This document shows, piece after piece, positions 1 to 64,000 of a stretch of DNA of 64,000 nt; within the stretch, counting starts at the first letter, position 1, and each line of letters starts with the position of its first letter. The notes beneath the pieces were generated by a model, which searched no databases, had not been told where the DNA came from, and saw nothing but the letters and a program-made list of their open reading frames with translations. The stretch lies in the NCBI GenBank assembly GCA_004138175.2, contig RYFE02000007.1, positions 1 through 64,000 on the forward strand. The letters run 5' to 3'. A program made the translations under genes and the position numbers. The DNA comes from Chloroflexales bacterium ZM16-3. Its GTDB lineage: Bacteria > Chloroflexota > Chloroflexia > Chloroflexales > Chloroflexaceae.

Positions 1-2
1 CC

Positions 3-98
3 CAGCAGCAGATCCTCGCCCTGTTGGGCCTGCCATCCGACCTCTACGCCCGCCTCGGCCAGCCGCCGGGGAGCTTGGCCCTGCAAATGCGCGAATGA
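3..98 (+). CDS. 3' end of an unknown gene (partial)
   Basis: An open frame enters from the window edge and ends at TGA 96-98. The visible tail is 31 residues, ending in LALQMRE, and is GC-rich like the bulk of the window. It overlaps the end of the convergent tcmP by 55 bases. Base composition drops abruptly just after its stop, so a junction between chromosomal DNA and an accessory patch may lie near position 100. The tail is too short to assign a family, and it could be a chance frame. Confidence 0.3.
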   Translation, partial: QQQILALLGLPSDLYARLGQPPGSLALQMRE

Positions 99-1021
99 TA
101 AGTATCAAATAAGCCGAGCAGCTCAAGCGACATCTGCCCGTTGAGCTTCTTGGTTTCTTGAGCTTCCTTATGCGCCACAACATCTGTCCGATATTGGGCT
201 TCTGCTTTGCAAAGAACATCACTCATCAGCTTTAAGCCAAGCCGATTCCCTGTTGCAAAGACCAGGTGATACTTAGTAATACCTTCGGTGGAGCGTATAG
301 GATAGGCACGGGAGAATCTTAGCCGTCCGTTTGAAATGGAAGTAAGCTGCTGTAGATAGTATTCAAGAAGGGCTTCGTCACGAGCATTCCCCGTAAGCTG
401 CTCTATAATACTCCGCCAACCATCACCCCTAAACCACCTATCTAAATTTCGAGCATTTGCGTCGCCTCGCTGAGCGTCCTTCTCAAAATTGGCAGCCAAA
501 CGCCGCACAGCACTGGTTGCATAGCGAAGGAGAATATCAGTTGGCTGTGTACGCAAGGCAATTCGGTCAACCAGACCGTCCATCGGCAGTTCTTTCGTGC
601 CGAAAGAGTCCAGAAAAAAGAGGGCCGAGGAGTTTCTTGCAGTTGCCAAAACTCTGTCCAGTACAGAGTTGAAGTCAGCATGAATATTCCTGACGTGGGA
701 ATAGCTAGCCGTCTCGCGCTGAAGACTTTCAAAGTTTTCGTCGTCTTCTTCGACGTTCAGACAGCGAACATCAAAGTCCAGTTCCTGAGTCACATGAGCT
801 GCTAACACTGGAGATCCAGGTGCTCCAATATCAGCTTGATTATCTGGATTTCTATAGACGCCAGCACCTGCATAGCCATCCACATACCAGATGGGTCGCC
901 CTCTCGCTTGCTGCGACAGAGCACGACAGAAGGCGGGCAGATATTCTCTTAGGATTGCGTGCTTACGTCCTGACCAATCGTTGAGCTGCTTGAAGTGCGA
1001 GGAGGCAGAGATCGGTGGCAT
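44..1021 (-). CDS. tcmP: three-Cys-motif partner protein TcmP
   Basis: This is a predicted 325-residue protein of the TcmP family, a Rossmann-like methyltransferase-fold group often found in mobile or defence-rich regions next to a three-cysteine-motif (DUF5131-type) protein. Visible support is the N-terminal KQLNDWSGRKHAILREYL segment, the WYVDGYAGAGVY glycine-rich motif, FFLDSFGTKELP, and the C-terminal GQMSLELLGLF segment. The start at 1021 is preferred because AAGGA lies 8 bases upstream; an in-frame ATG at 1087 would add a hydrophobic leader without such a site. The gene is AT-richer than its surroundings. Its usual partner is not visible; downstream the sequence changes character near position 100, so the last residues may not be native. 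The biochemical function is not established. Confidence 0.8.
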   Translation of the reverse strand: MPPISASSHFKQLNDWSGRKHAILREYLPAFCRALSQQARGRPIWYVDGYAGAGVYRNPDNQADIGAPGSPVLAAHVTQELDFDVRCLNVEEDDENFESLQRETASYSHVRNIHADFNSVLDRVLATARNSSALFFLDSFGTKELPMDGLVDRIALRTQPTDILLRYATSAVRRLAANFEKDAQRGDANARNLDRWFRGDGWRSIIEQLTGNARDEALLEYYLQQLTSISNGRLRFSRAYPIRSTEGITKYHLVFATGNRLGLKLMSDVLCKAEAQYRTDVVAHKEAQETKKLNGQMSLELLGLFDTYHSRICRAKLPGGWPRRA

Positions 1022-1425
1022 TGTGAATGTCCTTGCTATTGTAGGAATACCAACAAAAAAGACATAAATCACGAAGCAGAGAAGCACTAAGTTTGCATCT
1101 CCCTATATATTATAACTACCCTGCGCAACCACAAGTTACGGTGAAGATCAAATTCGTCCACATGACCATGGAATGGCGGCTGGTTGACGATCTTGAGCAG
1201 GTATAACCTTCTCAAGCGCGCCAAGATTATTACTGATCGCTGCGTTCGGCTGTGCTGACTTTCTGACGACGGAGGAGTTTAGAAGCGCACCGGGATGTGC
1301 GACAAGTGCCCGTAGAAAGAGGCAGTAAGAGAGGACCTAGCAGCAAACAGCTAAACCTGACGCCTGCTGTCATAACTCGCTGGTATGCTTATAGCCAGAG
1401 CCAATGACAAACGGAGATGCTCGCC
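1022..1425. other. intergenic region between divergent accessory genes
   Basis: About 400 bases separate the tcmP start (minus strand) and the gene at 1426 (plus strand). A TATAAT-like hexamer reads on the minus strand at 1109-1114 and could serve tcmP with a long leader, but no convincing -35 element is present. A short frame from GTG 1141 gives only 21 codons. No hairpin, repeat or RNA gene is seen. Confidence 0.4.
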
Positions 1426-2214
1426 ATGTTCGAGACCTTCAAGAACATCATTCGTACCGACCTTGATGAGTTTCTGGCGACCCGCAAGATGCAGCGGGCC
1501 ATCGACCTATCTCAGCTAACCGGGCAGCACTTCAATCATAGTGAATATCCCATGTACTTTACGGGCAAGCTGGATGCGCGCATGGTGCTCGTCCATCTGA
1601 ACCCGAAACATCGGAACAGCGACGCCCTAACCTATACTGGCTCACTGTGGCTGCCGAATTTTGAAACCTATTTCACCTATCATCAGCGCTTCGGCCAAAC
1701 ACTCTACGGCCCAACCGCACCTCGCACGCATAAATCCCGGTTCGATCATAAGCAGATCCGCTTTCTCACGCCCTTTGGCATCATCCCCTTTGTCGAGGAG
1801 CGCTCTCGGGATGATCGCTTCACCAACCTAGAGCGGGTATGCGACGAGAAGTTACAACTGGAGCTTATCCCGTATAGCTCTGACAAGTTCAGTCCGAAAG
1901 GATTTACGCCGACTATCCTTCAGCCGCATATCGAGCGCCTGTTGGATGTCATTAGTGCCTGTCCGCGTGACTATGTACTCTTCTGTGGGCAGATCTTTGA
2001 GCCTTTCTTTCACGAGAGCATCACGGACACGCACGAGTTCAAGCTCCCGAAGAATGACGGGAGCATGACACAGAATAAGGCACGGTTCTCCAATCTACGC
2101 TTTACGCGCAGCGGTAAGATTATTCGTGCTGGGCTGGCGCACACATTTGCTCAACAAGGTATTCCTATGGCTGCGTATGGCCGTCAGTGTAAAGCCTTAT
2201 ATGCTTCGCAATAG
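1426..2214 (+). CDS. hypothetical protein, possibly uracil-DNA-glycosylase-like
   Basis: A 262-residue soluble protein that I do not recognise with confidence. The ATG at 1426 is chosen because GGAG sits 9 bases upstream; the ATG at 1417 directly abuts that GGAG. It contains MVLVHLNPKH, FLTPFGIIPF, LELIPYSSDKF and YVLFCGQIFEPF. The order of an NP-containing strand, a later LIPYS strand and a VLFCG strand is loosely reminiscent of uracil-DNA-glycosylase-like domains, but the typical C-terminal HPS motif is not clear. No signal peptide or membrane segment is seen. Composition is AT-richer than the chromosome, as in tcmP, which suggests joint acquisition. The name is a guess only. Confidence 0.6.
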   Translation: MFETFKNIIRTDLDEFLATRKMQRAIDLSQLTGQHFNHSEYPMYFTGKLDARMVLVHLNPKHRNSDALTYTGSLWLPNFETYFTYHQRFGQTLYGPTAPRTHKSRFDHKQIRFLTPFGIIPFVEERSRDDRFTNLERVCDEKLQLELIPYSSDKFSPKGFTPTILQPHIERLLDVISACPRDYVLFCGQIFEPFFHESITDTHEFKLPKNDGSMTQNKARFSNLRFTRSGKIIRAGLAHTFAQQGIPMAAYGRQCKALYASQ

Positions 2215-2272
2215 AAGCTATGCGGCGCGGCAGCTGTTACATACATATGATGGGATGCCGCCGGCACAGTAA

Positions 2273-2297
2273 AGACCCTGGCGCTTAACCAGGGTCT
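2273..2297 (+). terminator. hairpin after the gene at 1426
   Basis: A perfect 9-bp stem (AGACCCTGG, 2273-2281, with CCAGGGTCT, 2289-2297) and a 7-base loop lie about 60 bases past the stop at 2214. Only a weak T-rich stretch follows (tcgtctt), so it is a modest intrinsic-terminator candidate. Confidence 0.5.
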
Positions 2298-2341
2298 CGT
2301 CTTGAGCTTGCTACGTTTAAACCCCGGCGCTTATACCTCCG

Positions 2342-3121
2342 CTAAAACCCCTTTGTAAACCCCAGCCCCCTTTCCCGCATACTGCACCACCTGCCGTGCC
2401 CAATGATGAGGTGGTCAACACACTGCACGTCCAGCAGATCGCCCGCCTCTACAATCTTGCGCGTGACAAGGATGTCCTCAGGCGAGGGCGTGATGTCACC
2501 GCTGGGATGGTTATGCACAACCACAATCGCGGTGCTGTTCCAACGCACCGCCGCTTTGTAAATCTCACCAACACGGATCTGAATCGTGTTGACTGAACCC
2601 CGGTAGATGGTGGCAATCTCCTGCACCCGGTTCTTATTGTCCAGCATAATCACCCGCAGCTCTTCCTGGTCAAGATGCCCCATGTCAACCATAAGGAGCG
2701 CGGCAACATCGGCAGGACTGCGGATCTGATACCGCTCGTGCGGGGTGAGGATCGTCTTCAAGAGGTCAAGCAGCGCCTGCACATCAGCGGGCGGGTTGTC
2801 TCGACGTAAGGCGTCGTAGAGGTTGCCGCTGCTGGCCACAAGCTGGCGTAGGGCGTCGGTGTCGAGGTAAGGCGTCAGCGCCTCGTGCAATGCGGCCCGC
2901 TGTTTGTCACGGAGAGCTAGCGTCTCAAGGTCAAGCTCGGCCTGGGTGTAAACGGTGTCTGTTGAGGTCTCAACCGTAGTCTCAGCGGTGGTTCCTTCTG
3001 AGGTGTCAGCACCGGCGCTGCAAGGCCCGGTGGAGTTGTCAGCGTTGTCAGTGTTATCGGCTAAGGCGTGATGAGTAAGGCGCGGGTTGTGCAGGCGGTT
3101 GAGGAGTGATGCGTACTCCAT
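2342..3121 (-). CDS. RadC/JAB-domain protein
   Basis: A 259-residue member of the RadC family. The C-terminal half is the JAB (MPN+) metalloprotease-fold domain, with the zinc-ligand signature HNHPSGDITPSPED followed by a conserved IIGHGRWCSMRERGLGF end. The N-terminal half is a long charged, helical extension rich in Asp, Thr and Glu in place of the usual short helix-hairpin-helix. The ATG at 3121 is chosen because AAAGG is well placed upstream; an in-frame ATG at 3130 directly abuts that site. RadC-type JAB proteins are frequent in accessory and defence-rich islands; their substrate is unsettled despite the historical DNA-repair name. With tcmP and the gene at 1426 it forms the accessory patch at the window edge. 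Confidence 0.85.
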   Translation of the reverse strand: MEYASLLNRLHNPRLTHHALADNTDNADNSTGPCSAGADTSEGTTAETTVETSTDTVYTQAELDLETLALRDKQRAALHEALTPYLDTDALRQLVASSGNLYDALRRDNPPADVQALLDLLKTILTPHERYQIRSPADVAALLMVDMGHLDQEELRVIMLDNKNRVQEIATIYRGSVNTIQIRVGEIYKAAVRWNSTAIVVVHNHPSGDITPSPEDILVTRKIVEAGDLLDVQCVDHLIIGHGRWCSMRERGLGFTKGF

Positions 3122-3197
3122 TGTGGTCATCCTTTGTTGTGGTGTTGGCTGTAAAGACAGCGGCAAGACCGTATCCTTTAGCGGGTAGAGCGAACAT

Positions 3198-3230
3198 AAA
3201 AAAAGCGCTCTGCCAAGAGTGGCAAAGCGC
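3198..3230 (-). terminator. minus-strand terminator-like hairpin upstream of radC
   Basis: An 11-position stem with one mismatch (3205-3215 with 3220-3230, loop AGAG) is followed on the minus strand by seven T (complement of 3198-3204). It has intrinsic-terminator shape, but it points toward the radC start, with no minus-strand gene ahead of it. It may be an attenuator in the radC leader or the leftover end of a lost gene. Confidence 0.6.
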
Positions 3231-3312
3231 GTTAGTCGAGAGCGATAGGATCAGACGAGAGTTGGATTACGCGGTATGGATTGTGTCTATGGGGCAAACG
3301 CCCCCTGGGCGG

Positions 3313-3418
3313 GGTGCGGGGCGCAGCGCCCGCAAAATAAGGTGTGGGGCGCAGCGCCCGCAAAATAGGGTGCGGGGCGCAGCGCCCGCAAAATAAGGTG
3401 CGGGGCGCAGCACCCCGT
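3313..3418 (+). repeat. 28-bp tandem repeat upstream of purL
   Basis: Four copies repeat with a period of exactly 28 bases; the word GCGCAG recurs at 3321, 3349, 3377 and 3405. Each unit is a G/C-rich short hairpin (gggcgcagcgccc) followed by caaaataag; the fourth unit diverges into caccccgtaa. The array ends about 70 bases before the purL start and may shape its leader RNA, or may simply be satellite DNA. Confidence 0.9.
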
Positions 3419-3487
3419 AATATTGACGCCCCGCCCCCTATCGGCTACAATCGAAGCCCCGGAAGCCGTAGCCACCCTGGATGCGCC

Positions 3488-6475
3488 ATGCCCCATTTTC
3501 TCGTCACCGTCTCCCCGCGCGAGCAGACCGCCGAGCGCGAGGTTGTCCATACGCTCTACCTGCTCTCTGGCCCCCAGCTCGCCCCCGCCGACGTGGCCCG
3601 CATGGCCGATGAGCTCCTGCACGACCCCGTCGTCCAGCGGGCCGAGTGGCGCGAGCTGTCGGTCGATTCCCTCGCCGCCGAGGATCTCGGCGCGGGCGCG
3701 GTCGGCGTGGTCGAGGTCGCCTACCGCCCCGGCGTCACCGACAACCCCGGCGAGAGCGCCGCCGAGGGCGCACGCCGCCTCGGCGTGGACACCGTCGCGC
3801 AGGCCCGCGCGATCAGCCGCCACCTGCTGTCCCCCGCCGCCGACCCGCAGGCCCGCGCCCGCGAGCTAGCCATCGACCTCGTGCAGACAACGCTGGTCTA
3901 CCGGCCCGGCGACGACCCCGCCGCCCGCCTGGCCTTCTACGTCGCCCTGGTCTCGCCGCCATCGCCCGCCGCCCCCGCCATCGCCCGCGTGCCCCTGCGC
4001 GCCGCCGACGATGATGAGCTGCTGCGGATCAGCCGCGCCGGTATCCTCGCCCTGGATCTGGACGAGATGCGCGCCGTGCGCGGCTACTTCGCCCGGCTCG
4101 GCCGCGACCCCAGCGACGGCGAGCTTGAGACGATCGCCCAGACCTGGAGCGAGCACTGTAGCCATAAGACGTTTAAGGCGAAGGTGCGGTATCGGGAGTC
4201 GGGAGTCGGGAGTCGGGAGTCGGGAGGTGTCGGTGCTGCGGTGGGTGTCGGTGCTGAGGCAGCGCTCTACCCTATGCTACAGATGCTCAGCAAGGGTGAG
4301 GTTGAGATCGATAGTCTCATCAAGACCTTCCTCATGACCGCCACCCAGAAGATCATCGCCGATAGTGAGGTTCCGACTCCCGACTCCCGACTCCCGACTC
4401 CCTGGGTTCTGAGCGCCTTTGTTGACAACGCCGGGATCATCGCCTTCGGCGACGACCACGAGGTCTCGTTCAAGGTGGAGACCCACAACCACCCCAGCGC
4501 CCTGGAGCCCTTCGGCGGGGCCAACACCGGCGTGGGCGGGGTCATCCGCGACGTGCTGGGCGTCTCGGCGCGGCCGATCGCCAACACCGACGTGCTCTGC
4601 TTCGGCCCGCCCGAGGATCGCGCCCCCGAGGGCGTGCTGTCGCCGCAGCGCATCGCCGCCGGCGTGGTGGCCGGTGTGCGCGACTACGGCAATAAGCTGG
4701 GCATCCCCACCGTCAACGGGGCGGTGCTGTTCGACCCCGGCTACACCGCCAACCCGCTGGTCTACTGCGGCACCCTGGGCATCGCCCCGCGCGGCTCCAA
4801 CCCGCACAACATCCGCCCCGGCGACGCCGTGGTGGTGATGGGCGGGCGCACCGGGCGCGACGGCATCCACGGCGCGACGTTTAGCAGCATCGAGTTGACC
4901 CACAGCACCGCCGCCGAGGTGGGCAGCGCCGTGCAGATCGGCGACCCGATCACCGAGAAGAAGCTGCTCGATGTGCTGCTCCAGGCCCGCGACCTCGGCC
5001 TCTACAGCGGGATCACCGACTGCGGCGCGGGCGGCCTCTCCTCGGCCGTGGGCGAGATGGGCGCGGAGACGGGTGTGTCGGTAGAGCTGGAACATGCGCC
5101 TCTGAAGTACCCCGGCCTACAGCCCTGGGAGGTCTGGCTCTCCGAGGCCCAGGAGCGCATGGTGCTCGCCGTGCCGCCCGCCAGCCTCGACGCCTTCCTG
5201 GCCCTCTGCGCGGGCGAGGACGTGGAGGCATGCGCAATCGGCCACTTCACGGACGACGGCCGCCTGCGCGTGGCCCACGCCGGGCAGACCCTGGTCGATA
5301 TCGATATGGCCTTCCTCCACGATGGGCGGCCCCAGCGGGTGCTAGAAGCCCTCTGGAAGGGAGAGTTGAGAGAGGGTATACCCTCTCTCAATCTCTCTTC
5401 TTTGAGCGCAGGCGCAGCTCTGCTGCGCCTCCTCTCTCACCCCAACATCGCCTCCAAGGAGCGGATCGTCCGCAGCTACGACCACGAGGTGGGCGGGGCC
5501 ACGGTGATCAAGCCGCTGGTCGGCGAGCGCAGCGACGGCCCCGGCGACGCGGCGGTGCTCCAGCCGCTGCCGCGCAGCCTTGAGGGACTCGCCCTCGGCT
5601 GCGGGCTCAACCCGCGCTACGGCCAGATCGACCCCTACTGGATGGCCCTCTCCAGCGTCGATGAGGCCCTGCGCAATGTGGTGGCCGTCGGCGGCGACCC
5701 GGCCCGCACCGTCATCCTCGATAACTTCTGCTGGGGCGACCCCAGGCAGCCCGACCGCATGGCCGGGCTGACGCGCGCCGCCGCCGGCTGCTACGACGCC
5801 GCCGTGGCCTTCGGCACGCCCTTCATCAGCGGCAAGGATAGCCTGAATAACGAGTACCGCGACGCCACAGGCCAGCGTGTGGCGATCCCGCCGACTCTGC
5901 TGATCTCAGCGCTGGCCAACGTGCCCGACGTGCGCCGCTGCGTGACGATGGACCTCAAGGCTGTGGGCAACTGGGTCTACCTGGTGGGCGCCACCCGCGA
6001 TGAGCTGGCCGGCTCGCACCTTGCCGCCATCGGCGTGGAGGTGGGCGAGAGCGAGCTGCCCAAGGTTGATCTGGCCGCCGCCCGTGAGGCCTTCACCAAG
6101 CTGCACGCGGCCATCGGCGCGGGGGTGGTGCGGGCCTGCCACGACCTGAGCGAGGGCGGGCTGGCCGTGGCCGCCGCCGAGATGGCTATGGCGGGCGGGC
6201 TCGGCCTCGATCTGGACATCGCCCAGATCGGTGGCGAGGCGGGGCAGTTGGCCCGGCTCTTCGGCGAGACACCGAGCCGCTTCCTTGTTGAAGTCGCCCC
6301 CGATCAGGCCGCCGCCTTCGAGGCCCACATGGCCGGCGTGGAGCTGGCCGCCCTCGGCCAGGTGACGGGCGGCCCCGAGCTGCACCTGCACACACACGAT
6401 GAGACCCTGGCCCAACTCGACCTAGCCGCGCTCAAGGCGGCATGGCAGTCGGGGCTCGACCCGCTGGAACTCTAG
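3488..6475 (+). CDS. purL: phosphoribosylformylglycinamidine synthase PurL with PurS-like N-terminal domain
   Basis: A 995-residue cytosolic enzyme of purine biosynthesis that converts FGAR to FGAM with ATP and glutamine-derived ammonia. It is longer than the usual small PurL (about 730 residues) because an N-terminal PurS-like region of roughly 200 residues is fused on (VEVAYRPGVTDNPGESA). PurL hallmarks include TWSEHCSHKTFK, FKVETHNHPSALEPFGGANTGVGG, TDCGAGGLSSA, FISGKDSLNNEY and ACHDLSEGGLAVA. The ATG at 3488 (MPHFLVTV) is chosen because upstream in-frame codons run into the 28-bp repeat. Two inverted repeat pairs lie in frame inside the gene: GGGAGTC/GACTCCC arms (4194-4221 and 4375-4402) and GAGAG-rich arms (5361-5397). 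They add low-complexity SRESG, TPDSRLPTP and ELREGIPSLNLS stretches. A partner PurQ is not in the window. Confidence 0.95.
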   Translation: MPHFLVTVSPREQTAEREVVHTLYLLSGPQLAPADVARMADELLHDPVVQRAEWRELSVDSLAAEDLGAGAVGVVEVAYRPGVTDNPGESAAEGARRLGVDTVAQARAISRHLLSPAADPQARARELAIDLVQTTLVYRPGDDPAARLAFYVALVSPPSPAAPAIARVPLRAADDDELLRISRAGILALDLDEMRAVRGYFARLGRDPSDGELETIAQTWSEHCSHKTFKAKVRYRESGVGSRESGGVGAAVGVGAEAALYPMLQMLSKGEVEIDSLIKTFLMTATQKIIADSEVPTPDSRLPTPWVLSAFVDNAGIIAFGDDHEVSFKVETHNHPSALEPFGGANTGVGGVIRDVLGVSARPIANTDVLCFGPPEDRAPEGVLSPQRIAAGVVAGVRDYGNKLGIPTVNGAVLFDPGYTANPLVYCGTLGIAPRGSNPHNIRPGDAVVVMGGRTGRDGIHGATFSSIELTHSTAAEVGSAVQIGDPITEKKLLDVLLQARDLGLYSGITDCGAGGLSSAVGEMGAETGVSVELEHAPLKYPGLQPWEVWLSEAQERMVLAVPPASLDAFLALCAGEDVEACAIGHFTDDGRLRVAHAGQTLVDIDMAFLHDGRPQRVLEALWKGELREGIPSLNLSSLSAGAALLRLLSHPNIASKERIVRSYDHEVGGATVIKPLVGERSDGPGDAAVLQPLPRSLEGLALGCGLNPRYGQIDPYWMALSSVDEALRNVVAVGGDPARTVILDNFCWGDPRQPDRMAGLTRAAAGCYDAAVAFGTPFISGKDSLNNEYRDATGQRVAIPPTLLISALANVPDVRRCVTMDLKAVGNWVYLVGATRDELAGSHLAAIGVEVGESELPKVDLAAAREAFTKLHAAIGAGVVRACHDLSEGGLAVAAAEMAMAGGLGLDLDIAQIGGEAGQLARLFGETPSRFLVEVAPDQAAAFEAHMAGVELAALGQVTGGPELHLHTHDETLAQLDLAALKAAWQSGLDPLEL
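4194..4402. repeat. in-frame inverted heptamer arrays inside purL
   Basis: Four perfect GGGAGTC units (4194-4221) face four perfect GACTCCC units (4375-4402) across about 150 bp of real purL sequence. Reading frame is preserved through both arms. The type is the same as the intergenic heptamer arrays elsewhere in the window. Confidence 0.9.
5361..5397. repeat. in-frame inverted repeat inside purL (second)
   Basis: A GAGAGTTGAGAGAGGG arm is followed by TATA and an inverted CCCTCTCTCAATCTCTC arm, all translated in frame just before the conserved LLRLLSHPNIASKE segment of purL. Similar GAGAGG/CCTCTC palindromes occur between genes at 37.6 kb and 55.6 kb. Confidence 0.8.
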
Positions 6476-6478
6476 AGC

Positions 6479-6529
6479 ATTGCAGATTGCAGATGAGGCT
6501 CTACAATCTGCAATCTGCAATCTGCAATT
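6479..6529. repeat. heptamer array between purL and the DUF1444 gene
   Basis: ATTGCAG-type units (6479-6494) are followed by reverse-complement CAATCTG units (6504-6529). The array starts 4 bases after the purL stop and ends 5 bases before the next start codon, filling the gap almost completely. Confidence 0.9.
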
Positions 6530-6533
6530 ACCT

Positions 6534-7124
6534 ATGGCAACCGACGACACCGACCGCACTATCACATCCTTCGACGAGCTGCGCCCGCGCGTAATGCCCA
6601 TCCTCAAGCCGCTGGAGATGCTGCTCACCGTGCGCGACCGCGAGCTGCCCATGATCGTCTACCGGCCCTTCCTCGGCGACCTCATGATCGCCTACGTGAT
6701 CGGCGAGGGCAACCGGGTGGCCTACATTAACGAGCAGCACCTGGAGCGCTGGCAGATCAGCAGCTACGACCTGCACGAGCAGGCGATCATCAACCTGCGC
6801 AAGCGCACGGATGAGACCGGCAGCTATACGGCCACCGGCGAGGGCGCGCAGCGCCTGATCATCTTCAACACCCAGGACGGCTTCGACGCCACCCGGCTGC
6901 TGCTGCCCGATCTGCTGGCCGAGCTGCGTGGGCAATTCCCTGGACACATGGTGATCGGCATCCCCAACCGCGATTTTATGATCCTCTTCAGTGACGCCGA
7001 GCACACCATCCTGGCCAACGTGGCCAGCCAGATTGATGCCGACGCCACCCAGAAGGCCAACGGCCTGACCGACCGGCTCTTCACGCTGGACGGCGGCGAG
7101 GTGCGTGAGTACATGTGGGAGTGA
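6534..7124 (+). CDS. DUF1444 (YtpQ-like) family protein
   Basis: A 196-residue soluble protein resembling the DUF1444/YtpQ family, whose biochemical role is not known. Recognisable features are the FDELRPRVMPILKP N-terminus, LGDLMIAYVI, and VIGIPNRDFMILFSD followed by a C-terminal VASQIDADA helix, as in the family. The start is the ATG at 6534, directly after a heptamer array; an upstream in-frame ATG would translate the array itself. No clear Shine-Dalgarno is visible because the array occupies that place, so translation may be coupled to purL. No signal peptide or membrane segment is present. Confidence 0.75.
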   Translation: MATDDTDRTITSFDELRPRVMPILKPLEMLLTVRDRELPMIVYRPFLGDLMIAYVIGEGNRVAYINEQHLERWQISSYDLHEQAIINLRKRTDETGSYTATGEGAQRLIIFNTQDGFDATRLLLPDLLAELRGQFPGHMVIGIPNRDFMILFSDAEHTILANVASQIDADATQKANGLTDRLFTLDGGEVREYMWE

Positions 7125-7153
7125 TTCAATGCAAAATACAAAATCATTTTTTG

Positions 7154-7267
7154 GCAATAGAGCATAAGTAACGCTGTCACCCTGAGCGAAGCGAAGGGTC
7201 CCGGCCGGGATTCTTCGCTTCGCTCAGAATGACAGGACGCCTCACAGCGTTACTTCTGCGGTATTGC
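7154..7267 (+). mobile_element. 114-bp non-autonomous element, copy 1
   Basis: The element begins GCAATAGAGC and ends GCGGTATTGC, with imperfect terminal inverted repeats of about 24 bp (GTAACGCTGT/ACAGCGTTAC inside them). The centre is a GC-rich palindrome (GAGCGAAGCGAAGGGTCCC and its inverse). It is flanked directly on both sides by the 8-bp repeat ATTTTTTG, a target-site duplication. It carries no gene. A degenerate heptamer stretch (about 7334-7372) and the word GACAAGGTTTCAG (7282-7294) fill the rest of the gap before the next gene. Confidence 0.88.
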
Positions 7268-7379
7268 ATTTTTTGCATTTTGACAAGGTTTCAGGTTGCT
7301 TTATAGTTGGATGCCATGAATGGCGTTCTATTGCATCAAATCTGCAATCTGAGATCTGAAATCTTGTCTTTGGGGGGTT

Positions 7380-8078
7380 ATGCAGACCGCAGCTGTTATC
7401 CTACTCATTCTCTGCTACGGGGCTGCGGGCTATCTGGCCTGGCAGCAGCGCACGCCGATCTACCTGCTCGCCCTGGTGGCTGGCCACCTGAGCGCCCTCA
7501 GCTCGCCCCTGTGGCACCTGCTCTACGGCGTCAGCTACGGGATAAGCCTCGACAGCGTGCAGGCGGCGATCGCCCAGCCCGTGCCCACATCGCTCATCCT
7601 CGCGGCCGGCTGGCACTACCCGCTGCCGGCGATGCTCGTGCTCTACCTCTACATGACCCGCTGGTGGTTTCCCGGCAGCATCACGGGCATCCTAACCTAC
7701 CTGATCTTCCTGCTCTACCACCTGCTCATTGAGCTGGTGGGGCTGCGGGCAAGCCTGTGGTCCTACCGTGACATGGCTCTACCGCTGGGACTGCCGAGCC
7801 CGCTGCTGTCCGCAATCATGGCCGGGCTGATCTCGTACGCGCTGCTGTATGTGCTGCTGGCCACCTACCGCTACGCCTGGCTGAGCCTGGCTCTGGCCGT
7901 GGTGCCGGCGGCCCTCCTGATCAGCTTGCTCACCCACGGGCTGTTGGGTGCCCCGCTCTGGATCGCCCTGGTGCTCAACGGCGCACCCTGGGCCGTCGGG
8001 ATCGGCACCGTCAGCGCCCTCGCCCTCCTGATCTGGGCCATCCAGATCGTCACCGGCGGCATCAGCCGGGTGGAGTAA
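7380..8078 (+). CDS. hypothetical multi-pass membrane protein
   Basis: A 232-residue integral membrane protein with about six to seven hydrophobic segments, starting directly with a membrane helix (MQTAAVILLILCYGAAGYLAW) and ending with another one before a short ISRVE tail. Motifs such as HYPLPAMLVLYLYMTRWW and YLIFLLYHLLIELVGLR lie within or between helices; several aromatic and His residues near the membrane face are visible. I do not recognise a family. A run of G lies 2 bases before the start. The stop is followed within 30 bases by aat, so the two may be co-transcribed. Confidence 0.7.
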   Translation: MQTAAVILLILCYGAAGYLAWQQRTPIYLLALVAGHLSALSSPLWHLLYGVSYGISLDSVQAAIAQPVPTSLILAAGWHYPLPAMLVLYLYMTRWWFPGSITGILTYLIFLLYHLLIELVGLRASLWSYRDMALPLGLPSPLLSAIMAGLISYALLYVLLATYRYAWLSLALAVVPAALLISLLTHGLLGAPLWIALVLNGAPWAVGIGTVSALALLIWAIQIVTGGISRVE

Positions 8079-8101
8079 GGACGTAGCGCGCTGCGTCCCA
8101 A
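8077..8101. repeat. degenerate GTAGGG-type palindrome
   Basis: The core acgtagcgcgctgcgtccc is a decayed version of the perfect palindromes at 13.1 and 44.2 kb. It sits in the short gap between the membrane-protein gene, whose TAA stop it touches, and aat. Confidence 0.6.
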
Positions 8102-8110
8102 CGGGAAGCT

Positions 8111-8701
8111 ATGCTCACTCCCGACATGCTGATCGCCGCCTACAGCAGCGGCATCTTCCCAATGGCAGATCACAGCGGGGAGATTGGCTGGTACGAGCCG
8201 AGCATCCGCGCGGTGATCCCTCTGGACGGTGGGTTCCGCGTGCCGAGTCGGCTGGCCCGCACGGTGCGCAGTGGGCGCTTCGAGCTGCGGGCGGACACAT
8301 CCTTCGAGGAGGTGGTGCGGGCCTGCGCCATGCCTGCGCCCGGTCGCGAGACGACCTGGATCTCGGAGGAGATAGTGGAAGCCTACGCGGATCTGAACCG
8401 GCAGGGGATCGCCCATAGCGTGGAGTGCTGGCGCGAGGGGCGGCTGGTTGGTGGGCTGTATGGGGTCGCCATCGGGGGGCTCTTCGCCGGGGAGAGCATG
8501 TTCCACAGCGAGCGCGATGCGAGCAAGGTGGCGCTGGTGCATCTCGTCGAGCGGCTGCGCCGGGGCGGATTCGCGCTGCTCGACTCGCAGTACATCGTCG
8601 GCCCGCACATGCTCCAGTTCGGCACCGTCGAGATCCCGCGCGCCGAGTACCACCGACGCCTGCGGGCCGCCCTGCGGGTGGCGGCCCGGTGGGAGCCGTA
8701 G
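8111..8701 (+). CDS. aat: leucyl/phenylalanyl-tRNA-protein transferase
   Basis: A 196-residue cytosolic aminoacyltransferase of the N-degron pathway. It transfers Leu or Phe from its tRNA to proteins with N-terminal Arg or Lys, marking them for ClpS/ClpAP-type degradation. Typical family motifs are visible: YSSGIFPM near the start, GWYEPSIRAVIPL, TTWISEEIVEAY, HSVECWREGRLVGGLYGVAIGGLFAGESMFH and LLDSQYIVGPHMLQFGTVEIPR. Length is near the usual bacterial size. MLTPDMLIAAY matches the conserved N-terminus, which supports the first ATG. Its TAG stop is formed by the first bases of the GTAGGG palindrome at 8698. Confidence 0.95.
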   Translation: MLTPDMLIAAYSSGIFPMADHSGEIGWYEPSIRAVIPLDGGFRVPSRLARTVRSGRFELRADTSFEEVVRACAMPAPGRETTWISEEIVEAYADLNRQGIAHSVECWREGRLVGGLYGVAIGGLFAGESMFHSERDASKVALVHLVERLRRGGFALLDSQYIVGPHMLQFGTVEIPRAEYHRRLRAALRVAARWEP

Positions 8702-8725
8702 GGGCGGCTCGCGAGCCGCCCCTAC
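8698..8725. terminator. GTAGGG palindrome after aat
   Basis: A 28-bp perfect palindrome starting GTAGGGGCGG and ending CCGCCCCTAC. It supplies the aat stop codon (TAG, 8699-8701) and lies 13 bp from the end of the convergent gene at 8739. It is identical to the copies at 18129 and 18587. It probably acts as a two-way transcription terminator. Confidence 0.7.
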
Positions 8726-8738
8726 AACTATTGCGGCC

Positions 8739-9212
8739 CTACTTCTTCTTCTTCCGCTCGCGCCGGGCGTCGCGTCGGCTGGTGGTAGCTACCGGGCGGG
8801 GCGGGGCCGGAGCCTGATCGGCGGCAATGCTGCGGGCCTGGCCTTGGCGGGGGCCGCGCTTACCGGCCTGCGCCTTCTCAAGCTCGGGCAGCACATTGCG
8901 CATATAATAGGTGGCGTAGCCAACCACCGCAAGATCGACTACCAGCAACACCCAGAACCAGACCCGCTGGCTGATCAGCGGCACGCCGAACAGGCGCAGC
9001 GCGGCGGCGAGCAACCCCACACCGCCAAGCACGAGCAGAGCGATGCCGAGCTGGCGCATAAACGTCTGCCGGGCCTGGTTACGCTCCGTGTGTGCGTAGA
9101 CGAGGTAGGCTCCCGCAGCCACACCAATCAGCTGAAGTAAGAAGAAGATCCAGGCGAGGGTGCCGAACCCGGCAGCAGGGCTCGATGCTGTCATATACTC
9201 AATAAAACCCAT
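8739..9212 (-). CDS. hypothetical membrane protein with basic tail
   Basis: A 157-residue protein with three predicted membrane helices (LAWIFFLLQLIGVAAGAYLV, LGIALLVLGGVGLLAAAL, VWFWVLLVVDLAVVGYATYY) and a Lys/Arg-rich cytosolic tail ending in RRERKKKK. The ATG at 9212 is chosen because GGAGG lies 10 bases upstream; an earlier TTG at 9221 is too close to that site. A good promoter lies upstream on the minus strand at 9258-9286. No family is recognised. The basic tail could bind nucleic acid or acidic lipids, but that is inference. Confidence 0.7.
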   Translation of the reverse strand: MGFIEYMTASSPAAGFGTLAWIFFLLQLIGVAAGAYLVYAHTERNQARQTFMRQLGIALLVLGGVGLLAAALRLFGVPLISQRVWFWVLLVVDLAVVGYATYYMRNVLPELEKAQAGKRGPRQGQARSIAADQAPAPPRPVATTSRRDARRERKKKK

Positions 9213-9257
9213 TGCGAACAAGCCTCCGAGCTATGGTGTGATTGCGAGACGGCGGCG

Positions 9258-9286
9258 ATTATAGCAGCCAGCCTTGCCAGCGTCAA
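9258..9286 (-). promoter_or_regulatory. sigma-70-type promoter for the gene at 8739-9212
   Basis: On the minus strand a TTGACG (complement of 9281-9286), a 17-base spacer and a perfect TATAAT (complement of 9258-9263) lie about 45 bases upstream of the chosen start. Confidence 0.7.
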
Positions 9287-9333
9287 CCAACCCGAAGGAC
9301 TCTGTACAACACATGCCCATGCCGATGAACAAA

Positions 9334-9362
9334 TTGTCAAAGCCTGTCCGTTCTGGTAGTAT
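9334..9362 (+). promoter_or_regulatory. promoter for the large GAF kinase
   Basis: TTGTCA (9334-9339), a 17-base spacer and TAGTAT (9357-9362) precede the kinase start at 9447 by about 85 bases. Confidence 0.6.
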
Positions 9363-9446
9363 GGACAGAAAGTAAAAGACGGGTAAAATGAACACGACTG
9401 TCATTCACCACGTATACACGTTGCCTTCGCGACAGCTGTCGATCAT

Positions 9447-12400
9447 ATGCCCAACCAAGACGACATCCTGCCTATCGCCGTGCCGACCATGAGTCAGCGC
9501 CAGTTCGATCATACCGATCTTCCGCCTGCCTGGCCCCAGCTTGTTGCTGAGGTTGCTCAGGCGACGGATATGGTCGATCTTGAGCGGAGGGCATCGCTGG
9601 CGCTTGCGAGCATTATGTCGGAGAGCCGCCACGCCCTGACCTGGGCCTCGGAGGATGGCGGCCCATGGCCGGACGAGCCAGCGATCCTGGCCCGCCTGCG
9701 CGTCGGCGTGGTGATCGCCGGCCGCGCCGGGCGATCCGGCTACATCCCAGTACGCTTCGGGCAGCAGTTTGAGGGCTGGATTCGTCTCACCCCGGGCCGC
9801 TGGTCCTCCGAGCAGGAGCAGGCGCTGATTGTGCTCGCCGCTATCCTCGGGATGGCCCGCCGCACGTTGCGCCCCGCCGACGATGATGCCGCCGCCGCGC
9901 GGCGGCGGCTCCGCGCCGAGATCGTCCGGGTGCGCGATATCCGCAGGCTCGACGAGCTGCTCGATCAGATCAACCAGCTGGCCCAGCGCACCTTCGGCCC
10001 CGTCTCCTTCCTGACCGCGCTGCGCTATCAGGAGAGCAGCTGGATCGAGAAGGCATACCTGTCGATTAGCGGCAACCGGATCGAGAAGCAGGACTTCTGG
10101 GAGCAGCGCGCCGGCCTCACCGGGACGATCTTGCAGACTGAGGAGCCGATCTTTACCGACAGCTATGACGATGAGTGTGCGCGCCAGCATGTGTCCCCGC
10201 TCTATATCTGCTCTGGCGAAGATGCTCACGCCTGGATGGGTGTCCCGCTCCATGACGGCGACCGGGCCTACGGCGTGATGAGCTGCTATAGCACGAACCC
10301 GGCGGTGCAGTTCTCGCCGCTCCAGCGCGAGCTGATGCTTATCCTCGCCGAGGAGACGGCCCGCCCGATCCGTAATGCCCAGATGCTGCGCATGGCCGAG
10401 CAGCAGGCCCGTCAGATGCAGGCGCTGAACCGAATCACCCGCGCGATCACCTCGACGCTCGACCCCGAGCGGGTGCCAGCCCTGATCATCGAGCAGGCCC
10501 AGGAGCTGTTCAACGCCGAGGAGGGCTCGCTCCTGCTCCTCGACGAGCCGACTGGTGAGCTCGTCTTTAGCTATGCCGGTGGCCCTGCTGGCTACAAGCT
10601 CCTCGGCCAGCGCCTGCCCTCCGGCGCCGGCGTCGCCGGCTATGTGGTCAGCAGCGGGCAGCCCGCTGTGGTCAATAATGCCCGCGGTGACGGTCGCTTC
10701 TACGGCACCCCCGACGGCAACACTGGCTTCCTCACCCGCTCGCTGCTCGCTGTCCCCCTGCGCGGGCTCGATGGGATCAAGGGCGTGATCGAAATCCTCA
10801 ACCGGCGCGACAACGCTCCCTTCACCGAGGATGACCGCGCCCTGCTGGAGTCGATTGCCGACCAGGCCATGATCGCCCTCGATAACGCCCGCCGCTTCAT
10901 CCAGATCGACCAGACCCTCGCCCGCCGTGTCCGTGACCTCGACCTGAGCAATGACCGGCTCCGCCGCATCCTGCGCGCCTCCAACGCCCTGCGGGTCGAG
11001 CGTAACCGCGACGATCTGCTCCAGGCGATCGCCCATTCGGTCTCGGAGAGCGCCGGGTTCCATAGCGCGATCATCGCCCTTGTTCAGCACAGCGATGCGG
11101 GTGAGCCCTACCTCCAGCGGGTGGTGGCCGCCGGGCCGGTCGCCGCCGACTTCGAGCGGCTAAACCGGGTTCGCGCGCCGCTCGGCCGCATGACCGGCCT
11201 GCTGCGCCCTGAGTTCCGGCGCAGCCCATCGACCTACCTGATCGACCGGCGCTTCGACGACTACGCGGAGCTCTGGGGCGGCCCAGAGTATGTCTATACC
11301 TCCAAGACCACGTCGGGTCAGGTTGGCGGCTGGCACCCGCGCGATGTGATGTTCAGCCTGCTGCGCAATATACGCGGCGATCTGCTCGGCATGATCTCTG
11401 TCAGCGACCCGGAAGATGGCATGCTGCCTGGCCCCGATCAGGTGCAGATCCTCGATATCTTCGCCAACCAGGCCGCCGTGGCTCTAGAGAACGCTCAGCT
11501 CTATAGCGAGCTCCAGCATAGCCTGAACAGCCTCACGGCCCTTAGCGGCCTCGGCATGGCCCTGAACACCACGCTGCGCACGTCCCAGGAGATCTACGAC
11601 CTGACGGTGGGCGGCATGGTGGCCCATAGCGATGCCCGCTGGGGGCTGGCTCTGCTCTGGGAGCCCCAGCGCGCCCCCGACGGCCTTATGCTCGGCGCTA
11701 AGATCGGCGGTGCCCCAGCTGACCAGACCGCCGTTGAGCAGCTGGCTCGTGAGGCGATCGTGCTGCGTCGACCGCAGACTCTGCGCCCCAGCGCTGCCAC
11801 CAGCGAGGCGGTGGTCGCCATCCCACTGCGGGCCACCCGTGGCATTCTCGGCGCTATCTGCATTGGCTATACTGGTGGGCTGCCCCGTGCCGCTGAGATC
11901 GAGAGCCTCGGCCTCTTCGCCGGACAGGCTGCTGTTGCTGCCGAGAGCCTTCAGCTCTTCGGTGCCGTGCGTCGTGGCCGCGACCAGCTGGCTTCGATTA
12001 TGGCCTCCACCCGCGAGGGCATGCTGCTTGTGGATGAGTCCGGCCGCATCGCTGTGACGAACGATGCCTTCCGCGATCTGGCCGATGTGGCCGCGTGGCC
12101 CGCTGAAACCTCGGACGAGAGGATCGATGGCTTGCCGATCAGTGATCTGCTGACCCGCTGGCAGGCGGCTGTGAACTATGGCCCGGCCGACTTTGGGCAG
12201 CTCTGCGATGGCCTCAGCAGTGTGGCCGACGGTGTTGATCGCTTTGTGCATGGACAGCTCACCTCGCCGCGCGCCCATACCCGCGATATCGAGTGGAGCG
12301 TGCTGCGGGCTGTCCCCGAGGGCGAACACGATGTCGATGAGGGGCGCCCCCCTCACCGCTGGCCCATCCTGCTCACCATGCGCGATATTACCGCCGCTAA

Positions 12401-13094
12401 GGATGCCGAGCGGCTGCGCCAGGATCTGACCAATATGATGGTCCACGACCTGCGCAGCCCGCTCACCAGTGTGATCACATCGATCGATATGATCTTCCGG
12501 GGCGTCGCCGGCGGCGAGGCAACCAAGCTTCAGCGCGAGATCTTGGGCATCGCCAACACTAGCACTCAGCACCTGCTCGATATGGTCAACCTGCTGCTCG
12601 ATATCAGCCGCCTGGAGAGCAGGCAGATGCCCCTCGACTGTGCGCCTGTCGAACTTCGTCCCCTGGGCGAGCGTGCGATCAGTCGGATGACCATCATCGC
12701 CCAAAAGAACAGCGTAGAGATGATCCTCGATATGCCCGACGGGGATCTGTGTGTGAGCGCCGACCACGAGCTGATCCTGCGGGTGCTCCAGAACCTGCTC
12801 GACAATGCACTGAAGTTCAGTCCCAAGGAATCACAGGTGATCATGCGCATCGGCCCCGCCGAGGCGAACGGCTATGTGCGCGTCGCGGTGCGCGACTTCG
12901 GGATGGGCATTAAGCCCAACGACCTCGACAAGATCTTTAGCAAGTTTGGCCAGGTCGGCAACCGGCGCAGCAGCGGCAGCGGGCTCGGACTCACCTTCTG
13001 CAAGCTTGTGGTCGAGGCCCACGGGGGCACCATCGGCGTCGAGAGCATCCCCGGCGAGGGCAGCACCTTCTTCTTCACGCTGCCGGGCGCGTAG
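9447..13094 (+). CDS. multi-GAF sensor histidine kinase
   Basis: A 1215-residue predicted cytosolic hybrid-free sensor kinase. The N-terminal 850 residues contain several GAF-type sensory domains in series; repeated signatures are ALDNARRFIQ, ALENAQLYSEL and AVAAESLQLF at domain ends. A PAS-like stretch follows (ASIMASTREGMLLVDESGRIAVTN). The HisKA dimerisation domain carries the phospho-acceptor in MMVHDLRSPLTSV (H1000), and the HATPase domain has NLLDNALKFSP, GMGIKPNDL and GSGLGLTFCKLVVEAHGG. No membrane segment is seen, so it senses an internal signal through its GAF domains. No response regulator gene is adjacent, which leaves its partner unknown. Its stop codon TAG lies inside the palindrome at 13091. 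Confidence 0.93.
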   Translation: MPNQDDILPIAVPTMSQRQFDHTDLPPAWPQLVAEVAQATDMVDLERRASLALASIMSESRHALTWASEDGGPWPDEPAILARLRVGVVIAGRAGRSGYIPVRFGQQFEGWIRLTPGRWSSEQEQALIVLAAILGMARRTLRPADDDAAAARRRLRAEIVRVRDIRRLDELLDQINQLAQRTFGPVSFLTALRYQESSWIEKAYLSISGNRIEKQDFWEQRAGLTGTILQTEEPIFTDSYDDECARQHVSPLYICSGEDAHAWMGVPLHDGDRAYGVMSCYSTNPAVQFSPLQRELMLILAEETARPIRNAQMLRMAEQQARQMQALNRITRAITSTLDPERVPALIIEQAQELFNAEEGSLLLLDEPTGELVFSYAGGPAGYKLLGQRLPSGAGVAGYVVSSGQPAVVNNARGDGRFYGTPDGNTGFLTRSLLAVPLRGLDGIKGVIEILNRRDNAPFTEDDRALLESIADQAMIALDNARRFIQIDQTLARRVRDLDLSNDRLRRILRASNALRVERNRDDLLQAIAHSVSESAGFHSAIIALVQHSDAGEPYLQRVVAAGPVAADFERLNRVRAPLGRMTGLLRPEFRRSPSTYLIDRRFDDYAELWGGPEYVYTSKTTSGQVGGWHPRDVMFSLLRNIRGDLLGMISVSDPEDGMLPGPDQVQILDIFANQAAVALENAQLYSELQHSLNSLTALSGLGMALNTTLRTSQEIYDLTVGGMVAHSDARWGLALLWEPQRAPDGLMLGAKIGGAPADQTAVEQLAREAIVLRRPQTLRPSAATSEAVVAIPLRATRGILGAICIGYTGGLPRAAEIESLGLFAGQAAVAAESLQLFGAVRRGRDQLASIMASTREGMLLVDESGRIAVTNDAFRDLADVAAWPAETSDERIDGLPISDLLTRWQAAVNYGPADFGQLCDGLSSVADGVDRFVHGQLTSPRAHTRDIEWSVLRAVPEGEHDVDEGRPPHRWPILLTMRDITAAKDAERLRQDLTNMMVHDLRSPLTSVITSIDMIFRGVAGGEATKLQREILGIANTSTQHLLDMVNLLLDISRLESRQMPLDCAPVELRPLGERAISRMTIIAQKNSVEMILDMPDGDLCVSADHELILRVLQNLLDNALKFSPKESQVIMRIGPAEANGYVRVAVRDFGMGIKPNDLDKIFSKFGQVGNRRSSGSGLGLTFCKLVVEAHGGTIGVESIPGEGSTFFFTLPGA

Positions 13095-13140
13095 GGACGC
13101 CGTAGGGACGCAGCGCGCTGCGTCCCTACGGCGTCCCTAC
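13091..13140. terminator. 50-bp perfect palindrome shared by two convergent stop codons
   Basis: GTAGGGACGC is followed by a nested GTAGGG palindrome and closes with GCGTCCCTAC, giving 50 bp of perfect two-fold symmetry. The kinase stop TAG (13092-13094) and the anti-sigma stop (TAG on the minus strand, 13137-13139) are both part of it. A strong hairpin would form on either transcript, so a bidirectional terminator is likely. Confidence 0.85.
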
Positions 13141-13403
13141 GCGCACCGCCACCCGCGGAACAGTGCCACCAGCCGCTCTCGCTCGGCGGCGGCGAGCTGC
13201 TCGGCGTGGAGGCACCCGGCCATGCGAATCGTGAGCCGGATCTGCTCGACGTAGCCGTGGCAGGGCGGGCACATGGCGAGGTGGCGCACGAATCGCGCCG
13301 CGTCATCCGGCGCAAGCGCACCCTCCAGGTAGTCGGTCACCGCCTCAACAATCTCCTGGCAGGTCAGATCATCTGAAGTCGGCGCGGGTGGCTGGGAAGT
13401 CAT
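13137..13403 (-). CDS. anti-sigma factor with zinc-finger (ZAS) domain
   Basis: An 88-residue soluble protein with the zinc-binding anti-sigma signature HLAMCPPCHGYVEQIR (His-x3-Cys-x2-Cys) after CQEIVEAVTDYLEGAL. It matches zf-HC2 anti-sigma factors that hold an ECF sigma factor inactive, sometimes in a redox-sensitive way. It is predicted to control the sigma factor encoded directly upstream, with which it overlaps by 4 bases, so translation is coupled. GGAGGGA precedes the ATG. There is no membrane helix, which is unlike RseA-type anti-sigmas and suggests a cytosolic signal. Confidence 0.88.
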   Translation of the reverse strand: MTSQPPAPTSDDLTCQEIVEAVTDYLEGALAPDDAARFVRHLAMCPPCHGYVEQIRLTIRMAGCLHAEQLAAAERERLVALFRGWRCA

Positions 13404-14068
13404 AGCTGTCCCTCCGACAGATAGCTGGCGAGCGCTCCGCGCACCTTCGAGCGGGCGCGGTGAAGCAGCACGCGTTGGTTGGCCTCGGTAATGCCCAGTG
13501 CCTCGCAGACTTCGGCGGAGGCCCAGCCCTCGATATCGCGCAGGGTGATCACAGTACGCTGGGAAGGCGGCAGCGCGCTGATCGCGTCATCGATCTTCGC
13601 GCGGGTCTCCTGGGCCAGCAGTCGGCTCTCGGGCACCGCGTCCCAGCTCTGCGGCTGGCGGCTCCACCAGCCCGCGTACTCGTGGCCGGGCGGCAGGAAC
13701 TGATCTGGGTCAACCGCCGACTCATCACCCTCAGCATCGGCGCGGGACAGGTCGGCGAAGGGCACGCTGCGGCCCTCACGCTGGCCCCTGGTGCGCGCCC
13801 GCTTCGTCAGGATGCTGTAGAGCCAGGTCTTCAGCGACGAGCGGCCCTCGAACTGGCCGATGCCCCTCAGCACGCCAAGCCATGTCTCCTGGGCAACCTC
13901 CTCGGCGATGGCGTGGCTGGGGACATATGCCTGGGCGAGCCGGACAAGCCGCGTGTGGTAGCGCTCGATCAGGGTGACGAAGGCGGCCTCGTCGCCCCGC
14001 CGCAGCGCATCAATCAGGCGTCGCTCGTCGTCCACTTCATCGTCGGCGAAGCTCCGCTCTGTGGTCAT
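13400..14068 (-). CDS. ECF RNA polymerase sigma factor
   Basis: A 222-residue sigma-70 family ECF factor. Region 2 is visible in AFVTLIERYHTRLVRLAQAYVPSHAIAEEVAQETWLGVLRGIGQFEGRSSLKTWLYSILTKRAR, and region 4 in ISALPPSQRTVITLRDIEGWASAEVCEALGITEANQRVLLHRARSKVR, split by a Ser/Asp-rich linker. The ATG at 14068 is preferred over a GTG at 14089 because residues before it look unlike the family. Its gene overlaps the anti-sigma gene by 4 bases. ECF factors typically regulate their own promoter; no repeat-like ECF promoter was recognised upstream. Confidence 0.93.
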   Translation of the reverse strand: MTTERSFADDEVDDERRLIDALRRGDEAAFVTLIERYHTRLVRLAQAYVPSHAIAEEVAQETWLGVLRGIGQFEGRSSLKTWLYSILTKRARTRGQREGRSVPFADLSRADAEGDESAVDPDQFLPPGHEYAGWWSRQPQSWDAVPESRLLAQETRAKIDDAISALPPSQRTVITLRDIEGWASAEVCEALGITEANQRVLLHRARSKVRGALASYLSEGQL

Positions 14069-14137
14069 AGATCGCTCGCTCTGTGGCACCGCACGCCGTG
14101 CGCGGCAGCCCTGTTGGGTGGATGCTGCATTGTATCA

Positions 14138-14178
14138 TTTGTTGTCTGTTGGCGACGAATCCGCCAACAGACAACAAA
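14138..14178 (-). terminator. 17-bp hairpin after the subtilase gene
   Basis: TTTGTTGTCTGTTGGCG (14138-14154) pairs perfectly with its inverse (14162-14178) around a 7-base loop, in the gap between the end of the subtilase and the start of the sigma gene. The A/T-rich base of the stem gives a T-rich end on either strand. It probably separates the two same-strand genes. Confidence 0.75.
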
Positions 14179-14190
14179 CTGAAGGAGTCG

Positions 14191-15759
<1,569 letters not shown>

Positions 15760-15795
15760 CAGGGCTTCCCAGGTTCAGAATGGGTACGAATATTT

Positions 15796-15909
15796 GCAAT
15801 AGAGCATAAGTAACGCTGTCACCCTGAGCGAAGCGAAGGGTCCCGGCCGGGATTCTTCGCTTCGCTCAGAATGACAGGACGCCTCACAGCGTTACTTCTG
15901 CGGTATTGC
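15796..15909 (+). mobile_element. 114-bp non-autonomous element, copy 2
   Basis: Sequence and length match copy 1 at 7154 almost exactly, in the same orientation. It is flanked on both sides by the perfect 8-bp direct repeat GAATATTT. It sits upstream of the subtilase gene, within 40 bp of its start, and may carry or disturb that promoter. Confidence 0.9.
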
Positions 15910-15965
15910 GAATATTTACTGTACCACATTCTCGGCCCAAGACAAGGTTTCAGGCGGCAGGTGTC

Positions 15966-16137
15966 AGGGCATGTGCAACGTCGCTGGCGGCTGAAGCCGC
16001 GTCCGGGGGCCTGCGGCCAGCCGCCCGCCTGCGCGGGCGGTTCCGGCGTCGGCGCAGTCCGACGCCCGGCGCACCGCGCCCCGCCGGCGCGACTTCAGCC
16101 GCCCGCCGTGGGGCGCTCAGGACGTTGCACATGCCCT
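15966..16137 (+). mobile_element. 172-bp palindromic element with 11-bp target duplication, copy 1
   Basis: Terminal inverted repeats of 17 bp are perfect: AGGGCATGTGCAACGTC and its inverse. They enclose GC-rich nested stems. The flanks are CGGCAGGTGTC (left) and GGGCAGGTGTC (right), an 11-bp duplication with one mismatch. There is no gene inside. The outer pair GACAAGGTTTCAG (15941-15953) and CTGAAACCTTGTC (16171-16183) forms a further inverted repeat around it. With copy 2 of the 114-bp element it fills the whole 440-bp gap between the subtilase and methyltransferase genes. Confidence 0.85.
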
Positions 16138-16201
16138 GGGCAGGTGTCAGGGCTGCAACGGTACCGCTATCTGAAACCTTGTCCAAGGAAAGCAAGCACA
16201 A

Positions 16202-16900
16202 TCACACATAGCTCCTGCCGAAGAGCCGCCGCAGCACCTTGCGGGCGGGCGTGCGCAGGGCGCGGGCGAAGAGCGCGGCGAAGAAGAGCCCGATCATGCC
16301 GAGGGGCGAGCGGCGCGGGCCGACGAGCGCCCGCAACGCCTCCGGGTCGCGCAGGGGCAGCGGCGACTGGTCGCGCACCTCAACCCTCAGGTCGCCGGCA
16401 TGCCACTCGCGCTCGATCCAGAACATGTCGGGCATGCTGCGCTGGAAGAAGTAGTAGGCCGGGTTATACTCGTAGAGGTAGTCGAACAGCTCGCCGAAGG
16501 GCTCGGCCGGCTCCTTGGGGTGCAGCACCAGCGTGTCGCCCACCAAGTTCACATACCAGCGGTGAAATGACCAGTGGAAGAGCCGCTCGGCGATCTCCGA
16601 GGGGCTCTGGATATACCCGGCCGCACAGGTGCGCTGCAGCTCAGCCGCAAACTGTACCGGGTCGTCCATATGCTCCAGGATATGCGAGCATATCGCGTAG
16701 GCGAAGGCACCGTCCTTAAACGGCAGCTGGTGCGCGTCGGCCACCACAAAGGGCCGATCTACCACCAGGTCGCCGCCGCGCTCGCGGTTATCCGAGCCAA
16801 GGAAGCGATCAACCAGCACATTCGAGCGCGGGTTCGGGTTGTCGCCGCTGCCAATCTCCAGCACGAGACCGGTGGCCGGCGGGTTGAGTTTTTGTTTCAT
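16202..16900 (-). CDS. class I SAM-dependent methyltransferase
   Basis: A 232-residue methyltransferase (Methyltransf_11 type). Motif I is GLVLEIGSGDNPNP; VVADAHQLPFKDGAFAYAICSHILEHMDDP matches the acidic post-I and motif II/III region. A middle insert (FHWSFHRWYVNLVGDTLVLHPKEP) resembles proteins that act on small molecules or glycans, but the substrate is unknown. The start at 16900 (MKQKLNPPATG) is chosen; the in-frame extension to 16939 would translate the adjacent heptamer array. The gene lies directly downstream of mreB, separated only by that array, so it may be co-transcribed with mreB and conceivably act on the cell envelope. Confidence 0.82.
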   Translation of the reverse strand: MKQKLNPPATGLVLEIGSGDNPNPRSNVLVDRFLGSDNRERGGDLVVDRPFVVADAHQLPFKDGAFAYAICSHILEHMDDPVQFAAELQRTCAAGYIQSPSEIAERLFHWSFHRWYVNLVGDTLVLHPKEPAEPFGELFDYLYEYNPAYYFFQRSMPDMFWIEREWHAGDLRVEVRDQSPLPLRDPEALRALVGPRRSPLGMIGLFFAALFARALRTPARKVLRRLFGRSYV

Positions 16901-16904
16901 AAGA

Positions 16905-16952
16905 ATGCAAAATGCAAAATGCAAAATGCAAATTTGCATTTTGCATTTTGCA

Positions 16953-16954
<2 letters not shown>
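16905..16954. repeat. TGCAAAA heptamer palindrome between mreB and the methyltransferase
   Basis: Units of ATGCAAA run into TTTGCAT units around the centre GCAAATTTGC. The mreB stop codon (TAA on the minus strand, 16953-16955) lies at one end and the methyltransferase start only 4 bases beyond the other. The transcript would form one long A/U-rich hairpin. Confidence 0.9.
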
Positions 16955-17963
<1,009 letters not shown>

Positions 17964-18080
17964 ACATCCCTCTATATCAAGGCGCGCCGCGCCCGCTGGC
18001 CATAAGAATGCCTGCCGCACTGCGACAGAGCCAGCGTCATTATAGCCGATCTTACTCTTCCTATCGGCGCGTGCACCAGA

Positions 18081-18108
18081 ACGGGCGGGAGGTTATCCTC
18101 CCGCCCGT
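18081..18108 (-). terminator. hairpin between atpC and mreB
   Basis: A perfect 12-bp stem (ACGGGCGGGAGG, 18081-18092, with its inverse at 18097-18108) and a 4-base loop ttat lie after atpC on the minus strand. No T-run follows, so termination would rely on the stable stem. Confidence 0.6.
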
Positions 18109-18128
18109 GATTATGGCCGACCGCCGCC

Positions 18129-18156
18129 GTAGGGGCGGCTCGCGAGCCGCCCCTAC
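18129..18156. terminator. GTAGGG palindrome overlapping the atpC stop
   Basis: An identical copy of the 28-bp palindrome at 8698. The atpC stop codon (TAG on the minus strand, 18153-18155) is supplied by it. It is likely the end of the ATP synthase message. Confidence 0.7.
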
Positions 18157-18566
18157 GGGCGGCGAATGTTCTTCATCTGGGCAACGCGCAGGCGGACCAA
18201 CTCCTTGCGGAGCTTCGCCTCGGCGATGGCCATATCGCGGTCGGTCTGGGCGATCTTTAGTCGCTCCTCGGCCACGACCCGCGAGCGCAGGGCGCGCTCC
18301 TCATCGATCTCATCGGCCCGCTCCACCGTGTCGGCCAGGATCGTCACCCGGCTCGACAGCACCTCCATGAAGCCGCCGGAGACCGCGAAGGGCACCCGCT
18401 CCCCGCCCTTAATGATCGTCAGCTCGCCAGGCTGAAGGATCGTCATCAGCGGCTCATGACGTGGCAGGATGCCGACCCGGCCATCGCGGGTGGGCGCGTT
18501 CACCTGATCGACCTCCTCGGAGAGGACGACCCGCTCGGCGGTGACTATCTCAAGATGCATCGGCAT
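18153..18566 (-). CDS. atpC: ATP synthase F1 epsilon subunit
   Basis: A 137-residue subunit of the central stalk, regulating ATPase activity. The N-terminal beta-sandwich is visible (MHLEIVTAERVVLSEEVDQVNAPTRDGRVGILPRHEPLMTIL, then VSGGFMEVLSSRVTILAD), followed by the C-terminal helical hairpin (ERALRSRVVAEERLKIAQTD and the rest). Last gene of the atpBEFHAGDC operon. A GTAGGG palindrome lies between atpD and atpC and another one forms its stop codon, so atpC is bracketed by the same repeat. Confidence 0.96.
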   Translation of the reverse strand: MPMHLEIVTAERVVLSEEVDQVNAPTRDGRVGILPRHEPLMTILQPGELTIIKGGERVPFAVSGGFMEVLSSRVTILADTVERADEIDEERALRSRVVAEERLKIAQTDRDMAIAEAKLRKELVRLRVAQMKNIRRP

Positions 18567-18586
18567 AGGTATATCCGTTCGGTGCC

Positions 18587-18614
18587 GTAGGGGCGGCTCG
18601 CGAGCCGCCCCTAC
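18587..18614. repeat. GTAGGG palindrome between atpD and atpC
   Basis: A third identical copy of the 28-bp palindrome, inside the operon in the 57-bp gap between atpD and atpC. A stable hairpin here could lower expression of atpC relative to atpD or protect the upstream message from 3' decay. Confidence 0.8.
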
Positions 18615-18623
18615 AAAACGCCG

Positions 18624-20084
<1,461 letters not shown>

Positions 20085-20957
20085 CTACTCTGCGAGGGCG
20101 GCCGCGCCGGACGCGATCTCGCTGACCTCTTTAGTGATCGCGGCCTGGCGCGCCTTATTGAAGCTCAGGGTCAGATCCTGCACCAGATCCTTCGCGCTCT
20201 TCGTGGCGTTGCGCATCGCCACCATCTGCGCCGAGTAGAAGCTCGCGATCGACTCCAGGATCGCCTGGTAGATCTGCGACTCTACATAGCGCGGCAGGAC
20301 CTCCTGGAGCACATCCTCCTGGCTCGGCTCGTAGGTGAAGTCCGAGCGGCTGGAGCTTGCCGCCTCGGCGGAATCCACCGGCGCAAGCTGCTTGAGCGCC
20401 GCCCGCTGGACCAAGGTGTTGATAAACTCGCTGTAGATCAGGTAGAGCTCATCATAGCGCCCCGACTCAAAGCCCGAGACCGCGTCGATCGCCACGCCGA
20501 GGATATCCTCAATCTTCGGGGCGTCGCCGATCTTCACCATCTCCCCGGCCAGCGTGTAGCCTGTACGGTTGATGAAGTCGCGACCCTTTTTGCCGTACGT
20601 AAAGACATCGACCTCACGGCCCATGGCGCGCTGGTCGAGGATGAAGCGCGCGGAGCGCCGCAGCACGTTTGTTATCAGGCTGCCACACAGGCCGCGGTCG
20701 GGGGTGACGATGATAAGGCCGACGCGCCGCACATTCTCGCGCTGCTCAAGGAGCGTGCCTTTGCGGGCACCGCCCACCGCGCGCACGGTCAGCTCGCCGA
20801 TCAGGTCGCGCATACGGTCAGCATAGGGGCGGGCCGCGAGCACATTGCGCTGGGCCCGGCGCATCTTCGATGCCGCGACCATCTCCATTGCGCGGGTGAT
20901 CTGGGCCACATTCTTGACGGATTTGATGCGCCGCTTAATCTCTCGGCTGCTCGCCAT
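20085..20957 (-). CDS. atpG: ATP synthase F1 gamma subunit
   Basis: A 290-residue rotor subunit. The N-terminal coiled-coil strand is [35 protein letters not shown], and the C-terminal one ends in [35 protein letters not shown] and the [18 protein letters not shown] stretch are conserved. The ATG at 20957 is chosen because it starts the conserved helix; the in-frame extension to 21014 would translate the heptamer array. It lies between atpA and atpD in the operon. Confidence 0.97.
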
Positions 20958-20968
20958 ATCGCACTCCG

Positions 20969-21047
20969 TTGCAGATTGTAGATTGCAGATTGCAGATTGC
21001 AGATTACTTTGCAATCCAATCTACAATCTGCAATCTGCAATCTGCAA

Positions 21048-21050
<3 letters not shown>
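20969..21050. repeat. heptamer array between atpA and atpG
   Basis: TTGCAGA-type units (about 20969-21006) are followed by a short spacer and inverted CAATCTG units (about 21011-21050). The atpA stop codon (TGA on the minus strand, 21048-21050) is made by the last unit. The array fills the whole gap inside the operon and would fold into a long hairpin in the message. Confidence 0.92.
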
Positions 21051-22613
<1,563 letters not shown>

Positions 22614-22621
22614 AGTGAGCG

Positions 22622-22732
22622 CTCCTGAGTGAGGGTCCAGGGGTGAGGGCACAGAGCACAGGAAACAGGTGCGGTTATTGGTGCATTGCACCCTGTCCGA
22701 GCCCTGTCCCCTATCCTCTGTCCCCTGTTCCC
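22622..22732. repeat. degenerate inverted repeat between atpH and atpA
   Basis: GGTGAGGGCACAGAGCACAGG-type units on one side and CCTGTCCCCTATCCTCTG-type units on the other form an imperfect inverted array that fills the 118-bp gap. It is similar in plan to the heptamer arrays but with longer, less regular units. Confidence 0.6.
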
Positions 22733-23223
22733 TAGCTGGTGAGCATATTGCGCTGAACGGCGCTGAGGCGCGTGCGCAGGCTATTGTCGAGCACCCGGTC
22801 GCCGACGCGGATAAGCAGGCCGCCGATCAACGAGGCATCGACATCGAAGGTGGCGTTCAGATCGCCGCCGTAGCGCGCGCGCAGATCGGCGATGATCGCC
22901 GCCTGCTGATCGGCGCTGAGGGCGACCGCGCTCGTGACGACGGACTCAACCGCCTGGGCGGATGGGCTGGTCGTCAGGCGTCCGAAGGCATCAGCGACAT
23001 CGCTAACCTGATCGAGCAGACCCTCTTTCGCCATGCCGAGCAGGAAGTTCCGAACCTGCGGCATGGCATCAGCGGGCAGTGCCGCACTGATACGCTGGGC
23101 CAGGTCATCGCCGCCCGTGCTGGACAGCTTCGACGCGGCTGATTGAAGCTGCTCCTTAGCGGAGCCCATCAGCGTATCATAAAGCGTCCCTGCGATCGCC
23201 TTGGCATCAACTGTGGTTGCCAT
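22732..23223 (-). CDS. atpH: ATP synthase F1 delta subunit
   Basis: A subunit of about 163 residues linking F1 to the peripheral stalk. The helical N-terminal domain ([21 protein letters not shown]) and the C-terminal strand region ([62 protein letters not shown]) match the OSCP/delta family. The start is uncertain: ATG 23223 (MATTVDA) is preferred, ATG 23235 (MDNDMATT) is possible. Sits between atpF and atpA as in most bacteria. Confidence 0.92.
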
Positions 23224-23317
23224 ATCGTTATCCATCTCAGGGTCAGCCAACAACTGTCGGGGGCGAAGGCCGCACATCATATGCCCCTCCGCCTGCCCGC
23301 AGGTTGGACTATACCAT

Positions 23318-23812
23318 CTAGTTCCGGCGATCCAGGGCGGCCAGAGACTCGGCGATCAGTTTGTCGTGGCCCTTAGCCTGAAGCTCAGCGCCAAGCACCT
23401 GTGAGGCCGTCAGCGTTACCAGATCAGCGATCCGGCCCTTCGCGTCGCTCAGCAACGTGTCACGCTCCTGAGATGCGGTTGTGCGGGCCTCATCGCGGAT
23501 GCGATCTGCATCGCGGCGGGCCTGGGCGACGATCTCCGCCTCTTGAACCTTGGCCCGCTCCTGGGCCTGTGCCACGATCCCGGCAGCCTCCTGGCGCGCC
23601 TTTGCCAGTTCGGCCTCGTAGTTCTTCTTCGCATTGGCCAGCTGCTGCTTCACTTGATCCGCCTCGGCAAGGCTATCCTGCACACGCCGTGTCCGCTCGC
23701 TGAGCATGTTCAGAACCGGCTTGTACAGAAACTGGCCAAGTAGCCAGACCAGGAAGATCACATTGAAGAGCTGCGCTATCAGCAAGCCCCAATTGATGCC
23801 CAGCTTTTCCAC
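23318..23812 (-). CDS. atpF: ATP synthase Fo b subunit
   Basis: A 164-residue peripheral stalk protein with one N-terminal membrane helix ([28 protein letters not shown]) followed by a long charged coiled coil. I choose the GTG at 23812 (MEKLGINWG) because AGGAG sits 7 bases upstream; an upstream ATG at 23845 would add [11 protein letters not shown] before it. Only one b-type gene is present, so the stalk is probably a b homodimer. It lies between atpE and atpH. Confidence 0.95.
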
Positions 23813-23878
23813 AGTCCTACTCCTCATCTTGCCCCCGACGCCCAACTCTGTGGCGGCGGAGGGAACCTGATGGACGAA

Positions 23879-24136
<258 letters not shown>

Positions 24137-24173
24137 CTATCATTCGCAGAGAAGTCCTGTTCCGGCGAACATC

Positions 24174-25190
24174 CTAGTGGGCTACCGCCTCATTCGTTGC
24201 GTGGCCGTGATCCTCGTGATCCCCGCCGTGGGCCTGCACAGCTAGCCCGGCGAAGACAACCGTCAGCACGGCGAAGATGACGGCCTGAATGAAGGCGACG
24301 AACACCTCAAGGCCATAGAAGGGAACCGGCAACAGGTACGCGAAGAGGAAGGCCATAACGGCCAGCACTACCTCGCCGCCGAAGATGTTGCCAAAGATAC
24401 GAAAGGCGAAAGCGACGACGCGCATGAGCTCCGAGAATAGCTCAAGGATGCCCACGAAGGTCATGATCGGGCCTTGCTTACCGAAGGGGTTGATGAAGAA
24501 TTTGCCGAGGTAGCCGATTCCGAGCGCCTGGAAGCCCCAGAACTCGACCATGAACACTGCAACTAGCGCGAAGGCGAAGGTGACATTCAGATCGGCGGCG
24601 GGTGCCCGCAGGTAGGGGATAAACAAGTTGCCCGTGCCACAGTAGGCCGGGAACTTCTGGATGAGGATGGGCTCTGCTGGTGCCTCGGCGCTGGCCGCAC
24701 CCTCGGCGCTGGCCTCGCCCTCTGTAACCACTCCATGCTCCTCTGCCCGGCACACGCCGATGCTGCCCACGCCGGGCACGAGCGCCAGCATGTTGCCGAA
24801 GAGGAAGAAGAACAGGATGGTCATCGGCAGGGCGAAGAACTTGGCGACATTCTTCTTGTCTACCCCGCGTGCGAAGTCGTAGAAGAATTCGATCAGAAAC
24901 TCGGTGATGTTCTGAAGCCCGCGCGGCACTGCCTGGAGCCGCTGGCCGATACCGAAGGCCAAACCGATCAAGAGCAGGTCGACCAGTATGGTCATCAGAA
25001 CCGAGTTGGTGAAGGGCAAGATCGTCCCGGGGGAACAGAACTCACCTTGGACAGTGCCACCGATGCAGAAGAGTGGCTCAGCGGCGGCCGAGATGTGCAG
25101 GTCGTCCTGGGTCATCCGAATGCCTAGGAAGTACATAACGACGCCAAGCACCGTCAGCACTCCCAAGACGGTGAGGATCCGATTTCGCAT
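24174..25190 (-). CDS. atpB: ATP synthase Fo a subunit
   Basis: A 338-residue, multi-spanning channel subunit. Conserved parts are NITEFLIEFFYDFARG, FFFLFGNMLALVPGVGSIG and ELMRVVAFAFRIFGNIFGGEVVLAV, which includes the essential Arg. It is longer than typical a subunits: an acidic, Ala/Glu-rich stretch (EEHGVVTEGEASAEGAASAEAP) interrupts a loop after the LVPGVGS helix, and the C-terminus has a His/Asp-rich tail (AQAHGGDHEDHGHATNE type). First gene of the operon; GAGGGG lies 9 bases before the ATG. No atpI gene is seen upstream. Confidence 0.96.
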   Translation of the reverse strand: MRNRILTVLGVLTVLGVVMYFLGIRMTQDDLHISAAAEPLFCIGGTVQGEFCSPGTILPFTNSVLMTILVDLLLIGLAFGIGQRLQAVPRGLQNITEFLIEFFYDFARGVDKKNVAKFFALPMTILFFFLFGNMLALVPGVGSIGVCRAEEHGVVTEGEASAEGAASAEAPAEPILIQKFPAYCGTGNLFIPYLRAPAADLNVTFAFALVAVFMVEFWGFQALGIGYLGKFFINPFGKQGPIMTFVGILELFSELMRVVAFAFRIFGNIFGGEVVLAVMAFLFAYLLPVPFYGLEVFVAFIQAVIFAVLTVVFAGLAVQAHGGDHEDHGHATNEAVAH

Positions 25191-25238
25191 CGTGGCGATC
25201 CCCTCTCCCTATACTATATTGAGAACTCTTTCACAATC

Positions 25239-25268
25239 AGTTTACCATAGAGGGCAAAAAAATGTCAA
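25239..25268 (-). promoter_or_regulatory. promoter of the ATP synthase operon
   Basis: On the minus strand a perfect TTGACA (complement of 25263-25268), an 18-base spacer and TAAACT (complement of 25239-25244) precede atpB. An alternative TTGTGA/TATAGG pair with 17-base spacing lies closer to the gene. The -35 box overlaps the terminator of the upstream gene. Confidence 0.6.
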
Positions 25269-25297
25269 CTGTCCGCCGCTGAGCGGTGAGCAGTTGA
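25256..25297 (-). terminator. intrinsic terminator of the receiver-Roadblock gene
   Basis: A hairpin with outer stem TCAACTG/CAGTTGA (25265-25271 and 25291-25297) and inner CCGC/GCGG stem is followed on the minus strand by seven T (complement of 25256-25262). It ends the gene at 25368-26504, and its T-run lies next to the TTGACA of the ATP synthase promoter. Confidence 0.85.
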
Positions 25298-25367
25298 TAT
25301 TCCTCTATGGACACCCTGGGGAAAATCGCCCAGAGTATACCATGGCTCATTGTGATGCGCAAACAGG

Positions 25368-26504
25368 CTAGGCATTTGCGAGGTTATCACGTAGCTCACG
25401 GATAGCCCGCTTGGCATTAATCCAGACCGAACCGATCTTCGAACTGGCGACCTTCTTGTTAAACACGAGCACAAGCAAGAAGCGCTGCACCACGTCGAAG
25501 CAGTAGAGATCGTAGTTCATGCCTTCGTGGATATACACGGTGAGCGCATCTTCCTCCTGGAGCTGGCGAGCCACCTGGCCTGCGGTGGAGAAGCTCATGG
25601 AGAGCAATGGCAAGACGCTCATCATAAGCATGCTATCGGTTGTCCCCACATCGACAAGCACCATGCCAGCACGGTCGGTAAGCATCACGCTTTGGGCGCC
25701 GAGTTCCTGAGCGAGTTGGCTCATGTTTTTTCGGACGGCGTTAATGTTCTCGGCGGTGACAACCAGCGTGCCAGAGCCACGACGGCCGGGCAGTTCAGGT
25801 ATTGGCTCGGGTGCTGGCTCAGTTTTCTGCTTGGTATCGGGCTTACGATCAACCGCAGCCCGCGTCCGCGAGGCGAGCCCACTGCGCGTCGGCGTTGTCG
25901 GTGGTGCTGCCTCTGCTGCCGCAGCCGCTTGCTCACGCTCGCGCGCAGAGGGCAGAACCACACGGGCTGGCGTGAAGTCACGCCGCTCCGTCTTCGGCTC
26001 ATCGTCAGCGCTCGACTTGGCAGCTGGGGGGGCCGCCGAAACCTGGCGTAGCGACATCCGGCGCGGCTTGGCCTTCGGCTCTGGCTCTGGCTCTGGCTCC
26101 GGCTCCGGTTCCGGCTCGGCAGCGGCGGCCTCAGCGGCCTGGTGCGCATCGTGCAGCGCCGACTGAATCGCCGCATAGAGATCATCCGCCGCGCTCGGGC
26201 CATGCAAAAAACGATAGACGCCGAGGGACTCCGCCTGCTTGCGCACGCTATCGTTTAGGCTCGGGCTATACAATAGCACATTCGTCTGAATCTCAAAGTT
26301 CGGGATGATCTCCGCAAGCTCCAGCCCCGTCATGCCAGGTAGATCAACTTCGGCGATCACCGCCTCAGGCGGGTTCGTCCGCAGCTCCCAGAGGGCATCG
26401 TTCGCTGAATCAAAGATCCGCACGTCTACACTATCGCCAAGCGTGGCGGGTAGGGCGCGCAGAAGCTCATTTTCGACAGTGACGACCACAAGGTGATAGG
26501 TCAT
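25368..26504 (-). CDS. degenerate receiver domain-Roadblock/LC7 protein
   Basis: A 378-residue cytosolic protein. Residues 1-120 resemble a response-regulator receiver, but the phospho-acceptor Asp is replaced by Glu (VIAEVDLPGMTGLEL, E52), and the usual acidic pair after the first strand is reduced to VE. A Glu/Pro repeat and a basic linker follow (about 135-240). The C-terminal 120 residues are a Roadblock/LC7-like domain (NMSQLAQELGAQSVMLTDRAGMVLVDVG, then LLVLVFNKKVASSKIGSVW), a fold that often binds small GTPases or pairs with them. Phosphorylation is not expected; Glu may mimic a phosphorylated state. No adjacent GTPase gene is seen. Its terminator overlaps the ATP synthase promoter region, but the functional link is unknown. 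Confidence 0.85.
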   Translation of the reverse strand: MTYHLVVVTVENELLRALPATLGDSVDVRIFDSANDALWELRTNPPEAVIAEVDLPGMTGLELAEIIPNFEIQTNVLLYSPSLNDSVRKQAESLGVYRFLHGPSAADDLYAAIQSALHDAHQAAEAAAAEPEPEPEPEPEPEPKAKPRRMSLRQVSAAPPAAKSSADDEPKTERRDFTPARVVLPSAREREQAAAAAEAAPPTTPTRSGLASRTRAAVDRKPDTKQKTEPAPEPIPELPGRRGSGTLVVTAENINAVRKNMSQLAQELGAQSVMLTDRAGMVLVDVGTTDSMLMMSVLPLLSMSFSTAGQVARQLQEEDALTVYIHEGMNYDLYCFDVVQRFLLVLVFNKKVASSKIGSVWINAKRAIRELRDNLANA

Positions 26505-26611
26505 TTTCAGCTCTCGCTTCTCGGCGTGGAGGCGACCTTTGCTCCCGCCCTATATCATTTACACAGCACAATCTGCACTTTAGTATACCCTATTGCTGTT
26601 ACGACCGTGCA

Positions 26612-26650
26612 GGCTGGGGGTCAGGATCCGGGAGTCAGGAGTCGAAGTGT
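26612..26650. repeat. degenerate GGGAGTC-type heptamers
   Basis: A few CGGGAGTCAGGAGTC-type units without a clear inverted arm lie just before copy 3 of the 114-bp element. The units are related to those inside purL. Confidence 0.5.
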
Positions 26651-26678
26651 GAGATGGACGATCATCAACTGAAATAAG

Positions 26679-26792
26679 GCAGTAGCGCAGAAGGAACGCT
26701 GTCACCCTGAGCGAAGCGAAGGGTCCCGGCCGGGATTCTTCGCTTCGCTCAGAATGACAGGACACCTCACAGCGTTACTTCTGCGGTATTGC
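26679..26792 (+). mobile_element. 114-bp non-autonomous element, copy 3
   Basis: Same length and core as the copies at 7154 and 15796, but its left end reads GCAGTAGCGCAGAAGGAACGC, which makes the two terminal repeats a better match to each other. The flanks are GAAATAAG and GAAATGAG, an 8-bp duplication with one mismatch. It ends 21 bp before the stop of the kinase at 26813. Confidence 0.88.
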
Positions 26793-26812
26793 GAAATGAG
26801 CCTGCGGATAAC

Positions 26813-28513
26813 TTATTCTGGCCCCGCGCCTCCCGACAGGTATGGCAGCGCGAAGCTGAAGATACTGCCCTTTCCCACCATGCTCTCGACCCAGACAAGG
26901 CCACCCTGCAAAATAGCCAGATCGGCCACAAGGGATAGCCCAAGGCCAGCGCCACCTTGGTCTCGGGTGAGCGAGCCAGCCACCTGGTAGAAGCGCTCGA
27001 AGATCCGTAGCTGCTGCTCGCGGCTAAGCCCCTCGCCCGGATCGGACACTCGGATCACTGCCCAGTTCGTCTCGGCAAGCGTACTCAGCCTACGGATCGT
27101 CGAATTCGGAACAGCTGCACCAGCCGCCGCGAGGATATGCTCATGATGCCAGCGTGTTAGTCCCACGCGGATGACTGCGTGCTGGGGGCTGAATTTAATT
27201 GCGTTATCGATGAGATTTCCAAGTACGAGCAGCATCTTCTCACGATCCACTGGCAGAGTCAGCGAATCATCAGAGAGCACGATCTCAATCTGCTGGTTCT
27301 TCTGATCGGCCGTCGGGGTAAGGCGCTCGACCGACTGGCGGATCAGATCGGCGATCGGCCATAGCTCAGGACTGAGAGTCAGCTGGTTCAGATCGTAGTG
27401 ACGGAGGCGCACCATCGTATCGACGATCGCCTTAATCTGCTCGGCGCTATCGAGGGCGCGCTGGGCAAACTCGCGCTGCTCACCCTCGCCGCGATCACGC
27501 ACCATCTTCGTATAGCCGAGCACAATCGAGAGCGGGCTGCGCAGCTCGTGGGATGCGATGGCGAGGAACTCACTCTTGAGGCGATCCAGCTCGCGGAGCG
27601 AGTGGTAGGCACCCTGTAGCTCGCCGTAGAGCTGGGCGTTGCGCAGGGCCGTCCCAGCCTGGTTGGCAAGCAGGGCGAGGGTGTCCTGAGAACTTGGGGC
27701 GAGGAGGTCAGAATGTTCGCTACAGAGGAGCAGGGCACCAACGGCCTGGCCCTGAGCGCGCAGGGGCACCATCACGCCGGTTGTGATCTCATGATCTCCA
27801 ATGCGTCCGAGGGGCACGCCCGTCTGCGTCAGCGGGCCGCTGGTGCCAAGCGCATCAAGGGCAGCGGCGTGGCCGGATGGCAAGATAACAGCACCATCAG
27901 GCATAGCGATCACCTGAGCGGGCTGATCAACCGTCTCTGCTAGCAGGACAAGGAATGCCGCATCACAGGGCACATGGTCGCAGGCGCGCTCAATAATCAC
28001 CCGACAGAGCTGGTCGAGGTCGAGGATTGTGTTAATCGCCTCGCTGCTGAGTAGGATCTTCTCCAGGGCTCGCAGACGCACTCGCTCCTGAAGGAGCTGT
28101 CGCTTATGAAGCGCCTCGTCGACGGCGAGCCGCAACTCATCGAGCTCAAACGGCTTTGTCAGGAAATCGGCCACCCCGCGGCGGGCCGTCTGATGAATGG
28201 CATCGAGCGTCGCGTGACCAGTCATAATGATGATCGCGATCGCCGGGTCGCCTTCGCGGGCGATCTGAGCGAGCTCCAGGCCGCTGAGTCCGGGCATCTG
28301 AATATCTGCGAGCAGCAGGTCGATCGACTGGGGGCCGCGCAGGATATCGAGGGCACGGTCGACCTCTGTGGCAGAGGAGACAGCGTAGCCCACCTGGCTC
28401 AGCGCACGGGCGCAGAAGGTGCAGGTGGTCTGATCGTCATCAACGACGAGGATGGACGCGGGGCTGATGCCGGCGCTGGCGGATTGTGGTGTGGGGGAGA
28501 GTTCCTGACTCAT
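26813..28513 (-). CDS. response regulator receiver-GAF-histidine kinase
   Basis: A 567-residue cytosolic hybrid. The N-terminal receiver has ILVVDDDQTTC and the phospho-acceptor in LLLADIQMPGLSG (D70). A GAF domain follows (about 150-310), then HisKA with LAIASHELRSPLSIVLGYTKM (H322) and a HATPase domain (GNLIDNAIKFSP, DPGEGLSREQ, GGAGLGLSLV). The receiver at the front means it is probably driven by another kinase through phosphorelay, with GAF input added. The ATG at 28513 is chosen as the in-frame Met closest ahead of the receiver; the open frame further upstream is low-complexity. Its neighbour on the same strand encodes an unknown protein. Confidence 0.92.
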   Translation of the reverse strand: MSQELSPTPQSASAGISPASILVVDDDQTTCTFCARALSQVGYAVSSATEVDRALDILRGPQSIDLLLADIQMPGLSGLELAQIAREGDPAIAIIIMTGHATLDAIHQTARRGVADFLTKPFELDELRLAVDEALHKRQLLQERVRLRALEKILLSSEAINTILDLDQLCRVIIERACDHVPCDAAFLVLLAETVDQPAQVIAMPDGAVILPSGHAAALDALGTSGPLTQTGVPLGRIGDHEITTGVMVPLRAQGQAVGALLLCSEHSDLLAPSSQDTLALLANQAGTALRNAQLYGELQGAYHSLRELDRLKSEFLAIASHELRSPLSIVLGYTKMVRDRGEGEQREFAQRALDSAEQIKAIVDTMVRLRHYDLNQLTLSPELWPIADLIRQSVERLTPTADQKNQQIEIVLSDDSLTLPVDREKMLLVLGNLIDNAIKFSPQHAVIRVGLTRWHHEHILAAAGAAVPNSTIRRLSTLAETNWAVIRVSDPGEGLSREQQLRIFERFYQVAGSLTRDQGGAGLGLSLVADLAILQGGLVWVESMVGKGSIFSFALPYLSGGAGPE

Positions 28514-28544
28514 ACCAGCGTCTTGCCGAAGCCTCTGTGTGATA

Positions 28545-28575
28545 ATTATAGATTGTAGATTAGATCTGCAATCAG
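28545..28575 (-). promoter_or_regulatory. possible promoter inside a short heptamer array
   Basis: On the minus strand a TATAAT (complement of 28545-28550) lies 15 bases from TTGCAG (complement of 28566-28571) in a TTGTAGAT/ATCTGCAA array. The spacing is short. If active, the repeat supplies the -35 region of the hybrid kinase. Confidence 0.4.
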
Positions 28576-29723
28576 GAAAGCACCTCAACGCAGGTGCGCG
28601 GCAGCCAGAACGCCACCCCATCCGCATCGACAACCTCAACGGCGGCGAGGCTGACCCGCGAGGCGACCCTGCGGGGCGCAGAGGGGACGCTCCGCACTTG
28701 GGCAATCTTCCCGAGGTGCGCGTAGTCGAGCAGGCGAACGCTCGCACCTGGGCGGAGGGCTGGGTGCGGTGGCTCTACCTGCACGCTGCTGTTGCGCGTG
28801 AGCGGGATCACCACGCGGGGACGCCGCAGGGGACGCCGCAGGCGCGTCGCCCCCTCGATCAGCGCCTCCTGGCGATCCTGGCTGCTGAGCAGGTCGAACA
28901 TAGCCGCATTCATCGGGCGGGTGCCGAAGCCCTCGGTGACGAGGATCGTCAGCTTTGGGTCGGGGGTTGCGGTTGCAGTAAGGTCGGGCCACTGCCAGGA
29001 GTGTCGGCCAGTCTGCCAGCCAGCAACATTCGCCCAGCCGAGGAAGTCGCGCAGCTCGGACTCATCAACCCCGCCAACAATAATACCGCGCACCTGCTCC
29101 TGCACAGCGCGGCGCAGGGCAGCGGCGCTAATACCGGCCCCGCAGATCAGGATGGCGTAGGCGCTGCGGGCGTCGATCTGCTCGGGCCGGACAATATCGC
29201 CCGGATCGGTGGCAAGCAGGCGCAGCACGCCGCTACGATCCTCGCCAATCCCAAAGGCTCCGTAGACCTGGGCCGACGGTGCCTCGATGATCACACCTTC
29301 ATACGGGATAACCTCCATCACAATGCCGCGCACCGTGGCCTGGAGGGCGTACTCGGTGGGGTCGGGGGCAATGGTGACGTAGCCTGTCTCGTTATCGATG
29401 TCGGCGATCATGCAGGTGACGGGCGCAAGGCAGCTGCGTCCGAAGATGCCTGCCGTTCGGGCGAGCACCTGCCCGGCCTCAACCTTATTATGCACCTCGC
29501 GGCTCATCGCGCGGTAGACTTGGCTCGGCGGGATGCCCAGCGAGCGGGCGACGTTGATGATCTGCGGGGGCTCGGGCTTGAGGGTCTGGGCGACGATATC
29601 TTCGGGTTCGACGCGGCTGCCCTGACGCACCAGCACTTCACCGGGGTAGGGGAGCCGCCGCTCGATCCGGGCCATTGCGTTCGGGATGACGGGCGGGATG
29701 CCCTCTGGAATATACAGCGACAT
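28572..29723 (-). CDS. conserved hypothetical protein with beta-sandwich-like N-terminus
   Basis: A 383-residue soluble protein that I do not recognise. The first 130 residues alternate short strands and PGEVLVRQGSRVEPEDIVAQ, EAGQVLARTAGIFGR and APVTCMIADIDNETGYVTI segments, which resemble barrel-sandwich (lipoyl-like) hybrid repeats. The middle part has a Rossmann-like strand (YAILICGAGISAAALRRAVQEQVRGIIVGGVDESEL) and LTILVTEGFGTRPMNAAMFDLL. The C-terminus has an SH3-like barrel (GASVRLLDYAHLGKIAQVRSV) similar to KOW-type folds. No signal peptide is present. Similar architectures could belong to regulatory or assembly proteins of Chloroflexota, which is inference. Confidence 0.7.
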   Translation of the reverse strand: MSLYIPEGIPPVIPNAMARIERRLPYPGEVLVRQGSRVEPEDIVAQTLKPEPPQIINVARSLGIPPSQVYRAMSREVHNKVEAGQVLARTAGIFGRSCLAPVTCMIADIDNETGYVTIAPDPTEYALQATVRGIVMEVIPYEGVIIEAPSAQVYGAFGIGEDRSGVLRLLATDPGDIVRPEQIDARSAYAILICGAGISAAALRRAVQEQVRGIIVGGVDESELRDFLGWANVAGWQTGRHSWQWPDLTATATPDPKLTILVTEGFGTRPMNAAMFDLLSSQDRQEALIEGATRLRRPLRRPRVVIPLTRNSSVQVEPPHPALRPGASVRLLDYAHLGKIAQVRSVPSAPRRVASRVSLAAVEVVDADGVAFWLPRTCVEVLS

Positions 29724-29812
29724 AGGGTGGCTTTCGCTGTGCTAACCGCTACAGGGTGACATTATAGCATACCGGTTAAGCCCTAGCTATGTCGCAGGGG
29801 CCATAGGGCTGC

Positions 29813-29818
29813 TATAAT
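29813..29818 (+). promoter_or_regulatory. -10-like TATAAT before the lipoprotein gene
   Basis: A perfect TATAAT occurs 79 bases before the start at 29897. No good -35 hexamer is seen at the normal spacing, so it is only a candidate. Confidence 0.35.
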
Positions 29819-29896
29819 GGCGGACACGGCGATGCTTCTTGATGCGTGATAGCTGAGACATATGACACATCTATCATATTATCAGGCACCATAGAG

Positions 29897-30661
29897 ATGG
29901 CGCAGTGTAGGGTGGGGGCGGCGCGCGCCCGATCACTGCTGGTCGCCCTTGCCTCCCTTGTGCTCATGGCATCTGGGTGCGCCTCGCGCGAGGCACCCGC
30001 CGCGCAGCAGGCAGCGTTTACCCGCACGGTCGATCTGAGCCAGGTGGTGCGCGAGGATGTGCCCTACCTCCCCGGTGAGCCGCCCACGCGGATCGGGCGA
30101 GCCGCCGATGGCAGTGTGTTCCAGCTCCAGATCGGTGCCCGCACGGGCACCCTGCTGCGGGTTGTCTCGGCCACAGAATCTGATCTGCGCACGGTCGATC
30201 AGCTCTCTCCCCGCGACCTGGTGCTGCCTGCTGTGGTGATCGATGTCCGCGACCAGGCCCAGGATTACGCCGGATACCGTCTGAGCCCGGCTGAGCTTGA
30301 CTCCTGGGAGCAGCGCTACGGCAGCATCCCTCCAGGATCAATGGTGCTCCTCGTGACTGGGTGGGATGTGCGCTGGGGCGACCCGGCGGCCTATCTTGAT
30401 CAGGACGGCTCTGGTAGCCTTATGGCGCCGGCCTTTGGCGATGAGGTGGCGGCTACGCTGCTCGACGAGCGCGGGGCGGCTGGGCTGGGAATCGACGCCC
30501 CCGGCATGAGCTATATGCCCCCGAGCGGCTCGCGGCTGCTGCTTGAGAACTTGACAAGCCTAGAACAGCTCCCGCCCACCGGCGCAATGATCGTCGTAGG
30601 TGCCCTCAAGCTCCAGGCCGCCCAGAGCAGCCCGGCGCGGGTGATCGCGCTGATACCATAA
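29897..30661 (+). CDS. cyclase-family-like lipoprotein lacking metal ligands
   Basis: A 254-residue secreted lipoprotein. The signal peptide ends in the lipobox ASGC (Cys 28). The mature part resembles the cyclase/kynurenine-formamidase family: DLSQVVREDVPYLPGEPP, a TVDQLSPRDLVLPAVVIDVRDQ stretch, PGSMVLLVTGWDVRWGDP and a GIDAPG segment. The family's metal-binding HxGTHxDxPxH signature aligns with GARTGTLLRVVSATES, where all His and the Asp are missing. It is therefore probably a non-catalytic homologue, perhaps a binding protein. The start at 29897 is the ATG closest to a normal signal peptide; an earlier in-frame ATG at 29846 would lengthen it. Confidence 0.8.
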   Translation: MAQCRVGAARARSLLVALASLVLMASGCASREAPAAQQAAFTRTVDLSQVVREDVPYLPGEPPTRIGRAADGSVFQLQIGARTGTLLRVVSATESDLRTVDQLSPRDLVLPAVVIDVRDQAQDYAGYRLSPAELDSWEQRYGSIPPGSMVLLVTGWDVRWGDPAAYLDQDGSGSLMAPAFGDEVAATLLDERGAAGLGIDAPGMSYMPPSGSRLLLENLTSLEQLPPTGAMIVVGALKLQAAQSSPARVIALIP

Positions 30662-30761
30662 TGTTGAATGCTGAATGTTCTTCCCTCATATCAACTCGGA
30701 GCAATAAGCTATGACTGGCGACACCCAACATTCAACATTCAACATTCAACACTCAACATTT
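30661..30761. repeat. TTGAATG/CATTCAA heptamer arms ahead of the HD gene
   Basis: ATGTTGAATGCTGAATG (from 30661) faces CAACATT units (30725-30761). The HD gene's ribosome site and ATG lie in the spacer, so the right arm is translated as QHSTFNI-type repeats. Confidence 0.85.
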
Positions 30762-31253
30762 CGCTACCGCGCCCAGCAGTTCTTCGCGGCGATACGGGCG
30801 GAGGTGAGCGCCGAGGAGCGCGCCCTGGTGACTCGCACGCTTACGGCAGGCGAGCAGAGGCTCTTCGAGCGGATGCCGACCTACGACCAGCGCCACTGTC
30901 TCGATGTCTACGCTACCCTGGTGGACGCCGGGCATAGCGACCCGCTGCTCCTGCGGGCGGCGATCGTCCACGACTGTGGCAAGGTGGACGATGACGGGCG
31001 GCCAATGGGCCTGGGATGGTATATTGTGGCAACCCTGCTGAAGCGGCTGCCGGCCCTCTACCTGGCCCTGGCCAAAAGCGGGCGCGGCCCCCTTCGGCCG
31101 ATTCGAATCTATGCAGAGCACGCCTGGCGCGGCGCGCGGATGGCGGCTGAGGCTGGCAGCCCGCCCGCCATTGTTGACACGCTCCGCCACTACCACGACC
31201 CGGCACCAACCGGCATGGCGGCGATCTTGCAGTGGGCGGATGAGCAGCATTAG
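30711..31253 (+). CDS. HD-domain phosphohydrolase-like protein
   Basis: A 180-residue soluble protein. The HD motif is visible as DVYATLVDAGHSD, LLRAAIVHDCGKVDDDGR, then AEHAWRGARMAAEAG and DTLRHYHDP, giving the His/His-Asp/His/His pattern of metal-dependent phosphohydrolases. The substrate is unknown. The ATG at 30711 is preceded by CGGAG about 9 bases upstream, so the first 18 residues (with two QHSTF repeats) would be encoded by a heptamer array rather than by family sequence. The conserved part begins at FRYRAQQFFAAI. It lies 12 bases upstream of scpA and is probably in one transcript with it. Confidence 0.8.
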   Translation: MTGDTQHSTFNIQHSTFRYRAQQFFAAIRAEVSAEERALVTRTLTAGEQRLFERMPTYDQRHCLDVYATLVDAGHSDPLLLRAAIVHDCGKVDDDGRPMGLGWYIVATLLKRLPALYLALAKSGRGPLRPIRIYAEHAWRGARMAAEAGSPPAIVDTLRHYHDPAPTGMAAILQWADEQH

Positions 31254-31300
31254 GAATGTTGAATTGTGAATGTACAATTCAGCATTCAGCATTCAGCATT
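31254..31300. repeat. heptamer arms at the scpA start
   Basis: GAATGTTGAATTGTGAATG followed by inverted CAATTCAGCATTCAGCATT units. It begins directly after the HD stop and runs into the scpA coding sequence. Confidence 0.85.
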
Positions 31301-32057
31301 GTATACCATCACCCTGCCGACATTCGAGGGGCCGCTGGATCTGCTGCTGCGGCTGATCGAGCGGGCCGAGCTTGATATCACGACCATCGCTCTGGCGCGG
31401 GTGGCCGACCAGTACCTCGCCCATGTGCGGGCGATGGATGCGCCGGACGCCCACGCTCTGGCCGAGTTCGTGAGCCTGGCCGCCCGCCTGCTGCTGATCA
31501 AGTCGCGGGCGCTGCTGCCGCGCCCGGCGGCCGAGGGCCGTGCCGGCGCGGCCGATGACGACGCTGACGCAGAGGCGCTGGCCCACCAGCTACGTGAGTA
31601 CCAGCGCTACAAGCAGCTCGCCGCCGTGCTGCGCGGCTGGCAGGATGAGGAGCGGCGAACCTTTATACGCACCGCGCCAGTCATTGTCCCCGAGGTACCC
31701 GAGCCGACCCCGCTGAGCTATACGGTCGCCGAGCTGATCGCCGCCGTCCAGCGGCGCCTTCAGCTGGCCCTGCCCCTCGACAGCGCCGGGGCCGTTCTGA
31801 CCCTGCCGCAGCGGATGACGGTGGCCCAGGTGGCGACGCTGGTGCGCGAGCGGCTCGCCCGCCAGAGCTGGCTAAGCTTCGACGATCTGCTGGCCGAGGC
31901 CACGAGCCGCCAGGATGTGATCGTGGCCTTCTGGGCTATTCTAGAGCTGCTCAAGCGCCGGGCGATTGTGGTGGAGCAGGACGCGCTCTTTGGCATCATC
32001 AGCATCGGGCGAGGCGAGGCGCTGGCAGAGACCTGGGCGGAGGAGGAGCTAGAATGA
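31266..32057 (+). CDS. scpA: segregation and condensation protein A
   Basis: A 263-residue kleisin of the SMC-ScpAB condensin, which bridges the SMC heads and organises the chromosome. The conserved N-terminus is YTITLPTFEGPLDLLLRLIERAELDI, with AEFVSLAARLLLIKSRALLPRP and a C-terminal winged helix (QDVIVAFWAILELLKRRAIVVEQDALFGIISI). The start is unusual: no ATG is available. A GTG at 31266 has AGGA 10 bases upstream and would translate a heptamer array into about 11 extra residues; a TTG at 31299 would begin exactly at the conserved YTI. It overlaps the following kinase gene by 4 bases. An scpB gene is not nearby. Confidence 0.95.
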   Translation: MNVQFSIQHSALYTITLPTFEGPLDLLLRLIERAELDITTIALARVADQYLAHVRAMDAPDAHALAEFVSLAARLLLIKSRALLPRPAAEGRAGAADDDADAEALAHQLREYQRYKQLAAVLRGWQDEERRTFIRTAPVIVPEVPEPTPLSYTVAELIAAVQRRLQLALPLDSAGAVLTLPQRMTVAQVATLVRERLARQSWLSFDDLLAEATSRQDVIVAFWAILELLKRRAIVVEQDALFGIISIGRGEALAETWAEEELE

Positions 32058-34234
32058 CCGATCAGGCTCAGCCCGCTCCTCGTGGCGATGGCGTTCGTCT
32101 GCTCCCGCTCGGCGATCTGCTGGCGCTGGGCAGCCAGATCCGCGCCGACGACACGCCTGAGAGCCTGCTTCACGAGGTGGCCGAGACCCTGCGCCGGGTG
32201 GTGGCGAGCGCTCAGGTCTATGTGCGCCTGCGCAACATCGACAGCGATGCTTTCGAGGCAACGGCCTTCGCCGGGATCGCCCCGGAGATCCAGGCGCGCC
32301 TACGGGCCGATCCAGTGCAGCCCGGCACCTACCCGCCCCTGCTGCGCTCTGAGCTGCGCGTGAGCGACTCGTACCTGATCCCCGCCGGGAGCGACACGGC
32401 CAACGCGGCCGATGCCGCTGCCGCCCCGCCCGATGTCCCCACCTTGCTGGTGCCCCTGCGCGGGCGCGGCGACCGCCTGATCGGTGTGATCTACATCGCC
32501 CTCTCGGCACCCTCCGCCCTCGACCCGACTGCCGCCCAGGTGATCGAGGCGATCGCTCGTCAGGCCGCGCTGGCTGTTGAGAATGTGCGACTCGCCGAGC
32601 GCAGCGCCCGTCTGCTCGCCAAAGAGCAACTGCTCGCCGAGCTGGGCCGTGATGTCAGCGCAACCCTTGAGCTGCACGACATCCTGAGCCGGACAGTCGA
32701 GCGGCTCGGGGCCGCCTTCGGCAACGGCTCGCTCTGCCTGATGGAGGATGACGGTGTCCTGGCTGTGGTCGCCGCCTCGCCTGAGGAGGTCGCCCTGCTG
32801 GGCGCGTGCTTTGGCGTCGGCGAGGGCATGGTCGGCTGGGTGGCCCAGCAGGGCCGCTCGTTCTTCGCCAATGACCTGAGCAGCCACCCATCCTTCGCCC
32901 CAATCGACCCGGCCTACCGCTCGTGTATTATCGCGCCGCTGCGTAGCGGTGGCCGGGTGTTCGGCACCCTAAACGTGGGCAGCCAGGAGGAGGGAGCCTT
33001 CGCCTATGAGGACGTGGATCTGCTAGAGGCGATCGCCGCCCAGGTCGGCGGGCCGATCACCAGCGCGCAACTCTACCAGGAGTCGCAGCGCATGTCCGCC
33101 CATATCCAGCGCCACGCCGACCAGCTCGCTGTGCTGAACACCATCGCCCGCACCGCCAGCGCCACTCTGGAGCAGGAGTATAGTCTGCCTGAGGTGACAT
33201 CCCAGATTCGCAGCGGCTTCGGCTATGATCAGGTCGATATGTTTCTGGTGGACGACGAGACGAATGAGCTGGTGCTGTCGGCATCCTTCGGCGTGCTGCC
33301 CTCGATGGGGGCCGGCTACCGCCAGCATCTCAACCTCGGCATTACTGGTCGGGCCGCCCGCAGCGGGCAGACGATCCGCGTCGACGATGTGCGTGACGAC
33401 CCGGGCTACTTTGTGGTTGCCGAGCGCAGCGCGACACGTGCGGAACTCTGTGTGCCGATCATTGCCAGCGGGCGCACACTTGGCCTGCTCAACCTCGAGT
33501 CGCCGCAGCTGGCCGCCTTCAGCGATGAGGATGTGGCCATCCTGGAGACGGTGGCCGATGTACTGGCCGGCACCCTGGAGAACGCGCGGCTCTACCGGCG
33601 CGCCCAGGCCGCCGCCGTGCTAGAGGAGCGCAACCGGCTGGCCCGCGAGCTGCACGACAGCGTCTCGCAGCAGCTGTTCAGCATGACCCTCACCGCACCG
33701 GCCGCCCGCGCCCAGCTGGAGAAGAACCCGCAGCGGGCCGCCGCCCAGCTGGAGCGGCTTCAGGAGACGGCCACCGCCGCGCTGGCTGAGATGCGCGCCC
33801 TGATCTTCCAGCTGCGTCCGCCGGCCCTGCGTGACCAGGGGCTGGTGGCGGCGCTCCAGCAGCACGCCCAGGCCCTCTCGCACCGCGAGGGTCTGGCGAT
33901 CGCGCTCAGTGTCGTCGGCGACGACCGGCTGGCTCGCGGGCTGGAGCAGCCGCTCTTCCGGATTGTCCAGGAGGCGCTGAACAATGTGGTCAAGCACGCA
34001 GACGCCCATAACGTCACAGTGTCGCTAGAGTTCGGAGTCGAGCGGGTGTTGGTGCGTATCATCGACGATGGCCAGGGCTTTGACCCGCAGGCCACGCCCT
34101 CGGGTCATGGCCGACACCTGGGGATGATCAGTATGCGCGAGCGGGCCGCCGAGATTGGTGGCACAATGGATCTGCGCTCGATGATCGGCGGAGGCACCGA
34201 GGTGACGGTGACGGTGCCACGCGCTACGGCGTAG
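32054..34234 (+). CDS. GAF-domain LiaS/NarX-type histidine kinase
   Basis: A 726-residue cytosolic kinase with three GAF-type domains (endings LAVENVRLAERSARLL, GGPITSAQLYQES and AGTLENARLYRRA) followed by a HisKA_3 domain with RNRLARELHDSVSQQLFSM (H534) and a HATPase domain (IVQEALNNVVKHADAHNVTV, DDGQGFDPQ, LGMISMRERAAEIGG). This type pairs with LuxR-family response regulators, one of which is encoded 24 bases downstream. It overlaps scpA by 4 bases, which couples the kinase to a chromosome-organisation gene, an uncommon arrangement. The signal is unknown. Confidence 0.93.
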   Translation: MTDQAQPAPRGDGVRLLPLGDLLALGSQIRADDTPESLLHEVAETLRRVVASAQVYVRLRNIDSDAFEATAFAGIAPEIQARLRADPVQPGTYPPLLRSELRVSDSYLIPAGSDTANAADAAAAPPDVPTLLVPLRGRGDRLIGVIYIALSAPSALDPTAAQVIEAIARQAALAVENVRLAERSARLLAKEQLLAELGRDVSATLELHDILSRTVERLGAAFGNGSLCLMEDDGVLAVVAASPEEVALLGACFGVGEGMVGWVAQQGRSFFANDLSSHPSFAPIDPAYRSCIIAPLRSGGRVFGTLNVGSQEEGAFAYEDVDLLEAIAAQVGGPITSAQLYQESQRMSAHIQRHADQLAVLNTIARTASATLEQEYSLPEVTSQIRSGFGYDQVDMFLVDDETNELVLSASFGVLPSMGAGYRQHLNLGITGRAARSGQTIRVDDVRDDPGYFVVAERSATRAELCVPIIASGRTLGLLNLESPQLAAFSDEDVAILETVADVLAGTLENARLYRRAQAAAVLEERNRLARELHDSVSQQLFSMTLTAPAARAQLEKNPQRAAAQLERLQETATAALAEMRALIFQLRPPALRDQGLVAALQQHAQALSHREGLAIALSVVGDDRLARGLEQPLFRIVQEALNNVVKHADAHNVTVSLEFGVERVLVRIIDDGQGFDPQATPSGHGRHLGMISMRERAAEIGGTMDLRSMIGGGTEVTVTVPRATA

Positions 34235-34258
34235 TGTGAAGAAATAAGGAGGAGCCAG

Positions 34259-34915
34259 ATGGAAGCGATTACCGTGATGCTGATTGACGACCACCGGGTG
34301 GTGCGCCAGGGCCTGCGCGACTTTCTGGAGCTTCAGGACGACATTGAGGTAGTGGGTGAGGCGAGCAGCGGCACTGAGGGCGTGCAACTGGCCCGCGACC
34401 TGCTGCCCGACGTGGTGCTTATGGATCTGGTGATGCCCGGCATCGACGGCGTTGAGACGACCCGCCAGGTGAAGACGGTCAGCCCGAGCAGCAAGGTGAT
34501 CGTGCTGACCAGCTTCAGCGACGACAACAAAGTCTTCCCGGCGATCAAGGCCGGCGCGATCTCCTACCTGCTCAAGGACATCTCCCCCGAGGAGCTCGCC
34601 CACGCCATCCGCGCCGCCCAGCGCAACGAGGCGGTGCTCCACCCCGAGGTGGCTGCCAAGCTCATGCAGGAGTTCAGCTCACCCCGCTCCGACTCGCCCC
34701 CAGTCGACCAGCTCACCCCGCGTGAGATGGACGTGCTGCGCCTGGTGGCCAAGGGCATGTCGAATAAGGAAATCGCTGACACTCTGATCATCTCAGAGAA
34801 GACAACCAAGACCCATATTAGCAATATCCTTTCAAAGCTTCACCTTGCGGATCGCACTCAGGTGGCAATTTACGCACTTCGCAAGCGGTTAGTGCCAATG
34901 GACGACGGGAATTAA
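34259..34915 (+). CDS. LuxR/NarL-family response regulator
   Basis: A 218-residue DNA-binding regulator. The receiver has IDDHRVVRQGL and LLPDVVLMDLVMPGIDG (phospho-acceptor D56), with the conserved T and K signatures in VIVLTSF and AISYLLKD. The C-terminal LuxR-type HTH is LTPREMDVLRLVAKGMSNKEIADTLIISEKTTKTHISNILSKLHLADRTQVA. A strong ribosome site (AAGGAGGAG) lies just upstream. It is predicted to be phosphorylated by the adjacent GAF kinase. Target genes cannot be inferred. Confidence 0.95.
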   Translation: MEAITVMLIDDHRVVRQGLRDFLELQDDIEVVGEASSGTEGVQLARDLLPDVVLMDLVMPGIDGVETTRQVKTVSPSSKVIVLTSFSDDNKVFPAIKAGAISYLLKDISPEELAHAIRAAQRNEAVLHPEVAAKLMQEFSSPRSDSPPVDQLTPREMDVLRLVAKGMSNKEIADTLIISEKTTKTHISNILSKLHLADRTQVAIYALRKRLVPMDDGN

Positions 34916-34961
34916 TCACTTACACTTCATAATTACGAGTGTAAATAATAGAGACAATCGT

Positions 34962-35735
34962 ATGCCCCGCATGATCCTCCTCGGCACTGGCACCGGCGTG
35001 CCCGACGCCGACCGCGAGAATACGCATATGGTCTGGGATGGGCCGGGCGGCCCGCTGCTGATCGACGCCGGAGGCAGCACCTACCAGCGCCTGCTCAAGG
35101 CCGGGCTCGACCCGCTGGGCGGGCCGGACAGCCCGCCTCTCCAGGGTATTTTGCTCACACATAGCCACTGTGACCACATTAACGGACTGGCGGCGCTGCT
35201 GTTTAGCCTGCGCCTGTCAGGGCGCACGGCACCCTTGCCGATCTATGGCCTGGCCCCGACACTGGAGCTTGTGCAGGGGATCCTCGCCGTCTTCGCGCTC
35301 GATGATATGTGCCCGCCAATCGTCTGGACGGAGATCCAGGCTGGTGACACCATTGCGTTAGCCGAGGGCTGGGCGATGCGCACAGCGCTGACCGCCCACA
35401 GCCGCCCGTGCCTGGCCCTGCGCTTCGAGGACGCTGCGGGCGGGCGGGCGATCACCTACTCGGCCGACACCGAGCCCTGCCCTGCGGTGGCCGCTCTGGC
35501 GAGCGGAACGAGCGTGCTCATCCACGAGGCGACCACGCCTGAGCCCTTTGTTGGCCACACCACGCCCCGACAGGTCGGCGCCGTGGCCGCCGCCGCTGGC
35601 GCGAGCCGTCTGCTGCTGGTTCACTATAGCCCGCGCTGGACAATGCCTGAGGATCAGGCGATTGCCGAGATGCGCGCCGGGGGCTATACGGGACAGGCCG
35701 AGATCGGCAGAGAGTACCAGATCATCGAGCAGTGA
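34962..35735 (+). CDS. metallo-beta-lactamase-fold hydrolase (RNase Z-like)
   Basis: A 257-residue protein with the zinc-ligand motif LLTHSHCDHING (H67, H69, D71, H72) and the N-terminal MILLGTGTGVPDADREN strand with LLIDAGGSTYQRL. TAHSRPCLALRFE, ITYSADTEPC and VLIHEATTPEPFVGHTTPRQVGAVAAAAGASRLLLVHYSPRW match RNase Z/arylsulfatase-like hydrolases. The flexible arm of true tRNase Z is not obvious, so an alternative phosphodiesterase role is possible. A short inverted repeat (TTACACT/AGTGTAA) lies between it and the upstream regulator gene. Confidence 0.85.
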   Translation: MPRMILLGTGTGVPDADRENTHMVWDGPGGPLLIDAGGSTYQRLLKAGLDPLGGPDSPPLQGILLTHSHCDHINGLAALLFSLRLSGRTAPLPIYGLAPTLELVQGILAVFALDDMCPPIVWTEIQAGDTIALAEGWAMRTALTAHSRPCLALRFEDAAGGRAITYSADTEPCPAVAALASGTSVLIHEATTPEPFVGHTTPRQVGAVAAAAGASRLLLVHYSPRWTMPEDQAIAEMRAGGYTGQAEIGREYQIIEQ

Positions 35736-35756
35736 TCCTGGTGTTATACCCCGACC

Positions 35757-35929
35757 AGGGCATGTGCAACGTCGCCGGCGGCTGAAGCCGCGTCGCGGGG
35801 GCCTGCGGCCAGCTGCTCGCCTGCGCGGGCGGTTCCGGCGTCGGCGCAGGCCGACGCCCGGCGCAACGCGCCCCATCGGCGCGACTTCAGTCGCCAGCCG
35901 TGGGGCACTCAGGACGTTGCACATGCCCT
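35757..35929 (+). mobile_element. 173-bp palindromic element with 11-bp target duplication, copy 2
   Basis: Ends AGGGCATGTGCAACGTC and its inverse are identical to the copy at 15966, and the interior is about as long but has several substitutions. The flanks are ATACCCCGACC (35746-35756) and ATCCCCCGACC (35930-35940), an 11-bp duplication with one mismatch. It is within 25 bp of the stop of the hydrolase gene. Confidence 0.9.
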
Positions 35930-35947
35930 ATCCCCCGACCCTACGGC

Positions 35948-35976
35948 TTGATCATGCCCATGGCAGTGGCTATAAT
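35948..35976 (+). promoter_or_regulatory. promoter for recO
   Basis: TTGATC (35948-35953), a 17-base spacer and a perfect TATAAT (35971-35976) lie just after the mobile element. The predicted message has a leader of about 145 bases before recO. Confidence 0.7.
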
Positions 35977-36128
35977 AGGGCCATTGCTATGAGCGATTAC
36001 TGCGAAACAATTCATGCCGATGCACCGGGGAACCTCCCGCCGCTCCGACTCCCTCGCACCTGCACAATTCCGCTCTGTAGCCATGGGTATGTGTCTCTGG
36101 CTACCAGCGGACTGTGCGGGTAAATAGT

Positions 36129-36884
36129 ATGCGCGAGCGCGTTTATCGAACTGAGGCGGTGATCCTGCGGCGCAGTGACTTCGCAGAGGCCGATCGGCTG
36201 CTGCTGATTGCGACACCAGCCGGTAAGAGCCGGGTGGTGGCGAAGGGCGTCCGTAAGACCACCAGCCGCATCGCCGGACATATCGAGCTCTTCACCTACG
36301 ACAGCATGCTCCTCGCTGTCGGGCGAAACCTTGATATCATCACCCAGAGCCAGGCGATCAACTCGTTCGCACGGATGCACGCCGAGATCGTCCGCCTGAG
36401 CTGCGCCTACTACGTCGCCGAGCTCTACGATAAGCTTACTGAGGAAGGCGAGGAGAATCGCCCGCTCTTCCAGCTGCTCGTCGATACGTTCATGGCTATC
36501 GATCAGAGTGCGAACCCCAGCCTCGTCCTGCGCGCTTACGAGCTGCGCCTGCTCCATATCGCCGGCTACCGACCGCACCTCCATAACTGCGCGGTGTGCG
36601 GCGAACTGCTCGCCGAGGACGCCGACCGCTTCAGCCCTCAGCTCGGCGGTGTGATCTGCCCGCGTGACCGCAAAGCCGACCAGCGGGCAATGGCGATGAG
36701 CAGCCCGGCCTTCCGACTGCTGCGCTACCTCCAGAGCCAGCCCATGAGCGCCGTTGAGGCACTTCACCTCTCGGCAACGGTGCGCGGCGAGGCCGAGAGC
36801 CTGATGCGGGCCTACCTACACAACTTGCTTGAGCGCGAACTGAAGTCGGTAGCCTTCCTTCAGGACGTGATGCGTGGCGAATAA
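36129..36884 (+). CDS. recO: DNA repair protein RecO
   Basis: A 251-residue protein that loads RecA on SSB-coated single-stranded DNA with RecR. The N-terminal OB fold reads RVYRTEAVILRRSDFAEADRLLLIATPAGKSRVVAKGVRK; the helical domain follows, with the zinc region CAVCGELLAEDADRFSPQLGGVICPRDRK. One of the usual four Cys is replaced (ICPRD). The ATG at 36129 is preferred over a frame opening at 36114. The stop codon overlaps the AAGGAG of the next gene, so the two are probably co-translated. Confidence 0.93.
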   Translation: MRERVYRTEAVILRRSDFAEADRLLLIATPAGKSRVVAKGVRKTTSRIAGHIELFTYDSMLLAVGRNLDIITQSQAINSFARMHAEIVRLSCAYYVAELYDKLTEEGEENRPLFQLLVDTFMAIDQSANPSLVLRAYELRLLHIAGYRPHLHNCAVCGELLAEDADRFSPQLGGVICPRDRKADQRAMAMSSPAFRLLRYLQSQPMSAVEALHLSATVRGEAESLMRAYLHNLLERELKSVAFLQDVMRGE

Positions 36885-36895
36885 GGAGTTTCATC

Positions 36896-37588
36896 ATGGC
36901 TTACATCGATCAGCTGCTGGGGCGCGGCGAGCAGATTATCTACATTGCCCGCCAGCACCTCTTTGTCCTCATCGCCAATATTCTCGCCGAGCTGTCGCTC
37001 ATCGCCATCTTGGTGGCCGCCGGGGTCGCATCAAACTGGGCCTTCAGCACCAATACCACTCCGCTGATAGGCAGCCTCACCGCCAGCAGCCTCATCCTGC
37101 TGATCTGCGTGGTCATCAGTGTGATTGTGATGATCAGCGGGTTTATGGACTATCTCCGCTGGACTACCGAGCAGTATGTGATTACCGACCGGCGGGTGAT
37201 TCAGGTGCGCGGCATCGTCAACAAGCGGGTGATTGACTCGTCGCTGGAGAAGATCAACGATGTGGAGCTGCGCCAGACTCTGGTCGGTCGCATGATGAAC
37301 TTCGGCACGGTTGAGATCCTCACCGCCTCAGATGATGCGATCAATGTGATGGATCGGATCGAGGCACCGCTGGAGTTTAAGAAGGCGATGCTCGACGCCA
37401 AGCATAACCACGAGCGCGGCTATGGCTACCTCGACCCGCAGGGCTACCAGGCAACCCAGCAGCGCCCCTCCATGTCGGCGGGCGATATCCAGCGCACCCT
37501 GGAGGAGCTGGCCGCTCTCCGCGAGCGCGGCATCCTCTCGGTCGATGAGTTCGAGGCGAAGAAGCGTGAGCTTCTAAGCAGAATCTGA
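36896..37588 (+). CDS. PH-like (DUF304) membrane protein with SHOCT tail
   Basis: A 230-residue protein. Two membrane helices (about residues 20-45 and 58-80) precede a bacterial PH domain (YVITDRRVIQVRGIVNKRVIDSSLEKINDVELRQTLVGRMMNFGTVEILTASDD). The C-terminus is a SHOCT-like helix (LEELAALRERGILSVDEFEAKKRELLSRI), a short oligomerisation module. Function is unknown; such proteins are often membrane-associated scaffolds. AAGGAG lies 7 bases before the ATG. It forms a pair with recO. Confidence 0.85.
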   Translation: MAYIDQLLGRGEQIIYIARQHLFVLIANILAELSLIAILVAAGVASNWAFSTNTTPLIGSLTASSLILLICVVISVIVMISGFMDYLRWTTEQYVITDRRVIQVRGIVNKRVIDSSLEKINDVELRQTLVGRMMNFGTVEILTASDDAINVMDRIEAPLEFKKAMLDAKHNHERGYGYLDPQGYQATQQRPSMSAGDIQRTLEELAALRERGILSVDEFEAKKRELLSRI

Positions 37589-37633
37589 GAGAGGGTGTGG
37601 GAGAGAACCGGTTCTCTCCCACACCCTTTCTCT
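37587..37633. terminator. GAGAGG palindrome before the nucleoside phosphorylase gene
   Basis: GAGAGAGGGTGTGGGAGAGAA and its inverse arm form a stem of about 20 bp around CCGG, directly at the stop of the PH-protein gene. T-rich sequence follows. It can terminate the recO transcript and leaves 17 bases to the next start. Confidence 0.75.
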
Positions 37634-37650
37634 TTACGGGTAAGGATCGT

Positions 37651-38469
37651 ATGTATGAACTAATCGAGCGGGCGCGGGCGGCCATCGCCGGGCGCATCCA
37701 TGTGATGCCGAAGGTCGGACTGATCCTCGGATCTGGCCTGGGCGACCTGGCCGATGATCTGGATCAGTCCGCCGTTGTGCCCTACGCCGATATTCCGGGC
37801 TTCCACGCGCCGAAGGTGCCCGGCCACCGGGGCGAGTTGGCCGTTGGCCTGATGGCAGGCCAGCCGGTGGCCGCCCTACGCGGTCGCTTCCACTTCTACG
37901 AGGGCTACTCGATGCAGGAGGTGGCCTTCCCGGTGCGCGTGCTTCAGGCGCTCGGCTGCGAGACGCTGATTGTCACGAATGCTGCCGGGGGCCTGCGCCC
38001 CGACTGGCAGGTGGGCGATATTATGCGCATTAGCGACCAGATCTTCTTGCCCGGCATGATCGGGAATCACCCCCTGCGTGGCGAGAACGACGACCGGCTC
38101 GGCCCGCGCTTCCCCGGCGTCGTCGGTGCCTTCGACAATGATCTGGTGCCCCTGGCCCGCGAGGTGGCCGCCGCCCAGGGCACGACGCTGCGCGAGGGCG
38201 TCTATTGCATGCTCTCGGGGCCGGCCTTCGAGAGCGCCGCCGAGATCCGTATGCTGCGGGTCTGGGGGGCCGACGCCGTAGGCATGTCTACCGCCCCCGA
38301 GGTGATTGTGGCCATCCACGGCGGCATGCGCGTCCTGGGCTTCTCGCTGATCACCAACCTGGCCATGCCCGACGGCCCCCCGGCCAACCACGCCGAGGTG
38401 CTTGAGGCCGGCGAGCAGGCCAAGCCCCGCTTCTCAGCCCTTATCCGCGGCATCCTCAGCCGCATGTAA
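37651..38469 (+). CDS. punA: purine nucleoside phosphorylase
   Basis: A 272-residue cytosolic enzyme of purine salvage that splits inosine or guanosine with phosphate. Trimeric PNP-family motifs are clear: VGLILGSGLGDLAD (phosphate loop), VPGHRGELAVG, ALRGRFHFYEGYSMQEV, TNAAGGLRPDWQVGDIM, GVYCMLSGPAFESAAEIRMLRVWGADAVGMSTAPEVIVAIHGGMRVLGFSLITNLA. The ATG at 37651 has AAGGA close upstream; an in-frame ATG at 37597 would translate the palindrome. A strong hairpin terminator follows. Confidence 0.95.
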   Translation: MYELIERARAAIAGRIHVMPKVGLILGSGLGDLADDLDQSAVVPYADIPGFHAPKVPGHRGELAVGLMAGQPVAALRGRFHFYEGYSMQEVAFPVRVLQALGCETLIVTNAAGGLRPDWQVGDIMRISDQIFLPGMIGNHPLRGENDDRLGPRFPGVVGAFDNDLVPLAREVAAAQGTTLREGVYCMLSGPAFESAAEIRMLRVWGADAVGMSTAPEVIVAIHGGMRVLGFSLITNLAMPDGPPANHAEVLEAGEQAKPRFSALIRGILSRM

Positions 38470-38473
38470 TAGG

Positions 38474-38506
38474 TTATCCGGGAAGGACATCGCCCTTCCC
38501 GGATAA
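38474..38506 (+). terminator. terminator after punA
   Basis: A perfect 13-bp stem (TTATCCGGGAAGG, 38474-38486, and its inverse at 38494-38506) with a 7-base loop lies just past the stop codon and is followed by ttgtct. Confidence 0.8.
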
Positions 38507-38546
38507 TTGTCTGGGTCATCTTCTTCAATGCAATGAAGGAACAGGT

Positions 38547-41501
38547 ATGACCGACCGTACTCTCACACCGCTCGACACGATCGCCGGGTTCGATGAGCCG
38601 CTCCGCAAGAAGCTGGCCGACCAGTTCTGGATCACTAGCGCCGAGGAGTTCCATAGCGTCGTCCGCTCAAGCAACCAGCAGTATGTCAGTGGGCGCAAGG
38701 CGCTCTCGGTGGCCCTGGGCATCGACGAGGCTCAGGTGAAGGCTCTGGCCGATACTGTCCGCGCTGCCCTCCCCTCCGACACGCCCTTCTCTATCCCGGC
38801 CGATATTGAGGTCGGAGCCGGCCTGCTGATGGACGGCGTGCCCGAGATCGAGGCCAGCTCCTTTGCCACCGTGGTCGATCTGCCGGAGTCCGTCGAGCCG
38901 CTCACCAAGGCCAAGGGCATTCCCGACCCGCAGAACCAGGGCAAGCGCAACACCTGCGTGGCCTTCTCGCTGGCCTCGGTCGTCCAGATCCTCAGCAGCG
39001 ACCCGACCGATCTCTCGGAGCAGTTCCTCTACTATCTGTGCAAGCAGAAGGACGGCATCCCCGGCGATGTGGGCACCAACCCGGCCCTGGCTATCCAGCT
39101 GCTGCGCGACGAGGGCATCTGCACCGAGCCGACCTGGCCCTACCACCCCGACCCCGACAGCAGCCAGCCCGGCGGCCCCACGCCGCCCCCGCCTGCCTAC
39201 GACGAGGCCAAGCGCCGCCGGATCACCGGCTTCACCCAGCTGCCGGCGAAGGGTACCGCCGGGGTCGCCCAGATCCAGGCTCAGCTGGCCCAGGGCAAGC
39301 CGGTGATGATCGGCATGCCGATCTATGAGCACTGGACGGGCTCGACCCAGGGGACGCTGCTGGGTCGGCTGCGCTTCCCGCTGCCTGGCGAGCGCCAGTC
39401 CGGCGGCCACGCGATGTGTGTGGTGGGCTATCGCACCGATGATACGGCCCCCGGCGGCGGCTACTTTATTGTGCGGAACAGCTGGGGCACCGAGTGGGGC
39501 AAGGATAATATCGACGGCCCCGGCTACTGCCACATGCCCTTTCTTCTGGTGGCCCGCCAGAATCTGGTGGCCTTTGTGGCCGACGGTATTGTCGTCGAGG
39601 CGAAGGTGACCGCGCCGGTCGCGCCGCCGAAGAAGGTCGGCTCGCGTGGCAAATTCGGCTCGGCCCGCCTGGGCAGTTCGGGCGAGGGCGGCGATAACCT
39701 GATGGCGATCTACGCCGACCTGCTGGCGGTGAAGGAACAGGTCGATGATCTGACGCTGCGGCTCCAGAGCATCCTGGGCGCGAGCGCGCCTGCCGAGGAT
39801 GTGGAGGCTGTGGCGGGTGAGGATGCGGCACCAGCTGCTGAGGAGGTTGTTGTGGCATCGGCTACCAAAGCTCCCAAGCTCGCTGCGCCGGTGAAGGACG
39901 GCTACGAGGCACCGCTGGTCTTCATCAACACTGGCGCAATCGAGGGCGGCGAGCAGCTCTACCCCAACGGCATCGACGGTGTGACCGGCAAGCCCCTGCT
40001 GCAGATCGATGCGTCCACAGCATCTCGCCTTGCCCAGGGCCTTGAGCCTGAGCCGCAGGAGATGACCAACCTCTACAAGAATAAGCAGATCGACGCCAGC
40101 GGCGGCCACTTCGGCACGGTTGCCGGCATCGAGCAGACCAGGGTCGAGGAGGCGCGCTGGGCCGTGGTGGTGAGCGCCGTCGACAGTGTCGATGTGATCA
40201 AATCCCTCTGGCCGCTCATCCAGCACCGCATGAAGCAGATGGGCTACACCAAGCTCGACTTTAACTTCCAGTCGGGCGACACGGACTGTGGTAAATGGCT
40301 GGGCCGGCACTCGGATGGCTTTAAGAAGACCCTGTCCAACGCATGGGGCGAGGTGCCGCCGGTGCTGGTGGCGCGCCCCGGCGAGCGGGTGAACGCCTGG
40401 CTGGCCCGCCACGGCGTGGCCCAGGGGCCGGTTGACCCTAAGCGTGGCGTGCCCTTCTACCTGATGATCGCCGCGCGCCCCGGCCCGCTCAACGATGCCG
40501 ATAAGGCATTCATCCCGCTGAACTTCCAATACGAGCTGGACATCTTCTGGGGCGTGGGCCGGCTGATCTTTAGCGACGCCAGCGGCCAGCATCGCCTGGA
40601 CGACTACAAATCTTACGCCGAGCGGGTGGTGGCCTGGGAGAGCCGCGCCGACGCCGCCTCGCGCCTGAGCAAGGAGATTGCCTTCTTTGGCACCCGCCAC
40701 GAGGAGGACACCTCGACCATCCGCAGCGCTGATGAGCTGATCGTGCCGCTGGTAGACTGGACCAAGACCGAGAAGCTGCCGACCGAGAAGGGCTTCAAGT
40801 CGACGCTCTACCTTTCGGAGCAGGCCACGCGCAGCAACCTAGAGAAGCTGCTCAGCGCCAGCAAGCCGCCAGCCCTGCTCTTCACCGCCAGCCACGGCAT
40901 CGGCCTGCCGCTCAGCGATGATCGTCTGGTGATGCACCAGGGCTCCCTGGTGACGGCCGACTTCACGGGCTTCGGCAGCATCAAGCGCGAGCATTGGATG
41001 GCGGGCGAGGATCTGGACGGCATGGCGGGCGCGAATGTGGAGGGCATGATCGCCTTCCTCTTCGCCTGCTACGGGGCCGGCTGTCCGCAGAAGGACGAGT
41101 TCCTCTTTGATGCGAACAAGCAGCGCCCGACCATCGCGCCCTTCCCCTTTATGGCCCAGTTGCCCCAGCGCCTGCTGACCAAGGGTGCCCTGGCCGTACT
41201 CGGCCACGTCGAGCGGGCCTGGACCTACTCGTTCAGCGGCACCGAAGCCGGCACTACCCGTCAGGTGCAGCCCTTCCAGGATGTGCTCGGCCGGCTGATG
41301 CAGGGCCGACCGGCCGGCGACGCCACCGACCAGTTCAATGTCATCCAGGGCGCGCGCTCAATGACCCTGACCGAGGAGCTTGAGGCGATCACCTACGGGG
41401 CCACGCCCGACCCGACGCTGCTCTCGCGGCTGTGGATGGCCCGCAACGACGCGCGTAACTACGCGCTGCTCGGCGACCCGGCGGTGAAGCTGGCGATGTA
41501 G
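38547..41501 (+). CDS. papain-like plus gingipain/caspase-like double cysteine protease
   Basis: A 984-residue protein without a signal peptide. Residues 1-75 form a helical, helix-hairpin-helix/DUF4332-like domain (LDTIAGFDEPLRKKLADQF and LGIDEAQVKALADTVR). Residues about 115-345 are a C1 papain-like peptidase with its whole active site: NQGKRNTCVAFS (Q131, C137), SGGHAMCVVGYR (H288) and FIVRNSWGTEWG (N311). A helical and acidic linker (345-450) follows. The C-terminal part (about 640-984) resembles clan CD peptidases of the gingipain/caspase/CHAT type: ALLFTASHGIGL (H783), IAFLFACYGAGCP (C841) and the YALLGDPAVKL ending. Two protease classes in one cytosolic chain suggest a processing or cell-death/defence role, which is inference. 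AAGGA precedes the ATG. The stop TAG runs directly into a G-rich heptamer array. Confidence 0.85.
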   Translation: MTDRTLTPLDTIAGFDEPLRKKLADQFWITSAEEFHSVVRSSNQQYVSGRKALSVALGIDEAQVKALADTVRAALPSDTPFSIPADIEVGAGLLMDGVPEIEASSFATVVDLPESVEPLTKAKGIPDPQNQGKRNTCVAFSLASVVQILSSDPTDLSEQFLYYLCKQKDGIPGDVGTNPALAIQLLRDEGICTEPTWPYHPDPDSSQPGGPTPPPPAYDEAKRRRITGFTQLPAKGTAGVAQIQAQLAQGKPVMIGMPIYEHWTGSTQGTLLGRLRFPLPGERQSGGHAMCVVGYRTDDTAPGGGYFIVRNSWGTEWGKDNIDGPGYCHMPFLLVARQNLVAFVADGIVVEAKVTAPVAPPKKVGSRGKFGSARLGSSGEGGDNLMAIYADLLAVKEQVDDLTLRLQSILGASAPAEDVEAVAGEDAAPAAEEVVVASATKAPKLAAPVKDGYEAPLVFINTGAIEGGEQLYPNGIDGVTGKPLLQIDASTASRLAQGLEPEPQEMTNLYKNKQIDASGGHFGTVAGIEQTRVEEARWAVVVSAVDSVDVIKSLWPLIQHRMKQMGYTKLDFNFQSGDTDCGKWLGRHSDGFKKTLSNAWGEVPPVLVARPGERVNAWLARHGVAQGPVDPKRGVPFYLMIAARPGPLNDADKAFIPLNFQYELDIFWGVGRLIFSDASGQHRLDDYKSYAERVVAWESRADAASRLSKEIAFFGTRHEEDTSTIRSADELIVPLVDWTKTEKLPTEKGFKSTLYLSEQATRSNLEKLLSASKPPALLFTASHGIGLPLSDDRLVMHQGSLVTADFTGFGSIKREHWMAGEDLDGMAGANVEGMIAFLFACYGAGCPQKDEFLFDANKQRPTIAPFPFMAQLPQRLLTKGALAVLGHVERAWTYSFSGTEAGTTRQVQPFQDVLGRLMQGRPAGDATDQFNVIQGARSMTLTEELEAITYGATPDPTLLSRLWMARNDARNYALLGDPAVKLAM

Positions 41502-41553
41502 GGGTTGGGGGTTGGGGGTTGGGGGTTGGGGCTCTAGCCTAACCCCCAACCCC
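41501..41553. repeat. GGGGGTT heptamer array with G-quadruplex potential
   Basis: Four GGGGTTG-type units (41501-41530) on the plus strand follow the protease stop directly; an inverted AACCCCC arm follows (about 41539-41553). The G-runs meet the four-run pattern of a G-quadruplex in RNA or DNA. A possible decay-blocking or terminating structure. Confidence 0.85.
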
Positions 41554-41605
41554 GCTACGACAGGCTCAACGGTTCTGCCCGTCGCTATAAGCCTGGATCA
41601 AACAT

Positions 41606-42766
41606 ATGACAACTGATCTTGCCAACTCGCTCATCAGCTGGATGCAGCCGTGTCTGGATACCTACCTGGAGGAGCTGCGCCAGCTTTGTGCGATCGAGTG
41701 CCCCAGCAGCCATAAGCTCGGCGTGGATGAGGCCGGGGCCTGGGTGCGGGGCTGGGTGGCGGCGCGGGGCTGGGAGTTATCCGACTACCCCGACGAGCGG
41801 GCCGGCGATGGGCTGGTGGCTACGGTACGTGGAACGGGTACGCTGCGGGCTATGCTGGTCGCTCACCTGGACACGGTCTACCCGGTGGGTGTGGCGGCCG
41901 AGCGCCCGCTGCGACGCGAGGGGAATACTCTGCTCGGTCCGGGCAGCGCCGATAACAAGAGCGGTCTGCTCTCGGGTCTCTACGCGGCGGCGGCGCTGGC
42001 CGAGCTGGCACCCGATAGCTTCGCCACACTGAGCGTGGTCTGCGGCGGCGATGAGGAGACCGACTCGCGAGCCTCGGCGGCCATGCTGGATGCGTTGGCC
42101 CCCGACTACGACATCGCTCTGGTGCTGGAGGCCGGCCGCGAGAACGGCGACATCGTGAGCGCACGCAAGGGCGGCGGCATGTTCAGCCTGGAGGTGACCG
42201 GGCGCGCGGCCCACGCCGGGGTCGAGCCGGAGAAGGGGTCCAGCGCGGTGCTGGCCATGGCTCACCAGATCATTGCGCTTCAGGCGCTCAACGGCATGCG
42301 CTCCGGCGCGACGGTGAACGTGGGGGTGATCTCGGGCGGCAGCGTGCCCAACGCCGTGCCCGACAGCGCCAGCGCCTTGATCGATGTGCGGGTGACTCGC
42401 CCCGAAGATATGGCACCGGTCGAGGAGGCGATCCGGGCGATCGCCAGCGAGGAGCGGGTGCCCGGCACCCACACGAGCGTCGGCGGCAGCTGGGGCTTCC
42501 CGCCGATGGCGCGCACCCCGCAGATCCTGCGCCTGGCCGAGGTGGCAAAGGGCTGCGCCGAGGAGCTTGGCTTTCGCATCAGCGATGCGGCCACCGGCGG
42601 GGTGAGCTACGCCAACCTGCTGGCTGGTCTGGGCCTGCCGGTGCTCGACGGGCTCGGCCCGGTGGGCGGGCTCGACCACAGCCCGCGCGAGTATATTGAC
42701 ATCGACAGCATCGTGCCGCGCACGGCCCTGCTGGCCATGATTGTGGCGCGGGCGGGAGAGATGTAG
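41606..42766 (+). CDS. M20-family zinc peptidase (carboxypeptidase G2-like)
   Basis: A 386-residue metallopeptidase. The ligands and base are visible in MLVAHLDTVYP (His/Asp), GPGSADNKSGLLSGLYA (bridging Asp) and VCGGDEETDSRAS (catalytic Glu and ligand Glu), followed by a dimerisation domain with VTGRAAHAGVEPEKGSSAVLAMA and a C-terminal GLDHSPREYID His. The family removes C-terminal Glu or hydrolyses aminoacyl compounds; the exact substrate is not clear. No signal peptide is present. No good ribosome site is seen upstream. Its stop TAG (42764-42766) is shared with the palindrome at 42763. Confidence 0.93.
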   Translation: MTTDLANSLISWMQPCLDTYLEELRQLCAIECPSSHKLGVDEAGAWVRGWVAARGWELSDYPDERAGDGLVATVRGTGTLRAMLVAHLDTVYPVGVAAERPLRREGNTLLGPGSADNKSGLLSGLYAAAALAELAPDSFATLSVVCGGDEETDSRASAAMLDALAPDYDIALVLEAGRENGDIVSARKGGGMFSLEVTGRAAHAGVEPEKGSSAVLAMAHQIIALQALNGMRSGATVNVGVISGGSVPNAVPDSASALIDVRVTRPEDMAPVEEAIRAIASEERVPGTHTSVGGSWGFPPMARTPQILRLAEVAKGCAEELGFRISDAATGGVSYANLLAGLGLPVLDGLGPVGGLDHSPREYIDIDSIVPRTALLAMIVARAGEM

Positions 42767-42790
42767 AGGCGCATTGCGATGCGCCCCTAC
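42763..42790. terminator. GTAGAG/CCCTAC palindrome shared by convergent stops
   Basis: The near-perfect 28-bp palindrome GTAGAGGCGCATTGCG... closes with GCGCCCCTAC. It supplies the M20 stop TAG (42764-42766) and the murJ stop (TAG on the minus strand, 42787-42789). The role is probably the same as at 13091. Confidence 0.8.
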
Positions 42791-44199
42791 GCGAGCCGTT
42801 GCCTCATGATCTGGTAGAGAATAGCCGCCTCGACGGCGGAGGATGCGGCGAAGGCGAGGGGCACCAGCACCGGGCCGACGAAGTCGATCAGCGCGAACAG
42901 CATGGCTACGCGCAGGCCGAGCTGGAGCAGGTTGGTGATCAGCGGGGTGCGCGTGTCGAGCCGACTAATCATAGCCCGCGTGAGCACCTCGGTGGCCACG
43001 TAGGCTGGCAGGCCAAGGCTGTAGGCTGCGAGCATCTGGAAGGTTAGGTTCCCAGCGGCTGCGTCGAAGGCACCCCGCTCAAAGAGCAGGCGGATCATCG
43101 GGCGGCCCAGGGCGATCAGCGCCAGGGCCGCCAGCGTGGCCAGGCCACAGGCCGCGAGCAGCGCTCGCCGCAGCGCCCGCCGCATGCCCTCCATGTCGCC
43201 AGCCAGGCTCAGGGCAGACAGGCGCGGCAGGGCGGCCTGGCCGATGGCGACGCCGAGCAGGCGGATGGGCAGGCCGACGAGCAGGTAGGCGTTCTGGATC
43301 GCGCCGAGCGAGGCCGCCTGTCCAGCCAGGGTGCTCAGCGCAGTGTCCACAATCGCCCCGCTATAGTTCACCCCGCTAGAGATCGCGTTCGGCACAAGCA
43401 GGCGCATCGCTGTGCGCAGATCGCGGTCGCCGGGTGCCCACATCAGGCGGAAACGGTAGCCGCGCCCGCGCAGCCCTGGCACCAGCAGGGCCAGCTTGAT
43501 CAGCGCGTCGAGGATGGCACCCACCGTCGGCCCGTAGATGCCCACCCCTGGGATGATCATTGCCGCAGCGATCCCGCCGATCATCGCCAGGTTGTGGGTG
43601 ATGGCGGCGAGCGCGGGCAGCAGGAGCTGGTTGCGGCTGACCAGCAGCGCCACCAGACCACTCTCCGCCACCACCAGCAGCACCTCCAGAAGCATGATCC
43701 TGGTGAGGCTCACGGTGAGCGCCTGAGTGTCCGGGTCGAGGCCGGGTGCCAGCAGCGTGCGCACGAATGCGGGGGCCGCCAGGGCACCGGCAAGGCTGAG
43801 GATACCGGCGACGCCAAGCAGGACGGTTAGCGCGAGGTTGAGGACACGCCGGGCGGACGCATCGCCCCCGCGCGCGTAGGCGGCGACCAGCACCGGCACC
43901 AGGGCGTTGGTGAGTGCGCCGCCGCTCACCAGGGTGTTGATCGTATCGGGCAGGCGGAAGGCCGCGTAGTAGGCGCCGGCCGCATCGCTCAGGCCAAACT
44001 GCGCGTTGAAGAGGATCTGGCGGACGACCCCGAGGACGGCGGAGCCAAAGAAGGCCAGCATATAGACCGCCGCAGCCTCGGGGACACCTAGCTCGATCAG
44101 GGGCCAGTCACGCAGGGGGGTGTGTCGCAGACGCACGAGCAGCGCCCCCAGTGACTGGAGGCGCTGCCGCGCGAGCAAGATAGCATCAGGTAGCGACAC
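42787..44199 (-). CDS. murJ: MurJ-family lipid II flippase
   Basis: A 470-residue polytopic membrane protein of the MOP/MurJ type, which flips lipid-linked peptidoglycan precursors. About 12-14 hydrophobic segments are visible. Family motifs include GVVRQILFNAQFGLSDAAGAYYAAFRLPDTINTLVSGGALTNALVPVLVAAYA at the front, and RPMIRLLFERGAFD, LPAYVATEVLTRAMISRLDTRTPLI near the end. The N-terminus has a 35-residue amphipathic extension before the first helix. It may also move other lipid-linked sugars. The stop codon lies inside the palindrome at 42763. Confidence 0.9.
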   Translation of the reverse strand: MSLPDAILLARQRLQSLGALLVRLRHTPLRDWPLIELGVPEAAAVYMLAFFGSAVLGVVRQILFNAQFGLSDAAGAYYAAFRLPDTINTLVSGGALTNALVPVLVAAYARGGDASARRVLNLALTVLLGVAGILSLAGALAAPAFVRTLLAPGLDPDTQALTVSLTRIMLLEVLLVVAESGLVALLVSRNQLLLPALAAITHNLAMIGGIAAAMIIPGVGIYGPTVGAILDALIKLALLVPGLRGRGYRFRLMWAPGDRDLRTAMRLLVPNAISSGVNYSGAIVDTALSTLAGQAASLGAIQNAYLLVGLPIRLLGVAIGQAALPRLSALSLAGDMEGMRRALRRALLAACGLATLAALALIALGRPMIRLLFERGAFDAAAGNLTFQMLAAYSLGLPAYVATEVLTRAMISRLDTRTPLITNLLQLGLRVAMLFALIDFVGPVLVPLAFAASSAVEAAILYQIMRQRLA

Positions 44200-44217
44200 A
44201 GAGATCCGTTGATTGAG

Positions 44218-44249
44218 CCGTAGGGACGCAGCGCGCTGCGTCCCTACGG
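44218..44249. repeat. GTAGGGACG palindrome between murJ and phaB-like gene
   Basis: A perfect palindrome of 32 bp with the core CAGCGCGCTG, the same as the inner part of the 13091 copy. It lies just past the end of the phaB-like gene (minus strand), 20 bases upstream of the murJ start, and is a likely terminator for the PHA genes. Confidence 0.8.
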
Positions 44250-44254
44250 TTTAA

Positions 44255-44995
44255 TCAGAACATCAGGCCGCCGTCCACCGAGAGCACCGTGGCAGTGATG
44301 AAGCTGGCCTCATCGGAGGCGAGGAAGAGGTAGGCGTTCGCGATATCCTCAGCGTAGCCGATGCGGCGCATCGGCGTGCGCTCCTTCATCGACTCGATCA
44401 CCTTGTCGGGCACCGTGGCGATCATGTCGGTCTGGATGAAGCCGGGGGCCACAGCGTTCACGCGGATGCCGCTCGGGCCAAGCTCGCGCGCCCAGGTCTT
44501 CGTCATACCGATCACGCCAGCCTTGGCGGCCACATAGTTGCTCTGGCCAAAGTTGCCGTAGAGGGCGACGACCGAGGCAGCGTTCAGGATTGCGCCGCCG
44601 CCACGGGCGATCATATAGGGTGCCGCGTACTTACTACAGAGCCACACGCCCTTGAGGTTTACGTTGAGCACCGCGTCCCACTGATCCTCGGTCATCTTCT
44701 GCATGCGGGCGTCGCGGGTGATGCCGGCGTTGTTCACGAGGATATCGATGCCGCCAGCCCACTCGGCAGCGCTGCGCATCGCCACCTCAACCGACTCGGT
44801 GCGGCCAGCGTCGAGGAAGACGGCACGGGCTTCGCCGTCAGCCTTGATGATCTCATCGGCCACAGCCTGGGCCGCAGTCATATTAATATCGGCGACAACA
44901 ACCTTCGCACCCTCGCGGGCGAACGTAAGGGCCGTCATACGACCGATACCCTGACCCCCGCCAGTGACAAAGGCAACTTTGTTGACCAGACGCAT
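44255..44995 (-). CDS. SDR reductase, probable acetoacetyl-CoA reductase (PhaB/FabG-like)
   Basis: A 246-residue short-chain dehydrogenase. The NAD(P) motif is VTGGGQGIGRMTA, NNAG is present at 88-91, and the catalytic Ser-Tyr-Lys are S141, Y154 and K158 (ASVVALYGNFGQSNYVAAKAG). The C-terminus (LASDEASFITATVLSVDGGLMF) matches FabG-type enzymes. Sequence alone cannot tell 3-oxoacyl-ACP reductase from acetoacetyl-CoA reductase, but its place after phaC and the phasin-like gene suggests that it makes (R)-3-hydroxybutyryl-CoA for PHA. AGAGGAG is 9 bases before the ATG. Confidence 0.88.
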   Translation of the reverse strand: MRLVNKVAFVTGGGQGIGRMTALTFAREGAKVVVADINMTAAQAVADEIIKADGEARAVFLDAGRTESVEVAMRSAAEWAGGIDILVNNAGITRDARMQKMTEDQWDAVLNVNLKGVWLCSKYAAPYMIARGGGAILNAASVVALYGNFGQSNYVAAKAGVIGMTKTWARELGPSGIRVNAVAPGFIQTDMIATVPDKVIESMKERTPMRRIGYAEDIANAYLFLASDEASFITATVLSVDGGLMF

Positions 44996-45076
44996 GGTAG
45001 GTTGCTCCTCTGCAAGTTATATTGTTAAGACGACGGTAAGGGGTGCAGCCAGTGCTGCGCCCCTTTTATGTAGAAC

Positions 45077-46183
45077 CTAGCTGCTACGCTTCGCTAACCA
45101 TGCGTCGATCTGCGGCCAGACCCGCTTATTTGCGCCGCTGCCGACCATCATGCCGATGTGCCCACCACGCATATGCAGCAGCAGCTTGTCGCGCGTGCCA
45201 ACCTTGTCCATGATCGTGGTGGACTGGCAAGTGGGGACGATGTGATCCTTATCGGCGATCACATTAAGGAAGTTACAGGTGAGGTTGCGCAGATCCACCG
45301 TCTCACCGCGCAGCTTGAGGGTGCCCTCCATCAGCCGGTTCTCGCGGTAGAACTCGACAACCCACTGGCGGAAGGCCGCGCCGGGGAAGTCGACCAGGTC
45401 GGTGACCCACTTATTCATCGCCATGTACGAATCGACCACCGCCGGGTTGTCGAGGTTATCCCAGAGCTTGAAGTAGTTGCTAATAAAGTTCTCGACCGGC
45501 TTGAGCATCTTGCTGCCGTAGTCGATCATCGAGCCAGGCATATTCCCGTACTGGCGTATCAGCTCATCGACATTGTAGAACTCGGTAGTGAGCCAGCGGT
45601 TGAAGGGGCCTGCCTCTTTGTCCGCAAAATCGAGCGGTGCGGTGAGCAGCAGCAGGTTGCGGATGCCATCATTGGGGCGCATGGCGGCGTAGAGGGTCGT
45701 GATCATCGCGCCGATGCACCATCCGACCAGGCTGAACTCACGCTTGCCCATATGCCGCTGCATTGCGCGGACGATGCGGGGCATATATTCCAGCACATAG
45801 TCGTCGAAGAGGTAGTGCGAGTCCTCCTGGCCGGGGCGGCCCCAGTCGACCATATAGACATCGTAGCCCTGGTTGAGGAGGTACTCAACGAAGCTATTGC
45901 CGGGGCGCAGGTCGAAGATATCGGGCCGGTTGATCAGGGCGAAGATCAGCAGGAGCGGCACCGGGTGGCGCTTCTCGGGCGGAAGCACCGGCGTGAAGTG
46001 GTACAGCTTTGCCTTATTCAGCGACCAGATCACTGTCTTGGGAGTCTGACCAATCTTAATGTCCAGGCGGTTTGCGGCGAGCTTCGTGAAAGTGTCGCTG
46101 CTCTTGGTGAGGCGCTCAAGCTCCTCCAAAAAGCGCTTTGTCATCACCTCGGGGTCGAGGGTTGGATCTGGCACAGTAGTCAT
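45077..46183 (-). CDS. phaC: class III poly(3-hydroxyalkanoate) synthase subunit PhaC
   Basis: A 368-residue alpha/beta-hydrolase that polymerises (R)-3-hydroxyacyl-CoA into storage polyester on the granule surface. The lipase-like box is SLVGWCIGAM with nucleophile C156; the other triad members are Asp in IADKDHIVP (D313) and His in MRGGHIGMM (H342). The length near 360 residues and the sequence RPDIFDLRPGNSFVEYLLNQGYDVYMVDWG fit the short class III/IV synthases, which need a PhaE or PhaR partner. The gene at 46247, 64 bases upstream on the same strand, is the likely partner. GGAG lies 6 bases before the ATG. Confidence 0.95.
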   Translation of the reverse strand: MTTVPDPTLDPEVMTKRFLEELERLTKSSDTFTKLAANRLDIKIGQTPKTVIWSLNKAKLYHFTPVLPPEKRHPVPLLLIFALINRPDIFDLRPGNSFVEYLLNQGYDVYMVDWGRPGQEDSHYLFDDYVLEYMPRIVRAMQRHMGKREFSLVGWCIGAMITTLYAAMRPNDGIRNLLLLTAPLDFADKEAGPFNRWLTTEFYNVDELIRQYGNMPGSMIDYGSKMLKPVENFISNYFKLWDNLDNPAVVDSYMAMNKWVTDLVDFPGAAFRQWVVEFYRENRLMEGTLKLRGETVDLRNLTCNFLNVIADKDHIVPTCQSTTIMDKVGTRDKLLLHMRGGHIGMMVGSGANKRVWPQIDAWLAKRSS

Positions 46184-46246
46184 GAGCTGCTCCGTACGCT
46201 ATAGATTCCACATGCGGCCAATGTCTGACGGGGCGCGGGCGCCCTG

Positions 46247-46756
46247 CTACTCGGTGGCCGGCTTGCGGCTGCGGCGCGCGGCCGACTTCGGCTCAGCCTC
46301 GGCCTCGGCCTCGGCTGCGGGTGCGGGCGCGGCGGCCTCGGCTACAGGCGCGGCGGCAGGTGCGGCCTCGGCAACCGGCTCAGGGATCGCAGCGGGCGCA
46401 GGCACGGGCACGGCTAGGGAGCGCACGGCGAGCAGGATGTCATCGAGTCGCGCGTCCATATCGTCGAGCCGCATCTCGATGTTAGTCATACGCTGGGCCA
46501 GGCTGATCACCTCCGCGCGCGAGGGCATGCCCGCCTGAGCCAAAGAGGTTTCCATATACTGAGACAGCATCTTCTGCATCGGAGCAGAGGCAGCGAGCAT
46601 CGTGTCAAGCTGAAGCCCGAGGGATTTGGCAAACCCTTCGGTGTTGACCATCGTGGCCATCCCCTTGGCCCAGGCATCGAGGTTCGCATCGCGAACCATG
46701 CGCCATGCGCCTACGGGATCGGTTGGGTCGAACCCATCACTTTTGGAATTGGTCAT
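46247..46756 (-). CDS. PhaE-like PHA synthase subunit or phasin
   Basis: A 169-residue soluble helical protein. DPTDPVGAWRMVRDANLDAWAKGMA and the helical MLAASAPMQKMLSQYMETSLAQAGMPSRAEVISLAQRMTNIEMRLDDMDARLDDILLAV region resemble PhaE (class III) and phasin-like proteins. The tail is Ala/Pro/Glu-rich and ends in basic KSAARRSRKPATE. It is much shorter than canonical PhaE (about 350 residues), but the order PhaE-like, PhaC, PhaB-like is consistent. AAAGGAG precedes the ATG by 7 bases. It may stabilise the synthase or coat granules. Confidence 0.78.
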   Translation of the reverse strand: MTNSKSDGFDPTDPVGAWRMVRDANLDAWAKGMATMVNTEGFAKSLGLQLDTMLAASAPMQKMLSQYMETSLAQAGMPSRAEVISLAQRMTNIEMRLDDMDARLDDILLAVRSLAVPVPAPAAIPEPVAEAAPAAAPVAEAAAPAPAAEAEAEAEPKSAARRSRKPATE

Positions 46757-46883
46757 AGCGTGTCTCCTTTGACAGCACGCGGAATGCGCGCGATAGATAC
46801 GCAGTTTGAGCGAGGCTTAGGTCTACAGTATCACTGGTAGTTACACAAAGGTTACGTGGGTAACACCTGCCGGTGGAGGTGCG

Positions 46884-47008
46884 GGGGCTGCGCCCCATGC
46901 GCATCACGTTAAGCCCCAGGCTCCCCCGAATTTCTTGTTGTTTTGGCCAAAACAACGCTGGTTTTTAGGGCGGTAGCCCTAACCTTGATGCGTATGGGGC
47001 ACAGCCCC
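46884..47008. repeat. 125-bp inverted-repeat element upstream of sdpR
   Basis: GGGGCTGCGCCCCATGCGCA and its inverse (about 23 bp, two mismatches) bound a region with the inner palindrome GTTGTTTTGGCCAAAACAAC. No clear target duplication is seen, which distinguishes it from the 114-bp and 11-bp-duplication elements. It lies in the 355-bp gap between the divergent PHA and sdp operons; the remaining gap holds only the sdpR promoter. Confidence 0.7.
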
Positions 47009-47045
47009 ATAGGCTTGGCCCGTCCTGACTCCGCCCAAGGTCCGA

Positions 47046-47074
47046 TTGACCGCTGCCTGGCTCAGGCGTATACT
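47046..47074 (+). promoter_or_regulatory. promoter of the sdpR-sdpI-CPBP operon
   Basis: TTGACC (47046-47051), a 17-base spacer and TATACT (47069-47074). The predicted message begins about 30 bases before the sdpR start. Confidence 0.8.
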
Positions 47075-47088
47075 CCGAGTGTGGCATA

Positions 47089-47106
47089 ATTAGATGATTG
47101 GCTAAA
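47089..47106 (+). promoter_or_regulatory. possible SdpR operator
   Basis: The inverted repeat TTAG-N8-CTAA lies between the transcription start and the sdpR ATG, where an ArsR-family autorepressor would block transcription. It is short, so it is only a candidate. Confidence 0.4.
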
Positions 47107-47111
47107 TATCT

Positions 47112-47426
47112 ATGGAGAACGCACTCACCCAAACCATGCAAGCGATGTCGGACCCAACGCGGAGGGCGATCCTACAGATGCTCAACGATGGTGACATGAC
47201 CGCCGGCGATATTGCGGCCCGCTTCGCGATCTCGGCGCCGAGCGTGTCGCACCACCTGAACGTGCTGAAGACCGCCGACCTGGTGGCCTCGCAGCGCAGC
47301 GGCCAGAAGATTATCTACCGGCTGAACACCACGGTGGTGCAAGAGATGTTACAGCAGATTATGCAGCTCTTTGCCGTGGGCGGGGCCGCCCCGGCGGCGA
47401 TCGATACGGAGGCAACCGATGCGTAA
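47112..47426 (+). CDS. sdpR: ArsR/SdpR-family autorepressor
   Basis: A 104-residue winged-helix repressor. MSDPTRRAILQMLNDGDMTAGDIAARFAISAPSVSHHLNVLKTADLVASQRSGQKIIYRLN matches SdpR-like ArsR proteins without the Cys metal sites of metal sensors. In Bacillus, SdpR represses sdpRI and is relieved when SdpI sequesters it at the membrane. The same gene order here supports that model by inference. Its stop overlaps the sdpI start by 8 bases. There is no visible Shine-Dalgarno, so the leader may be read directly. Confidence 0.9.
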   Translation: MENALTQTMQAMSDPTRRAILQMLNDGDMTAGDIAARFAISAPSVSHHLNVLKTADLVASQRSGQKIIYRLNTTVVQEMLQQIMQLFAVGGAAPAAIDTEATDA

Positions 47427-48072
47427 CCAGCGCTCACTCTATGTTGTTGTGGCGGCGATGTTCGTCTTCAGCCTGGTGGTCATGCCCTTCATGCCAAACC
47501 CGGCACCGCTCCACTGGAATGCGGTTGGCGAGGTGGATGGCTACGGCAGCCCGCTGCTGGCAGTCCTGCTGGCACCGCTGATTGCCCTGGCAGTGGTGGT
47601 GCTGATGCCGCTGCTGCCGAGGCTCGACCCGCGCCACGAGAACTACGCGAACTTTGCGGGCAGCTACCGGCTGATCATGACCGTGCTGGTGCTGTTCTTC
47701 GCCCTGCTCCATGTGATCACTATCGGCGCGGCCCTGGGCTGGCCGATCAGCATCCCGCGTGCCATGATGCTCGGCATGGGGGTGATGTTCGCCCTGATCG
47801 GCAATGAGCTGGGCCGGGTGCAGCCGAACTACTTCGTGGGAATCCGCACGCCGTGGACCCTGGCCGACCCGGAGATCTGGCGGCGCACGCACCGTATGGG
47901 CGGGCGGATGATGGCCGGCGCGGGGGCGCTTCTCGTGGTGATGGGGCTGTTCGCACCAGTCGAGAGCACCTTCGTCCTGGGGATCGGTGCGATCCTGGTC
48001 GCCAGCCTCGGGTCGGTAGTCTACTCCTACTGGATCTGGCGCCAGCAGGAAAAGAAGGAGGTTCACCAATGA
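47419..48072 (+). CDS. sdpI: SdpI-family membrane protein
   Basis: A 217-residue protein with about six membrane helices. SdpI signatures are PNPAPLHWNAVGEVDGYGS in the first loop and NYFVGIRTPWTLADPEIWRRTHRMGGRMM in the later one. In Bacillus, SdpI protects against the SDP killing peptide and transmits a signal to SdpR; whether this protein has a killing-peptide partner is unknown, and no sdpC-like gene is visible. It overlaps sdpR by 8 bases and the CPBP gene by 4. Confidence 0.92.
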   Translation: MRNQRSLYVVVAAMFVFSLVVMPFMPNPAPLHWNAVGEVDGYGSPLLAVLLAPLIALAVVVLMPLLPRLDPRHENYANFAGSYRLIMTVLVLFFALLHVITIGAALGWPISIPRAMMLGMGVMFALIGNELGRVQPNYFVGIRTPWTLADPEIWRRTHRMGGRMMAGAGALLVVMGLFAPVESTFVLGIGAILVASLGSVVYSYWIWRQQEKKEVHQ

Positions 48073-49004
48073 ACACGTCCACGAGCCAGCTTGATCGAAA
48101 GGGCATTGTGAGCTTCACCCTGATCGCCTACGGGCTGGCATGGCTGATCGTCAGCCCGCTCTGGGTGAGCGGGCAGGGTCTGCGCCACCCGCTGGCCCTG
48201 CCGCTGATGGCCGGGATGATGTTCTCGCCGTCCATTGCGGCGCTGATCGTCACGCGCTTCATCAGCCGACCGGCCGAGGGCATGCGTGTGGCGCTGGGCC
48301 TACAGCTGGGCAAGGGGCGGCGCTGGGGCTGGTACTGGCTCTTCGCCTGGCTGGCGGTGCCGCTGATCATCCTGGCGTCGATCTTTTCGAGCGCGGCGCT
48401 CGGGCTGATCAGGCTCGACCTGGCGGGCTTCTCGGGCTACAGGGCCGTACTGGAGCAGGCCGGGGCCGGGGCGGCCCTGGAGCAGCTGCCCATTCAAGCG
48501 CTGGTGCTCATCCAGCTGGCGACCGCATTCAGCATCGCCCCGCTGATCAACGCTATCCCGGCCCTGGGCGAGGAGCTGGGCTGGCGGGGCTACCTGCTGC
48601 CGCAGCTGCTGCCCCTGGGCCAATGGCCAGCCCTGCTGATCAGCGGGGCGATCTGGGGGCTGTGGCACGCGCCGGTGATCCTGCTGGGCTATAACTACCC
48701 GCAGCACCCGCAGCTGGGCGTGCTGCTGATGGTCGGCTTCTGCATGATCTGGGGCGTAATCTTCGGCTGGCTGCGCCTGTCCACCGGCAGTGTGTGGCCG
48801 GCGATGCTGGCCCACGGTGCGCTCAACGGCATCGCCGGGGCCACGGCGCTCTTCCTCCAAGCCGGGGCGAGCTACGACACGGCCCTGGCAGGGCCGCTGG
48901 GGCTGGCCGGGTGGCTGCTGCCGCTGCTGCTGATCGGCCTGCTTGCCGCCAGAAGCCGCCTCACGGTGCGGTATCTTCCCTCTTCTCTTGGGCGCGAGGG
49001 GTGA
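48069..49004 (+). CDS. CPBP-family intramembrane metalloprotease
   Basis: A 311-residue membrane protein with about eight helices. The CPBP motifs are present: ALGEELGWRGYLLP (Glu-Glu), GAIWGLWHAPVILLGYNY (His) and AMLAHGALNGIAG (His-x3-Asn). This family (Rce1/abortive-infection type) includes prenyl-protein peptidases and bacteriocin-immunity proteins. The start at 48069 overlaps the sdpI stop (ATGA), so the gene is part of the sdp operon. The link with peptide-toxin immunity in Gram-positive sdp and plantaricin loci suggests an immunity function. Confidence 0.92.
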   Translation: MNTSTSQLDRKGIVSFTLIAYGLAWLIVSPLWVSGQGLRHPLALPLMAGMMFSPSIAALIVTRFISRPAEGMRVALGLQLGKGRRWGWYWLFAWLAVPLIILASIFSSAALGLIRLDLAGFSGYRAVLEQAGAGAALEQLPIQALVLIQLATAFSIAPLINAIPALGEELGWRGYLLPQLLPLGQWPALLISGAIWGLWHAPVILLGYNYPQHPQLGVLLMVGFCMIWGVIFGWLRLSTGSVWPAMLAHGALNGIAGATALFLQAGASYDTALAGPLGLAGWLLPLLLIGLLAARSRLTVRYLPSSLGREG

Positions 49005-49053
49005 GCGAGGGCGGCCCTGGTGCCCTTCAGGTACACGTTAACCGTTTGGCACC

Positions 49054-49163
49054 AGGGCTGTTGCAACGTCCTGGGGCTGCGCCCTCAAACCCTGCTTTTT
49101 GTTGGGTTTGGGCGGCGAAGCCGCCCCCGCACCCCCACCGGGAGGTGACGTTGCAACAGCCCC
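49054..49163 (+). mobile_element. 110-bp relative of the 172-bp element with 11-bp target duplication
   Basis: Ends AGGGCTGTTGCAACGTC and its inverse match the AGGGC...TGCAACGTC termini of the elements at 15966 and 35757, but the interior is different and shorter. The perfect 11-bp repeat CGTTTGGCACC flanks it directly (49043-49053 and 49164-49174). It lies in the 358-bp gap after the CPBP gene, together with the heptamer array at 49259. Confidence 0.88.
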
Positions 49164-49258
49164 CGTTTGGCACCGACACATTCTCGCTGATATGGTACGA
49201 TGTGCGGGATAGGCAGCAGATACCCGCAGCGCACGTATGCCGTGCCAGGCTAAGGCAA

Positions 49259-49291
49259 GATTGCAGATTGTCGATTGCAGATTGCAGATTG
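49259..49291 (+). repeat. GATTGCA heptamer array before the parvulin gene
   Basis: About five GATTGCA-like units in tandem, one of them degenerate (gattgtc). No inverted arm is visible. The remainder of the gap holds only the parvulin ribosome site. Confidence 0.8.
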
Positions 49292-49362
49292 AGCGCACCC
49301 GTATGCCTATCCGGTGCCAAGCTGTAACGTAACCTGAGACCTTGTCTGATTAGGAGAAGACG

Positions 49363-50469
49363 TTGACCGACCCACATTCCGCCGACGCCCCCGAGACGCA
49401 AAACGACGATCCCGATATACTTGACGAGACGACCACATCAGGTAGCTCCCGGCGCGTGATCGCGCTGATCGGAGGTGCCCTGGTTCTGCTGATCATCGGC
49501 GCGGGCCTAGCGATGATCTTTGCGCCTGGGCCGAGCGCTCCGGCCGCCGCCATCGCGCCGACCACCGCCACTACAGCCCTAACAAATGCGACCCCCGCCG
49601 CCAGCGATCTGCCCACCCCCTCTGTGCCGACGGCCCTGCCTCTGCCCCAGGCGATTGGCGATATGAGCAGCACCGAGCCGGTGGCCCAGGTGGGCGACAC
49701 GATGATCACGCGCGGGGAGTTTGTGCAAGCCTACCAGCCCGGCACCCCGCCCGGCGATGTGCTCAAGCAGCTCATCCAGGTCGAGCTGGTGCTCCAGGCG
49801 GCCAAGGCCGAGGGGGTCATCGTCGATCAGAGCAAGATAGATGACCAGATTGTCCAGATCAAGCAGCAGAACGCGATCAATGACGCTGCGGCATTTGATG
49901 CGTTCCTCCAGCAGAATAATATCGCCTCGGAGGATGCGCTGCGCGGGATCATCGCCCGCAGCCAGCTGCTCGATCAGATGCTCATGACCCACACCACCAT
50001 AGAGCAGGCCCACGTCCGCCACATTATGCTGATGAGCAGCGGCGACCAGAGCGACGCACGCAAGGCGGAGGCTGAGGCGCTGCTGAAGCAGATTCAGGAT
50101 GGTGCCGACTTTGCCCAACTCGCTAGCGAGAAGTCGGAAGATACCAACTCGAAGGATGAGGGCGGCGATCTGGGCTGGATCCCCCAAGGTATATTTGGCC
50201 TTGGCTTCGACGAGGCGCTGTTCAGCATGAAGCAGGGCGAGCTGCGCGTCGTCCAGTCGCAGTATGGCTGGCATGTCATCGAGCTGCTCGACCTGCCTGA
50301 GGTGCGCGGGCTAGATAACACCGACCTCCTGAGCACGGCCCCTGGCCAGCAGGCGCTCAACGATACGTTTCTGCCATGGGTTGATCAGCTTCAGAGCACC
50401 GCCGAGGCGGCGCAGCAGATTAAGATCCTTGTCACTGATGACCAGCTGGTGACAACTCCAGGCGCCTGA
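49363..50469 (+). CDS. membrane-anchored parvulin-type peptidyl-prolyl isomerase
   Basis: A 368-residue extracytoplasmic foldase. A single N-terminal anchor (VIALIGGALVLLIIGAGLAMIF) is followed by a Thr/Ala/Pro linker, a SurA-like helical domain (AQVGDTMITRGEFVQAY, LIQVELVLQAAKAEGV) and a parvulin domain (HVRHIMLMSSGDQSDARKAEAEALLKQIQDGADFAQLASEKSEDTNSKDEGGDLGWIPQGIFG, ending YGWHVIEL). The start is TTG 49363, with AGGAG at a proper distance; no ATG is available before the anchor. The family speeds cis-trans Pro isomerisation and folds secreted proteins. Confidence 0.9.
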   Translation: MTDPHSADAPETQNDDPDILDETTTSGSSRRVIALIGGALVLLIIGAGLAMIFAPGPSAPAAAIAPTTATTALTNATPAASDLPTPSVPTALPLPQAIGDMSSTEPVAQVGDTMITRGEFVQAYQPGTPPGDVLKQLIQVELVLQAAKAEGVIVDQSKIDDQIVQIKQQNAINDAAAFDAFLQQNNIASEDALRGIIARSQLLDQMLMTHTTIEQAHVRHIMLMSSGDQSDARKAEAEALLKQIQDGADFAQLASEKSEDTNSKDEGGDLGWIPQGIFGLGFDEALFSMKQGELRVVQSQYGWHVIELLDLPEVRGLDNTDLLSTAPGQQALNDTFLPWVDQLQSTAEAAQQIKILVTDDQLVTTPGA

Positions 50470-50472
50470 TAC

Positions 50473-50533
50473 ATTGCAGGTTGCAGGTTGCAGATTGCAG
50501 GGATCTGCAACCTGCAATCTGCAACCTGCAATC
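50473..50533. repeat. heptamer array between parvulin and lipoprotein genes
   Basis: TTGCAGG/TTGCAGA units (50473-50500) are followed by inverted ATCTGCAACCTGCAATC units (to 50533). It begins 4 bases after the parvulin stop and ends 3 bases before the next start. Confidence 0.9.
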
Positions 50534-50535
50534 AT

Positions 50536-52020
50536 ATGATCGCTATGCGTATACATATGGGGTGCGCTCTCCTCGCGCTCGCCCTATTGGCTGGCTGCGC
50601 GGCTGCCCCGCCCGCGACCACGCAGGCTCCATCTGCGTCGCCGACCCTTCCTCCACCCACGGCGATTTCGCCCCCGCCTACAGTCATCCCGATCCCACCC
50701 ACGGCGATTTCGCCCCCGCCTACAGTCATCCCGATCCCGCCCACGGCGATTTCGCCCCCGCCTACAGTCATCCCGATCCCGCCCACGACGATTTCGCCCC
50801 CGCCTACAGCGACCATCCCGCCTACGGCGACCTCGATCCCGCCTACAGCGACCATCCCTCCACCTACGGCCACCCCCATCCCGCCCACAAGCGCCCCGGC
50901 AGCCACAAGCGAGCCGGAGATCATGTTTCTACGCGGGGGCGACCTGATGGCCTATGGCCTGCGCAGCCGCGCCGAGCGCACGGTCGCCCAGGGCGTGCGC
51001 TCCTTCGCGGCCACGCCTGACGGGCGGCTTCTGGCGATGCTGCGCGGGGCCGGGCGATCAGGTGAGATCTGGGTCGCTAGCCGTGATGGCCTGGATCTGC
51101 GGCAGATCACCAGCAATGAGCGCGCCGAGGAGGGGCTGAGCTGGGCTCCCGATGGCTCGGCTCTGGCCTACAGCTCGGCCGCGAGCGATGATCTGCCCAC
51201 ACTTGACTGGGCCGGCTGGGGTCGCTGGTGTGCCAGCTCGGAGGTGCGCGTGATCGCTATGGGTGATCTGGAGGAGCGCAGTCTGGCCGCCGGCTGCGAC
51301 CCGGCCTTTGGGCCGGACAGCAAGCGCATCGCCTTCGCCTCGCCCCCGGAGGGCCAGCCTCAGGGGCAGGCATTCTTCGGAGCGACGAACGCCGTGCGTC
51401 TGATGAACCGCCAGGGGCAGAACGGGTGGAGCTTCGCCACAGCCGATGGCCAGAGCCCCGCGCAGGGCTACCTCGTCTACGCCCCGGCATGGTCGCCCTC
51501 GGGCGAGCAGATCGCCTACCAGCGTTTCCTCGGCTACCAGTCTCTCGTCGATATCAACATCACCGAGATCGGCGCGGCGTTTAAGGGCGAGGGCAGGCCG
51601 CTGGCGAGCGGGGCGGGCTGGATGCTCCCGCCGCAGTTCGGCCCCGATGGCCAGATGGTTGCCCTGCTGGAGCATAACTTTAGCGACGCCCGGGGCGGCA
51701 GTGGCTACGAGGTCTGGCGGATCACTCTTGTGCGCCTCGGCGTTGAGGACAGCATGTTCCTGCCCAGCGGCGAGGTGCCGACGGCGGGCCGCCTGGAGTG
51801 GCAGGCACCGCGCGTCACGGCGGCGGCCTGGTCGCCCGACGGGGAGCAGCTGGCGCTGGGCCTGCCCGCTGGCTGGAGCAGCGACGATCCTCAGCAGGAT
51901 CTGCTCTATCAGGCCGAGGGGGCAGGCGAGATCTGGGTCTGGGGGGGCGACGGTACGCCACAGGAGCGGCTGATCGAGAACGTGGACTACGCCTCGCCGC
52001 TGCTCTGGCTTCCAGCATGA
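50536..52020 (+). CDS. TolB/WD40-like lipoprotein with Pro-rich repeat stalk
   Basis: A 494-residue lipoprotein. The signal peptide ends in the lipobox LAGC (Cys 21). A Pro/Thr stalk (about residues 40-120) has three near-perfect 14-residue repeats (PPTAISPPPTVIPI) and degenerate ones. The C-terminal part has TolB/PD40-type beta-propeller blades (ATPDGRLLAMLR, SWAPDGSALAYSS, FGPDSKRIAFAS, WSPSGEQIAYQRF, FGPDGQMVALLEH, WSPDGEQLALGL). A binding role is likely; there is no catalytic motif. Start alternatives at 50545 and 50557 exist. Heptamer sequence takes the place of a ribosome site. Confidence 0.85.
   Translation: MIAMRIHMGCALLALALLAGCAAAPPATTQAPSASPTLPPPTAISPPPTVIPIPPTAISPPPTVIPIPPTAISPPPTVIPIPPTTISPPPTATIPPTATSIPPTATIPPPTATPIPPTSAPAATSEPEIMFLRGGDLMAYGLRSRAERTVAQGVRSFAATPDGRLLAMLRGAGRSGEIWVASRDGLDLRQITSNERAEEGLSWAPDGSALAYSSAASDDLPTLDWAGWGRWCASSEVRVIAMGDLEERSLAAGCDPAFGPDSKRIAFASPPEGQPQGQAFFGATNAVRLMNRQGQNGWSFATADGQSPAQGYLVYAPAWSPSGEQIAYQRFLGYQSLVDINITEIGAAFKGEGRPLASGAGWMLPPQFGPDGQMVALLEHNFSDARGGSGYEVWRITLVRLGVEDSMFLPSGEVPTAGRLEWQAPRVTAAAWSPDGEQLALGLPAGWSSDDPQQDLLYQAEGAGEIWVWGGDGTPQERLIENVDYASPLLWLPA
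50654..50895 (+). repeat. 42-bp tandem repeat coding a Pro-rich stalk
   Basis: The unit beginning CCCACGGCGATTTCGCCCCC recurs with period 42 (three strong and several shorter, diverged units). It codes the 14-residue PPTAISPPPTVIPI repeats of the lipoprotein and is likely to vary in copy number. Confidence 0.9.
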
Positions 52021-52050
52021 GGCTATCGGCCCGCTAAAACCGTTGCATGT

Positions 52051-52065
52051 TATAATACCTATAAT
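52051..52065 (+). promoter_or_regulatory. tandem TATAAT hexamers before the Nudix gene
   Basis: Perfect TATAAT at 52051 and 52060 lie about 105 bases ahead of the Nudix start. No well-spaced -35 box is clear for either; the long leader has no recognised riboswitch. Confidence 0.4.
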
Positions 52066-52164
52066 TGTACGTTTGTGTCCTAGTTAGGAGCGAGTTCTCT
52101 ACTCGGTGAACGCCTACTGGGACATGCGGGCTGGCCGTCTGCCCAAGAAAGCCTCATACTATTC

Positions 52165-52620
52165 ATGACCTCACGCGCCAACAGAACGCCTCTTCATCGC
52201 ACTGCCTACTCTGCCGGCGGCGTGATCTACCGGGTTGTCGAGTCGCAGGTGGAGGTGGCGCTGATTGCCACTGACCGCGGCGGTCGCTGGGGATTGCCCA
52301 AGGGCCACGTAAACCGTGGCGAGACGGCCGAGGCTGCGGCGCTGCGCGAGGTTGAGGAGGAGACGGGGCTTGCGGGCGATATTGTCCAGCATTTGGCGAC
52401 GATTGAGTACTGGTTCCGCGCCGGCTCCTCGCGCATCCATAAGTATGTCGACCTCTTCCTCATCCGCTACTCCAGCGGTGAGGTGCGGCCCCAGGAGACC
52501 GAGGTGGATGATGCGCGCTGGTTTTCGCTCGATGATGCGTTGCGTCTGGTCTCCTTCGAGCGCGAGCGCGATGTGATTATCCAGGTTGTCGAGGTTCTCC
52601 ACGAGGCGGGCCTGAGCTAG
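52165..52620 (+). CDS. Nudix hydrolase
   Basis: A 151-residue hydrolase with the complete Nudix box GHVNRGETAEAAALREVEEETGL. AGGVIYRVVESQVEVALIATDRGGRWGLPKG at the N-terminus and HKYVDLFLIRYSSGEVRPQETEVDDARWFSLDDAL later match the Ap4A-hydrolase-like subgroup, so dinucleoside polyphosphates are plausible substrates, though the family is broad. The gene is 10 bases upstream of ybeY, so the two are probably co-transcribed. No clear ribosome site is seen. Confidence 0.9.
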   Translation: MTSRANRTPLHRTAYSAGGVIYRVVESQVEVALIATDRGGRWGLPKGHVNRGETAEAAALREVEEETGLAGDIVQHLATIEYWFRAGSSRIHKYVDLFLIRYSSGEVRPQETEVDDARWFSLDDALRLVSFERERDVIIQVVEVLHEAGLS

Positions 52621-52630
52621 TACAAGGTTT

Positions 52631-53110
52631 ATGAACTATATTGTTGAGGTGACAGTCGCCGAGGAGCTAGAGGGTCGCCTGCCTGCGGGGCTCGACCTCG
52701 CCCTTGTGGAGCGGGCGATTAGTGCGGTGCTGCGGGCCGAGGGTGGTGACGCCCCCCTAGAGGTCGGCGTGCTGATTACAGATGACGCCCACATCCACGC
52801 TATGAACCGCGACTATCGCGGCGTCGATGCGCCCACCGATGTGCTCTCCTTTGCAGATGACGGCCCCCAGAGCCCCTTCGTGACCCAGGCCGAGGGGCCG
52901 CGCTACCTGGGCGATATCGCTATCTCTTACGAGCGTGTGATGGCCCAGGCCGATGAGTATGGCCACTCCCCCGCCCGCGAGCTGGCCTACCTGGCCGCCC
53001 ACGGCACCCTGCACCTGCTCGGCTACGACCACGAGCGCGGCCCCGATGACGCCGCTGCTATGCGCACCCGCGAGGAGGCGGCGATGGCGGAGATCGGGCT
53101 ATTTCGGTAA
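52631..53110 (+). CDS. ybeY: endoribonuclease YbeY (16S rRNA maturation)
   Basis: A 159-residue metal-dependent RNase that matures the 3' end of 16S rRNA and supports ribosome quality control. The zinc motif is AHGTLHLLGYDHERG (three His), preceded by the RGVDAPTDVLSFADD and YLGDIAISYERV segments of the family. AAGG lies 3 bases before the ATG. It shares an operon with the Nudix gene. A very long perfect palindrome follows. Confidence 0.95.
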   Translation: MNYIVEVTVAEELEGRLPAGLDLALVERAISAVLRAEGGDAPLEVGVLITDDAHIHAMNRDYRGVDAPTDVLSFADDGPQSPFVTQAEGPRYLGDIAISYERVMAQADEYGHSPARELAYLAAHGTLHLLGYDHERGPDDAAAMRTREEAAMAEIGLFR

Positions 53111-53146
53111 GCTTGGCGCAGCGCAATCTGTGCTGGTTAGATTTAC

Positions 53147-53194
53147 ATCAAACACGGAGCGGGCGGCCATATGGCCGCCCGCTCCGTGTTTGAT
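53147..53194. terminator. 48-bp perfect palindrome after ybeY
   Basis: ATCAAACACGGAGCGGGCGG... is perfectly symmetrical about the CATATG centre. It lies 37 bp after ybeY and is likely a strong terminator that works on both strands, serving ybeY and the convergent MFS gene. Perfect symmetry with no loop is unusual. Confidence 0.85.
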
Positions 53195-53199
53195 TCCTC

Positions 53200-53225
53200 G
53201 CAGTAGCGCAGAAGGAACCCTGTAG
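53200..53225 (+). mobile_element. solo left end of the 114-bp element
   Basis: GCAGTAGCGCAGAAGGAACCCTG resembles the left terminus of copy 3 at 26679 with one change. The rest of the element is not recognisable. It may be a remnant or a solo terminal repeat. Confidence 0.5.
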
Positions 53226-53264
53226 CGCGACAGACAGGCGCGCCTCTCACCCCCTCGCTTGTTC

Positions 53265-54485
53265 CTACGCCGCCGCCCGACGTTCGGCCCGCCGCCCGAT
53301 CAGCGGGATGAGCGGCAGGGCCATGGCGATCGTGATCACCCCGCCGACGGCGAAGACCGCGCCCCAGGATGCGCCCAGGTCGAGCATCCAGCCGGCCACC
53401 ACCGGGGCCAACACGGTGGCCCCGAAGCCGATGAATGCCTGGAGCGCCTGGGCCGAGCCGAGCCTATCGGGGGGCGACCACTCGGTGATCGCGGTGGAGT
53501 AGATCGCCGAGTCGGCTGAGGTGAGCAGGCCGAGCAGGCAGCCTACGCTGGCAAGTAGGACCCAGGGCGCGGCGTGCAGGAATCCGAAGCCAAGCGAGAT
53601 CATGCCGCTGGCCAGGGCGATCACCAGGGCCGAGCGAGCGCGCCCGAGCCGGTCGGAGATCCATGCACCGAAGAAGACCCCAGGCGTGCCCAGGCCGATC
53701 ATCAGCGCGGCCCACTGGCTGCCGCTGGATGCGGCCTCAGTGGTGTCGATGCCTTGGGCGAGCAGTGCGCTGGCCAGGAAGGCGGCCAGCCAGCCCCGCG
53801 AGATGTAGAGCTCCCAGGCGTGGCCGGTGTAGCTGATGATCGTGCGGGTCACCGGCCCCTCGCGCAGCACGCTCAGGTCGAGGCTGCCCCTTCGTCCGGG
53901 CGGCGCGGCGGCCCCCAGCGTCGCGTAGATCGCCAGGGGCAGGGCGGCGACGGCGGCCACGGCCAGCACGAGCGCCGCCATGGGCCATGCCACGTGGGCG
54001 AGCAGCAGGCCGCTGCACCAGAGCGAGAGCGCGCCGCCCAGGTAGAATGCCGACACGTAGGCACCCACGGCCAGCCCCCGCCGCTGCGGGGGCACGGCGA
54101 AGGCCACCACCCGTGTGCCGGGCATGTAGATCCCGGCCAGGCCCAGCCCGGCCACGAAGCGGATGGCCGAGGCGCTCCAGACATCCCGGGCCAGCAGCGG
54201 GAAGGCCAGGAATGAGGCGCAGGTGGCGATCGTGCAGGCGATGATCACCCGCCCGATCGGGAATCGGTCGGTCAGCGGCAGGATGATCAAGACGCTCAGC
54301 ACATAGCCAGCCTGGTAGGCGGCGAAGACCCAGCCGATCGCGGCGGAGCTGGCGGCCCAGTCGGCCCGCAGGATGGGCAGGGCGGCGGCGGTGAAGCTGG
54401 AGGGCAGCAGAACCAGGGCCAGCACCGGGCCGAGCAGGGCGATCCGCCAGGGCTGCGCCGGATCAGGCCGGGAAGTCGTCGTCAT
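53265..54485 (-). CDS. MFS transporter
   Basis: A 406-residue membrane protein with about 12 helices. The MFS loop 2-3 motif reads YVLSVLIILPLTDRFPIGRVIIACTI, and FFGAWISDRLGRARSALVIAL carries the second-half copy. The substrate is not predictable; the sequence resembles nitrate/cyanate-type or drug-efflux carriers only generally. The ATG at 54485 is chosen because it begins the helical protein; an in-frame start at 54551 would overlap more of the upstream gene. It overlaps the end of the THUMP methyltransferase gene by 23 bases, so expression is coupled. Confidence 0.88.
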   Translation of the reverse strand: MTTTSRPDPAQPWRIALLGPVLALVLLPSSFTAAALPILRADWAASSAAIGWVFAAYQAGYVLSVLIILPLTDRFPIGRVIIACTIATCASFLAFPLLARDVWSASAIRFVAGLGLAGIYMPGTRVVAFAVPPQRRGLAVGAYVSAFYLGGALSLWCSGLLLAHVAWPMAALVLAVAAVAALPLAIYATLGAAAPPGRRGSLDLSVLREGPVTRTIISYTGHAWELYISRGWLAAFLASALLAQGIDTTEAASSGSQWAALMIGLGTPGVFFGAWISDRLGRARSALVIALASGMISLGFGFLHAAPWVLLASVGCLLGLLTSADSAIYSTAITEWSPPDRLGSAQALQAFIGFGATVLAPVVAGWMLDLGASWGAVFAVGGVITIAMALPLIPLIGRRAERRAAA

Positions 54486-55626
54486 CGTCGTCCTGCGGGC
54501 GGGCGGGCTGTGGGGCGGCGTAGCGGCGCACCGGGCCAGACTCGCGGACATACTCGTGGATGGTGGCGGCCTGGCCGAGGACGATCACGCGGTGGCGGTC
54601 CAGGGGCCGCAGCACGCGGGCGGCGCCGTAGCGGGCCGACTCGAGCACGCCGGTTTTACCGGCCAGGACAACCAGCCGCCCGCCGGGCCGCATCACGCGG
54701 GCGATCTCGGCGAGCACCTCGCGGTAGAGGCCGGGGATCAGCGACTCGTCGGCGATCTGCTTGCCGAAGGGCAGGTTGACGGCGACCTTATCGACTTCGC
54801 CGTCATCGAGGGGCAGCTTGCGGGCGTCCCATCGGCTCAGGCTGATCTCGCCGCGCGCGCCGCGCAGGTTCGTCTGCATGGCCGACAGCGCCTCGCCGTT
54901 GATGTCGCCACCGTGGATCTCGGCGAAGGGGCCGGCGGCAGCCCGCTCTAGCAGGAGGGTGCCCGCGCCGGCCATCGGGTCGAGGAAGACATCGCCCGCC
55001 GAGGGGTAGGTGAGCTGGACCATAGCGGCGGCCAGGGCCGGGCGCAGCGAGGCGGGCAGGTGCTTGATCTTCTCGCGCTGGCGCATGCTGGCGTCCGAGA
55101 GGCGCACCGCGCAGATCAGCTCGCTCTCGACAAGGGTGGCCCAGATCTCGATGTCGGAGTCATCCTCGACCGGCAGCCAGCGGCCGGGCCAGCCATCGCG
55201 CACGGCGTCGGCCACGGCGCGGCCCACATCACGGCGCATAAACCGGTGCGTGCCCACGGTGCGGGCGATCACCCGGAAGGTGCCATTCTGCTTATGGCTG
55301 TTGGTGGCCTTGCGCCATGCGTTCAGGGCGTCCTGCACCATCTCCGAGCCGCGCACGGCGGCGTGGATCTGGCGCAGGCCACGGTCATCGTAGGCGATCT
55401 TGAAACCGCGAGCGGCGATGGCGAAGACATCCTCGCTGGTCCGCAGCTTGAGCAGGGGCCGCGGCCCGCCCTTATGGTCGATCAGCACAATGTCGTCGCG
55501 GCCGGGCACGGCCTTCAGGCCGAGCAGGCGCGGCCCCGGGCGCTCGCTGTCGCCGGAGATGGAGGTCTCAACCTCGCGCCAGGCGAGCTGGCCGAGGCCG
55601 GGGATGGTCTGGAGTGCGTAAAGCAT
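54463..55626 (-). CDS. THUMP-domain RNA methyltransferase
   Basis: A 387-residue SAM-dependent RNA methyltransferase of the UPF0020/Trm14-RlmL type. The N-terminal part (residues 1-170) carries a THUMP-like domain (IHAAVRGSEMVQDALNAWRKATNSHKQNGTFRVIARTVGTHRFMRRDVGRAVADAV). The C-terminal Rossmann domain has AGDVFLDPMAGAGTLLLERA, HGGDINGEALSAMQTN and the catalytic NLPFGKQ motif of N2-guanine methyltransferases. Likely target is tRNA or 23S rRNA guanosine, by family. The C-terminus is a short acidic, Asp-rich tail. Confidence 0.9.
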   Translation of the reverse strand: MLYALQTIPGLGQLAWREVETSISGDSERPGPRLLGLKAVPGRDDIVLIDHKGGPRPLLKLRTSEDVFAIAARGFKIAYDDRGLRQIHAAVRGSEMVQDALNAWRKATNSHKQNGTFRVIARTVGTHRFMRRDVGRAVADAVRDGWPGRWLPVEDDSDIEIWATLVESELICAVRLSDASMRQREKIKHLPASLRPALAAAMVQLTYPSAGDVFLDPMAGAGTLLLERAAAGPFAEIHGGDINGEALSAMQTNLRGARGEISLSRWDARKLPLDDGEVDKVAVNLPFGKQIADESLIPGLYREVLAEIARVMRPGGRLVVLAGKTGVLESARYGAARVLRPLDRHRVIVLGQAATIHEYVRESGPVRRYAAPQPARPQDDDDDDFPA

Positions 55627-55680
55627 GATCTCTTGGGAGGGATGTGGGAGGGTTTACCTCTCCCACATCTCTCCCCTCTC
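55627..55680. repeat. GGGAGAGG inverted repeat between the methyltransferase and M20 genes
   Basis: GGGAGGGATGTGGGAGGG on one side and CCTCTCCCACATCTCTCCC on the other form a long imperfect hairpin that fills the gap after the M20 stop. Same type as the GAGAGG palindrome at 37587. Confidence 0.75.
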
Positions 55681-56763
55681 CTAGCCGACGAAGTCGGCGA
55701 TAATCTCGTAAAGGGTAGACAAGCTGGCGATATCCACCCACTCCTCATCGGAGTGCAGTCCGGCTCCGAGTGGGCCGATGCAGATGGCGGGGATGCCAGC
55801 GTGGGTGTAGTAGCGGGCGTCGGTGGAGAAGTGCTCGCGGTAGAAGCGGGCTGGGGCGCCGGTGCGGGCAGCCACCACGCCGGCCAGGCGCTGCACCTCG
55901 GGGTGGTCGGGGTCGGTACACAGCCCGCCGCCCGAGCGATCCACCATCGCCTCGGCACCGGGGAAGCACTCGCGGATCGCCGCGATGATCGACTCGGGGC
56001 TATCACTGGCGATGTAGCGACAGTCGAAGGTGAGCGTGGCCGAGCTGGGGATCTGGTTACGCGAGCCGGCACCGACATGGATAACCGTGGGCGAGACGGT
56101 CGTCCGCCACTCCTCGCTGGAGGGCGGCGGGTAGCGCCGCGCCAGATCGGCCAGCCCGGCGGTCATCGGGTAGACCGGGTTGACGCCCGCCCAGGGGCGA
56201 GAGCCGTGGGCAGGCTGGCCGGGGATGTCCAGCTTGACCCATATGGCGCCCTTGTGCTCATAGAGCACGCCGAGGTCGGTGGGTTCTAGGCAGAGCATGA
56301 ACCCGCAGCGCCAGCCCTCCTCTAGCAGGCGTCTGGTGCCGTGTACCCCGCCGATCTCCTCGTCGGCCACAAACTGGAAGCCCACGTCGGGGCGCTCGGG
56401 GCGGGCGGCCAGATCTTTGAGCAGGCGCAGCATCACCGCCACGCTGCCCTTCATGTCCTGCGAGCCGCGCGCATAGATCCGTCCGTCGCGCACCTCAGGG
56501 GTGAACTGGGCGGGACGCCCAACCACCACATCAACATGGCCGTTGAGCATCAGGGCGGGAGAGCGGGTCTCGCGCAGGGTTGCCACGATCGCCGGCTTGC
56601 CGCCGGACTCCGAGCGCTCGACGAAGATGCCGGGGATGGCTGAGAGGTAGGCGGCGATATAGTCGATCACCGAGGCCAGGTTCTCTGGCCGGTCAGCGAT
56701 CGACTCAATACGGACAAGGTCACAAGTGAGCTTGGTCAGCTCTTCGCGCAGCTCCTCGCTCAT
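55681..56763 (-). CDS. M20-family peptidase/deacylase (ArgE/DapE-like)
   Basis: A 360-residue zinc enzyme. ALMLNGHVDVVVG, YARGSQDMKGSVAVML and FVADEEIGGVHGTR carry the ligands and catalytic Glu, CLEPTD holds a further ligand, and GIPAICIGPLGAGLHSDEEWVDI has the C-terminal His. Related enzymes cleave N-acyl amino acids such as acetylornithine or succinyl-diaminopimelate; the substrate here is not determined. The ATG at 56763 has AGGAG 9 to 10 bases upstream; an in-frame start at 56808 has not. It is unrelated in detail to the other M20 gene at 41.6 kb. Confidence 0.92.
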   Translation of the reverse strand: MSEELREELTKLTCDLVRIESIADRPENLASVIDYIAAYLSAIPGIFVERSESGGKPAIVATLRETRSPALMLNGHVDVVVGRPAQFTPEVRDGRIYARGSQDMKGSVAVMLRLLKDLAARPERPDVGFQFVADEEIGGVHGTRRLLEEGWRCGFMLCLEPTDLGVLYEHKGAIWVKLDIPGQPAHGSRPWAGVNPVYPMTAGLADLARRYPPPSSEEWRTTVSPTVIHVGAGSRNQIPSSATLTFDCRYIASDSPESIIAAIRECFPGAEAMVDRSGGGLCTDPDHPEVQRLAGVVAARTGAPARFYREHFSTDARYYTHAGIPAICIGPLGAGLHSDEEWVDIASLSTLYEIIADFVG

Positions 56764-56938
56764 AGAGGGTTCTCCTGAATCGTGTGTGTGCTCTCTGTAG
56801 TCTACCACACGACACAGGAGGTGGTTTTGGGGGCTACCCTATAGCACTGAGCAGCATGCTTGAGCCACTGAGGCACTGAACCTGGTGGCTCGCTGCGCTC
56901 GCGTCTTCCTGTGACAGGCTCAACCCTTCTGTCCGCCG

Positions 56939-57541
56939 CTATAGCAGGAGTCTTACCAGAAAGTAGCCTGTCAGCAGCAGCAGGTTCAAGACCACGACCA
57001 GCCAGTAGGCCACCTGGTACGCGGGCTTGCGGTTCTTGTGGCGGTAGTACCACTGGGCGACCAAGGCACCTGGCCAGCCGCCGAGCAGCTCCAGCATGTG
57101 GAGGGTGAACTCAGGCGTGCGTCGCTCCCTCCGGGCACCGGGTGCGAGCCGCTCGTTGCGCACCGCGATGGCCTTATCGGCCCCATAGGCCCTGAACGTG
57201 AATCCGCTGACGACGGCATATACCACAAACGGCAAGGCCGTGGAGTGCGTCGCCAAGATCTCCGCCGCAAGCCCGAGAAAGAAGATGCTAGCGAGGATCG
57301 CGGGGAGGATCGGCATCGTGACTGGGTCGCGGTCGAAGCGGACAGCGACCGCGCGTGGGCGCTGCTGGCTGTCGTAGCCGAGTACGTAGGTGAGATCGGC
57401 ATTCTGCGGCGGGCATCGCAGCCCGTCGGGGAGGGCGCTGATATGCACGAAGACATCCTTGCCGCCCTCGGCGGGGGTGATGAACCCGAAGCCCTTGTCT
57501 TCCTTCCAAGCCGTGATCTTGCCCCTGTGCTGCGATGTCAT
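56939..57541 (-). CDS. cold-shock domain-DUF1294 membrane protein
   Basis: A 200-residue protein. Residues 1-65 are a cold-shock domain (GKITAWKEDKGFGFITPAEGGKDVFVHISAL carries both RNP-like motifs); the rest has four membrane helices with the DUF1294 signature (TFRAYGADKAIAVR... RRTPEFTLHMLELLGGWPGALVAQWYYRHKNRKPAYQVAYW). The fusion is known in bacteria, and its function is unknown; it could bind RNA at the membrane. The ATG at 57541 is chosen because GGAG lies 9 bases upstream; the frame opens at a GTG at 57556. Confidence 0.9.
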   Translation of the reverse strand: MTSQHRGKITAWKEDKGFGFITPAEGGKDVFVHISALPDGLRCPPQNADLTYVLGYDSQQRPRAVAVRFDRDPVTMPILPAILASIFFLGLAAEILATHSTALPFVVYAVVSGFTFRAYGADKAIAVRNERLAPGARRERRTPEFTLHMLELLGGWPGALVAQWYYRHKNRKPAYQVAYWLVVVLNLLLLTGYFLVRLLL

Positions 57542-57573
57542 CGTGTTGTGCTCCACCCACAGCGCCCGCCTGC

Positions 57574-58083
57574 TTACGTGCTGGGCGTATACGCCTCATT
57601 CACCAGTTCATCCACCTCCCCCTGGATCTGCTCGGGAGTCTCGGTTGGCGCGTAGCGCCGCAGCACGATCCCCTCGCGGTCCACCAGGAACTTGGTGAAA
57701 TTCCACTTGATCGCCTCGCTGCCGAGGAAGCCCTTCTGCTGGCGCTTGAGGAAGGTGAACAGCGGGTGGGTGCCCGCGCCGTTAACCCCGATCTTGGCGA
57801 AGATGGGGAAGCTGACGTCATAGTTTTGGCTACAGAACTGCCCGATCTGCTCTTCGTCGCTCAGCTCTTGGGCGAAGTCGTTACTAGGGAAGCCCAGCAC
57901 TACCAGGCCGCGATCCTTATAGCGCCGGTAGAGCGCTTCCAGGCCCGCGTACTGCGGGCTCAGCCCACAGAGGCTGGCCACGTTTACGATCAGCAGCACC
58001 TTGCCACGGTAGGCGGCGAGTGGCTGCGCCGTTCCATCCAGCAGCGTTGCCTCAAAATTATGGCTATACAAGGATTGTTCCAT
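57574..58083 (-). CDS. glutathione peroxidase family protein
   Basis: A 169-residue thioredoxin-fold peroxidase. The catalytic Cys is in VNVASLCGLSPQYAGLEALY; GFPSNDFAQELSDEEQIGQFC (second conserved motif) and IKWNFTKFLVDREG (third, with Trp and Asn of the tetrad) are present. A Cys, not selenocysteine, occupies the active site. Such enzymes usually reduce lipid hydroperoxides with thioredoxin. AGGAG lies 8 bases before the ATG. It stands alone, without a regulator. Confidence 0.93.
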   Translation of the reverse strand: MEQSLYSHNFEATLLDGTAQPLAAYRGKVLLIVNVASLCGLSPQYAGLEALYRRYKDRGLVVLGFPSNDFAQELSDEEQIGQFCSQNYDVSFPIFAKIGVNGAGTHPLFTFLKRQQKGFLGSEAIKWNFTKFLVDREGIVLRRYAPTETPEQIQGEVDELVNEAYTPST

Positions 58084-58191
58084 CTAAGTTGCTCCTACCT
58101 CTGATTGAGATCTACCTACGTATATAGCATACCAGAATCGCCCTATTTGCACCAACATTAGCCAGGGATCAGGTTGAGTAGGGACACGGGG

Positions 58192-58236
58192 ACGCTTCGC
58201 TTTGCTCAGCGTGACAGGGCGAGTTTTGCGGTACTG
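58192..58236 (+). mobile_element. decayed right half of the 114-bp element
   Basis: CGCTTCGCTTTGCTCAGCGTGACAGG followed by GCGGTACTGC resembles the right half of the 114-bp element with many changes and one deletion. Target repeats are not visible. It overlaps the area just before the DUF2330 stop. Confidence 0.55.
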
Positions 58237-59253
58237 CTATGATTCGGGGTCGGGGGAGATCGCCCGCAGGCGTCGACGGATGGCTAGGGCCAGCATAAAG
58301 GAGACCGGCGAGAATGCTGCCAGGCAGAGAAAGATCCCCATGATGGCGTAGCGCTCGGCGAAGGAGATATCTTGGTAGACGGTGACGATCTCGCGGTAGG
58401 GCTCGTCGCTCGCCGCCTGGCCGATCACAAAGTCGGCGGTGAGGCTGGCCGGGTCGAGCTCGGCGGAGCGCATGCGGGTGAGGTAGGGAGCCCCGGCCAG
58501 CAGATCTGCCAAGTCGCCGCTTGGCGCAGGAGCGAGGCTGTCAAGCGGGCCAGCGAAGGTAGTCGTCAGGGCCGACACCTCGCTGCGGTGGTCGCCGAGC
58601 ACAAACAGCTCCACGCCGACCGGGCGGTCGGACAGAGAGCCGAGGCGCATGGGGTAGACGAGGGAGTCCGCCTCGTAGCTGATGCGCAGGGGCGACAGCG
58701 CGCCCTCGCGGTCGCCCGCGCTGCGCTTCACCGCCACAAACTTCCAGCCCTCACGCACGTAGGCGGCCAGGATGAGATCGGCGGCGGCAGGCAGCGTGTA
58801 GCCGTTCTGGCCGAGCCACGCCTGGAGCGCCTGCGGGTCGGCGGCGTCGAGGCTGGCCACCGCGAAGCCGCCGAGGATCTGCTGGCTCAGAACAGACACG
58901 CCGGGCGGGGGCGCGCCCGCGCCGACGGTGTCGTCCTCGCGCACGCGCCAGACATAGCGATCCTTCTGCTCGACGAGGGGCCGGGTCGCGTCGATCAGGT
59001 AGGGGAACAGCTCGTCGCCGCCAGCGGGCTGATCGACCGTGGGCGTCGCCGGGACGGGGAAGATCACAGCGGCGTTCGGGTTGGCCTCGCTCAGGTCAAC
59101 CGTAGTGATCAGCTGTTGGCGGGGGCCGTCGACGATCAGCAGGGCGCGCTCGAAGGTGATCCGCGCCTCTAGGGGGATGCCGCAGGCGCGGGCCGCGCTG
59201 GGCAGCATAACTGCCAGGATCGCCAATAGCACCATCACATAGGGGCGAAGCAT
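58237..59253 (-). CDS. DUF2330-domain membrane protein
   Basis: A 338-residue protein with a signal-like helix at the N-terminus (MLRPYVMVLLAILAVMLPSAARACG), an extracytoplasmic DUF2330-type domain (ARITFERALLIVDGPRQQLITTVDLSEANPNAAVIFPVPATPTVD, SPLRISYEADSLVYPMRLG) and a C-terminal membrane helix with a basic end (GIFLCLAAFSPVSFMLALAIRRRLRA). Function is unknown. The ATG at 59253 is chosen as the first Met of the signal peptide, but it lies inside the arm of a 24-bp hairpin that could hide it in the transcript. The alternative start at 59316 would read through that hairpin. Confidence 0.75.
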   Translation of the reverse strand: MLRPYVMVLLAILAVMLPSAARACGIPLEARITFERALLIVDGPRQQLITTVDLSEANPNAAVIFPVPATPTVDQPAGGDELFPYLIDATRPLVEQKDRYVWRVREDDTVGAGAPPPGVSVLSQQILGGFAVASLDAADPQALQAWLGQNGYTLPAAADLILAAYVREGWKFVAVKRSAGDREGALSPLRISYEADSLVYPMRLGSLSDRPVGVELFVLGDHRSEVSALTTTFAGPLDSLAPAPSGDLADLLAGAPYLTRMRSAELDPASLTADFVIGQAASDEPYREIVTVYQDISFAERYAIMGIFLCLAAFSPVSFMLALAIRRRLRAISPDPES

Positions 59254-59295
59254 GTGGCGTTGGCATTTCGCGCCAACGCCACATGCTTCGCCCCT
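59241..59295. repeat. 24-bp hairpin covering the DUF2330 start codon
   Basis: AGGGGCGAAGCATGTGGCGT... (59241-59264) pairs perfectly with its inverse (59272-59295) around a 7-base loop. Its ends TAGGGGCG and CGCCCCTA match the GTAGGG palindrome family. The DUF2330 start codon (complement of 59251-59253) is base-paired in it. Confidence 0.85.
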
Positions 59296-59306
59296 ACCCC
59301 GATTCG

Positions 59307-59693
59307 TCACCGGCATAGATCGTCCTCGCAGGCATCGACACGCCCGCCGAGGAGGTAGCGGTTGCGGGCCACAAAGGCATAGATCGGGCGGGCCAGCGCC
59401 ATGGCACCGGGAAGACGCATGATCTCGCCGAGCCCACGCAGCGCGGGCAGGCGCAGCAGCGTCTCGCGCACCGCCTCGGCCCCCCGATGCAGTGTGCCAT
59501 CGGGCGCAACCATGTGCAGCTCACGCCGGGCGTCCTCGGGGCGCACCTGCGGGAAGCGGGCGCGGGCCGCGTCGCTGTTCATGTCGAGCAGTTCGATCCG
59601 ACCGTCGTCGTTATAGTCGGCCAGTATCGCTACCTGGCCGACGCAGATGCGGCATTTTCCATCGTAGAGCACTGTATAGCGTGGTACTGTCAT
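59307..59693 (-). CDS. DCC-family thiol-disulfide oxidoreductase (DUF393)
   Basis: A 128-residue protein with the DCC signature VLYDGKCRICVGQ (CxxC in a thioredoxin-like fold) and LPALRGLGEIMRLPGAMALARPIYAFVARNR. The family is predicted to handle thiols; no confirmed function. It lies on the same strand as the DUF2330 gene, with 53 bases between, so they may form a pair. The ATG at 59693 is the first Met and has GAAGG immediately before it, so the start is not certain. Confidence 0.88.
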   Translation of the reverse strand: MTVPRYTVLYDGKCRICVGQVAILADYNDDGRIELLDMNSDAARARFPQVRPEDARRELHMVAPDGTLHRGAEAVRETLLRLPALRGLGEIMRLPGAMALARPIYAFVARNRYLLGGRVDACEDDLCR

Positions 59694-60020
59694 CCTTCAG
59701 TCATCCGCTGTAAGGCTGCCGTAATATACGCAGCTTGTTCGTTTCAGGTCACTATCAGTACTATAACATTACAGCGCATCCCGTGCCAGGGGTCGCGTTT
59801 CCCATCAGTATGGATCGGCATATGGCAGCGACGAGGCCCGCGCTCGTCGATCTACGTCCCGCCAGCCCAGGCGGGGCGGGCCTTATTGTCTCCGCAATCT
59901 GGCCGGGGGGAAAGGAGGATACGCCGCACCCTACCTATGCGGGCAATCAGACAACTGCTCTCTATGACGGCGCAGATCGCTGCGCCCCAACCTCAACCAG
60001 ATGTGATATGGAGTACCACC
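59694..60020 (+). other. 327-base intergenic leader
   Basis: Between the divergent DCC gene and the secreted protein. It holds a GC-rich hairpin (CCCGCC...GGCGGG near 59860) and GCGCAG/CTGCGC (near 59970) that could fold, but no riboswitch type was recognised. An open frame runs through from 59487, but it lies antisense to the DCC gene and is not supported. GGAG before 60021 marks the true start. Confidence 0.5.
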
Positions 60021-61349
60021 ATGACTCGCAAGAACGGTAAGACCTTTGTCGCCCTGGGGCTGTCCGTAGCTCTCGCTACAGTGCTCGGCCTCTTCGCCTA
60101 CCGCTCGTCGGCGGCGAATGCCGGGGCGTTGATGTATGTCCAGGGGCCAACCACCACCACCTGCCAGCAGACGAGTATCACGATGCCTGCGGGCTACCAG
60201 GGCTCAAACTTTGGGCTGGAGCTCCAGCAGTTCTGGCCGAATGAGCCGGTCTCGATCTCGTTCACCTTCCCGGATGGTCGCGTGCTCAGCCCGGTGGTTA
60301 CCAGTATCAACGACCTTAATTCGCTCCAGAACCTGGTGACAACCTTCTCGTTCAACGGGGTGCCGATCCCGATCAATGGCCTGGATGGCGTGATCGACAT
60401 GCCAGCCAACTTCCCCTGGATCAGTTTCACCGACGCGGGCGGCGACTATTACTTCCCCTTCACGGTGACCAACAAGTGGCCCTATGGCTGCTACACCTTC
60501 ACCGCCCTGGGCCTCCAGAGCAACCGCCAGGTCGCGGCCAGCTTCGCCGTCATCCCGCAGGTTGGCCAGGCGCCGAACCCCGGCCAGGCAATTCTGACTA
60601 TTGAGGATAACACCACCGGCGACCCGAGCAGCCAGCAGGGTGCCCTGGTGAACATCTTCGGGCGTGGATTCGTCGCCCAGGAGCTGATCTCGATCTGGAT
60701 CACTGCGCCGGACGGGGTGGTCTTCTCCTTCCCCTACCAGCCTACCACCAGCGACATCGGCTCGTTCTCGGTGCCCTTCGAGTTTAATGCCAATCACCCA
60801 ACTGGCTTCTACGCCTTCACCGCGCTGGGCAACACCAGCGGCTACCAGGTGATCTCTCGCTTCAACCTGACCTCGCGGGCCTCGCCGCTCAGCGGCTGGG
60901 CGCAGCTGCGGGTGGCCTACCCGGCCTCGCGCAATGGTGCTCAGGGGACGACCTTCTTTGAGGTGCAGGGCAAGCGCTTCAACCCCTACGAGCGGATCGA
61001 CATCTGGATGACCTTGCCAGACAACGCGGTGCGCGGGCTACCCTCGCAGTACGCCGACGCCAACGGCGAGTTCTTCGCCGACCTCCACCTGGACGAGCGG
61101 CTGCCCACCGGCGAGTACGACTTCACCGCCAAGGGGGCCGACAGCGGTTTCCTGACGATCTCTACGCTCAGCCTCAGCTCGGGCGGGCCGAATGTGCCCA
61201 TCCCCGGCCCCGGCGAGACAGTGAATACCATTCCGGCCCCCCAGGTGACGGAGAGCAACAGCTCGCTCTACACCGGGAGCAACCAGACCCTCGGGGCACC
61301 CACCGAGCTGATCCCGATCTTCGATAGCCCGTCCGACCCGATCTTCTAG
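60021..61349 (+). CDS. secreted repeat protein
   Basis: A 442-residue protein with a signal peptide (TFVALGLSVALATVLGLFAYRSSA) and three similar, beta-rich domains. Each has a fingerprint of the type FGLELQQFWPNEPVSISFTFPDGRV, FGRGFVAQELISIWITAPDGVV and FEVQGKRFNPYERIDIWMTLPDNAV, ending in (T/S)G.Y.F.A.G, as in ...GCYTFTALG, ...TGFYAFTALG and ...TGEYDFTAKG. They look like Ig-like surface modules. No catalytic motif and no membrane anchor are seen; the C-terminus is a Pro/Ser-rich tail. The ATG at 60021 has GGAG 7 bases upstream. Its TAG stop starts the G-rich array at 61349. Confidence 0.8.
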   Translation: MTRKNGKTFVALGLSVALATVLGLFAYRSSAANAGALMYVQGPTTTTCQQTSITMPAGYQGSNFGLELQQFWPNEPVSISFTFPDGRVLSPVVTSINDLNSLQNLVTTFSFNGVPIPINGLDGVIDMPANFPWISFTDAGGDYYFPFTVTNKWPYGCYTFTALGLQSNRQVAASFAVIPQVGQAPNPGQAILTIEDNTTGDPSSQQGALVNIFGRGFVAQELISIWITAPDGVVFSFPYQPTTSDIGSFSVPFEFNANHPTGFYAFTALGNTSGYQVISRFNLTSRASPLSGWAQLRVAYPASRNGAQGTTFFEVQGKRFNPYERIDIWMTLPDNAVRGLPSQYADANGEFFADLHLDERLPTGEYDFTAKGADSGFLTISTLSLSSGGPNVPIPGPGETVNTIPAPQVTESNSSLYTGSNQTLGAPTELIPIFDSPSDPIF

Positions 61350-61503
61350 GCTGGGGGCTGGGGATAGGGGATAGGGGATAGGGGTTGGGGGTTAGATCTC
61401 AGCTCCGAATATCCCGAATACAGAGATGCGTGAAGCCCGCTTCGTATTTCGAAGCGGGCTTCGGCGTTCCTCCTAGCCCCCGACCCGCAACCCCCAACCC
61501 CCA
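61349..61503. repeat. GGGGATA/GGGGGTT array, inverted arms
   Basis: G-rich units GGGGATA and GGGGGTT (61349-61392) on the plus strand face inverted CCCCAAC units (about 61476-61503) across a terminator hairpin. Six or more G-runs give strong G-quadruplex potential. The stop codon of the secreted protein gene is its first three bases. Confidence 0.85.
61432..61462 (+). terminator. terminator hairpin after the secreted repeat gene
   Basis: A perfect 13-bp stem (GAAGCCCGCTTCG, 61432-61444, and its inverse at 61450-61462) with loop TATTT, inside the array spacer. Only a short T content follows. Confidence 0.7.
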
Positions 61504-61515
61504 GCATACATATCA

Positions 61516-61544
61516 TTGACAAATCGATCATCGTGGTTTATGCT
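61516..61544 (+). promoter_or_regulatory. promoter of the TrmB-type regulator
   Basis: A perfect TTGACA (61516-61521), a 17-base spacer and TATGCT (61539-61544) lie about 39 bases ahead of the start codon. Confidence 0.85.
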
Positions 61545-61550
61545 GACAAC

Positions 61551-61572
61551 AGTAGTTCGGAAGCAAACTACT
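61551..61572 (+). promoter_or_regulatory. candidate operator of the TrmB-type regulator
   Basis: AGTAGTT-N8-AACTACT is a perfect 7-bp inverted repeat, at the predicted transcription start. An autoregulatory site for the adjacent regulator is likely. Confidence 0.6.
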
Positions 61573-61582
61573 AACGAAAACT

Positions 61583-62356
61583 ATGAACAAGCTGCTTGAA
61601 CAACTTACGGCCCTGGGGATGACTGAGTACGAGGCGAAGGTCTACCTATCGCTACTTAGCGAGAACCCTGCCACTGGCTACCAGGTCAGCAAGACATCAG
61701 GCGTGCCGCGCTCGATGGTCTACGAGGCGCTGGGGCGGCTGGAGGCGCGCGGTGCGGTGCTGAAGTCGCTTGAGGAGAAGGCCACGCTCTACCAGCCGGT
61801 GCCTCCGGCCATGCTTCTGGATCGCTATGAGCGTGAGGCCCGCGAGCGTGCGGCGGGACTGCGCGCGGCGTTGCTGCCGCTCTACAATCAGGAAGAAACG
61901 GGCAGGCTCTGGAACTTCAGCGGGCGTCGCGAGGCCCTGGCCTATGCCGCTGACCTGATCGATATGGCGAAGACTGAGCTGATGCTGGTGCTCACCGACG
62001 CTGATGTGAGCGCCCTGTACCATCGCCTAGAGGCCACCCACGCCCGTGGCGTCAGTCTGGGGGTCATCCTCACTGGCGACATGCCCTTCGATCTCGGCCA
62101 GGTGGTGCGCCACCCTAAGCGCGAGACGGAGCTTCACCGCATGAAGGAGACCCTGATCGTCGTCTCCGATGAGTCGGAATTCCTGATCTCTAGCGGACAC
62201 CAGATTACCACCGCCACTGTCACCACCAACGTCAACATGGTACTGCTCGCCCGCCAGTTTATCTGGATGGAACTGTTCGCCCAGCGGATCTTCGCCCGCC
62301 TCGGCGACGACCTCATCCAAAAGCTCGACCCTGAGGATCAGCAGGTGCTGTATTAG
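61583..62356 (+). CDS. TrmB-family transcriptional regulator
   Basis: A 257-residue regulator. The N-terminal winged helix reads LGMTEYEAKVYLSLLSENPATGYQVSKTSGVPRSMVYEALGRLEARGAVLKS, followed by a coiled coil (MLLDRYEREARERAAGLRAALL) and a C-terminal phospholipase D-like effector domain (RREALAYAADLIDMAKTELMLVLTD, THARGVSLGVIL). TrmB homologues often sense sugars or other small ligands. The next gene is a metal-transporting ATPase, 39 bases downstream, so metal control is possible, although no clear Cys/His metal site is visible. Promoter and operator lie upstream. Confidence 0.88.
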   Translation: MNKLLEQLTALGMTEYEAKVYLSLLSENPATGYQVSKTSGVPRSMVYEALGRLEARGAVLKSLEEKATLYQPVPPAMLLDRYEREARERAAGLRAALLPLYNQEETGRLWNFSGRREALAYAADLIDMAKTELMLVLTDADVSALYHRLEATHARGVSLGVILTGDMPFDLGQVVRHPKRETELHRMKETLIVVSDESEFLISSGHQITTATVTTNVNMVLLARQFIWMELFAQRIFARLGDDLIQKLDPEDQQVLY

Positions 62357-62360
62357 CGCC

Positions 62361-62380
62361 ATTGCAGATTGCAGATTGCC
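62361..62380 (+). repeat. short heptamer array before the P1B ATPase
   Basis: Two to three ATTGCAG units between the regulator stop and the ribosome site of the ATPase. No inverted arm is seen. Confidence 0.7.
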
Positions 62381-62395
62381 TTGAGGAGGTTATAT

Positions 62396-64000
62396 ATGTC
62401 TACGCTTTCCCACACACAGACCAAGGAGCGTCCTGGTTTGCGGCCGCAACTGAATGATGAGATTATTGAGCCGCTCTTTGTGGCTCTGACGCTGGCCGGG
62501 ATCGCGGCCGGCCTGATAACCGAACAGCTCGGCGCACCGGCATGGGTACACCTGACGGTGAACTTGGTCACGTACTTCGTGGGCGGCTTCTACGCGGTGC
62601 GCGCGATCATCGCGGCCTTGCGTGAGCGCACCATCGAGGTTGACCTGCTGATGGTGATCGCGGCCATCGGCGCGGCCTACGTGGACGCTTGGACCGAGGG
62701 TGCCATCCTACTCTTCCTCTTCTCGCTGAGCAACGTGCTGCAGGGCTACGCGATGCGCCGCACCGAGCGGGCGATCTCGTCTCTGATGGAGCTGCGCCCC
62801 GATACGGTGACGATCCGCCGCAACGAGCAGACCGTGGAGATGGCGCTTGATGAGGTGCAGGTGGGCGATGTGGTGCTGCTGCGCCCCGGCGACCGCGTGC
62901 CCCTCGATGGGACGATCCAGCGCGGCAGCGCTAACTTCGATGAGTCGGCCATCACCGGCGAGTCGATGCCGGTGCAGCGAGGCGAGGGCGCGGCGGTGCT
63001 CGCCGGCACGCTCAACATCAACGGCGCGCTCGATATGCTGGTGACGAAGCCGGCCAGCGAGAGCACCCTGGCCCGGATTATCAACATGGTTAGCGAGGCC
63101 CAGTCCCGCAAGGCCAGCACCCAGAGCTTCCTCGACCGGGCCGAGCAGTACTACGCCATGGGCGTGATCGTCTCGGTGCTGCTCTTCATCACCCTGGTGC
63201 CGTCGATCTTCGGCGTGCCCTTCAGCGAGAACTTCTATCGGGGCATGGTGCTGCTCACTGTGGCATCGCCTTGCGCCCTGGTGATCAGCGTGCCGGCGGC
63301 CCTGCTCAGCGCGATCGCTAACGCCGCCCGCAAGGGTGTGCTCTTCAAGGGCGGCGCCCACTTGGAGGAGCTTAGCAAGGTTAAGGTTGTCGCCTTCGAC
63401 AAGACCGGCACGCTCACCTTTGGGCGCCCTGAGCTGACCGACGTGCTGCCTCAGCCCGGCGTGAGCGCGGAGGAACTGCTGTCCGCCGTGACCCGCGCCG
63501 AGCAGTCTAGTGAGCACCCGATCGCCCGCGCGATTATGAGCTACGCTGCCGCTCAGGGCGTTACCACTGCCGAGCCTGATCAGTTCTCCGCCGTGACCGG
63601 CATGGGCGTGCGGGCCAGCTGGGACGGTGAGGAGACCCTGGTCGGCACGCCGCGCCTGATGACCCAGGCCGGTATCGATGTCCCCGCCGAGATGCTGGCC
63701 GAGATGGACCGCCTGGCCGACGAGGGCCGTGGCACGGTGCTGCTGGCTCACCGTGGCAGCCGCTGGCTGGGTATGGTGACGGTGATGGACCGTGAGCGCC
63801 CCGATGCCGCCGAGAAGCTTATCTCTCTGCGCGCCGCCGGGATCGAGCGGGTAGTTATGCTCACCGGCGATAACGTCCGTGTCGCCGAGGCCATGGGCCG
63901 TCGCCTGGGGATCGACGAAGTACACGCGGGCCTCTTGCCCGAGGATAAGCTGCGCCTTGTCGAGGAGCTGGGTAAGAAGTATGGCCCGGTGGCCATGGTG
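62396..64000 (+). CDS. P1B-type heavy-metal ATPase (3' end beyond the window)
   Basis: The first 535 residues of an integral membrane cation pump. No N-terminal metal-binding domain precedes the first helices. VASPCALVIS (S291-P292-C293) is the intramembrane metal motif; SPC rather than CPC is typical of P1B-4 pumps that move Co, Zn, Fe or related ions. The actuator TGES is in DESAITGESMPVQRG, the phosphorylation site is FDKTGTLTFG (D335), SSEHPIARAI is the HP motif, and MLTGDNVRVAEAMGRRLGI begins the hinge. GAGGAGG precedes the ATG. With the TrmB-type gene upstream it is a likely regulator-transporter operon. The frame is open at 64000. Confidence 0.93.
   Translation, partial: MSTLSHTQTKERPGLRPQLNDEIIEPLFVALTLAGIAAGLITEQLGAPAWVHLTVNLVTYFVGGFYAVRAIIAALRERTIEVDLLMVIAAIGAAYVDAWTEGAILLFLFSLSNVLQGYAMRRTERAISSLMELRPDTVTIRRNEQTVEMALDEVQVGDVVLLRPGDRVPLDGTIQRGSANFDESAITGESMPVQRGEGAAVLAGTLNINGALDMLVTKPASESTLARIINMVSEAQSRKASTQSFLDRAEQYYAMGVIVSVLLFITLVPSIFGVPFSENFYRGMVLLTVASPCALVISVPAALLSAIANAARKGVLFKGGAHLEELSKVKVVAFDKTGTLTFGRPELTDVLPQPGVSAEELLSAVTRAEQSSEHPIARAIMSYAAAQGVTTAEPDQFSAVTGMGVRASWDGEETLVGTPRLMTQAGIDVPAEMLAEMDRLADEGRGTVLLAHRGSRWLGMVTVMDRERPDAAEKLISLRAAGIERVVMLTGDNVRVAEAMGRRLGIDEVHAGLLPEDKLRLVEELGKKYGPVAMV

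Follow-up and report, generated by a model that had tools for sequence, protein, structure and literature searches.

A conserved Chloroflexaceae protein predicted to pair a papain-family with a gingipain-type protease, and its relatives in STAND/CHAT operons

Why would one intracellular bacterial protein carry two cysteine proteases of different clans, and does such a pairing point to signalling, to defence or to ordinary protein turnover? The question is raised by an open reading frame at 38547..41501 (+) of the window, the 64,000-nucleotide stretch of DNA from Chloroflexales bacterium ZM16-3 analysed here. Its start, stop and length agree with those given in an earlier sequence-only reading of the same DNA. 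The reading frame, full-length orthologues and an AlphaFold2 (AF2) model together describe a 984-aa protein made up of an N-terminal domain, a papain-family (C1A) protease, a linker and a C25-like, gingipain-type protease. The catalytic positions proposed by the sequence-only reading (Q131, C137, H288, N311, H783 and C841) are correct on the translation, and the YALLGDP motif that it noticed near the C-terminus is present at residues 972-978.

An apparent fusion of this kind might be two genes joined through an assembly error or a frameshift, a possibility that the sequence-only reading had itself raised. The fusion is a single full-length ORF in 27 distinct loci, the window included, and single-contig genomes are among these; this refutes the artefact, and we give it practically no credence. 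What could be cited in its favour are two genomes in which the parts are separate. In G026 there is a two-gene version, with an ATGA overlap and helix-forming sequence on both sides, and it looks genuine. In G027 (L053 3740-3860), the papain and C25 halves are two ORFs that meet just past an A10 run, which may reflect a sequencing error, a real frameshift or programmed slippage, and this version was left out as evidence of a split. A separate irregularity is seen in G010 (L042 3633-6377), where the last ~65 residues of the fusion lie in a different frame, through either an assembly frameshift or a real truncation.

The first head is readily placed. The papain-family domain (residues 100-350; 38844..39596, +) matches Pfam PF00112 (Peptidase_C1) at residues 112-320 with an E-value of 2.5e-16 and 60.8 bits, above the cut-off of 20.7. 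The best PDB sequence match is xylellain (3ois), a bacterial papain-like enzyme, on which residues 88-350 of the AF2 model superpose with a Z of 29.3 (VIA-align; 237 residues aligned, 28% identity). The oxyanion glutamine Q131 and the nucleophile C137 (codons within 38937..38957, +), H288 in the motif GGHAMC (39408..39410, +) and N311 in NSWG (39477..39479, +) are invariant in all 30 homologous C1 domains, which bears out the claim of a complete C1 active site. By profile and by catalytic residues the protein belongs with the C1A family, and its activity is predicted on that basis. The fold and the Q/C/H/N set are common to xylellain and bacterial C1A enzymes, but here the papain follows a helical domain and makes up the N-terminal half of a protein that carries a second protease.

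The second head, a C25-like clan CD domain covering residues 471-984 (39957..41498, +), was identified by structure rather than by sequence profile. A search of the PDB with its sequence profile gave no match, and Peptidase_C25 (PF01364) reaches only 13.3 bits at residues 877-982 against a cut-off of 23, so we file the protein as C25-like and not as a typical C25 member. Five homologues (L068, L069, L070, L071 and L074) do pass the C25 cut-off, at 23.1-29.8 bits. A profile search had been proposed as a check on the two heads, and its outcome is therefore divided: C1 passes outright, while C25 passes in relatives and stays below threshold in the window protein. The accompanying proposal, structure prediction, returned two confident folds with a peptidase fold in the C-terminal part. 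The whole-chain model, built on a 43-row alignment, has a mean pLDDT of 85.8, with both protease domains mostly at or above 90, and the C25-like region modelled alone reaches a pLDDT of 91.6 and a pTM of 0.93. Residues 517-984 of the whole-chain model superpose on gingipain R (1cvr) with a Z of 22.1 (VIA-align; 312 aligned, 3.5 A). The domain modelled alone gives Z 22.0 over 314 residues on the same structure and Z 20.6 on gingipain K (Kgp, 4rbm), with 314-319 residues aligned across both gingipains. Nearly all of its fold neighbours are clan CD folds, and those that follow the gingipains (CHAT, separase, MALT1, legumain and metacaspase) score Z 10-15. We therefore rejected CHAT and C14 as the C-terminal family, since the gingipains score clearly higher; within the label 'gingipain/caspase-like' first given to this region, the gingipain (C25) side is the right branch of clan CD.

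The positions of the catalytic residues along the chain agree with this placement. In the model, H783 (40893..40895, +) directly follows a strand at 775-781 and C841 (41067..41069, +) directly follows a strand at 835-839, which is the clan CD arrangement. Both residues are kept in 27 of 27 full-length fusions, so that the proposed clan CD-like site stands, and across 51 C25-like domains H783 is found in 50, C841 in 49 and the complete dyad in 49. The YALLGDP motif (41460..41480, +) marks the end of the domain in the alignment, and its GDP is retained in every copy that extends that far. A C-terminal GDP motif is a feature of the gingipain family C25. The C25 head also has the catalytic fold and the strand-His/strand-Cys order in common with the gingipains RgpB (1cvr) and Kgp (4rbm), with ~12% identity only. 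Gingipains are secreted virulence proteases; the fusion, unlike them and PorU, has no apparent signal peptide, stops where the catalytic domain stops, with neither an IgSF nor a secretion domain after it, and carries its C25-like head behind a papain.

Sequence and models together support the view that a single cytosolic chain holds two proteases whose catalytic residues are intact. Conceivably one of the heads cuts nothing in the cell and acts instead in binding or regulation, in the manner of a pseudo-protease. The two dyad exceptions among the C25-like domains, L072 (both residues lost) and the L069 protein L069_2353 (Cys to Ser), are inactive-looking relatives of the kind this would predict, and many caspase domains in effector position are described as inactive in PMC7159879. 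We nonetheless consider an idle head improbable, given a clan CD dyad in every full-length fusion and C1 residues in every C1 domain compared.

We favour instead a regulated proteolytic switch, in which both heads of this intracellular cysteine protease take part, a proposal whose chances we judge to be about even. Much depends on the parts of the chain that surround the heads. Residues 1-80 (38547..38786, +) form a four-helix N-terminal domain, delineated from the alignment, a family search and the AF2 helices at 17-27, 32-40, 49-57 and 61-74. The sequence-only reading had called it helix-hairpin-helix-like; the helices fit that label, but the domain has no Pfam match and its hairpin glycine is not conserved in the alignment, leaving the label plausible. 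The domain is present in 33 of 41 family genomes (25 of the 28 of good quality) and is essentially confined to the fusion protein: a single marginal match to another protein was found in the 41 genomes, and this want of an evident homotypic partner counts against a switch. A hydropathy scan of the window protein revealed no apparent signal peptide or membrane segment; the highest 19-residue value is 0.01 within the first 60 residues and 1.71 overall, in keeping with the original view of a cytosolic protein, and a cytosolic location is what we predict.

Between the heads lies a fast-evolving linker (residues 351-470; 39597..39956, +), of which 354-383 and 413-445 are predicted to be disordered (pLDDT <50). 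These segments flank a helix at 383-409 (39693..39773, +), possibly a coiled coil, and several C25-only copies begin with a similar helix; the disorder and the helix speak for a switch. Both the sequence and the length of the linker vary among homologues, and no conserved cleavage site was seen among them. This counts against a switch, and the suggested cascade in which one domain activates the other is not borne out by it.

Selection has acted unevenly along the chain. Against five same-genus orthologues, dN/dS is 0.08-0.35 in the three domains (N-terminal, C1 and C25-like) and rises to 0.32-0.60 in the linker, values that are rough because some synonymous distances approach saturation. Purifying selection thus holds both heads, and the linker is freer to change, which is the pattern expected of two working heads on a tether. 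In a quick tree of the C25-like domain, with some open forks and long branches, all fusions fall in one clade with 100% support, together with C25-only copies. Many of the latter are nested among the fusions, including same-genus tandem copies and a STAND-linked copy in G027, and free-standing relatives from other phyla and a paralogue on contig C58 of the window genome lie outside the clade. The simplest account would be that an N-domain-papain module became joined to a C25-like protease once, in the ancestor of the family; later, the papain half would have been lost several times and some copies recruited to STAND operons. Tandem arrays occur in two same-genus species (L038 2139-11495 and L039 92-5058), each consisting of a fusion followed by one to three C25-only copies with all dyads intact.

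The gene's distribution is narrow. Among 300 genomes sampled across Chloroflexota, the C1-C25 fusion was found only within Chloroflexaceae, and the two halves occur together in none of 72,556 plasmid or 50,697 phage records. Close relatives that bear a name are Candidatus Oscillochloris fontis, at 80% over the best segment, and Chloroflexus islandicus, at 50%, which places the host among the filamentous anoxygenic phototrophs. The papain half occurs in another combination as well: in a distant Chloroflexota genome (G228:C89; L101 497-2347) the N-domain and papain are followed by weak CARDB/BACON-like matches. Within Chloroflexaceae the fusion gene is stable, mostly vertically inherited and held at one main chromosomal locus. 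In the window, it is preceded by the conserved neighbours recO, a bPH_2/SHOCT protein and a purine nucleoside phosphorylase (PNP)-family gene (36114..38469, +) and followed by an M20 peptidase (41606..42766, +). The same order, recO, bPH_2/SHOCT, PNP and fusion, recurs across the family, often with an M20 peptidase and a convergent MurJ next, and an M20 family peptidase is found near a fusion or C25 gene in eight loci.

This is a core-gene setting and not a defence island. A defence island around the window copy was rejected, its neighbours being housekeeping genes with no defence genes among them. A similarity search with a crude Walker-motif check found no STAND-like NTPase among 271 genes around 18 main-locus copies, and no NTPase sensor lies in the window copy's own operon. 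No PADLOC model matched up to an E-value of 0.1, and no CRISPR genes were seen near the fusion. Its company of recO, PNP and MurJ rather than sensors, like the missing PADLOC match, has to be counted against a switch. A proposed search of Chloroflexota genomes for the same fusion found it through Chloroflexaceae, at a main locus that is no defence locus. The setting is more congenial to housekeeping turnover of proteins and peptides, in which a bifunctional peptidase with complementary head specificities would act alongside the neighbouring M20 enzyme, with neither a switch nor cell death. A core gene in 25 of 28 good-quality family genomes (by N-domain), the housekeeping neighbourhood, the recurrent M20 peptidase and the lack of a defence-model match all agree with this. 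Yet papain and gingipain heads that are soluble in the cytosol, with their active sites open, would presumably endanger the cell unless regulated, no unfoldase or self-compartmentalising feature was seen, and relatives of the fusion adjoin STAND and CHAT genes. It is mainly this last point that leads us to favour the regulated switch over turnover, which we regard as possible but doubtful.

Those relatives include one divergent whole fusion in G030, which stands last in an array of nSTAND1-WD40, DEAD-box and fusion genes with gaps of ~30 and ~10 bp. In G005 a divergent fusion adjoins two related NACHT-type proteins, of which the one scanned is a NACHT-FGE, and an NTPase sensor lies in the same operon for the divergent relatives L055 and L062. 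Directly after an nSTAND1-WD40 gene in G027 comes a C25-only copy, and the next gene encodes a 937-aa protein whose first half matches the a/b-hydrolase-like proteins described below and whose second half matches C25. Because the six genomes tested hold only one to nine nSTAND1 genes each, adjacency of STAND genes to C25 or fusion genes is unlikely to be due to chance. Similar neighbours recur outside the phylum. The Nostoc sp. MS1 cluster runs a/b-hydrolase-like, C25, CHAT-nSTAND1-WD40 and CHAT; in Sinorhizobium terangae a homologous hydrolase-like and C25 pair faces, in convergent orientation, genes for hypothetical, AAA and CHAT proteins; and a Planktothrix C25 gene has a WD40 gene and a CHAT gene upstream. 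The a/b-hydrolase assignment is based on GHSFG-type motifs and one weak Pfam match below cut-off. The C25-only proteins of these three genera, annotated 'C25 family cysteine peptidase', have ~35% identity to the window protein over the entire C25 head and lack the papain half. The Nostoc and Sinorhizobium plasmid clusters (L116 5657-15425 and L117 5629-15383), with their a/b-hydrolase-like, C25 and CHAT/STAND-type genes, look like a sparsely described conflict system.

Comparable arrangements have been surveyed. According to Kaur et al. 2020 (PMC7159879), caspase superfamily domains in one class of conflict systems are always accompanied by an a/b-hydrolase gene, and that survey and Kaur et al. 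2021 (PMC8195603) describe caspase-like and a/b-hydrolase pairs in NTPase-controlled conflict systems of multicellular prokaryotes, Chloroflexi among them. The C25-like relatives likewise stand with a/b-hydrolase-like, nSTAND1-WD40 and CHAT genes in multicellular hosts; the peptidases named in the available text of Kaur et al. for the STAND/vWA-MoxR systems, however, are caspase, trypsin and transglutaminase-like, and the window copy lacks the systems' other parts. No papain-C25 fusion appears in the available text of either survey, each of which mentions papain once there.

The earlier suggestion of programmed cell death or anti-phage defence therefore fares differently at two levels: STAND/CHAT operons of conflict type do contain C25 family members and, in one case, a divergent whole fusion, but the window copy is a conserved core gene among housekeeping genes rather than a mobile defence gene. 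As an account of the window organism, an abortive-infection or cell-death effector triggered directly by a phage product through the N-domain could draw on that family-level association, on the tandem C25-only copies in sister species, and on hosts that are multicellular and filamentous like those of the published conflict systems (PMC7159879 and PMC8195603). However, defence effectors are usually patchy, whereas the main copy is syntenic, is mostly inherited vertically, occurs in almost every member of the family and adjoins no defence genes. This core, syntenic position weakens the anti-phage account for the window copy, and we think it unlikely.

The best reading of the evidence as a whole is a regulated, two-step intracellular protease of STAND/CHAT conflict type that was domesticated as a core gene. 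The trigger, the substrates and the order of steps in such a mechanism are inferred. Under stress or invasion, a signal would bring several molecules of the protein together by way of the N-domain and linker helix, or in some genomes by way of a STAND partner. Proximity might then let one head cut the exposed linker or a partner, freeing or activating the other, and the released protease would cleave a small number of proteins in the cytosol. No STAND partner adjoins the gene in the window genome, where the protein has apparently taken on a constitutive role. In its boldest form, the proposal is a single-chain cascade, with papain and gingipain-type heads in cis kept inactive and fired by oligomerisation or a STAND sensor, that came from an immune-type operon and became, in filamentous phototrophs, a domesticated core switch for cell fate or stress; we advance this more specific version quite tentatively.

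CHAT proteases of type III CRISPR are switched on by a sensor, and SAVED-CHAT belongs to a protease cascade. Craspase and SAVED-CHAT (8tl0) are the next-best folds to the C25 head (Z 12.4-15.1), a weaker match than the gingipains, and the fusion differs in having a papain, in cis, as its second protease. Taken singly, both heads belong to known kinds; within the libraries and papers compared, the combination and the link from a core gene to STAND/CHAT operons are new. NCBIfam contains no match that would give the fusion a family name, and a search of the available literature found no account of a papain and gingipain pairing in Chloroflexus. Two mechanistically distinct clans, CA and CD, both conserved, meet in one intracellular bacterial chain with no named family in the libraries searched. 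For proteolytic signalling in multicellular bacteria the fusion would offer a small system open to experiment, it ties a Chloroflexaceae core gene to conflict-type operons of cyanobacteria and rhizobia, and it suggests that 'gingipain-type' enzymes have a little-noticed cytosolic, signalling-like branch.

Other C25-like genes were met along the way. The window genome encodes a 685-aa paralogue (L071, G000:C58, 4782-9601) in an operon conserved in several genera, in the order response regulator, C25, a 248-aa unknown, a 112-aa unknown and SufE; judged by eye, the 112-aa unknown is similar to the extension at the C-terminus of the C25 protein. The same genome encodes the 1786-aa L072 protein (G000:C75, 685-7445), whose C25-like domain lacks both catalytic residues and which has a weak C-terminal CHAT match; a CHAT-like 468-aa protein is encoded directly after it. 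In another family of the same order, a C25-like domain is fused to a carbon-nitrogen hydrolase (nitrilase) (L070 6646-9180).
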